From positions 45,342 to 89,462 of the forward strand of contig JAQVFO010000004.1 of NCBI GenBank assembly GCA_028697205.1: a DNA stretch of 44,121 nucleotides, in the 5' to 3' direction. The stretch is from Candidatus Altimarinota bacterium. GTDB lineage: Bacteria; Patescibacteriota; Gracilibacteria; BD1-5; UBA6164. The position numbers and the translations under genes are program-made. The notes beneath the pieces are model-generated. The model worked only from the letters and a program-made list of their open reading frames with translations. It had not been told where the DNA came from and searched no databases. Shown one piece after another: positions 1 to 44,121 of the stretch (position 1 is the first letter of the stretch; each line of letters opens with the position of its first letter).

Positions 1-311
1 ATATAATCACAAGCAGATCCATTACATTGTTGAGTAGATTTAGGATCAGAAGGGATTTTTTCCATATATGTTAATACATTTATAGTTGCTCAAGTCCAGA
101 ACTGATTACTATGTGGATATTCAGAAGAATCTTGGTAAACTTGTTCTATAGCAGATTGCATAGCTTTAACATCATTAATTCTAACAGCATCTCTTCACTT
201 TTGTATTTGAGCAGTATAGATAGCAGTAGCTCAAACAGCAAGGATTCAAATAATAGTAATTACAACTAGTAATTCTATAAGAGTAAAGGCTTTTTTTGAT
301 AAACTTTCCAT
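1..311 (-). CDS. Type IV pilin / pseudopilin, N-terminal part
   Basis: This is the N-terminal 103 residues of a prepilin; the gene runs off the left edge of the window. The start is the ATG at 311. After a short basic leader comes the class III prepilin motif KKAFTLIELLVVITIIGILA, with cleavage expected just before the F and the usual Glu at mature position 5. The second Gly of this hydrophobic helix, and several others, are TGA, which fixes the genetic code. The remainder (dispersed Gly and polar residues, a Cys near the edge) is typical of a pilin globular domain. The role is assembly into a type IV pilus or pseudopilus in the cytoplasmic membrane. It lies downstream of, and in the same direction as, the WecG-like gene. 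Confidence 0.9.
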
Positions 312-404
312 ATTATTAGTAGTTTTATTGAAATAAAGTAGTATTATTATAATATTTATTAGAGAAATATGAATTTTTTTCTGAAAAATCTCTTGACTAA
401 ATTA

Positions 405-1232
405 TTATTTTATTATTACTTTGTAAATAAAAATAAAGATAGCATTATATAGTCTTTTTAATCTATTTATTTTTTTAGGTCAAGTTATTAGCCTATATAG
501 CCATTCTATTCATAATACTCTCCATATTCTTGGAGCTCTTTTTTGAAATCATATAATATAATCAAAGCTTGATCAAATTCATACTCAGATTTTAATATTT
601 TCACATTTTTCCATAATTTCTATTATAGATTTTTCTTGTTTTTTCATACCAAGTGTTGAAAAAAGCATTTTTGAGTTGCTTTGTTTTATATTTTCAATTA
701 TATTTTCTTTTTGACTTTCATTGTAAATAAAATAATTAAAAATTAAGTTTTTATAAACATTTTTCAATTTTTCAGTAAAGATTTTTTGACTTTCAACTTT
801 TTTTATATCACTTGGATTGTATAAATCTATTATTGTAATTTTAATATTTTCATTGTTTGCAAAAACAAGTAAATCACGAGTTAAATCACTTCAACAAATT
901 TTATCACCATATAAATTATATAAGTATCTTTTTCTAAACACTATATTAAAAATAAAGTATGGTAACAATATTATAGAAATAATAATAGATAATTTTTTAT
1001 TTTTTATGTTGTTTTTAATATTGTTTATCTGATATGCTAAGTATAGACCTATTCAATCAGGAAGTAAATAATCTGCTTTACTCAAGATTTCTTTAAATTC
1101 ATTATCTTCAAGTGTCTTTAATATTATTTCAGGGTTTGGAGTAAAAATAATAGATTTCTTTTCTAGTTTCTTTAAATTAGCGAAAAAGTTAATGTATTTT
1201 AATCTATTTAAATAAATTCCTAAAATGTCCAT
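405..1232 (-). CDS. WecG/TagA/CpsF-family glycosyltransferase
   Basis: A 275-aa protein read from ATG 1232 to TAA with TGA as Gly. It shows the family signatures in order: ADYLLPDGIGLYLA near residue 65, a GSDL segment near residue 130, LGMKKQE near 195, then GVGIGSSFDYI, RAPRIW and EWLYRLITGP at the C-terminus. Family members transfer N-acetylmannosamine or related sugars onto lipid-linked intermediates at the inner membrane face (teichoic acid linkage unit, enterobacterial common antigen, capsule). The length is slightly above the usual 240-260 aa because of a hydrophobic insertion around residues 85-105. The divergent and adjacent GT4 gene suggests a small surface-polysaccharide set. The exact acceptor cannot be told. 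Confidence 0.88.
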
Positions 1233-1249
1233 AAGATTTTTTTGGAAAA

Positions 1250-1453
1250 ATGATAAAAATTATGATACAATTATATAAATTAATTACTAAAAACAAGTTT
1301 ATGTCATTATATAGATATGCATTAAGCTCCACACATTTGCAAGATACTTTAGAATCATTTGAAGATAAAACATTTAAATGATTAACTTTAGATGAAAAAG
1401 TTGTATCAAGTGCAAAATATTATGAATGAGTTATAAATGAGATGGATTTTTAA
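1250..1453 (+). CDS. Small hypothetical protein (67 aa)
   Basis: Short reading frame with two in-frame TGA (Gly) codons, ending in TAA. The start may be the ATG at 1250, which has a GGA a few bases upstream, or the in-frame ATG at 1262. The product begins with a basic/hydrophobic segment and ends in an acidic stretch (GVINEMDF). It matches no family I recognise. It lies divergently from the WecG-like gene and is followed 42 nt later by a clear intrinsic terminator, which supports it being a transcribed single unit. It could be spurious because it is short and has no recognised domain. Confidence 0.45.
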
Positions 1454-1495
1454 AATGTCATTAAATCAAAAGTGTTAAAAGCCTTAACCTTTTTG

Positions 1496-1530
1496 AAACT
1501 ATCCTTTGTGCAAGGATAGTTTTTATTTTG
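1496..1530 (+). terminator. Intrinsic terminator
   Basis: Perfect 11-bp stem AAACTATCCTT / AAGGATAGTTT around a 5-nt loop (TGTGC), followed by a T-rich run. It closes the small gene ending at 1453. Confidence 0.85.
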
Positions 1531-1588
1531 CTTTTTTAAAAAATTATATTATCTTTTATTTATTATTTTTATCTTTTATTTAAAAAAA

Positions 1589-2698
1589 GTGAAAGTTGCT
1601 ATAGTTTGTGATTGGATAAAAGACTTTTGAGGTGCAGAAATGGTTTTATCTCAAATGCTAGAAATATTTCCTGAAGCTGATATTTTTACTTCAGTTTTTT
1701 TTGCTGAATGAAATCCTATTTTTAAATGAAGAAAAATCACAACAAGTTTTATTCAAAATATACCATTTTTAAATAAATCACATAAACTAGCTTTAGTTCT
1801 TAGGCCACTTGCGTTTGAAAGTTTTGATTTATCTGAATATGATATAGTTATATCAAGCTCTAGTGCTGAAAGTAAAGGAATTATAACAAAACCTGAAACA
1901 ATTCATTTTTGTTATTGTCATACACCAACTCGTTATTTCTGGAGTCATTATCATGAATATTTAAATATGATGGAGTTTTGAATTTTAAATTCATTTGCAA
2001 GATTTTTGATGCCAAAAATTATATATAAACTTAGACAATGGGATTTTGTGGCTTCTAAAAGAGTAGATTATTTTATTGCAAATAGTAAAAATACATCTTC
2101 GAGAATTAAAAAATATTATAAATCAGATTCTAAAGTAATTTATCCTTGAATTGATTTAAGCAATTTTAAAGTAGAAAAAAATAAAAAAGATTTTTATTTG
2201 TATGTTGGTAGATGTATTCCATACAAAAAATTTGATTTAATCGTTGATACTTTTAATGCAAATTGAAAAAAAATAGTGTTAGTAACAAATACAGATAATA
2301 AACTTTTTAGAGATCTTAAAACTAAATCAAAAGAAAATATAGAATGGAAATTAAATATAAGTAGGGAAGAAATACTAGATTTATATAGAGAGTCAAAAGC
2401 ATTTTTATTTCCTCCTGAAGAAGATTTTTGAATTGTTCCAATAGAGGCGCAGGCTTGTGGAACTCCTGTTATTGCTTATAAAAAATGATGAGCAGTAGAA
2501 ACAGTAATTGAAGAAAAAACTTGATTATTTTTTGAAGAACAAACTATTGAAGGTTTACAAAAAGCTATAAATAAATTTGAAACTATGATTTTTGATTCTG
2601 AAGAAATAAGGAAAAATGCTGAAAAATTTAGTAAAGATAAATTTAAAAAAGAATTTTTAAATTTTGTTAATGATAAATTAACTTCTAATAAAATCTAA
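1589..2698 (+). CDS. GT4-family glycosyltransferase
   Basis: A 369-aa retaining glycosyltransferase of the GT-B fold. The start is taken as the GTG at 1589, giving VKVAIVCDW with the family's first beta strand and the DFGGAE loop; no ATG fits upstream. C-terminal features are LYVGRCIPYKK (start of the second Rossmann domain, near residue 205) and the E-x7-E nucleotide-sugar motif in PPEEDFGIVPIEAQACGTPV near residues 271-290. It resembles mannosyl or glucosyl transferases that build surface polysaccharides from GDP- or UDP-sugars. Its 3' end overlaps the convergent PHP gene by 21 nt. The substrate is unknown. Confidence 0.9.
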
Positions 2699-3604
2699 AA
2701 CTTTTTTCAATTCTCATAATTGTGTTTTACTATCAATTAATGTGTTTAATTCTCATATACTTCAATGTCTTTTTCAATATTTTCAAATTTTATGACAATC
2801 ACTTCAAAATGTTATAAATAAATCTGAAAATTTTTTTCTTAAAGAATAAATTTCATTAATCCATTCAATAGGTGTAAAAGTATTTATCTCAACTCACTTT
2901 AATCATACATCATAATACATAGGAAAGTCTAATCTAAATTTTTCTATATCTCATTTAAAGGAAAAATGAGGATGTGCTATAGAAAGTATAGCCTTATTTG
3001 CTTTAGCAATTTCTCAACATACTTCAATTGATAATTCTTCATCTCATTTATCTATAAAGCCATAATTACAATAAGCTCATCATTCTTTTAGAAATTCAAC
3101 TATAAATGATTGTTTTATTTTTTCATCATTCCATCAAGAAATTGATTTTACTAAATCAATATTTCAAGGTTTTGATAATATATATGCTCATAAATGTCAG
3201 TTAGTTACAACTTTTCAGTCTTGTCATTCTAAGTATTGTTTATAAAATTCATTTCAATCTAGATTAAATCAGTATGATTTTAATAGATTAATTTGCTCAA
3301 AAACTCTATTATTTCTACTTATTTTTCATTGAGAAACTATATTATCAACATCATCTGTAAAATTTTCAGCATAGCAAGTTATATGTACAGAGTGTTTTGT
3401 TTTTTTATTTCTTGCACTTATTTCAACTCATAAACTTGAGTCAATTCAGTTATTTAAACATAAATCTTTTATTTCTCTATTTATAGTATCATGGTCTGTA
3501 CAGGCAAGGTAAGTTAATCAATTCTCTTTTGCATAATTAACTACTTCCATAGAACTATTTACTCAATCAGACAATTGAGTGTGAAAATGCATATCAAAAC
3601 TCAT
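2678..3604 (-). CDS. PHP-domain metal-dependent phosphoesterase
   Basis: A 308-aa protein with polymerase-and-histidinol-phosphatase (PHP) motifs: DMHFHTQLSDG at residues 4-14, TDHD at 36-39, SIAHPHF in the middle-to-C-terminal part, and GSDCHK near the end. These residues form a trinuclear metal site, so a phosphatase or nuclease-like hydrolase acting on a small phosphorylated molecule is likely (YciV/RNase AM-like group). The ATG at 3604 was chosen. An in-frame TTG at 3661 would add 19 plausible residues (LKIIDYHYALDTLLSNFKH) and cannot be excluded. The stop lies inside the convergent GT4 gene. Confidence 0.85.
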
Positions 3605-3765
3605 ATGTTTAAAGTTAGATAATAAAGTATCTAAAGCATAATGATAATCAATAATCTTCAATTTAAATCATATAAAAATGTAAAATTTATTTACATTTAA
3701 ATAAAATAATATATTATATAAGCGTTGTTATAAGATATTTAAAAGTGTAAAAATAATATACAATT

Positions 3766-4509
3766 ATGATTACAGAAAAGATTTTGGAGAATTTATGATT
3801 ATCAAAAAGAGAGGTAAAAGTATATTTAGCACTTATAGAAAATAGTCCATTAAATATTTCAGATATAAATAAAATAACATGAATACATAGGGTATCAATT
3901 TATCAATCTGTAGATTCAATGTTATCAAAATGATTAATAACAACAGTATTAAAATGAAAAAGAAAGTATTATAAATGAGAATCTCCAGATCATTTAAATA
4001 CACTTTTTAATGAATTTCAAAAACATTTTCAATTTTTAATTCCTCAATTGAAAGAATCATTTCAGATAAAAGAACAAAAACCAATTATAATCCCTTTATA
4101 CTGAAAAAAATGAATTACATTTATTTTTAATGATATAGCAAATACTCTTGATTATAATGATGTTTATTATAGATATAGTTCGAGAAGGTACTTTGACGAA
4201 AAAACACATCTTGATTTAACATATTATAAAGAACACAGAGATAAGAAAAAAATAGGAAGATATGTTATTGCTAGTGAAGATTATTGAAATTATAAAGATA
4301 AAAATCCAGATAGAGAAATAGTAAAAATACCAAAAGATTATGATTTATTTGATGATAATGTTACAAAGATTATTTATTGAAATAAAGTAGCAATAATTGA
4401 TTATAATAGTGAAACAGCTTTTATTATAGAAAGTAGGATATTTTCAAATTTTGAAAAAAAGATTTTTAAATTACTTTATAAACTTTTGAAACCAAAAACT
4501 TTATTTTAA
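3766..4509 (+). CDS. TrmB-like HTH transcriptional regulator
   Basis: A 247-aa protein. The first 75 residues form a winged helix: LGLSKREVKVYLALIENSP, then ISDINKITGIHRVSIYQSVD and LITTVLKGKRKYYKGESP, the typical TrmB/sugar-regulator pattern with a wing that ends in a K/R-Y-Y segment. A linker (residues 80-105) precedes an effector-like domain. In other bacteria these bind promoters and respond to sugars or other small ligands. It is preceded by an AT-rich promoter-like gap and ends convergently, overlapping the pilin-NHL gene by 9 nt. The target is not visible. Confidence 0.75.
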
Positions 4510-6303
4510 ATTTTTCTTTAGAATAAAATCTTTAGTTGAGTTTATATTTTCATCTCCATAACAACTATAATTTTTATAGTAATTAATATAAATGTTTAGT
4601 AAATTATTTACAGCATCAAATTTAATATCATAACTTTTTATAGGAGTAAATAATACTGTATCTGTATATTTATTTTTTGGAATACTCTCAAAGTTCATAG
4701 AAGTTAGTGTTGTACTTGATATATGATTTCATCATTTATTTATTTTAATTTTTTCTCTGTTTAAGAAATCATTAAAATTTAAATTTACTCAAGTTGGGTA
4801 AATTCATGTTGGGTATCATAAAGATCATGTAAGTATTTTCATAGTATTATCATCTTTTGAAAATATATCATTATCTCAAATAGTAAAGTAAGGGAAATAG
4901 TAAGTTTTTTTTACATTAGTTCAATATAGAAAATTTAGTTTTATGTAATAAGTTCAAGTATTTGAAAAACTTGCTCCTGAAATATTATTTATTGTTATTT
5001 GATAATTTGTTCCTTTTAAAAATGTTTTATTTTGATAAGTTGATGTAGTTCAAGTTCAAATCATCGTACAATAAATAGGATTTCAAGATGTTCAAATTAC
5101 ATAACTTGGACTTGAAATACAATTAGATTCACTTACATCTGGTCAATCATATTTTACAAAATAATAAGTTAATTTGTTTGTATTTAATGTTAAAAAATCT
5201 TCATTTTTTAAAGCAGGTGGCATAATAATATCTCATGTACTTGTAGGAGATGTTAGATTAGGATTTGTAGTTCAAGTAGAAAAAATAAAAGAAAACTCAA
5301 GTTTATTTGTATTTGTTATATCTTTTGTAGGAGTAAAGTTTATACTTGCAGAGTTTATAAAATTTCAATCAGAGCTATATTTAATAATCTCTTTCTTTCA
5401 GCTATTTGCTATATACAATGCTTTTATACCATCGTCATAGTAAATTCAAGTTGGTTCATGGAGTCAATCTTCTCGTGAAAGTAATTTATAGATTTTGTTA
5501 TTACTTGTATCTAAATACAAAATTCTATCATTTAACGTATCACTTATAAACAAAAATCAAGTTCATCATATAGTTGAAAAGGATAATCAAGTAGGGGAAT
5601 TTAAAAAAATTCATGTTCAGTAATTTCAGTCTAAGAAATCATTTCAAAATACATCTTTTCAAACTATTTTTTTAAAAGAATTTGGAGATGGAACTTTATT
5701 AAATTCATAAACACTATTTCATAAGGTGTCAGACACATAAGCAATATTTCAAATTCAAAGTGCAATATCAGAAGGTCAAAGTAAAATTCATGTTAAGTTG
5801 TTTATAGTTCAAGAAAATAAATTTGTTGTAATTCATCAATTATTATAATTTGTTCAAGCAAAGATGTCTCATCATAGTCATTCAAAAGGAATAAAACTTT
5901 TTATTGTTATATGTCTTGTATTTTCACTATCACTTCATGAATCACAATAAAATTTATTTAAAACTGTTTCTCATATATAACTAAATCATCATTTATCATA
6001 ATTTTTATCAATTTTTAATAAGACTCAAGAATTAAGGTTTGTAATTTTAAATGATTTATTTGCAAATGATAAAGTTTCATAAATATTTTTAGTAAATTCT
6101 TTTATTTTTACATCATTTTGTAGACTGGATTTTTGATTTGTAATGTTTTTTATTCAATCTTGGACAAATAATGAAACTGATAACATTAAAATCATTGAAA
6201 TAGTTATTCAGACTATCAATTCTATAAAAGAAAAAGCAAAATTTGAGTTTATATTCTGTGAATATTGTTTATGGTTTGATTTTAATTTTAATTTATTTTC
6301 CAT
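4501..6303 (-). CDS. Prepilin-like protein with NHL-type beta-propeller domain
   Basis: A 600-aa protein from ATG 6303. Residues 20-45 are a prepilin-like helix (FAFSFIELIVGITISMILML) with the conserved Glu after FSFI, although the residue before the helix is Asn-Phe rather than a classical Gly-Phe site. Residues about 150-330 contain repeated NHL-like blades: GPSDIALGIGNIAYVSDTLG, then SPTGLSFSTIGGTGFLFISD followed by TLNDRILYLD, and EPTGIYYDDGIKALYIANSG. The C-terminal half is Thr/Ser/Asn/Gly rich with beta character. Known NHL propellers bind proteins or ligands, so this could be a pilus-tip or surface adhesin. It is much longer than ordinary pilins (about 150 aa). Gly is mostly TGA. Confidence 0.75.
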
Positions 6304-6435
6304 ATTGAGATAATAATTACTAATCACTAGCTATTAAAACTAGTTATTGATTTATTTTATTTTTTATTTTTCAATTTGCAATTTGATTATTTATTTGTAA
6401 TATTTTTAAAAATTTAGTATTTAATTTACTTCTTA

Positions 6436-7392
6436 TTGAAAACATTAATTATATGAGTTGGTGCTTTTTGATTTGCAATTTTAAAGCATTTATCAGAGAA
6501 AAATAATAATGATGTATTTTATGCATATGAAAAAAATGATTTAGTTATAAACTATTTAAAAAATTTCAGAAAACATCCTTACTTTTTTGATTGATTTAAA
6601 TTATGAGAAAACATATTGTTTGTAGATAAATTAGAAGAAATATTACCAAATATTGATTTACTTATATTAGCACTTCCATGCCAATTAGTTCCTCCATTTA
6701 TTGAATCTATAAAATGATATTTAAAGCCATGATTAACAATTTTGAATTTAGCTAAATGAATAAATAATAAAACTTTAAATACAATATGAGATGATTTAAA
6801 TAATATATTAACTTGAATTTCATATAATTATGCAGTTTTATCTTGATGAATGATAGCTGAAGATGTAGTAAAATGAAATATAATATGAGCTAGTGTATGA
6901 GTAGAAAGTGAAGCTTTATGAAATATGTTAAAATCTTATTTTGAAACTCCAAAATTTAAAGTGAGTTTATGGCTTTGAAATGTAAAAAATGCAGAATTAG
7001 CATGAGCATTAAAAAATATTTTTGCAATATTTTCATGATATAATGAATGATTTTGATCTTGATCTTCAAGTCTTTGATATTTTTTCTGTCAGTATTATAA
7101 AGAGTTTAAAAAATTATTTATTTTGTTATGATGAAGTGATAGTATCGAATTTGAGAGATTTGCAATTTGATGAGATTTAATAGCAACATGTTTTTGAAAT
7201 TCTAGAAATAGGTATTTTTGAAGATTGATTTGAGAATGAAGAACAACAAAAGAAACTTTGGATATTTTGGCCTCAGAAAAAAAGATGGCAGAATGATATG
7301 AAACTTTAAAATGAGTTTATGAAATAATTAAAGATAGAGATGATTTCTCAATAACAAAAGAATTAGGAAAAAAAATTTTATTTAGTAACTAG
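6436..7392 (+). CDS. gpsA: Glycerol-3-phosphate dehydrogenase [NAD(P)+]
   Basis: A 318-aa GpsA making sn-glycerol 3-phosphate from dihydroxyacetone phosphate for membrane lipids. TTG 6436 is the likely start because the next codons give KTLIIGVGAFGFAILKHLSE, the N-terminal NAD(P)-binding GxGxxG strand-turn-helix. No in-frame ATG precedes it. Further motifs are LPCQ, LAKGI, the catalytic-lysine segment NAELAGALKNIFAI near residues 184-197, and GGDLIATCFGNSRNRYFG, which is the substrate-binding SRN region. Length is normal. It heads a rightward run (Nudix, comM) with a 6-nt gap to the next gene. Confidence 0.92.
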
Positions 7393-7398
7393 AAATAT

Positions 7399-8028
7399 AT
7401 GAATAAAATGTTGAAACAGATACTTGTAATAAAAAATAATATACTTTTTAATAATGCTGAAAGATTTAATGGTTTTTCAAATACTACTTCATATGAGGGT
7501 GTAATTTTAAAAAACTATGAATTTATGGTTAGAGGTGATGCTGAGATAAATTTTTCATATAAACAACCTATTCCTTATGCAGTTATAGTTGAGGAATGAA
7601 CAAATAAAGTATTTGTATATAAAAGATGATGAAGTACTTCAACGGTTTGAGAAACAAGGCTTCATGATAAAATCTCTTTTGGAATTGGTTGACATATAGA
7701 ACCATGTGATGAAAATTGTTCAGATAATATATTAACTTATTCACTTAAAAGGGAAATTGAAGAAGAACTTAATCTTGTTGAATCAGATATTGTTTCTACA
7801 AAATTAGTTGGTTTTATCAATGATGATTCAAATGAAGTATGAAAAGTTCATTTTGGAGTTTTTTATAAAGTTTATGTTAGAAATTCTATAGTATCATTAA
7901 ATGACTGAGAGCTTGCAAATTGAGAGTTTTTAGAAGTAAATGAAATAGAAAAAATGGTTAATTCATGAGATTATGATGTAGAAACTTGGTCACAAATTAT
8001 TTTTGATGAAATAAAGAAAATAGTATAA
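7399..8028 (+). CDS. Nudix hydrolase
   Basis: A 209-aa protein with a Nudix box reading GGHIEPCD...(insertion)...LKREIEEELNL around residues 97-127, which preserves the REIEEE metal-binding helix and the upstream Gly. The first 60 residues form an extra N-terminal region with YEGVILKNYEFMVRGDAE before the Nudix fold begins at IPYAVIVEE. Nudix enzymes cleave nucleoside diphosphate-linked compounds. The arrangement (KRGGSTSTVGETRLHDKISFGIGGH) recalls the phosphoesterase-type Nudix proteins of unassigned substrate. Six nt after gpsA, so probably co-transcribed. Confidence 0.85.
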
Positions 8029-8069
8029 TTTAATATTTGCTAATATCACTATTTAATAACAATTTATTC

Positions 8070-9593
8070 ATGATTTCTCTAATTCATTCAATTGCTGTAA
8101 ACTGATTGTCATCAAATATAATTGAGGTTGAGGTTGATATAAATTCCGGACTTTCAAGTTTCACAATTGTTTGACTTGCAGATCAAGCTGTTCAGGAAAG
8201 TAAAGAAAGAATTAGAAGTGCTTTAAAGTCTAGTTTTGCAAAATTACCAACAACAAGAATTACAGTAAATCTTGCTCCAGCTGATATAAGAAAAGCAGGA
8301 CCAAGTTTTGATTTACCAATAGCTATTTGAATACTAGTTAGTGATGAAGTTATACAAGAAAAGAAATTATTAGATAGTAGTATATTTATTTGAGAATTAG
8401 CTCTTGATTGAAAACTTAGAAAGGTATCAGGTGTACTTCCTGCAACTATCTGAGCAAAAGAAAATGGATTTAAAAGAATATTTATTCCAAAAGAAAATAT
8501 AAAAGAAGCTTCAATTGTAGATTGAATTGAAGTTATTTGAGTTGAAAATTTACTTGAGTTGATAGATATTTTGAATTTTAAAAAAGAATATGAGATAGCT
8601 GAAAAAATAGATATAAAAACATTAAAAAAATCAATTTCTGAAAAATATGATTTTTCATATGTTATAGGTCAGGAATATGCAAAAAGAGCATTAACAGTTG
8701 CAGCAGCAGGTTGACATAATATAATTATGAATTGACCACCATGAAGTGGGAAAACAATGCTAGCTAAAACTCTCAAAACTATACTTCCAGATTTAAACTT
8801 GGAAGAATCAATTGAAATCTCGAAAATATATAGTATCTCAGGACTTTTGACAACAGAAAATCCAATAATAGTTGATAGACCTTTTAGAACTGTTCATCAT
8901 ACAGCAAGTTCCATAAGCATAATAGGGTGAGGTAGAAATGCTAAACCAGGAGAGATAAGTTTAGCACATAAATGAGTTTTGTTTTTTGATGAAGTTTTGG
9001 AATTTCAAAAAACAGTTTTGGAAGTTTTGAGACAACCACTTGAAGATTGAAGTATCACGGTTAATAGAGTAAATTCAACTTACACTTATCCTGCAAAATT
9101 TATGTTTGTATGAGCTATGAATCCATGTCCTTGTGGATTTTTAACAGATCCCAAAAAGGAGTGTATATGTAGTCAAAATGATATATTGAAATACAGAGCA
9201 AGGCTTTCAGGACCTTTAATTGATAGAATAGATATATTTATAGAAGTACCAAAGGTAGAAACTGAAAAGTTTGGAAATGACGCAAAAAAATGAGAAACTT
9301 CTCTTGAAATAAAATCAAAAGTAGAAAAAGCAAGGGATATGCAATTAAAAAGATTTGTTGGGACTAATTATACTTTTAACTCTGAGATGTGAAGTAAGGA
9401 TATAGAGAAGTATTGTATACTTGACAGTGAAACTGAAAAAGTACTTAAACAAGCTGTGAATAGTCTGGATTTATCAGCAAGAAGTTATTATAGAGTATTG
9501 AAGCTTGCTCGTACTATTGCTGATTTAGAATGAAGTGAAAATATTAAAATGAATCATTTACTTGAGGCTTTGGGATTTAGGAAGAAGGATTAA
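8070..9593 (+). CDS. comM: ComM/YifB Mg-chelatase-like AAA+ ATPase
   Basis: A 507-aa full-length ComM. The N-terminal ChlI-like S5-fold domain (VEVDINSGLSSFTIVGLADQ, FAKLPTTRITVNLAPAD) is followed by the AAA+ module: Walker A GPPGSGKT at residues 222-229, Walker B LFFDEVLEF near 310, the arginine-rich RARLSGPLIDRIDIFIEV, and a CPCGF...CIC cysteine cluster. The C-terminal SARSYYRVLKLARTIADLEG is typical. ComM is a hexameric helicase promoting branch migration during natural transformation, which fits the presence of type IV pilin genes. Two Gly of the P-loop region are TGA. Confidence 0.95.
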
Positions 9594-9675
9594 TTTTTTG
9601 TAAATTTTATTGAAGATTATGTAAAATAATCAACAATTTAGTGAAAATATAGAATAAATGTAATATAATATTAAT

Positions 9676-10149
9676 ATGAAACAAAAAATATTCACAATAC
9701 TTGATAGTTTAGGTATAAAGTATGAAAACTATGAACATCAACCTGTACATTCTTGTAATGATGCAAAGTGAGTTTGCATACCATGAAAAAGAGTAAAAAG
9801 TTTACTTATAAGAAATAAAAAGTGAACTAATTTTTATATGGTTGTTTTGTGAGATGATAAGAAACTTGAGACAAATAAAGTAAGAGAAATGTTTGATGAC
9901 TCAAAAATGAGTTTTTTCGAAGAAGATTTGATGGTACAAAAGATTGGTCTTAGGCCAGGAAGTGTAAGTCCTTTTGCTTTAGTAAATAACGAAGAAAAAG
10001 ATATAAAAGTAGTTTTTGATAAAGAATTAAAATGAGTTTTAATTGGGTTTCATCCATTACAAAATGATAATACAGTTGTTTTGAAAATGGATGATGTTGA
10101 AAAGTTTTTGGAGAATTTGTGATTTGAATTTGTATATTGAGACTTGTAA
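9676..10149 (+). CDS. YbaK/ProX-type aminoacyl-tRNA deacylase
   Basis: A 157-aa single-domain protein. It begins KQKIFTILDSLGIKYENYEH and carries the features of the YbaK/prolyl-tRNA editing fold: HSCNDAKG, KSLLIRNKKGTNFYMVVLG, the lysine after the VKSLL strand, LRPGSVSPFALVNN, and VLIGFHPLQNDNTVVLKMDD. The ProX/PrdX-like group hydrolyses Ala-tRNA(Pro) or related mischarged tRNAs in trans. The length matches free-standing deacylases. ProS is encoded about 3.5 kb downstream on the same strand. Confidence 0.85.
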
Positions 10150-10164
10150 TATATTATTTCTGAA

Positions 10165-11493
10165 ATGTCTAATTTCCTAAGAATGAAACAAAAAATATTA
10201 AAAAAATTATATATAGTCCTTGCATATTTTGCTAGGATTTATTTAAAGAAGACAAATCCATTAACTATTTGAATAACTTGAAGTGTAGGAAAAACTAGTT
10301 GTAGAATGATAGTTACTCAAGTACTTAAATCTTTCAGTGAACAATTATCAACTAAATCAACTTTAAATATTTACACCTCACCAAAAAATTTTAATTCAGA
10401 GATCTGATTAATACTTTCTATATTTCAAATTGAAAAATATTCATCATCTTTTATTGGATTAACAAAAGCATCTTTATCTATAATATTTAAAGGTATTTTT
10501 TCTTTCCCAAAATATAAAATTATAGTTTTGGAATATGGGATAGATCATCTTGGTGATATGGATTTTTTACTTTCTATTTGTGTTCCAGATATAGCAATAT
10601 TTACTAAACTTGATAAAGTTCATAGTGCTTACTTTGGTAGTGTAGAAGCTATATGAGATGAAAAATTTAAGCTTATTTTAAGTGCTAAAAAACAAGTTTA
10701 TTTAAACAATTTAGATGAGTATTGTAATAGAAATACTTCAAAAATAAAAGTTCCTAAAAAGTTTTATTTTTGATGAGATATAGAAGTTAAAGATTTAAAA
10801 ATAAAAGAAAATAATTGAAATATTGTAACTAGCTTTTTTTATAATAATCAAGAAATTACAACAAACCTTTTTTGAGAGGAAAATATAAATTATATAGCCT
10901 TATGATTAGATATTGCAAATTATTTAAATGAGAGAAAAGAATCTGTTAATAATAAATTTTTTGAATTAACTCTTCAACCATGAAGATTCACATTATTTTC
11001 TTGAATAAAAAATTCAATACTTATAGATTCTACTTACAATGCTAGTCCTGAAAGTATGAAAAAAATGATTTTAAATACTTTTTCTTTAAGGGAAAATGTA
11101 TTTAAAGATCATAAAATATGATTTATTATTGGTGATATGAGAGAACTTTGAGAAAATTCTGAAAACTCACATAAAGAAATTGCAAAGTATTTAGAAAAAT
11201 CTGATTTTGTTTACACTATATGAAAAGAAACAAAAAACTATTTAATTCCTGAATTGAGTTGAAAAGTTGAAAATCTGAAAAGTTTTATTAAATCAAAAGA
11301 AGCTTGAATCGCTTTAAAAGAGTTTATTTCAGATCAAACAGATGAATACATAATCTTGTTTAAATGAAGTCAAAATACTATTTTTACAGAAGAGGCATTG
11401 AAACAAGTCTTGTTGTATAAAAATGATGAAAGTAAACTTGTTAGACAATCTAATGAATGGAAAGAACTTAAATTATCTTTTGACAAAAAATAA
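10165..11493 (+). CDS. murF: MurF-like UDP-N-acetylmuramoyl-peptide ligase
   Basis: A 442-aa Mur ligase. ATP-binding TGITGSVGKTS spans residues 35-45. The central domain has VLEYGIDHLGDMDFLLSICV, DIAIFTKLDKVHSAYFGS and the EAIGDEKFKLI segment characteristic of MurF. The C-terminal domain has LQPGRF, LIDSTYNASPESM and IGDMRELGENS, ending in FKGSQNTIF. It adds D-Ala-D-Ala to the UDP-MurNAc peptide in peptidoglycan synthesis. The N-terminal substrate-binding domain is short: only about 35 basic/hydrophobic residues precede the P-loop, whereas typical MurF has about 90-100. An intrinsic terminator follows. Confidence 0.85.
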
Positions 11494-11633
11494 TTTAAGT
11501 CTATACTTTAGTTAGATATAAATGTTTTCAAATCAATCTATGAAAAATATCACTTTTACATCAACTTGGTCTACAAAAACTAAATAACAGTTTTTGTAAG
11601 CTAATTTGTATGTAAACCATCAATAAATTCAGA

Positions 11634-11668
11634 AAAAACTGTTAGTTTAATAACAGTTTTTTTATTTG
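11634..11668 (+). terminator. Intrinsic terminator after murF
   Basis: Stem AAAAACTGTTA / TAACAGTTTTT with a 6-nt loop, followed by a T run. A weaker hairpin (ACAAAAACT / AGTTTTTGT, about 11574-11597) lies just upstream. The span 11494-11633 shows no credible gene. Confidence 0.8.
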
Positions 11669-11699
11669 TCTAAATTTCAAATTATGTTTAATCTAAAAA

Positions 11700-11817
11700 T
11701 TTTAAAAAATATCTGGTGGACTTCAAAATGATGGTGTAATTGCTTTTCAAATTACAGTTTTTAAAACTGTGCCAATTTTCAAGCTATTACATCAATTTGT
11801 AATAGCTTTTATTTTTT
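11700..11817 (+). promoter_or_regulatory. Structured leader, possible attenuator or riboswitch, before nadB-like gene
   Basis: Three hairpins follow one another: TGTAATT/AATTACA at 11735-11756, CAGTTTT/AAAACTG at 11755-11769, and a strong terminator AAGCTATTAC / GTAATAGCTT at 11781-11808 followed by a T run. The terminator ends only about 13 nt before the start codon of the flavoprotein gene, the usual position for transcription attenuation. The AATTACA arm of the first hairpin could also pair with the TTTGTAAT arm of the terminator, giving an alternative fold. I do not recognise a known riboswitch class. It could instead be a small independent RNA with its own terminator. Confidence 0.45.
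11781..11817 (+). terminator. Intrinsic terminator directly before nadB-like gene
   Basis: Ten-bp stem AAGCTATTAC / GTAATAGCTT, 8-nt loop, and a T-rich tail. It is likely the regulated end of the leader described at 11700-11817. Confidence 0.8.
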
Positions 11818-11829
11818 AAATTCGACTAT

Positions 11830-13236
11830 ATGGAAACAAAAGAAAAATATGATTTAATAATAGTTTGATCTTGATTATCCTGACTATTATTAGCAAATAA
11901 GTTATGTAAAACACATAAGATTTTAATAATTTCAAAGTGAGAAATAAACAATTCAAAGATTAGTTGATGAGAAATTTGTACAAGATGATTACAACAAAAA
12001 AGTTTATTCTCATCTATATTTATATCAGGAGATTCTATGTCTGATTTAAATTTATTAAAAATATTTTTAGATAATTTAGAAAAAAATATTACTGATTTTT
12101 CATTAGAATACTGAATAAAGGCATCATTTTTATGATGAAATATAAATATTTGAATAGTTCTTCAGTCAATAAGAAAGATTTTGATAGATAGTAAAAATGT
12201 AGATTTTTTAGATTCAGAGGTTTTTAAAATATGTAAAAATAGATATTCATATTTATGAGTTATAATTAAAGATAAAGAGGAGTTTATTTTTAAATCTTCT
12301 AAAGCATTGGCTATTACTTCCTGAGGATTTTGAAATATATTCTGATTTAATGATAATATTGATAATGATTATTTATCAAATATGGCTTGAATATGTATAG
12401 AATCAGGAATTAGAATGAGAAATTTAGAGTTTTTGATGTTTCATCCATTTTGAGAAAAATTAAATTGATTAAATAACTTGAGTTGAAAAATTGTTAAAAC
12501 AGACTTTTTGGCATGAAAAGAAGTAAAAAATAAGGATTGAAAAAATATTCCAGATTTAGAATATATTTTAAATTCACATAATGCTCATCAAAGTTTTTCA
12601 GAAATTTTAAAAGTTTTTGAAAAAAACAAAGAACTAACTATTGATAATAAAAGATATGATCCAATAGTTCATTATACTATTTGATGAATTGATGTAAATA
12701 AAGATTTAGAGACAAATATAAAGTGAATTTATACGGTTTGAGAAGCTTCAATATGAGTAAGCTGAGCCTCAAGAATTGGTTGAATTGCTTTATCAGAAAT
12801 AATTGTTTTTTCAGAAATTATATCAAAAAAGATAGATGATTTTTTAATAACTAAAAAAGAGATTTTATTTGATTATAAAGATGAATTTAACATAGACTTA
12901 GTAAAAGTTAGAAATACTAAAAAAGAAGTCCAAAAAATGTTAACTTATGATTTATTGTATTGATGAAATGTTTATGAGTATAAAATTATATTATGAAAAA
13001 TAGAAAAACTTTATGATTGCTCATATAAAATTATTGCTATAGCATTGCTAAAAAGTATGATAATGAGAAAAGAATCAAGATGAAGTTTTTATAGACAAGA
13101 TTTTAGAAACAAAAGTTTTTTTACTTACAATACAGTTTTGATATATAAAAACTGAAAGATAAACACTAAAAGGAAATATATAAATAATTTAATTAGATTT
13201 AAATACTATATTTATAAAAAATTTTTTCACTTTTAA
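11830..13236 (+). CDS. FAD-dependent oxidoreductase, L-aspartate oxidase / fumarate reductase flavoprotein type
   Basis: A 468-aa flavoprotein. An FAD-binding dinucleotide fold opens the protein (YDLIIVGSGLSGLLLA, residues 7-22). The second FAD segment is conserved: HYTIGGIDVN and GIYTVGEASIGVSGASRIGG near residues 275-320, as in NadB and SdhA/FrdA. The sequence AITSGGFGNIFG fits the substrate-domain entry. NadB oxidises L-aspartate to iminoaspartate for NAD synthesis. No nadA or nadC is visible, so the assignment to NadB rather than a related reductase is uncertain. The C-terminal 120 residues are basic and divergent. The gene follows a leader with a terminator hairpin. Confidence 0.75.
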
Positions 13237-13242
13237 TTTATG

Positions 13243-13488
13243 CTAAATTCATGATCAACTAGGTTCTATTCTTTCATTATCTGAAATAAATCATGCTTCT
13301 TTTTTCTCAAGGTAAACTTCCATAATATTTCTATCATAATCTATATAATTAGGATTACCTAAAATTTTATCAACTGCTTCAGTATAATCTCATTTTCATA
13401 GATTTGGAAAATTTGAAATTTCATTATTTACATACAGTGCTAATCCCAAGGCATCATTGTAATCTACTTCTCAATTGTGATAATTCAT
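13243..13488 (-). CDS. Small acidic hypothetical protein (81 aa)
   Basis: ATG 13488 to TAG, with TGA as Gly at several places. The product is acidic, rich in Asn, Asp and Glu, with no signal peptide or membrane segment. It is convergent with the flavoprotein gene, with 6 nt between the stops. A good start and an uninterrupted frame in an otherwise gene-free slot support it. Its function is not recognised. Confidence 0.6.
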
Positions 13489-13660
13489 TTATGTTAATTA
13501 TTAATTAATATACTTAAATAATACATAAATAATTTAGAAGTCAATATTTCTATTTTTATAGCTATAAATTTTTTGATAAATATTTTCATATTTCTAGCTT
13601 GCTTTCGCTTTAAATATATATAAAATACATTTTATAAAATTTAAAATTTAAATAATTCTT

Positions 13661-15343
13661 ATGATATTTCTTAGTAAATTTCCATTTAAGACGCAAAAAA
13701 CTGCTCCAAAAGTTTCAGATAATAGATCTACAAGTATTTTACTTCAAGCATGATTTATAAGACAAACTATGGCTTGAGTTTATACATATACTACACTATG
13801 ATTAAGAGTTTTGGAAAAAATAAAAAATATAGTTAGGGAGGAGATGAATAATTATTCTTGCTATGAAACTCTTATGCCAGCACTTTCTCCTCGTGAGCTT
13901 TGGGATACAACAGGTAGATGGGATAGTATAGATGTCATGTTTCATATTCCTGCAGCAAATAATAAAGAGTATTGATTAAATTCAACTCACGAAGAAATTG
14001 TAACTCCACTTTTACAAGAATTTATTAAATCATATAAAGATTTACCAGTTTGTGTTTATCAAATTCAAAATAAGTTTAGAAATGAAAAAAGAGCAAAATC
14101 AGGACTACTAAGATGAAGAGAATTTGTTATGAAAGATGCTTATAGTTTTCATGCTGATGATGAAGAATTTGTAAAATATTATGAATGAATGAAACAAGTA
14201 TATATGAATGTATTTACAAGACTTTGATTAGCAAATGATACTTTTATTGCACAAGCAGATTGATGAACTTTTACAGATAAATATTCACATGAATTTCAAG
14301 TTAGACTTGATATATGAGAAGATGTAATTTTTTATGATAAAACAAATTGAAATTGTTTTAATAAGGAAGTAGCACCAAGTCTAGTTTGAGTTCAAAATCA
14401 ACTTGAAAGTGAATTGAAAGAAAGACAAGATATAGAGGCACATTGAGTTATATGAGTTGATGCTCTAGTAAAAACTCTAGGAATTCCAGCAGAAAAATCT
14501 ACAAAAACTATGATGTTTGAAACTGAAATTTGAGATTTTATAGTTGCATCAGTTAGGGGAGATTATGATATAAATACTTTAAAATTACAGAAAATATTGT
14601 GATGTAAATTACTAAAATTAGCTTCTGAAGAGAAAATAAAAGAAATAACTTGAGCTGAAATCTGATATGCTTGAATCTATAATTTACCTGTATGAGTTAA
14701 ACTTTATATAGATGATTCAGTTAAATGACTTACAAATTTTGAGACAGGTACAAATAAAACATGATATCATTCAATAAATGTAAATTTTGGTAAAGATTTA
14801 GCAATTCCGGAAAAATTTTATGATTTTAAAGAAGCAAAAGAGTGAGATAAAAATCCAGAAACTTGAGTTACTTATGAAGTATTTAAAGCCTCAGAAGTAG
14901 GGAATATATTTCCATTAGAAACTAAATTTTCAGCATCTTTTTGATTAACATTTTTAGATGAAAATAATAAATCAAAAACTCCTTTGATGTGATGTTATGG
15001 AATCTGAGTTTCTAGAATTATGTGAGTAATTGCAGAATATTTTTTGGATGATGTATGAATAGCTTGGCCAGAAAAAGTATCACCATTTACACATTATATT
15101 GTAGTTATTTGAGAAGAAAATATTGACAAAGCAGTTAAGTTCTCTAAAATACTAAACATTAACTCAGATGATATATTGATTGATGATAGATTATCAGTTT
15201 GATTTGGTCAAAAGATGAGTGATGCTGAGCTTATATGAATACCAAATATAATCATAATTTCACCTAAAACTTTAGAAAAAGGTGGTTATGAAATTAAAAA
15301 AAGATGAAATAAAGAGAGTGAATTAGTGCCTTTTAGTTTTTAA
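13661..15343 (+). CDS. proS: Prolyl-tRNA synthetase
   Basis: A 560-aa bacterial-type ProRS. Motif 1 region: [20 protein letters not shown]. Motif 2: [20 protein letters not shown] followed by KDAYSFH. Motif 3: GCYGIGVSRIMGVIAEYF near residue 455. Between motifs 2 and 3 lies an insertion of the YbaK type (residues about 235-385: [20 protein letters not shown] and later [18 protein letters not shown]). The C-terminal anticodon-binding domain carries [21 protein letters not shown]. It charges tRNA(Pro). Length is near the usual 565-570 aa. It is followed 9 nt later by an unrecognised gene. Confidence 0.95.
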
Positions 15344-15352
15344 AACAATTTA

Positions 15353-16555
15353 ATGATATCAGTTAGCTGACTATCTTATCCTTGATTACCTCACCATAGG
15401 TGATGAAATAGAAAAAATTTAGTCCCTTGAAATATAGAACAATTAACATTTAATAATCTAGTTACACAGTTATCAACTAATCCGATAAAATTTTTACATA
15501 ACAATGAGGAATGATATTGAAATGTTTTAACAGATGATGATAAAAGATTGTTAAAAATTTGATTTAAAACAAAGTGAGAACTTGAAGAAATTATTAGAAA
15601 ATGAATAAAAAATGAAATTAACACACAATGAGAGAATCATAATCTAGATATAGAAAAATTAGTAAATTGTATTATTAGTATAATTAATTTTAAATCTACT
15701 CCATTTATTTGATGAGAAATATATAAAGCCTATGCTCAATTATATATTTTTTGAAAAGAAGAATTTTATTGAATAAATGAAATTGTACTTAGAATTGAAA
15801 ACATTATTTCATCACAATTAAGATTTATGAATAATTTAGTAAATAGAAATGCAATACAAACTCCATTATCAGATAAATTAAATGTTGTTTTAAATTGAAA
15901 AGATGTTTCATACAAAGTATCATCAGTTTTAATGTGAAAATATGAAAGAATAGATGTTTGACTTTGACCATTAAATTGATTTAATACTCTTATTGATGCA
16001 CTTATTTGAGAAAAAGATGACATAAGAAATTTTAAAGCTATAAGAGACTGAGTTCCTAGCTTCAATTTATCGGATAGAGGAGTATATAAAAAATGAGAAG
16101 GGACAAGAAAAGTTAATATAGTTAGATTAAAAGATAAATGAGCTTATATTGAGGAAGAAAAAAAAGATTTATTAAATATTCTTGAAAAAGAACTTATTTC
16201 AGAATTAATATATTGAGAAGTATTAACTTTTAGATTAAAAGATGTATTAGATGATATAAATGAATTAATAAATAAATGAATTATAACTACTGAGGAAATT
16301 AGTGTAGTAGTTAAAATATGGATTAGAAAAAAATTGGAAAAAATAGTTTCTTGATTAAATAAAGACAATATAAATAAATTAGATCCTTTAGATAATGGTA
16401 TAATATGATGGGGGATTTTAAATTGAGCCTTTTTAGAACCTATGATTAGAGATTTAGAAAAGTTATCATGAAGAGGAAGAAAATTTTTTACAAAGTATGT
16501 ATCAGATAAAGATTATGAGAAATTAATTTTTAATATAATAATAAAAAAATCTTAG
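15353..16555 (+). CDS. Hypothetical protein (400 aa)
   Basis: Reads from ATG 15353, nine nt after proS, to a TAG that lies inside the stem of a terminator. The frame needs about thirty TGA codons as Gly, a density normal here. The protein is hydrophilic, with charged helical segments (LEEIIRKGIKNEI, EEEKKDLLNILEKELISELI) and no signal peptide or obvious transmembrane helix. No catalytic motif is recognised. Close spacing suggests co-transcription with proS. Confidence 0.8.
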
Positions 16556-16580
16556 ATTTAAATCTAAGATTTTTTTATTT
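16543..16580 (+). terminator. Intrinsic terminator after proS unit
   Basis: Near-perfect palindrome AAATCTTAGATTT / AAATCTAAGATTT with flanking A and T runs. It includes the stop codon of the 400-aa gene. Confidence 0.88.
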
Positions 16581-16599
16581 GTTTTAATGGCTCGCGACA

Positions 16600-16731
16600 A
16601 TGAAAATATTGAGAACTTTTTTTCAAGAACATATAGAATTCACTGTTGCTAATCTTTATAATGATGATTATGGGTATTATAGTGAATATAGATGAAAACC
16701 AAAAGAATATTATAAAAAATGAAAGTCATAA
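16600..16731 (+). CDS. Possible small protein (43 aa)
   Basis: ATG 16600 to TAA, with two TGA Gly codons. The product is basic and Tyr-rich (YNDDYGYYSEYRGKPKEYYK). Another ATG at 16587 in a different frame gives only 21 residues. It begins right after the proS-unit terminator and precedes the tandem repeats. It could be spurious. Confidence 0.3.
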
Positions 16732-16840
16732 TAGTAATACAAATATAATTACTTAATGTTAATCCATATAGAGTCAAAATAATAGAACTATATATAATAG
16801 TTGAATAATATCACTTATACATAATTTAATATTTATTTTA

Positions 16841-17145
16841 TTATGAATTATTAGAATAATTATTATGAACAGTTATGTTAGTTTCAATGATTTGTTATTA
16901 TGAATTATTACAACAATAGTTGGATAAATAATATTATGAATTATTAGAATAATCATTATGAACAGTTATGTTAGTTTCAATGATTTGTTATTATGAATTA
17001 TTACAACAATAGTTGGATAAATAATATTATGAATTATTAGAATAATCATTATGAACAGTTATGTTAGTTTCAATGATTTGTTATTATGAATTATTATAAC
17101 AATAGTTGGATAAATATAATATTATGAATTATTTAGAATAAAAAA
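16841..17145 (+). repeat. 93-bp tandem repeat, three copies plus a partial fourth
   Basis: Units begin at 16841, 16934, 17027 and, partially, 17122. The first three are nearly identical. Each unit itself contains two copies of TTATGAATTATTA. The unit length is a multiple of three, so the same frame recurs: every copy holds ATGAACAGT..., a possible 20-residue hydrophobic peptide (MNSYVSFNDLLLGIITTIVG) ending in TAA. The rest of the gap between 16732 and 17190 contains only AT-rich sequence and a terminator hairpin. Confidence 0.92.
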
Positions 17146-17186
17146 ATAAAGAAGCATTAAATCAAATTTAGTACTTCTTTATTTTA
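17141..17186 (-). terminator. Terminator of the leftward kinase operon
   Basis: Stem AATAAAGAAG / CTTCTTTATT with a 19-nt loop. On the minus strand it is followed by a run of T (plus-strand A run at 17141-17146), five nt past the stop of the 245-aa gene. Confidence 0.7.
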
Positions 17187-17190
17187 AAAA

Positions 17191-17928
17191 TTACTTTATT
17201 AATAATGATGCTTCAAAAAGTGCAGTTGCTAGTTTTGTTCTTGTTTTTGTTTCATCAACGACTCAATTTTTTCAAATACTTGGTCTTTTTGAATCTTTTT
17301 CTCAATCATTCCATATTTTTTGTGATAATGCTAATAAAAAGTTTCATAATTCAGTATTATTCATTTTTCAAACTCTTTCAGCAATTGTATGTACTCCTCC
17401 TGAAAATCTAATTTCAGATTCAGCATCTTCGTGTTTTTTAGGGGGATTATTTTTATCAACATATGGCTCAGAAATTTTCCATGCAACTCTAATTTTTTCA
17501 GAGGCTACTTTTAATTTTTCATTTCAAGTTATTTTAGATAATTCTTCCAAAAAATCAGCTAAAGTATTATAATATAAATCTCAAAGATTTTCTACCAATC
17601 TACTATCAAGAAATAAAGTTGCTTCATTATCTAATATAAAAATATCATCTATAGTTCAAGTAAATCATTCTTCTTCAAGAGATTTCATACTTCAAGGTAT
17701 AAATCTATCAATATTATCTTCAACTCATTTATATAACTCTCTAAGTTGTTTAATGTCAATAGGCAGTGATGTTCATCTTTGATCATACCACCACATAGTA
17801 ACAACATATCTATCCCAATAGTCTTGTTTATATTTTTCATCTCAATTAATATAATCTTGAACTTCTTTTTCTCTTTTTTCTTGAAGAAATTTTTGAGTTT
17901 CATATGCTCTTTGCTCTATATCTCTCAT
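17191..17928 (-). CDS. Hypothetical protein (245 aa), last gene of kinase operon
   Basis: ATG 17928 to TAA. The N-terminal third is strongly charged and probably coiled (MRDIEQRAYETQKFLQEKRE), followed by a Trp-rich segment (DYWDRYVVTMWWYDQRG). Later parts include DDIFILDNEATLFLDSRLVE and a stretch with SGGVHTIAERVGKMNNTELG. There are no membrane segments. It lies 23 nt downstream of the 172-aa gene, so the three genes are probably one operon. Its family is not recognised. Confidence 0.78.
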
Positions 17929-17951
17929 ATTTTTTAATGTTATTATAAATT

Positions 17952-18470
17952 TTATAAAATATCATTTATTCTTTCAGCAATTTTTTTTCATTCGTCTCAA
18001 ACTTCAAAATATTTTCAAGGATTTACAATAACTCATTTATAAACTCATTTTTCAGGACTTATTTCATCAGTAAGTTTATTAAGCCCATTTATAATGATAT
18101 AATACTTTCATTCATAATCAAAATATCATTCAAATTCTGGAATTTGTCTTTCTTCTTCTAATTCCTTTGCAAATTTTCAACTTTCTTCAAATCTTTGCTT
18201 TAATAATTCAACATCTTTATTTCTTGAAGTTTCATCGCTATATTCAACTACAAAAAGATTTCCTCAGATATCAAAAACATTAACATTTCAATTTAATTCT
18301 ACATAATTAAAGGTAAAATTTATTAATTTTGTGTTTCATTCAAGCATATCTTCAATATCTCAAGCAAAATTTCAAGAAATTTTCATTTCAAAGAAAGTTA
18401 TTTTTCTTGCTTGAAAATTTATAGGAGTTATATCATTTAACTCTCTTATATCTCTTGTTACTATATTCAT
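17952..18470 (-). CDS. Hypothetical protein (172 aa), middle gene of kinase operon
   Basis: ATG 18470 to TAA, ten nt after the kinase-like gene. The first half is beta-rich (ITFFEMKISGNFAG, LINFTFNYVELNGNVNVFDI) and the second half is highly charged (DVELLKQRFEESGKFAKELE). There is no signal peptide. Its place between a kinase-like protein and the 245-aa protein suggests a partner or substrate, but this is inference from position only. Confidence 0.78.
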
Positions 18471-18480
18471 AATTATAAAA

Positions 18481-20208
18481 TTATTTATTAAATTCTTTAA
18501 TTCTTCAGAAATCTATCATATATATATTTCAATTTCTATCAATCATTATGTTTCAAGGATGTAAATCATTGTGTGCTATTCAATTTTTTCATAAAGTTTT
18601 TATAGCATTATCTAAAGGAGTTCATCATGTTTTTCCAGTTTCTCTTCTTATTTTATATGTATTTCAGAGTAATTCTGATAACTTATCTACGGAATAATCT
18701 TCAATAATCTGATCTAAATATGAATCGGTTTCTTTAAAATTTTTCTTTAAAAATTCTCTTACTTGTTTATCATCAAGTTTTCATATTTGTTCTATTTCTT
18801 CAGGAGATAATTTATGTGAAAATCTATCAATTAATGTTTTAGAATATAAACTTTGTCAATCAACCTTTTCCATAAAGAAATATCAACTTTTTTCTCCTCC
18901 TATAACATATGGAATTTTAATTTTATCATCAATTAGTCCTTGCCTTTTTAATTCTTTAACCTTTTCATGAAATAATTGATGATTATGAAACTCTTTCATT
19001 ATATCATCAACTTCTCAAGGTTTTGCTATTTTTATGACTAATTTTTCATTGGTTGGATGTCTTAAAATTATTGCTTGAGTTCATTCTCAAACTATATCAT
19101 TTATATTTAAATTCTCTCATAATATTTCCTTATATTTTTCTAAGAAACTATATTTTGGATGAGAATATAAAGAATTTAAACTTGGTAATTTATCTTTTCC
19201 ACAAACTCATTTTTCCATAAGTGCTCTTATTTCATTATCATTAAATCATGCTTTCTCAAGCATTATATATTTTTTTCTTAAATCTCAAATATCAAATTTT
19301 CAGTCTTTATTTGGAAGTCAAATATTATGTGCTTCAAGTATTGCTTTTTGTTGTTCAGGAGTAAACTTTTTTCATTTTAGATAGAAACTTCCTGCTTCTA
19401 GTCTTTCTTTATCTCATAATTTAGCTATATCTTCAACTAGCATTTTATTAAAATCTAATTGTTTTTTCGGAACTATTTCATCAACTTTTTTGGAAGTTTC
19501 TTTTACTACTCATTTTACTTCTGAACTAGCAATTATATTTTCTTTATGAGATCTTAATTTAGCTAATTCTTTCATTCAAAGTTTCAATCACTTTTTTCAA
19601 ATAGTAACTCATAATCAAACTCAAGTTCATATAAGTCAGAGTTGCGCTACTGATTTTCACTTCTCATAAGCATTTCAATCAAATAAATTCCATATTGTTT
19701 CTCAAAGACTTTCTGCCATCTTTTTCAATCATTCCCAAGTTGCAAGTTGTTTTAAACTATCAATTATTACAGCTCAATTTGTATTGTAAATTTCAATTGC
19801 TAATTCATAGTTTCAAATAACAAGTTCATCAACAATTCATTTGAGAAAATTTTCAATTTTTGAGTTTTTTGATTGATTTTCATTTATTCATAATTTTTCA
19901 TAAATCATGGTTTTTGCTTCTTGTATCAACGCTTCTTTACCTATATTTTCTCTTGATTCTCAAATTTCTTTTTGTCTTAATTCTTTCATTAAATCTAATC
20001 TTTCAATATCTTGTCTTTCGAGTAATTGTTTAATTTCTTTCAGGAGTTGATCTAGATTTTCTTTACTTATTCCACTTTGTATTCTGTTTTCAATATATTG
20101 TTTGGCTTTATTTTTAATTTGATTTTCATTAAATCAATCTGGAATTTTATCACCTTTGACATCAATTCAATTGATATATTCATTATGATTTCAAAAAACT
20201 TCTGCCAT
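18481..20208 (-). CDS. Protein-kinase-like protein with long N-terminal region
   Basis: A 575-aa protein. Residues about 370-575 carry a kinase fold: glycine loop GEGTQAIIL near 374-382, VIKIAKPG with the ATP-binding Lys, a helix-C candidate MKEFHNHQLF, catalytic loop AHNDLHPGNIMID near 544-556, and metal-binding IDFGR near 562. The HND-x5-N and DFG pattern resembles bacterial atypical kinases (lipopolysaccharide-kinase/ABC1/RIO-like) more than Hanks kinases. The N-terminal 370 residues are mostly charged helices, interrupted by a Gly-rich, possibly membrane-associated stretch near residues 200-225 (AQLGLIGTGVGLGVTIG). It is first gene of a three-gene leftward operon. Confidence 0.8.
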
Positions 20209-20349
20209 GATAAAATATTGAAATAAATTAAAATAAAAAGTATCAGATAAAGTGTATCATATATATCTATTCTTTTCAACTATTTGGCATATAATCTAGT
20301 AATGAAATGGATTTTTTATTTTAGAAAATTTATAAATATTTTAACAAAC

Positions 20350-20380
20350 AAAAAAGAAGTTTCTTAAAAACTTCTTTTTT
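20350..20380 (-). terminator. Terminator of the leftward structured RNA
   Basis: Stem AAAAAGAAGTTT / AAACTTCTTTTT with a 5-nt loop. It is symmetrical and so could act on both strands. It sits right after the tRNA-like end of the RNA at 20386-20839. Confidence 0.82.
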
Positions 20381-20568
20381 ATGTTTGCAAAAGTAGGCAT
20401 CGAACCTTAGGTTTAACGAAACTCTAATTAAATTGTCCAATGTATACGAGTGCAGAACTACGAATTTATCGAGGTCCATAAATTCGATTTATATTCCATA
20501 ATTCTTATAGCCCTCTCAATTTTTATACATAATGAATCATGTAATTTTGCTATAAAGAATTATTGTAA

Positions 20569-20597
20569 ATCTACAATAGTAGAAATTTATTAGAGAC
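20569..20597 (-). repeat. Cas12a-like direct-repeat sequence, single copy
   Basis: The minus strand reads AATTTCTACTATTGTAGAT at 20587-20569, which matches the conserved 3' part of Cas12a (type V-A) CRISPR repeats, including the TCTAC/GTAGA stem with a 4-nt TATT loop. Ten further bases upstream (GTCTCTAATA) loosely resemble the 5' repeat end. Only one copy exists, with no array and no cas gene in the window. It sits inside the structured RNA at 20386-20839, so it may be just one of its hairpins. Confidence 0.4.
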
Positions 20598-20712
20598 TTT
20601 TTTTCAAAAATCTCCAAGTAATTTACACCATTAAAGTATAAATTTCAAAATGTTTACAAACTAAAAGTAAGTTAGGATACGATACGAAAAATATATAAAC
20701 ATTTTTCTACTT

Positions 20713-20793
20713 AAAAACTAATTTAGTTAATTTATGCTAAGGTCGAGAATATTTAAATTATATAAACGTTATAATTCAAAAACTAATTTAGTT
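20713..20793. repeat. Duplicated 16-nt near-palindrome
   Basis: AAAAACTAATTTAGTT occurs at 20713-20728 and again at 20778-20793, inside the structured RNA. Each copy can fold on itself (AACTAA/TTAGTT). Confidence 0.7.
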
Positions 20794-20846
20794 ATTTTAT
20801 ATTTTGTTCTCGTACCTGTAAATAATTTATCTTATTTACAAAAGTA

Positions 20847-20874
20847 ATTATATTAATTTTTTATATAAAGTCAA
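20847..20874 (-). promoter_or_regulatory. Consensus sigma70-type promoter of the leftward structured RNA
   Basis: Minus strand -35 TTGACT (20874-20869), 16-nt spacer, -10 TATAAT (20852-20847). The predicted start at about 20840 coincides with the 5' strand of the closing helix of the RNA. The remaining gap up to 21002 contains nothing else I can name. Confidence 0.75.
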
Positions 20875-21002
20875 ATGAAAATATATACAAAATGATATAA
20901 TATAGTATATATTTATACACTTTGGCTTTATGTAAAGTTTAAATCATATATCTTTTTAGATTGACAAGTTATGATTTATATTTTTTAATATATATTTTAA
21001 TA

Positions 21003-21365
21003 CTAAAATATAATTTTTCAATCTTTGTAACTCACAAGTTTTTCATTTAATTGAAGGTGAAAATTTCAATTATATACAGTGGCTACTAGATTGATTAATC
21101 CTTCAATAAAGAACTTTCTCGTTCCCTTCATTATTTTGTCAGATAGAGCAAGGAAATCTTCTTGCATAAAGTTAATATCTTGAAAAACAGATTTAGATTT
21201 TTTATCTATATATCTCTTTTTTATTCAATCAATTAGATAACTAATAACATTAAGCTCTTCTTTGTTTACTCAATCTTGAATATTCTTAATTATAGTTTTT
21301 TTTGAGACACCACTTATTAATAAAACATAAAATGCTTCTATTAAATTCAAATAACTTTCTTTCAT
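21003..21365 (-). CDS. Hypothetical protein (120 aa) downstream of C5 methyltransferase
   Basis: ATG 21365 to TAG, 61 nt after the cytosine methyltransferase stop, same strand. It is mainly helical (YLNLIEAFYVLLISGVSKKT, EELNVISYLIDGIKKRY), with no catalytic nuclease motif visible. Co-orientation suggests a link to the methyltransferase, for example a small accessory protein, but no restriction activity can be inferred from the sequence. Confidence 0.7.
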
Positions 21366-21426
21366 AGTAAAATTTTTTTAAAAAATAAATTAGTAATTAT
21401 ATTATATATATGAAAATTATAAAATT

Positions 21427-22392
21427 TTAGATTTTTTTAGACTTTTTAATATATTTATCTAAGTTTTTTAACAATTCTTTTAAAACATTCACATTTATAC
21501 TATTTCAAATTTGTTTATATCTTTGTTCTTTTGATATTCAAGAGTTAGTATAATTATCGCAAAATCATTGTAATCTTTCATATTCTAATTCAGTAAGATT
21601 TCTTCAAGTAAGTTTTTTAACTTCATTATTATCTAATTTTTTATTATAATATTTTTTTCTAGTTTCATCATCTTCATTAAGAATTATTCGTTTTTTAGTT
21701 CAAGAAGCAGTTAAGCAACAACAAGTATTATTTTCTAATTGAGATTTATTACTGTGATAGTTAGAATTATACCTATTAATAATCTGAATTCTAGTAAGAT
21801 AATATTTTTTATCAACATCTTTTTGTAATATATTTTTTAAAAATTCTTTTTTCTTTTTTCAAATTGGAAATTCAAAATTAAAATTTCATAATGATTTTTT
21901 TTGACCAACTATGAATATTCTAGGTCTATTTTGTACTGATCAGAATTCAGAAGCATTAAGTATCTTTCGTTTAATATTATATCATGCCTTATCAAATTCA
22001 TTATTAATTATTTTAAAAGTTTTTCATTTATTGTTAGTAAGAATTCATCTAACATTTTCAAAAATAAAAAAATCTGGTTGTTTATCTTTTAATATTCTAA
22101 CATAATCAAAAAATAAATTTCATCTGTAATCCTCAAATCATTTTTTACTTCCTGTAATGCTAAATGATTGGCAAGGGCTTCATCATAATAAGACAGAAAA
22201 ATCAGGTAAAATATCAGTATTAATTTTTGTAATATCTCAATAATTTTTATGATTTTGATAATGTTTATTATATGTTTTAAGAGAATGTTTATCTATCTCC
22301 GAGAATCATATACATTCTCGGCCTAATCATAACTCTTGAATCGTATATTCAAAGGTTCAAATTCAGCTAAAAGTACTAAAATATTTAATCAT
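21427..22392 (-). CDS. DNA (cytosine-5) methyltransferase
   Basis: A 321-aa protein with the full C5 motif series: I FSGIGTFEY (7-15), IV GGSPCQSFS with catalytic Cys74, VI FENVRG with the ENV triad (112-114), VIII QNRPRIFIVG (154-163), IX LTGRNLTELEYERLQGF, and X KQIGNSINVNV near the C-terminus. It methylates a cytosine in a short DNA target using SAM. The target-recognition region between VIII and IX is small, which suggests a short specific site. No restriction endonuclease is evident beside it, so it may be solitary. The double Gly of motif IV is TGA TGA. Confidence 0.95.
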
Positions 22393-22500
22393 ATATTAAA
22401 AGAAAAATTATAAAATGTATCTAATATTATATTAAGAAAAAATAACTCAATGGACTTTTTTTAAAAGAAAATTTTTATTTGCTCTTCTATCAGCTTTCTT

Positions 22501-22528
22501 TTGACTTTTGATAGAAAAAAAGTATATT
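22501..22528 (+). promoter_or_regulatory. Consensus sigma70-type promoter of the rod-shaped RNA
   Basis: -35 TTGACT (22501-22506), 16-nt spacer, -10 TATATT (22523-22528). The predicted start near 22535 is the first base of a long inverted repeat. The spacing is the same as in the promoter at 20847-20874. Confidence 0.72.
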
Positions 22529-22534
22529 CAAATC

Positions 22535-22743
22535 ACCACAAAATTTTACATTAATGAAGTATTCAAGAGAAATCTTGTTTATAAGTTAAAAATAAATTGG
22601 AGAATCTTATTCGAATCTCTAAGTTTAACTTATAAACTTTTTGATGTAAAATTTTGTGGTAAAAATTTTTAAGAATAAGATTTTCCACATTGTTTTAATA
22701 AATCAATAAAAAGAATCTTATCATTAAAATAAGGTTCTTTTTT
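22535..22743 (+). ncRNA. Rod-shaped structured RNA (6S-like?)
   Basis: The RNA begins with ACCACAAAATTTTACAT (22535-22551), which pairs perfectly over 17 bp with ATGTAAAATTTTGTGGT (22644-22660). After an asymmetric internal loop (about 25 nt against 6 nt) comes a second 14-bp helix, GTTTATAAGTTAAA (22577-22590) with TTTAACTTATAAAC (22624-22637), and an apical GAGAATC/GAATCTC hairpin. A terminator ends the transcript. An irregular rod with a large internal bulge recalls 6S RNA, a mimic of open promoter DNA. I see no SRP-RNA GGAA core, so 4.5S RNA is less likely. The class is unproven, but an expressed structured RNA is well supported. Confidence 0.6.
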
Positions 22744-22746
22744 ATT
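22709..22746 (+). terminator. Terminator of the rod-shaped RNA
   Basis: Stem AAAAGAATCTTAT / ATAAGGTTCTTTT (one G-T pair), 7-nt loop and T run. It lies 16 nt before the next gene. Confidence 0.82.
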
Positions 22747-22762
22747 TGCTAATTTTTTATTT

Positions 22763-23224
22763 ATGAAAAAAGAATACAAATTATGATTATGAATTATTTT
22801 ATGATTTTTTATTTTACTTATAATCTTTTATTCTATATGAAAAAAAGATCAAAATGATAAATTAGAAGAATTATGAATAAGTAATGAACAAGCTGAGAAT
22901 ATTAAAAATGAAATAAATTCTATTGAAGAAAAAAATAAATCTGACACTTTAAGTGAAGAAGAAATCAATTTTTTTAAAGAAAATTGATTAAAAGAAGATG
23001 TTAATAGAGGATTATTTTATACATATGATAAGTATCAACTAGATTCAAAAATGATTTATTTTAAAAAAGAAAATGGTAAGTGGAAGTGGTCAATACTTCT
23101 TTGAAATTGGGATGATTTAGGTGATGATAAATATGATAATCTGAATAGTATCTATAATTGATATGTTATCAAACAAGATAAAACTAAAGAAATTTTTGAA
23201 AAGCTAAGAGGATTTTCTAAATAA
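22763..23224 (+). CDS. Membrane-anchored hypothetical protein (153 aa)
   Basis: ATG 22763. One N-terminal transmembrane segment (residues about 6-25, LGLGIILGFFILLIIFYSIG) is followed by a charged, extracytoplasmic or cytoplasmic domain: a predicted helix of Glu/Asn/Lys, then a Trp-containing beta-rich part (YFKKENGKWKWSILLGNWDD). It is 36 nt upstream of the large exported beta-propeller/membrane protein, which suggests a shared envelope function. Family unknown. Confidence 0.75.
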
Positions 23225-23260
23225 GAATAATGAAAAAAATTATTAATAATATATAAAATT

Positions 23261-25561
23261 ATGAAAAAATTAATTTTTATAATACTATTTTTCTTATTTT
23301 TTCCAATTATCTCTTTTGCAGAAAATACAGAAATAAAGGAAACTCTAATATATGAGAATTATTCAAATATGTGAGATATAGTTTCATCTTTTGATTGAAG
23401 TAGTATATCATTTTCAGCAAAGAAGAAATGATGATTTGTTATAGTAAAAGATGGAAATGAAATATGACAAGAATATTATGAAATATTATATTATTCTTAT
23501 TCAGATAATTCAATTTATTATATTGCAAATAAATCATATAAATGAGAATATATTTTGTTAAAAGATTGAAAAGAAATACTCAGTATAAATTCAAAACCTA
23601 AAGAAATATATACTTCAAAGATTTGATGAAAATATGCTATAAATTTAAGAGATAGACTCATTATAAATTGAAAAGAAACTAAAATATATGATGCAATATT
23701 ATTTTTTTCCTTTTCCTATAATTGAAAAAATTATACTTACCAATTTTTAAATTGAGATTGATGATATAAAATAAACAAAGACTGAAAAGAATTAAATAAT
23801 TATGAGTATATGTATTCTCCAGTATTTTCTCCAGATTGAAAAGAATTTTCATATATTGCTGAGAAAAAGGATTGAAATTTTGTTGTAGTTAAAAATTGAC
23901 TAGAATTAAATAATAAATTTGATTCTATATGATATATAGACTATTTAGATAAATGAAACAATATATTTTATACAGCTGAGAGTAATGACAAAAAATGATT
24001 ATATATCAATAACAAATTATTAGCAACATTACCAAAGTCAGTCGATATCTCTTCAACAGCATTTAACTCTACAATTAATTGAGAATCATATGTTGTTTCT
24101 TATAAAGATAAAATAAAATTAATAAATATTTTTAATATAAATTGAAAAGAATTTAAATCCCACTCATTATCTGATATCTCTGATAGTAGTTTTTCTTTAA
24201 AAAATTCAGACTATGCAATAACTTTAGATAATAATACTAGTTATGCTAATATCATTAAAAATTGAAAAAAAATAACTTGATATGATAAAACTTATAGTCC
24301 TTTATTTTTAGATGATTGAACTTTTACTTTTATTTGAGAAAAAAATAATGAAAGATATATAGTTATAAATGAGAAAGAACAAGAAATAGAAAAATCTTGA
24401 ATTTACTCTTGAATATATTCTTTAGATTGAAAAAATATTATTTACTGGATATGAGATTGAACTTGAAAAAATAAAAAAATAGAAATTTTCTATTTAGAAA
24501 ATAAAGATTTTTTTGGTTTCACTGATAATATTGCTAATCCAAAAAATGTAAGTAAAGATCCAAGTGTAATATGATTAAACTGAATTTTGGCATTATTATA
24601 TATTTTTATGTTTTATTTCTCGGGAGCTGTTTTTAATAGTTATTTTCAAGAATCAAAATGATTCATTAATAAAATTAATAATAGATTAACAATATATTGG
24701 GGAAAATTATGAACTAGTTTATATACTTTATTTTTTAAAATTCTTAAAACGATAAAAAATAAAGAAATAAATAATTTTTTCATAAAAATAATAAATTTCA
24801 TATCAAAATATTCACATAAAATAAATATTATAATTTGATTTATAGTTTTATGAATTATATCTCAAATACTTGTTTGAGAATTAGATTTAAATAGTACTAA
24901 TGGTTATATATTTCTAATTATCTTAATATTAGTAGTTTGAATTTTATCACTATTAAAAGATTTAATTTTATATCTAAATCTAAAAAAATCCGAGAAAGAA
25001 AAAATCAAAATAGAATTAATTCCATCTTGATTTATATTTCTTTCACTAGTCGCAATATTTGTAAATTTAATGAAAATAGTACCTTGAACTTTATTTTGAG
25101 CAACTCATAAGTTAAATATATCTGAAGAAGTAAAAGAAAAATCAGAAAATTGATTAACTTTACTTTATATATTGTTTTGAGTTTATCTAATATGAATTTG
25201 ATTTTGGTTTAGTTCTTTACTATTCCAAGAAAACTCTATTTTTTATAAATTAGCATTAACAAATTATTTTTCTATATCATCTGATATTTTCTTTAATTTA
25301 TTACCATTTTGATTATTTTGGTGAGTATCTATTTTTAATAATAAAACAAAAAATATTAAACTATATTGGACTATATTTATGTTTATATCTTTCTTTACAT
25401 TATTACATACTATTTTTAATCGTGATTGAGATTTTTGAAAAGTTTTATCTCTTCAAAATAATAATTTAAATATTTTTATAATTATTTTAATATCTTGGTT
25501 ATTAGTTACATTTTGATTTTGGTTTTATAATAAAAAAATCTCTAAAACTATTAATTCTTAA
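23261..25561 (+). CDS. Exported TolB/WD40-like beta-propeller with C-terminal multi-pass membrane domain
   Basis: A 766-aa protein. The signal peptide is residues 1-21 (hydrophobic run ending ISFAE). Residues about 25-420 are repeating beta blades marked by recurrent DGKE/NGKE turns (KDGKEI, INGKET, KDGKELNN, FSPDGKEFSYIAEKKDG, SLDGKNIIYW), typical of TolB-like propellers. Residues about 430-766 contain around seven or eight transmembrane helices. One segment (AIFVNLMKIVPGTLFGATHK to NLLPFG) vaguely recalls site-2-protease-like folds but has no HExxH. A surface sensor or binding role is inferred. It is followed 11 nt later by another membrane protein. Confidence 0.78.
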
Positions 25562-25572
25562 TTTTTTGAAAT

Positions 25573-26262
25573 ATGGATTTTATAAATTTAAACTGAATAA
25601 TAGATTTCTTTTATCAAACAGATAAACAGAAACATATGGCTGTTAGTGCAATTATTTTAATATTTGATTTTTGTATTAGATACTATTTTATACAAAAAAA
25701 ATCTAACTCATTATATGCAATTGCTTTTGCACTTAGAGATACTATTTTAATATGATTACTTAAAGAATTTATTGATATGATGTGATTTGGCGAAGCTAGT
25801 GTAATGGATTTTGTATGAGATAGTTTATGATTTTTATTTCCAATTTATTTATATTTTTCATACAAAGAAAGTAAAAAATTATGAAATAAAGATATTTTTA
25901 ATTATACCGATGATATTTTCAGACAAATCTTTATCGGCATAAAATTAGTTTGAAAAGAAACTTGAGAATCCTTTAAATATTGATTTTGATATTTTACAAA
26001 ATTAATCAAAGATAAAATTAATGAAGATAGTTTTAGTGATATGGAAATGTTTAAACTAAAAAATAAGTCAAAAATAGAATTACAAGAATGAATATGATCT
26101 ATAAAAAATATAATAAAAGTGATAAAATACTTTTTTATATTTATTATTTATTGAACTTTGGAATTTGTTATAGAGTTAGTAAAAATGCCGTTTTTTGTTT
26201 TATTTAAAACATTTTACATATTTTTTAATAGTATGGCCTTTGTGTTAAATAAGTATAAATAA
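25573..26262 (+). CDS. Multi-pass membrane protein (229 aa)
   Basis: ATG 25573, 11 nt after the propeller gene. Hydrophobic segments lie near residues 22-38, 48-62, 72-90 and in the C-terminal 45 residues. The segment LLKEFIDMMGFGEASVMDFVGDSLGFL contains the K-E-x-x-D...D-x-x-x-D-x-x-G arrangement seen in VanZ-like or DUF2279-like membrane proteins; this is a weak resemblance. The C-terminal half alternates charged and hydrophobic stretches. Operon partner of the two preceding genes. Confidence 0.72.
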
Positions 26263-26268
26263 TTTTTA

Positions 26269-26296
26269 AGGAAGATAACACATCTTCCTCTTTTTA
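26269..26296. terminator. Bidirectional terminator between convergent genes
   Basis: Stem AGGAAGAT / ATCTTCCT with a 5-nt loop, followed by T on the plus strand. It overlaps the stop codon of the leftward 103-aa gene. Confidence 0.7.
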
Positions 26297-26605
26297 TGCT
26301 TCCATGAAAAACCTTCAAAATTCTTTAAAGAACTTTTTCTTTTCATCTTCATGAAAATGCTTTTGTCTTTTTTCGAACCATTGCATAATTTGGAAAATAT
26401 CAACTATTTTTAGATCTTCTCATAATTTATTCTCCCCATGAATAATATTACAAGTATAATTATAAATGAAATACTCTCCGTTTTTTGTTTTATATAATAT
26501 TTCAGTTAATTCATCTAGATTAAGTTCAAGATTATGAATTCAGCAATAAGTAATTTTATCAGATTTTTCAGTATCATAAATTTTCCCTTTTATAATTTTG
26601 TACAT
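26294..26605 (-). CDS. Hypothetical protein (103 aa)
   Basis: ATG 26605 to TAA. It begins MYKIIKGKIYDTEKSDKITY, followed by beta strands (TKNGEYFIYNYTCNIIHGEN) and an amphipathic, strongly charged C-terminal helix (QWFEKRQKHFHEDEKKKFFK). The order resembles small switch-like proteins of phage or mobile origin found in many bacteria, though I cannot name a family. It is alone, convergent with the membrane-protein operon. Confidence 0.7.
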
Positions 26606-26934
26606 ATTTTTTAAATTAATAATAAATGAAAATATTATATATAATGAAATTATCATTTTTTAGGAAAAATGTAATTTTTTTTTGAAAAAGTATTTTTATC
26701 TAACAACGAATATGAAAAAGTAACTTCAAAATACAACTATAAAATAATCATATTCTTAAAATTAATTATTTTAATATAATTTTCATTATTACAAATGAGT
26801 TGAAATATTTACAATAAATTAGTCATTCATAATGATTTTAATGTATAATTTTTATTAATGAGAATAACAAAAAGAGAGTATTTTTCTAGAATTCCTCTCT
26901 TTATTAATGAAAATAGTATTATTATAATATTATT
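26606..26934. other. AT-rich gap without a recognised gene
   Basis: Contains only very AT-rich sequence, tiny frames under 45 codons, and a hairpin AAAGAGAG / CTCTCTTT at about 26871-26902 that may terminate the leftward AAA+ gene (minus-strand T-rich flank). Confidence 0.5.
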
Positions 26935-28263
26935 TTACTTTCTAAATCAGACTAATTTTCATTTCTTAAACTGATTTTTAAATATATAATTTTTCATTAA
27001 AAATAACTTTATTTCAATATAGATAATATTTCTAATTCACCTGAATCATTGAGAATAGTCAAACTTTTTAACTTTATCATTAAATTTTTCTAAATTAGGT
27101 AGCCTATCCCATGTAATATCAAAATTGTAACATAATTCAATTTTAAGATTTCTAAACTCTTTTTCAAAATATTCTTTAAATTGATTACTTTTTAGTGGAT
27201 TAAAAAAGAAAAAATTATTTCATCTATTCAAACGGTTAAATACGCTTATGTTAATTTTTAATTTATTCTTGAAATAATCTTCAATATATCCAGAATCTAT
27301 CTTCTTTTTTTCAATTTTAGTTTTTTTATTTTGCCCAATATCAAATCATATTTTATTATAATTATTCATTAACTTATTTTCATATTGATCATATCAAAGG
27401 TTTGAATTAAATACGAAAATAAAATTTGAAAGATCTATTTTTCTACTGTTATTTTTGGTGTAAACTTCCTTATTATTAATAATATTCATGATAGTTGTAA
27501 AAAATGTATTTATATTTCAATTTTCAGTAGTCATACCTTTTTCAATTTCATCGAAAACTAGAATTAATTTTCAATCATGTTTTTTAGCAATATCATTTAT
27601 ATTTTCCATTATACTATCATTACTTGAATATCAGTCTGTGGCTCATAGAAGCGAATTTAGTTCAATAAAGTGGTATTGCGACATGTCAATTATATAATAT
27701 CAAAAGTTTAATTTTTCAGCTATTAACTCCATTATATAGTTTTTTCATGATCAACTCGGTCAGAAATTGAAAAATACTCCTAAATTTTTATCATTATTTT
27801 CGTTACGATAAGTATTTAGCATAAAATTACTTATATACTGATCTATAACATGATTTTGACCGATAATTTTTATTTTTAAATATCTCTCTAGTTCAATTAA
27901 CTCATCCATTTTAAAAGAATATAATGTATCATTTTTAACTTTTTTATTGTTTTTAAGATGTTTTGGCTTTTCTCATTCTACATATTCTATTTCTCAGTTT
28001 CACTTATTTACTTCTGTGAACCGAACCTCTTTGAAATCGATTACATCATCAAATTTTTCCTCTTTCTTATTTTCTTTGTTTTTTTCTTTTTTTGAAGAAT
28101 GTTTTTTTATAAAATTTTTCATCATTTGCATTTGTTCTTCATCGTTTTTATTTCTATAATCTTGTTTATAAATATCAGGTACTTTAAAAATATTTTCTTG
28201 AGCGAGTAATAAATTGATATCAGCATTAATACCTTTTTCATTTTCTTTGTTTATTTCTGTCAT
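26935..28263 (-). CDS. AAA+ ATPase of Clp D2 type, defence-associated
   Basis: A 442-aa protein. Residues 1-120 are charged and partly coiled (KKHSSKKEKNKENKKEEK). The AAA+ domain follows: IIGQNHVIDQYISNFMLNTY (like the VIGQ-x-x-A box of ClpA/ClpB D2), Walker A GPSGSGKN at 168-175, IDMSQYHFIELNSLLGATDG (the substrate-loop region, ending in G as in ClpB's GAPPGY), and Walker B LILVFDEIEKG near 228-238. The C-terminal lid is short. A remodelling ATPase for nucleic-acid or protein complexes is likely. Divergent from the R-M operon with a 225-nt shared promoter region. Confidence 0.8.
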
Positions 28264-28488
28264 AGACTCAATAGTTAGGAAATAAAATAGATTTATATTT
28301 TACCCGCTTTTTAATATAAGTCAGCCATTACTTTTTATTTTCTATTGGCAATTTTTTAAAATGTGCTATTTGGAGTGAATTGAAATATTAATTTTTTATT
28401 AATTTTTGAAACTTTTTTATAGTTTTAAGTTGAGATTTTCAAGAAAATATGTATAGTGAAAACATAATAAATATGTAAAAAATATTGC

Positions 28489-31482
28489 ATGAGTATAAAA
28501 AAAGTAATCTCAGATCTTGTTGAAAAGTATGAACAAGATAGAGAAAACTATATAAATCTAAAGTATAATGAAACTCAATTAAGAAACGACTTTCTTGATC
28601 CCTTTTTTACTGCTCTTTGATGGGATATAAATAATTCTCAATGAAAGACAACAAACGAAAGAGAAGTTATTTTAGAAGAATCTTTAAAAGCTAATATATC
28701 TGAAAACTCAAAAAAACCTGATTATACATTCCGTTTATTTTCAGAAAGAAAATTTTTTCTTGAAGCTAAAAAACCTAATGTTAAAATTGAATCAAATTCA
28801 GATAGTGCTAAGCAAGTTCGTCGTTATTGATTTACAGCTAAATTAAAAATATCAGTATTGTCAAATTTTGAATATTTATCAATATATGACTGTTCAGAGG
28901 AAGTTAAAGAAAGCGATACAACAAATACAGCTATTATTAAAAGATACTATTACAAAGATTATGTTAAAAATTTTGAAGAAATATATAGTTATTTAAGTAA
29001 AGAATCTGTTTACTCATGAAAATTTGATATAATTTGGTCTGATATTGAAAGTAGACTTAATCATTTTAGTGTAGATGATTTATTTTTAAAACAAATTAAC
29101 GAATGGAGACTTTCTCTTTGAAGTGAAATATATAAACATCAACCTTGAATAAATGAGTTAGAGTTAAATGATTTAGTACAGAGTTATATAAACAGTATAA
29201 TATTTTTAAGAGTATGTGAAGATAGAAATTTAGAAGAATATAAAGAACTTTTATCTTTTGCTTCAAAAAAAGATTTTCAAGCACTAATCAATAAATTTGA
29301 AAAAGCAGATAAAAAATATAATTCTTGATTATTCAATCAAAAACTGGCAAATAAAATTATTTCAGATAATAGTTCTATTTTTTGGAAAATAATAAATAAA
29401 TTATATTATCCTGAAAGTCCTTATTCTTTCTCTGTTTTTTCATCTGATATTCTTTGAAATATCTACGAAATATTTCTTGCAGAAAAACTAAAAATAGAAA
29501 ATAATAATGTATTTTTAATTAAAAAACCTGAAAATATTGATAGAGATATTGTAACAACTCCAACCAATATTATACAATCTATATTAAGAGATACAGTAAT
29601 TTCTTATTGTGAATGAAAAAGTGATGACAATATTTTTAACTCAAAGATTGCTGATATATCATGTTGATCTTGAGCATTTTTATTAGAAACTTTTCAACTT
29701 TTGAATGACTTTTTTATTGACTATTATTTACAAAGTGATAAAGATAAACTCATACAAATAGGAATTAATTCATACAAATTAAAGTTTGAAGTAAAGAAAA
29801 AAATATTGGTTAATTGTATTTATGGTATAGATAAAGATTATAATGCTGTTCAAGCATGTAAATTTTGATTATTATTAAAACTTTTAGAAGAAGAGGATAA
29901 TAATACTATACCTAATTTAAAGCCTATATTACCTTCTTTAGATAATAATATAATATTTTGAAACTCTTTAATTGAATCTGACTATATTAAAAATACAGAA
30001 GATATTACAGATATAAATCCCTTAAATTTATGAACAGAAAAATTTGATATTATTATATGAAATCCCCCATATCTCAAATCTGAGGATATGAAAAATATAA
30101 CACCTAAAGAGTTAGTATTATATGAAAAATATTATAAATCAGCTTATAAACAGTTTGATAAATATTTTTTATTTATTGAAAGAGCTTTAAAATTATTAAA
30201 AACAAATTGATATTTTTGATTTATTGTACCAAGTAAATTTATAAAAGTTTGATCTTGAAAAGAATTAAGAAATATTTTAAAAGAGTCTAAAAATTTAACA
30301 AAACTTGTATCATTTTGAGCAAATCAAATATTTAAAGATAAAACAACATATACATGTTTGTTATTTTTAAATAAATCTTCAAATGAAGTTTTTAAGTATA
30401 CAGAAATAAATAACTTTAATGATTGGAAAATTCGTAATATAAAAGATGATATCTATGATACTATTGAAATCGACTCTTTAGATACAGATAATTGGATATT
30501 AGTTCCATGAAATTTAAAAGAAGTATTTCATAAAATTAATTCTAAAAGTATAAAACTTGAAGAGTTACTCTGAGATTGAAATATTTTTAATTGAATTCAA
30601 ACTAGTGCAAATAAAGTTTATATTCACAAGCCAATTAAAGAAGATGAAAATTATTATTATTTTATTAAAGATAAAAATACTTGGAAAATAGAAAAAGATT
30701 TAACTAGACCATATTTTCAAACATCTAACTGAGATGATAATTTAAATACATATCGTAAGTTTCAACCAAATAGTTTTGTTATATATCCATATAAAAAAAT
30801 AGATGATAATATTGAATTAGTTTGATTATCAGAATTAGAGAAAGATTATCCTTTTGCATATAATTATCTTAATACATATAAAACTGAACTTAATAATGAT
30901 AAAAGAGATATTAAACCGACTCCAAGGACTGAAAATGAATGGTATCGCTATTGAAGACATCAAAGTTTAGATAAATGTGAAATTGATAAAAAAATAATAG
31001 TATGAGTCTTATCTATTTGAAATAAATATGCCATTGATGAATATAAAACTTTGATATCTTCTTGATGAACAGCTGGATATTGTATTATAAGTTTACCAGA
31101 TAATTTTAGTTACTCTATATATTATATTCAGGCACTACTAAATTCTAAATATTTAGAATGGTATTCTTCTTTGATAGGGGAAATTTTTAGATGATGATAT
31201 ATAGCTAGATGAACAAAAGTACTAAAGCAATTGCCAATAATTAAAATTGATTTTTCTATACAAGAACAAAAAGAAATACATGATTCTATAAGTAATTTAC
31301 AAAAAGAGTTAATTGATTTAAATGAAAAAATTGAGCAATCAATTGATAGAAACAAACTACCTTTACAAAGAATATTTGAACAAAAGAAATTTCAATTAGA
31401 TTCTAATTTACAAGAATTATTTAATCTTTGAGATGATGATAATTTAATACCTATAATATCTAAGATATATGAAATTAATTAA
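28489..31482 (+). CDS. Type IIG-like restriction-modification protein (nuclease, N6-adenine methylase, specificity)
   Basis: A 997-aa protein. An N-terminal PD-(D/E)xK-like nuclease shows KPDYTF (Asp78) followed by FFLEAKK (Glu92, Lys94). The methylase core has SAM motif ADISCGSGAFLLE near residue 388 and catalytic IGNPPYLKS (N525-Y528). The C-terminal third (after about residue 640) looks like a target-recognition domain (ISSGGTAGYCIISLP, ALLNSKYLEWY) followed by a coiled helix (IQEQKEIHDSISNLQKEL). It would cut and methylate DNA at one target. It is the first gene of the defence operon and overlaps the next gene by 14 nt. Confidence 0.88.
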
Positions 31483-33073
31483 AGATGCTTCATGACAAAA
31501 ACTAAGAGGCTGATTTTATACACCTGAAAGAATAGCTCATTTTATGTTAAAATGGGCTTTAAATGGTAGAGAAAATGCAGATATTTTAGAGCCTAGTTGT
31601 TGAGATTGAGTATTCCTAGAACAATTATGAAATAATAGTTTCAATTATAATTCGATTACATGAATTGAGTTAGATATTATAGAGGCTAGAAAATCAAAAG
31701 ATTTAAATATAAAGAATAGTGAAGTAATAAATTCAGATTTTCATACTTTTTGTAATTCAACAAATAAAAGATTTGATATTGTTATATGAAATCCTCCTTA
31801 TATTCGTTATCAATACTTTGATAAAAAACAACAAGATGAAGCTGAAAAAATATTTAAAAAAGTAAATATAAAATATTCAAAACTAACTAATGCTTGGGTA
31901 TCTTTTGTTATATGATCTTGTTTGTTATTAAAAGAACAATGAAAAATTTGATTTGTTTTACCTGCAGAACTTTTACAAGTTTCCTATGCTAAACCTTTAA
32001 GAAATTTTTTGGCTCATTTTTTTCATAAAATTAATATTATATCTTTTAAAAAATTAGTTTTTCCAGATATACAGCAAGAAGTAGTATTATTACTTTGTGA
32101 AAAGAATTGAATCGATAAACACTTGATAGAACATATAGAAGTTACTGATATAGATGAATTGGAAAAAATAGATTTAAATCTATTAAAAACACCAAAAAAA
32201 GAAATTGATTTTGAGGAAAATAAATGGACTTTTTATTTTCTTGAGCAAGATGAAGTTGACTTAATTGAGAAAATTAAACACTCAAATCTAGTTCCTAAAA
32301 TTAAAAAATATGCTGATGTCGAAGTATGAATAACTACCTGAGCAAATGATTATTTTTCTGTATCAAATGAAATAGTAAAGGATTTTTCATTAAATGAATT
32401 TGCAAAACCTTTGATATGAAGAAGTATACAAGCAAATAGTTTAATATTTACAGAAGAAGATTGGTATAAAAATAATAAATCAAATATAAAAAGTAATTTA
32501 TTGGTTTTTAAAGAAAAAAAAGAAATAAAAAATAAAAAAGTTTTAGATTATATAAAACTTGGAGAAGAAAAATGAATTAATAAATGATATAAATGTAAAA
32601 TTCGTGATGAATGGCAAATTATTCCTTCAATAAAACTTTCAAATGCTTTATTTACTAGAAGAAATAATCTTTTTCCTAAACTTATTGAAAATTTAGCAGA
32701 AGCATATACTACTGATACTATGCATCGTGTATTTATAAAAGAAAATGTTAACAAAAGATCTTTTATTGCTAGTTTTTATAATTCTTTATCTTTTGCTTTT
32801 TCTGAAATAGTTTGAAGAAGTTATTGATGATGAGTATTAGAATTAATGCCAAGTGAAGTTGGAGATATTTTATTACCCTATAATGAAAGCAATAGCGAAT
32901 TATTAGATACTTTAGATATAATGATTAGAGAAAAAAGGAATATTGAAGAAATATTAGATTATTCAGATAATATTATTTTAAAAAAATGATATGGTTTTAC
33001 TGATAAAGAAATAAAAACTTTTAGAAGAATTTGGAAAAGATTATCTTGAAGAAGATTGGGAAGAAAGAATTAA
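31469..33073 (+). CDS. N6-adenine DNA methyltransferase with recognition domain
   Basis: A 534-aa methylase whose ATG overlaps the preceding stop. GGFYTPERIAHFML opens the fold, SAM motif ILEPSCGDGVFLEQ is at residues 39-52, and catalytic GNPPY is at 107-111, as in the TaqI/Eco57I group. GKIGFVLPAELLQVSYAKPL and the later GRSYGGGVLELMPSEVGDI fit a target-recognition half. It methylates adenine in a specific site. It may protect the host from the fused nuclease encoded just upstream, forming a two-methylase system, or it may have its own target. Confidence 0.9.
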
Positions 33074-33098
33074 AAATAATATCTAAGTATTATAAAAA

Positions 33099-35156
33099 AT
33101 GAATATTACAAGAATTGAAGTTCAAAATTATAGGCTACTCAAAAACTTTTCTATTGATATTGAAAAAGAGTTATCTTTAGTTATAGGTAAAAATAACTGC
33201 TGAAAAACTTCATTACTCACCGTATTGGATAAGTTTTTAAATGGAACAGCGAATAGTTTTTCTTTTAATGACTTTAATTTGGATTATAAAAAAGAATTGA
33301 GGGAAAACATAGAAGGACTAACTTCTACGATTACTGAAGCAACAGGAATAAAATTGAAAGTATTTATAGAATATACTGATAGAGATAATTTATCAAGTAT
33401 CAGTAAATTAATGATGGACCTAGATCCAACAAATAATAAAATTTGCCTATTATTTGAGTATATCTTAACAATAGATGAATTAACAAAAATTAAAGTTGAT
33501 TACAATACATTCAAAACATTAGAAACTGCAAAAACAAATCCAAAAGACATTAATTACTTCCTAAGCAATAATTATACAAAATACTTTAGCTTAAAGAAAA
33601 AATCAGTTGAATTAGGTAATGATAATATTTTTATTGATATTGAAAAAGAAAAAATATCATTGAAAGACATTATAAACTATAAATATATTAAGGCGAATAG
33701 AGATGTATCAAATAAAGAACTTGATAAATCATTATCGTCTCTTTCATCTAAAATTTATGAAGGAATAGAAACTGATGAAGTTCATCAAACAAATATAGAT
33801 AAATTTAAAGAGGCCTTATGTGATACAGATAGCTCACTCGATATAGTTTATGAAGATTTATTTGAGACAACTATAGATAAGGTAAAAAAATTTGGAGGAA
33901 TTAGACCTGATGATACAAAAATAACAATCACATCTTCATTACAGCATAAAGATCTTTTAAAATGAAATACAACCGTTAAATATTTGCATGATGATGTACA
34001 TTTACCAGAAAATTATAATGGTCTTTGATATATGAATCTTATAAGCATGATTTTCGAAGTTGAAATACTTATCAATGAATTTAAAAGAACTAAGTACGAA
34101 AAACCAGCAGATATTAATTTACTATTTATTGAAGAACCAGAAGCACATACACATCCTCAAATGCAATATGTTTTCATAAAAAATATAAAAGCATTACTTA
34201 AAGATTGTATATGTCGTCACGATTGAGAAAATAGAGATTTGCAATACATTATAAGTACACATTCTTCTCATATAGTTGCTGAAAGTGAGTTTGATGATAT
34301 TAAATATTTAAAAAGAGATAAAAATAGTGTATTAGCAAAAAACCTTAAAGATTTACAAAAAGAATATACAGAGGTTGGTGAAGATCAAAACTATAAATTT
34401 CTAAAGCAATACCTTACATTACACAGAGCCGAGCTTTTTTTTGCTGATAAGGCTATTTTTATAGAATGAGATACCGAAAGAATACTTCTTCCTGCTATGA
34501 TGAAAAAAATAGATCAAGATAATCCAGATAATCCTCTTCTTTCTCAAAATATTTCAATTATTGAAGTTTGAAATTATTCACATATTTTTGAAAAGTTTAT
34601 TGATTTCTTTGGGATCAAATCTTTGATTGTTACAGATATTGATAGTGCAAAGTCTGATAGAACTAAATGCAAAGTTGATGATATAAATGCCATTATGACT
34701 ACAAACTCATCATTACATTTTTTTTATGGAAATACAAACACTCTTTCTGATTTTAAAAGTAAAGCCTTAGAAGATTTGAAATTAAAAAAGGATGAAACTA
34801 CTAAAAAATGGATAAATAATACAAATTGATATTTGGTTTGTGTTTATCAAACAAAAGAAAATAATTCAAATTCTACTGAATATCATGCAAGAAGTTTTGA
34901 GGATTCATTTTTCCATTTGAATCGTCAATTTATTATTGATAACAAGGATACTTTTAAGAGCTTAAAAAATATTGATTATTTTGAAGATATCACAAAAGAT
35001 GTTTATGAACTAGCTGAAAAATGTATTGATAAAAAACCAGCTTTTGCAATTGAAGTCTTATTAAATAGCAAAATAGACGAGGTTACAGGAAAGAATTTTA
35101 GTAACTGGCAAACTCCAGCTTATATTAACCAAGGACTACTATGGCTGAAAGATTAA
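33099..35156 (+). CDS. gajA: Gabija GajA: OLD-family ATPase-TOPRIM endonuclease
   Basis: A 685-aa OLD-family protein. SMC-like ATPase with Walker A GKNNCGKT (30-37) and Walker B/D-loop LLFIEEPEAHTHPQMQ near 340-355, then STHSSHIVAES. TOPRIM metal site: IFIEGDTE (E456-E460) and VTDIDS near 509-514. In Gabija, GajA nicks DNA at specific sequences when nucleotide levels fall during phage infection. It contains seven TGA Gly codons against about fourteen GGN; the Walker A Gly35 and TOPRIM Gly457 are both TGA, so it works only under code 25. It overlaps gajB by 16 nt, the usual gajA-gajB order. Confidence 0.88.
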
Positions 35157-37039
35157 CATTAGAAAGAGAAGTTCAAGAAATACTTTCCCATATTGATAAT
35201 GGGGATAATTTTTTATTGAGTGGTGGTGCAGGAAGTGGTAAGACATATTCACTCGTTCAAGTAATCAAGCAAGTTATTGAAGAAAATCCAAATTCAAAAG
35301 TTGCTTGTATGACATATACAAATGCTGCTGTAAAAGAAATTGAAGAAAGAGTCAATCATAAGCACTTGGTTGTTTCTACTATTCATGATTTTCTATGGGA
35401 TAACATAAAAACTTTTCAGAAAGAATTAAAAGAATCACTGGTTGAATTGATAAATAATGAGGAATCTGAAATAGTACATCCAGAAGACACTACAATTCCT
35501 ATTGATTTTTTTGATATTTTGGAAAATGGAATTCAATATAAAGAGTATTTGAGAATACAAGAAGGGATAATTTCTCATGATGAAGTTTTGGCTTTAGCAA
35601 ATTATGTATTTCAAAAATATCCAAAAATATGTGATATTCTAAAAGATAAGTTTAAGTTTATTTTTATAGATGAATATCAAGATACTAATAAAAATGTAGT
35701 AGAAATATTTCTTGTTCACTTAAAACAAGGTTTCAAAAAAAATATTATTGGATTTTTTGGTGATTCAATGCAATCAATTTATGATGATGGTATAGGTAAT
35801 TTAGATGAATATAAAGGTGCTGAAAATTGAAAAGTAAAAGAGGTAAAAAAACAACAAAATAGAAGAAATCCACAATTTGTAATTAATTTAGCAAACAAAA
35901 TAAGAACGGATGGATTACAACAAAATCAATCTACTGATACTAAAGCTCCAAACATGGAGGCTGGCATTATTAAAGAAGGAAGTGTAAAATTTTATCATTC
36001 AACCAGTAATAGTCTTGAAATTATAAAAACTCAATTAGGTTGGGATTTTAGTGATTCTAAAAAAACTAAAATTCTAAACTTAACACATAATCTTATTGCA
36101 CCAAATGCAGGTTTTGAAAATTTAATGGAAATTTATGATAAAGATCCTATAGTTGGATTGAAAAATGATATTCTAGAAAAAATTAAATACAATAAAAAAA
36201 ACTCAAAGCCTGAAATTCAAATTCAGAATACAGATACTTTTGAGAATGTAATTGATAAATTTCAATTACAAAATAGACAACATGAACTTAAAAAAGATAT
36301 TATTATTAGGGATTATTCACTATTATACAATCAATTGAAAGATTTGCCTTTTTCTAATGTAAGAAAAATATATTTAGATAAAGATCAACTTGTTGATGAT
36401 AAAAAACAAGATCAAGATGATGAAAATAAAAAAGGCTCAAAAAGAGATGATCTAGTAAAACATCTTTTTAAAATTCAAAATAATATTTCATTATACAATA
36501 ATGGAAAATATAATGAATTTATTAGAAAAACTGAGTATAAAATTATATCTATTGAAGATAAGAGTATTTTAAAAGACAAAATAGATGAATTAAGTAATGT
36601 TTGAGATAAAACAATTGAGGAAATAATAAATAAAGCTGATGAATATGAGATATGTAAAAAAGATGATAAATTACAAAGATTTATTACAGGAAAAGAATAT
36701 GTTTTTAATCGTGTAAAAGAAGTTAAATTTTCAGAATTTCAAAATCTTTATAATTATCTTGAAGGAAATACTCCTTTTTCAACACAACATAAAACAAAAG
36801 GGACTGAATTTGATAATGTATTAGTAATATTAGATAATGGTAATTGGCCTAATTATAACTTTGAAAAAATGTTTCTAGGTAGTAATTCGGCAAGTGTAGA
36901 AAGTCGTACTAGAAAAATATTTTATGTTTGCTGTACTCGCTCAAAGGAAAATTTAGCAGTTTTTTTTCATAATCCATCTCAAGATGTAATATTAAAAGCA
37001 AAAGAATTATTTTGAGAAGAAAATGTTATAAGTATATAG
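35141..37039 (+). CDS. gajB: Gabija GajB: UvrD-like helicase
   Basis: A 632-aa superfamily 1 helicase. Walker A SGGAGSGKT (27-35), motif Ia CMTYTNAAVKEIEERV, Walker B FIFIDEYQDTN near 172-182, motif III GFFGDSMQSIYDD, and C-terminal motifs V/VI HKTKGTEFDNVLVIL and KIFYVCCTRSKENLAVFF. GajB senses or unwinds DNA ends and activates GajA. Only three in-frame TGA codons occur (35828, 36602, 37013) against more than twenty GGN glycine codons, strikingly unlike its neighbours and suggesting origin in a standard-code organism. The ATG at 35141 lies inside gajA. Confidence 0.88.
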
Positions 37040-37071
37040 TAATATTAACTTAATTTTTTATAAACTAGTAA

Positions 37072-39348
37072 ATGAATATAGATTACAGTAGATTATCTCC
37101 AATAGATTTTGAAAATTTAGTAAGGGATATATCTGATACTATTAATAAAGTTTTATTTCCTTCAGAGACTTTTTCAATATGAAAAGATTGATGAATAGAT
37201 GTAAGAAAAACATCAGACTGAAAAACAACTATCATTCAAGCGAAACATTATAAAGACTGGGATAATTTATGGACTGTTTTAAAAGAAGAAAAAGAGAAAG
37301 TTGATAAAATAAAACCTGATCGTTATATAGTTGCAACATCCCTTGAACTTTCGAAATGAAACGTAGATAAAATATATAATTTGTTCCAACCATATATAAA
37401 ATCTACTGATGATATTTGGTGGAGAAGTAGATTAAGTAACTTTATAGAAAAATATCCATCTATTTTAGATAGAAATATGAAATTATGGTTAGATAGTTCT
37501 ATAATATTAAAATCAATAATTAATAGTTGAAATATTGAAAAGAATAAAACATTACAAAATGATATCGAGAATAAAATAAAATTATATGTTGAAAATGAAT
37601 GACTTGAAAAAACAATAAGGATTCTAAATAAAAATAATTATTGTATAATTTCTTGAATTCCATGAATATGAAAAACTACTCTTGCAGAAATGGTTTCTTA
37701 TTATTTTATAGAAAAATGATATAAATTATTTAAGATAACTAATGATATTGATGAAGCATATAATTTTTTATGACATGATGATGAAAAAGTTATATTTTAT
37801 TATGATGATTTTTTGTGAAGTAATTTTCTAGATTATTGATTACAAACTAAGAATGAAGATTCAAATATAATAGATTTTATAAAAACTCTAAACAGAAACC
37901 CTCATAAAAACAAAAAACTAATTTTCACGACAAGGGAATATATATTAAAACAAGCATTAACTAAGTACAATAAATTTTCAGAATCTTGATTAGATAATCA
38001 TAAATTTATAGTTAATATTAAGCAATATTCATTGAGAGATAAAATGCTTATATTATTTAATCATTTATATTTTTCATCGTTACCACAAAATATAAAATAT
38101 GATATAGTAAATGAAAAATTATACAAAGTATTGTTTATCGAAAATAAAAGAACAAATCAAAAGTGAACAATCTTTGAAGAAAGATTCAATCCTAAAATAC
38201 TTTCTATGATTTTATTGGATGATAGAATAAAAAAAGAGAATTATAAAAATTGAAAAGACTTTATTGAAAAATTAAATTTAGTACTATCAAATCAAAATGA
38301 ATTATATGAAGATGTATTTATTAATAAAATATCTGAAACATCTCAACATTTGTTATTAATTTTATTTAGTTATTGATGAAAATGCTTAATAGATATATTA
38401 AAAGATACTTGGAAAGAATATCAAAAAATTAAAAATTTGCCTATTTTAGATAAAGATTGGTTTATTTCATTAAAAGAACTTGAAGGTACTTTTACTATTA
38501 CAAATAAATGAGAAATTAATTTTATTGATCCATTTATTAATGACTTTTTTATATATTATCTCAATGATAAATTGGATATTTTAAATGAATTAATACTATT
38601 ATCAAAAAAATGGTCACAAATAGAATATTTATATAGTGCTTTCAAATGAAATAAAATATTTTTAAGTGATAAAAATATTTTAGATGTTATTGAAAAAAAA
38701 TATTTTGAATTAGAAAAAGATAAAGCTGAGAAACTCTTATTTATTTGTAAATCTTTTCCAAAATTAAAACAATTTACACAAGAACAAACTATTATTTTAA
38801 TAGCCTCTGATGAAGTATATGACCTACATAATATGTTGGTTTTATTAATGAAATATGAAATAATAGGTGGTATTGATTATAATGAGTTTATTGAGAGATA
38901 TATAGATTCTTTTTGAAGAAGGTACGATATTAGTGATATTTATTTTTTAGTAAATAATACAAATTTAAATTTAATTAAATTATTTTTCTCAAAGTTTTGA
39001 TATGATACTAAAGAAATAGAAAGTACCATAAATAGTAGGATTGATTATTATTATTCAAAAGCAGAAGAGATAAAAGGATATATTGATAGATATGACAATG
39101 ATCCTAAATATATTATGGATAATTTCAGTAAATCTTATTTAGATGAAGATTTAAATGATTTAGATCTATTATGTAGATTTATAGGAGATAATTCAACTTA
39201 TGATTTATTATATCATGTTGCCTGAGAAATTGAAAGTGTGTACAACGATATAGAAGCAGATTATTATCATGATGATCGGAAAGAAGATTATTATGCAAAT
39301 AAATCTGAGATTAGTTGATATGATGATTTGTTTAGTAAATTAATTTAG
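37072..39348 (+). CDS. Mrr-like restriction endonuclease fused to STAND-type P-loop NTPase
   Basis: A 758-aa protein. The N-terminal endonuclease (1-130): SPIDFENLVRDI with Glu14, GKDGGIDVRKT with Asp43, and TIIQAKHY with Gln56-Ala-Lys58, the Mrr-type D-QxK site. Then a P-loop NTPase: GIPGIGKTT (195-203), Walker B VIFYYDDF near 240-247, and sensor KKLIFTTREYI. The rest is helical, probably a sensing domain. This nuclease-NTPase-sensor order is that of antiviral STAND proteins (Avs-like, nSTAND3 type), which oligomerise on detecting a phage protein and cut DNA. Gly is mostly TGA. It lies 32 nt after gajB. Confidence 0.82.
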
Positions 39349-39363
39349 TTTTTATTATAATTT

Positions 39364-40431
39364 ATGCCTCAACTAAAACCATACTCACATTACAACGATT
39401 TATATGATAAATTTACAATAGAAAATTGTAGAAAAATTATATCTGATACAATTAAACATGAAGAATCTAGGGATCAACCTTGAGAAAGAAAATTTAGATC
39501 AAATGTATATGAACTTTATGTTTCTTTTGAAGTAGTAGATAGAGCATTGAATAAAAATAAAGTTATTGAAAAACGGATGAAGTCAGATAAAGAAAAAGAT
39601 GATTTTATAAGTTCTACAAAAATACCTAAACTTAAATGTAATTTTTGTTCTAAACAAATGGATTTAGATGATACGAGTTTTATGAGTTGAGTTTGAGATG
39701 AAAAGGATAGATTATTATTTATATTTCAATGTAATGATTGTAATAAGAGAAGAGCTATATATAATGATTGAGAGGAGATTATTCCTAAAAAACATTTATG
39801 TCCTAATTGTAATACTGAATTGAATAAGAAATCAGATATAAAAAATGATACACTTACAATAAATTACTTTTGTGATAAATGCAGTTATAAAGAAAGTGAA
39901 ATTGTGGATTTAAAAGTTGAAAATATAGAAGAAAAAGAAGATAACAATTATGAAGAAGATAGAAAGAGATTTTGTATATCAGAGGAAGAAACATATAAAC
40001 TAAAAAATTGAATTCATGATTTTTATGAGTGAATTTATGAAGTTATAAATTGAACTGATCCTGTAAGTATTGCAAAAAGAAAAGAACAAGAGAAATTTAG
40101 ACCATTAGAAAATATTAAAAGATTTACTATAACTGAGTTAGAAGAATATTTATCACCAATATTAACTGAAAAATGATTTATTAATTTCTCATTATGAAAA
40201 GCAGAAATTGATAAAGAAATTCATGTTTATTTTACAGTTATTGACAAGAGTGATAAAAATCAAAAACATTCTAGTAGAATAAGACTTAGAAAAATTATTA
40301 ATGAAGCAATTTCTAATACTAATTGGTTCTTTATGAATAGTTGAAAGTTAGAAGAAAAATTATGAATTATCCAGTGAAGATTAAAATGAGTTGATAATAA
40401 TGATGAATTGTTAAAATTAATTGAAAAATAA
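39364..40431 (+). CDS. Double zinc-ribbon protein (355 aa)
   Basis: ATG 39364, 15 nt after the STAND gene. Two zinc-ribbon modules lie in the middle: CNFCSKQ...CNDCNKRR and CPNCNTE...CDKCSYKE, each with CxxC pairs that can bind Zn. Before them is a helical segment with SNVYELYVSFEVVDRALNK. After them comes an alpha/beta C-terminal domain (RFTITELEEYLSPILTEKGF, IHVYFTVIDKS, SRIRLRKIINEAI). No catalytic motif is evident. Position suggests nucleic-acid recognition in a defence context, or an accessory to the nuclease-STAND gene. Function unknown. Confidence 0.75.
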
Positions 40432-40453
40432 AATTTTTTATTAATTTTTTTAA

Positions 40454-40493
40454 TATAATAATAATTACAAATTTATTAATTAACTATTATTAT
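40454..40493 (+). promoter_or_regulatory. Promoter-like leader, near-duplicate of the one at 42547
   Basis: TATAAT at 40454-40459 followed by an AT-rich leader to the ATG at 40494. The sequence (TAATATAATAATAATTA..., TTTATTAATTAACTATTATTAT) closely resembles the leader before the 42583 gene. No clear -35 or ribosome-binding site is seen. Confidence 0.4.
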
Positions 40494-40973
40494 ATGGATT
40501 TTAACTTACAAGAATATTATGATGACCTTTATTTAGAAAGTAGTTTTCCTACATTGAATGAAGTCTATAAAACAGATATTGTTACATTATGAAAATTAAT
40601 GGAAGTGGATGAAAACTCTACTTTAGATTATCCTATAATTGACGACATGGACTTATGGGAAGAATATACTGATAAAAATGCAGAAATGATTCCTTGGAAT
40701 ATCGTTGATCCGAATAACAAAAGATATATTACAATGTATTATATTCCTTACAAAGATATAGCTTATTATGAAAATGAAAAGGCACTTTCTTGAGATATGT
40801 ATAAAGCAATAGATGATGTACTTTGGGAGATTAAAAGTTATGATTTAACAGGTAAACAATATTCTCAATTAAAAGAAAAAATAATAAAAGAAGCAAATAA
40901 ATTCATAGATAGTATTTATAAAAAATATTGAACTCCTAAATGGTGGCATCCAGAATATTTTGATTTTAATTAG
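40494..40973 (+). CDS. Hypothetical protein (159 aa)
   Basis: ATG 40494 to TAG. Very acidic N-terminal half with many Asp/Glu/Tyr (QEYYDDLYLESSF, DDMDLWEEYTDKN), then a helical C-terminus ending YGTPKWWHPEYFDFN. There are no membrane segments or recognised motifs. It is a separate unit with its own promoter-like leader, downstream of the defence operon. Confidence 0.72.
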
Positions 40974-41034
40974 TATTTTAATTTTTCCAAAAAAACATAT
41001 AATCATAACATATTTTAATTTTTAATTTAATATT

Positions 41035-41475
41035 ATGCAAATAGAATTTACAAAAGAACAATATGAATCATTATTAAAATTAGTCTATTGTTGAAATTTA
41101 ATTATAAATTGAGCAAGATTACCTCAAGATAGAATTGATGAATATGATAATTTATGTAGTCATATTTATTCAAAATGAAAAGATTTCTGAAAAGAAGATT
41201 TAACTCAATATTGGGAAGAAGAAAAAAAATATATAGCAAGTAATTTCTTAGAAACAGATGAAGATGTTGAAGAATATATAAAATTTTATAATGATGATAT
41301 TTTTTGGAATACTCTTGTTGATGGATTAGTTGATAGAGATTTAGAAGAAAAATCATGAAAAAAATCAAATAATATTGAAGAAAAGATAGACCAATTATCT
41401 GAATATTATTGGGAAGAATTTAGTAAAAATTCAGTAAAAAACCTAAAAGTAATAGAAAAAAATAATAAAAAATAA
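41035..41475 (+). CDS. Hypothetical acidic protein (146 aa)
   Basis: ATG 41035 to TAA, preceded by a TATAAT-containing leader. Residues are mostly charged and helical (EYDNLCSHIYSKGKDFGKED, YWEEEKKYIASNF, ETDEDVEEYIKFYND). It is similar in character, though not obviously in sequence, to the preceding acidic gene. A terminator follows. Not recognised. Confidence 0.7.
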
Positions 41476-41510
41476 ATTTTTATTATTCTAAAAAATCTCT
41501 GGGCTTTAGA

Positions 41511-41545
41511 AAAATAATGGCTATAATTAGCCATTATTTTTTAAT
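41511..41545 (+). terminator. Intrinsic terminator
   Basis: Stem AAAATAATGGCTA / TAGCCATTATTTT with a 4-nt loop and T run. It separates the acidic gene from the phosphoesterase. Confidence 0.88.
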
Positions 41546-41554
41546 TATATTAAT

Positions 41555-42469
41555 ATGAAAAACATTAATGAAATATTAGATATAACCAGTGATCTTCATA
41601 CTGATTTTATATACAACAACTTTAAAAGTATTTACTGAAAAAATTGAGTATTAAAACAAAAAAATGATTATTTAGTCATTTGTTGAGATATTAACGAAGA
41701 TATTTGAGTTTTACAAAAATCTTTTGATGATATTATTGATAATACTAAATATAAAAATATTATAACGACCTTCTGAAATCATGATTTACGGATATCTGCA
41801 GAGGATTTAGACTGTAATATAACTAATTCAATTCAGAAATATGAATTTTTAATAAATCATTTTCATCACTATAGAGATAAAATACATGTAATAGATAAAG
41901 AAGATTTTATGATTCCTAATAGTAACTATATTATCACGGGTAACATGTGATGGTATAATTATACTATTAATCCTGTAGATAAATTTTATTTAACTAAATA
42001 CTTCAACGCAAATTTCGATAAAATGTCATTTTGATCAACAATTTATAATGATAAACTATATATTAAATTTAATGAGAAAATTAAATGAAATATAGGTTTT
42101 TCGAATTACTTAGAAGATAAATTAATTCAAAGACTTGAAAAACTAAAATGATATAGTAATAATCATGAAATTATCGTTATGAGTCACATAAAACCTTCAA
42201 ATCAGTTAGAAAAAAACTCAAAGTACTTTCTAGAATATTCTATGGAGTTATGGGAAGAAATAATAAAAGATAAACATAAATGAGTTAAAAACTATAATTT
42301 AGAAAATATATATTGAAATGCTTTCTTTGTGAATAATAATTTATCAAAGATTTATGAGATATATAATGTGAAATATGCTATTTATTGACACACACATTTT
42401 CATTGAGAGCAAGAAATCAATTGAATAAAATATATTTCAAATGCACTTTGATATTATTGATTATCTTAA
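41555..42469 (+). CDS. Calcineurin-type metallophosphoesterase
   Basis: A 304-aa enzyme with the five metal-binding motifs: SDLH (D13, H15), CGDI (G44-D45), GNHD (74-77), MSHI near residue 211 and YGHTHFHG near 282. These form the two-metal site of calcineurin-like phosphoesterases acting on phosphomono- or phosphodiesters, possibly nucleotides or nucleic acid. It starts 10 nt after the terminator, so its promoter is likely inside the terminator region or it is read through. All motif glycines are TGA. The substrate is unknown; location beside defence genes is suggestive only. Confidence 0.9.
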
Positions 42470-42546
42470 TAGCATTTTCATTAATAGAATTGAGATTAAA
42501 TATCTACAAATATCTAAATTTTAAAATATTTTTATTCAAATATTAA

Positions 42547-42582
42547 TATAATAATAAGTATTTATTAACTAATTATTATATT
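42547..42582 (+). promoter_or_regulatory. Promoter-like leader, near-duplicate of the one at 40454
   Basis: TATAAT at 42547-42552 with the same TAATATAATAATAA...TTTATTAACTAATTATTATAT pattern before the start codon. It is about 31 nt from -10 to ATG. Confidence 0.4.
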
Positions 42583-43137
42583 ATGAAACATGAGTTAAAA
42601 ATAAATATAATTTTAACAAATCAAATAGACATTGATAAGAAAAAAATTATTGTTGAATTACTAAAATTATGACTTGATAAACCAAATGTAGATATTAATT
42701 GAAATAAAATAGAAATTATTATAAAAACTTTTGAAATTAGCTTTAATTTAGATGTTTTAGATATTATATTTTACGTAATATTTAAATGTAAAATAATCGA
42801 TATGGAGGAAATAACTTATAAGTTATCATATTATGAAGATTATTGATTATTATTTCACTATTTTCTTTTAGATTTTAAGTTAGAAAATGAAGAAAAAGAA
42901 TATTTAACAGATTTTCTAAAAAAACTAGTTGAAGCCCCATATTTTTTATGAAAAAAAGAGTATTCAGAATGAAAAATAAAAATTAAAAATTATTACATTA
43001 TAAATAGAGAAAATTTATTTAAATTTTTTACATTAGATTCCAAAATTTTAAAAATCAATAATCCAGAGTTAAAAGAAAAAATGATTGATTTTATTATAAA
43101 CACTAGATCAAGACTGTGAAAATTTATATTTGTATAA
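42583..43137 (+). CDS. Hypothetical protein (184 aa)
   Basis: ATG 42583 to TAA. The N-terminal part is a charged alternating beta/alpha stretch (MKHELKINIILTNQIDIDKK), with a central hydrophobic helix (SFNLDVLDIIFYVIFKCKII) and a basic C-terminus (FIINTRSRLGKFIFV). There is no signal peptide. It does not resemble a family I know. Stands alone with its own leader. Confidence 0.68.
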
Positions 43138-43198
43138 TTACTTTTATTTTTACTAAAAAGTATATAATTAAGTTAATTTATTTTTTATTTATAATATT

Positions 43199-44121
43199 AT
43201 GTGAAACTTATTTTATAATCATCCTTGATTAGATAAAAAAACTATAGCAATTTTACTTTTATATAACAACTATGTGTCTAATTTAATAGATTTTGTAAAA
43301 GAAAATATAGATGATGAGAAACTAATAGAATTTATAGCAAATGAAATTATTAAAAAAGATATATCATTATTTTTTGAAATAGATTCAAAATTAGATTTAA
43401 TATCAAAATATAAAAACTTATTTATAAAAATATCGTTAGAAAAACAAGTTAATTTATTTAAAAATCATGACTGAGATATTGTAAGTGATTTATTAGAATT
43501 ATCTTGAAATACTGAAGATATAGTTTTAAATACAAGAGATCTAGATATTTTAAAATATCTCACTAATAATTATTTATTTTCAGAAAGAAGTTTTTCATCA
43601 ATTGATAAAATTTATGATTCAATAACACCTGAAAAAAAAGAAATAATTGATGAATATTTTTTAAAAAATATGAAAAAATCGTTCATGAAAATATTTCCAT
43701 TGAAAATGGTTTTAAAATCAATAAAAAATAATCAAGATTTATTATATAAATGAGAAAATAAACAACTACAAAAGATTGAAAGTATTTTGAATAAGGTAAA
43801 AAATAATAATATTAAAAATGAAATAAAAGATAAAGATAATTTTTCATTTCAATTTACACAAATTGATGACTCTAATACTCAAACAGAAATCTTTATTGTT
43901 ACTAATAATTCAGACAAAAAAATATTTATAAATTTAATTAATTTTAATAATAGTATTACATCGAAGATTTTTGAGAATAACTGAATTTGAAATAAAAAAA
44001 GAAATAAATTCTTAGATAATCTAACTAAAAGTATTAGTAAGAAAGTATCTGAAATAGATGAAGATTATAAAATAATATTAAATTCTTTTATTTTAAAAAA
44101 ATGAAAAAGTAATAAAGAAAA
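43199..44121 (+). CDS. Hypothetical protein, C-terminus outside the window
   Basis: Starts ATG TGA (Met-Gly) at 43199 and runs off the right edge after about 307 residues. Rich in Lys, Asn, Ile and Asp, helical, with TPEKKEIIDEYFLKNMKKSF and a later beta-rich stretch (FSFQFTQIDDSNTQTEIFIV). It contains no recognised catalytic motif. The base composition and TGA usage match the other native genes. Confidence 0.7.

What the first reader, a model, noticed from the sequence alone, without database searches (positions are those of the whole stretch)
33099..37039. Gabija pair with foreign glycine codon use inside a code-25 genome
Seen: gajA has 7 TGA and gajB only 3 across about 630 codons, with GGN used for most Gly, whereas the flanking methylase and STAND genes use TGA for nearly every Gly. 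Inference: recent acquisition from a standard-code donor followed by slow conversion of GGN to TGA. Because the Walker A Gly35 and TOPRIM Gly457 of GajA are already TGA, the system is now locked to this code and would give truncated proteins in a standard-code host.
Basis: partly seen in the sequence, partly recalled or inferred. Interest (0 to 1): 0.85.

Follow-up and report, generated by a model that had tools for sequence, protein, structure and literature searches.

The report
Partly recoded foreign Gabija defence pair
A bacterium that reads the stop codon TGA as glycine has picked up a common anti-phage gene pair from a bacterium with the ordinary code, and only about a fifth of the pair's glycine codons have since become TGA, enough that the genes would be cut short in an ordinary-code cell.

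Summary
The window is part of a code-25 genome: no RF2 was found, a tRNA with UCA anticodon is present, and 80% of Gly codons in 737 kb sampled are TGA. At 33099-37039 lies an intact Gabija pair, matched by sequence profiles and predicted fold. gajA has 7 TGA of 21 Gly codons and gajB 3 of 29, against 125 of 144 in the other genes of the island (pooled p = 7e-18). The pair is absent from all 76 other genomes held for its order, and GajB from 287 others of its class. The nearest GajA relatives (65-68% identity, support 100/98) are standard-code 'deltaproteobacteria'. All seven gajA TGA sit where those relatives have GGN glycine. Ten glycines peculiar to this copy are all GGN. Its other codons are not like those of highly expressed genes. 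Acquisition from an AT-rich standard-code donor, with about a quarter of the conversion done, is best supported. Read by the standard code, GajA ends after 34 residues and GajB at codon 230. Not shown: date, exact donor, a possible low-TGA code-25 intermediate, or function. Gabija is well known; the half-converted state is the interest. Several other low-TGA defence or mobile genes exist in this genome.

The parts
33099..35156 (+). gajA, class 2 OLD nuclease (ABC ATPase + TOPRIM), 685 aa, 7 TGA of 21 Gly codons, stop TAA
   Evidence: one search counts; PADLOC GajA PDLC00079 E 6.5e-280; Pfam AAA_15 and OLD-like_TOPRIM; predicted fold best matches solved GajA 8x5i/8sm3
35141..37039 (+). gajB, UvrD-like SF1 helicase, 632 aa, 3 TGA of 29 Gly codons, stop TAG; start overlaps gajA by 16 bases
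   Evidence: PADLOC GajB PDLC00135 E 2.8e-238; profile matches solved GajB 8jqb, 8iud, 8j4t, 8sm3
33201..33203 (+). TGA codon for Walker A Gly35 of GajA (GKNNCGKT); first in-frame TGA, would stop GajA after 34 aa in the standard code
   Evidence: Gly in 79 of 79 relatives, GGA in L039
34026..34028 (+). TGA codon for invariant Gly310 of GajA
34467..34469 (+). TGA codon for Gly457 beside catalytic-type Glu456 of the TOPRIM domain
   Evidence: Gly in 80 of 80 relatives
34569..34571 (+). TGA codon for invariant Gly491, probably the TOPRIM invariant glycine (G409 of B. cereus GajA)
   Evidence: correspondence inferred from spacing to Glu456 and Asp513/Asp515 against PMC10781630
35828..35830 (+). 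first in-frame TGA of gajB (codon 230)
28489..31482 (+). neighbour: Type IIG restriction enzyme-methyltransferase, 35/39 Gly as TGA (code-adapted)
31469..33073 (+). neighbour: M.Eco57I-type methyltransferase, 22/28 Gly as TGA, ends 25 bp before gajA
37072..39348 (+). neighbour: Mrr-like + nSTAND3 NTPase (PADLOC candidate PDC-S73), 25/30 Gly as TGA, begins 32 bp after gajB

Best explanation
The region is a complete Gabija anti-phage pair, inserted into the defence island of a bacterium that reads TGA as glycine. It was acquired horizontally from a bacterium with the standard code, most likely an AT-rich one. Since then about 10 of 50 glycine codons have become TGA by synonymous change (GGA to TGA is one step), roughly a quarter of the way to the host level. 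Decoding of the active-site glycines now depends on the host's UCA-anticodon tRNA and its lack of RF2, so the pair would be truncated in a standard-code cell: inward transfer was free, outward transfer is now blocked. Shown here: the gene identities, the counts, the outlier status, the phylogenetic isolation, the standard-code relatives, the in-frame TGA at invariant glycines. Inferred: direction and recency of transfer, the route GGA to TGA, and the defence function (GajA nuclease and GajB helicase acting as a complex on phage DNA, by homology).
For: TGA share 33% and 10% against 87% in the same island, p = 7e-18 pooled, and 80% genome-wide. Code 25 machinery: the only match to the RF2 model is far below its cut-off (243 vs 370 bits) and itself holds 16 TGA; a tRNA with anticodon UCA and encoded CCA lies at G000:C6:1823-1901. 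The pair is unique in the order (1 of 77 genomes) and in the class sample (1 of 288); same-genus genomes lack it. Nearest relatives L039 and L041 are standard-code (0 in-frame TGA in gaj, some TGA stops); GajA joins them at 100/98, GajB joins L039 at 80/88. All seven GajA TGA fall where these relatives have GGN glycine, four at sites invariant in all relatives. Ten glycines peculiar to this copy are 0/10 TGA, whereas such glycines in a native gene of the family are 50/86 TGA (p = 1.7e-4). Native OLD nucleases of two code-25 relatives use TGA 30/36 and 34/37, so the protein superfamily as such does not avoid TGA. Non-Gly codons are not like the highly expressed genes.
Against: Non-Gly codon usage of gajB is host-like (40th percentile) and of gajA only mildly unusual (3rd percentile), so the foreign signature rests mainly on glycine. 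The nearest known relatives are only 65-68% identical, so donor and date are open. GajB placement is moderately supported. Some code-25 relatives have low TGA use in native genes. No repeats or mobile genes mark the borders, and no empty-site relative was found, as sister genomes lack the flanking genes too.
Confidence: 0.8

Rival explanations
1. The pair came from another code-25 bacterium (or its phage or plasmid) that itself uses few TGA glycine codons, so the ten TGA predate its arrival here.
For: ProRS in the same family ranges from 12% to 93% TGA, so low-TGA code-25 genomes exist; PMC10746230 reports code-11-compatible phages of such bacteria.
Against: TGA share falls with GC3 in the family (rho -0.64); genomes near 30% TGA have GC3 about 0.3, while gaj has 0.11-0.16, where relatives show 40-93%; 10/50 is low even against 40% (p = 0.002). 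No code-25 relative of the pair was found.
Confidence: 0.12
2. The pair is long resident but selection for efficient translation keeps it low in TGA, as in highly expressed genes.
For: Ribosomal proteins S1 and S2 and an S-layer-like gene also have low TGA (11-46%) with GGT preferred.
Against: gaj non-Gly codons score away from the high-expression set (-0.11, -0.07; high genes +0.03 to +0.14); GGG and GGC are used; other defence genes next door are 79-90% TGA; sporadic distribution.
Confidence: 0.04
3. Assembly artefact: a standard-code contaminant sequence joined into the contig.
For: The genome is an unnamed 19-contig assembly; low-TGA contig C2 could be a contaminant.
Against: Ten in-frame TGA, mostly at conserved glycines, cannot arise in a standard-code contaminant; gene spacing of 25 and 32 bp in one co-directional island.
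Confidence: 0.03

Closest known systems
Gabija (GajA-GajB), prototype Bacillus cereus VD045
   Same: Two adjacent genes for an OLD nuclease with TOPRIM and a UvrD-like helicase; Walker A, TOPRIM E-G-DxD residues and helicase motifs kept; predicted GajA fold matches 8x5i and 8sm3 best.
   Different: GajA 685 aa against about 575, and too divergent for a sequence match to the solved GajA at E 0.001; encoded with in-frame TGA.
Gabija of L039 (Deltaproteobacteria WB1_Bin_3) and L041 (Desulfobacterales GMC8_bin_28)
   Same: Nearest GajA relatives, same overlapping gajA-gajB order.
   Different: Standard code, no in-frame TGA, GC3 0.25-0.30, 65-68% identity.
Code-11-compatible phages of Gracilibacteria/Absconditabacteria (PMC10746230)
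   Same: Foreign genes without TGA can be used directly in a code-25 cell.
   Different: Those remain compatible with both codes; this pair has already lost compatibility.

Membership tests
Gabija | GajA: ABC-type ATPase + TOPRIM (OLD class 2) | tested here: met
   PADLOC PDLC00079 929 bits full length; Pfam AAA_15, OLD-like_TOPRIM
Gabija | GajB: UvrD/Rep-like SF1 helicase | tested here: met
   PADLOC PDLC00135 791 bits; profile finds solved GajB chains
Gabija | Adjacent, co-directional pair | tested here: met
   16-base overlap; median 19-base overlap in relatives
Gabija | Catalytic residues: E, invariant G, DxD of TOPRIM; Walker A; helicase motifs | tested here: met
   E456, G457, G491, D513, D515, G30, G35, K36, T37 of GajA and GGAGSGKT, DEYQD of GajB invariant
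Gabija | GajA fold like solved GajA | tested here: met
   Foldseek best four hits are Gabija GajA entries, E 2.5e-17; Z 18.5, rmsd 6.0 over 476 residues, model pLDDT 79
Gabija | 4:4 complex and phage restriction | not testable with these tools
   no experiment
Genetic code 25 | TGA at conserved glycine positions genome-wide | tested here: met
   80% of Gly codons in 599 ORFs; conserved Gly sites in GajA and ProRS
Genetic code 25 | No RF2 | tested here: met
   no match over the prfB cut-off
Genetic code 25 | tRNA-Gly with UCA anticodon | tested here: met
   tRNA with TCA anticodon at L163:1823-1901; glycine charging inferred
Recent horizontal acquisition | Patchy distribution and closest kin outside the lineage | tested here: met
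Recent horizontal acquisition | Empty site in a close relative | tested here: inconclusive
   sister genomes lack the flanking genes too
Recent horizontal acquisition | Foreign composition beyond glycine | tested here: inconclusive
   gajA 3rd percentile, gajB 40th

The most novel reading that the evidence does not exclude
Stop-to-sense reassignment acts as a one-way valve for defence genes: standard-code systems enter freely, and the first synonymous GGA-to-TGA changes at active-site glycines trap them. The TGA share of each gene then works as an internal clock of residence time in code-25 bacteria.
Probability: 0.45. Interest if true: 0.7.

Novelty: new variant of a known kind. Interest (0 to 1): 0.55.

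Why it matters
Codon reassignment is often thought to isolate a genome from gene exchange. This locus is an intermediate: a transferred two-gene system caught part-way through conversion, with code-dependent codons at invariant catalytic glycines. It suggests the barrier is one-directional, and that TGA share per gene can rank the arrival order of defence and mobile genes in code-25 bacteria without a phylogeny. The same survey flagged a PtuA-like gene and an Ssp/Type I RM contig. No paper in the searched library mentions both Gabija and Gracilibacteria; this is a statement about that library only.

Tried and rejected
Empty-site search through the flanking methylase and STAND genes: relatives have only distant homologues (24-42%), so no insertion point could be read. 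Border repeats: none convincing, AT-rich chance matches only. Viral contigs: no GajB, one GajA at 49%. Plasmids: best is Pontibacter kalidii, GajB 63% and GajA 52%, farther than L039/L041 for GajA. First tRNA searches found only tRNA-Gly(UCC); the UCA tRNA appeared later in sampled contig C6, labelled SeC by ARAGORN. Different origins for gajA and gajB, suggested by the first quick tree, were not supported by the careful tree. The difference in TGA share between the two genes is not significant (p = 0.07), so one transfer suffices. The window codon positions printed were wrong (name clash in the script) and were redone.

Full report
Observation. The window (44,121 bases, 22% G+C) is G000:C13:45342-89462 of a 1.27-Mb, 19-contig genome, 99.1% complete. 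Read with TGA as glycine it is filled with long ORFs. Per gene, TGA makes up 50-100% of glycine codons, except in two genes: gajA 33099-35156 with 7 of 21 and gajB 35141-37039 with 3 of 29. The other eight genes of the same co-directional block (28489-43137) hold 125 TGA of 144; the difference is significant for each gene (p = 5e-7 and 1e-15).

Genome-wide check. I sampled 737 kb (58% of the genome): TGA is 80% of 14,092 glycine codons in 599 ORFs, the median gene with at least 15 Gly has 85%, and the 5% quantile is 56%. gajB is 6th lowest and gajA 11th lowest of 376. The other low genes are mostly of two sorts: GGT-rich, probably highly expressed genes (S-layer-like protein, ribosomal proteins S1 and S2, a pyridine-nucleotide oxidoreductase), and mobile or defence genes (a PtuA-like ATPase-TOPRIM gene with 1/32 on the same contig; contig C2 with SspB, a cut SspC, Type I M and S subunits, an IS1595 transposase and a TnsE-like gene, together 5%). 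One more is a G+C-rich ORF (L122:6497-6952) with no family match, probably spurious.

Code. No RF2 reaches the curated cut-off; one release factor-like match scores 243 bits and itself holds 16 TGA. A 79-base tRNA with a seven-base anticodon loop CTTCAAC (anticodon UCA) and encoded CCA lies on contig C6 (L163:1823-1901, minus strand). Charging with glycine is inferred. That UGA is glycine in this group is established in the literature cited in PMC6851277.

What the genes are. GajA matches PADLOC GajA over its full length (929 bits), and GajB matches GajB (791 bits). GajA has the AAA_15 and OLD-like TOPRIM domains. Glu456, Gly457, Gly491, Asp513 and Asp515 are invariant among 15 diverse relatives, and fit in order and spacing the E379, G409, D432/D434 set of B. 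cereus GajA (PMC10781630). GajB keeps GGAGSGKT and DEYQD. A predicted GajA model (pLDDT 79) has solved GajA structures as its best matches. By sequence alone the solved GajA chains are out of reach, so this is a divergent Gabija branch.

Origin. The pair is absent from all 76 other genomes held for the order and from 287 others in the class. The nearest GajA proteins are from two 'deltaproteobacterial' assemblies, 65-68% identical; they form one group with this GajA (100/98), and GajB joins the one complete partner (80/88). Those genes contain no in-frame TGA, and neighbouring ORFs use TGA as stop. All seven GajA TGA codons are at sites where these relatives carry GGA, GGG or GGC glycine, and four sites are invariant. 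Ten glycines found in at most a quarter of relatives, and not present in L039 or L041, are all GGN, while in native ProRS of the family such glycines are TGA in 50 of 86 cases (p = 1.7e-4). So most of this copy's divergence probably happened where TGA was not used, and the transfer lies late on its branch. Caveat: the control is one gene, and new glycines can arise more easily as GGN.

Rivals. Expression: the non-glycine codons of gajA and gajB do not lean to the highly expressed set. Low-TGA code-25 donor: relatives with about 30% TGA exist but have GC3 near 0.3; at the GC3 of gaj (0.11-0.16) relatives show 40-93%. Not excluded, but less likely. Artefact: in-frame TGA at conserved glycines exclude a plain standard-code contaminant. 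Host-like usage of other codons in gajB fits an AT-rich donor: the gaj genes of the 26% G+C spirochaete L042 would also look host-like (24-30th percentile).

Consequence. By the standard code GajA would stop after MNITRIEVQNYRLLKNFSIDIEKELSLVIGKNNC and GajB at codon 230.

Function. By homology, GajA and GajB form a complex that cuts phage DNA; a recent preprint (PMC12407980) proposes that it acts on linear DNA ends unprotected by RecBCD. Nothing here tests activity.

Noticed in passing
L136 (G000:C2:1-12365): Contig with 5% TGA: SspB, an SspC ending after 560 of about 1,050 residues, Type I methylase and specificity subunits, an IS1595 transposase and a TnsE-like gene with 2 TGA. Either a newer arrival than Gabija or a contaminant contig.
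   Followed up: partly
L120:1925-3946 (G000:C13:21925-23946, minus strand): PtuA/retron-TOPRIM-like ATPase gene with 1 TGA of 32 Gly codons, on the same contig as the window: a second candidate for recent arrival.
   Followed up: partly
L171-L200: Across one family of code-25 bacteria the TGA share of glycine codons ranges from about 27% to 93% around the ProRS gene and falls with GC3 (Spearman -0.64).
   Followed up: partly
L163:1823-1901 (G000:C6, minus strand): UCA-anticodon tRNA that ARAGORN labels SeC and that the Rfam tRNA search did not list; its D arm looks unusual.
   Followed up: partly
L126:8868-12356: S-layer-homology protein with 97 Gly, only 11 TGA and 58 GGT: in this genome very highly expressed genes seem to avoid TGA.
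   Followed up: no
L033/L038 (G019:C47): A 2.7-Mb, 500-contig relative holds OLD-like ORFs without any TGA; the bin may be mixed.
   Followed up: no
window 39364-41475: Three genes after the STAND gene without any Pfam or PADLOC match (355, 159 and 146 aa), all TGA-rich.
   Followed up: no
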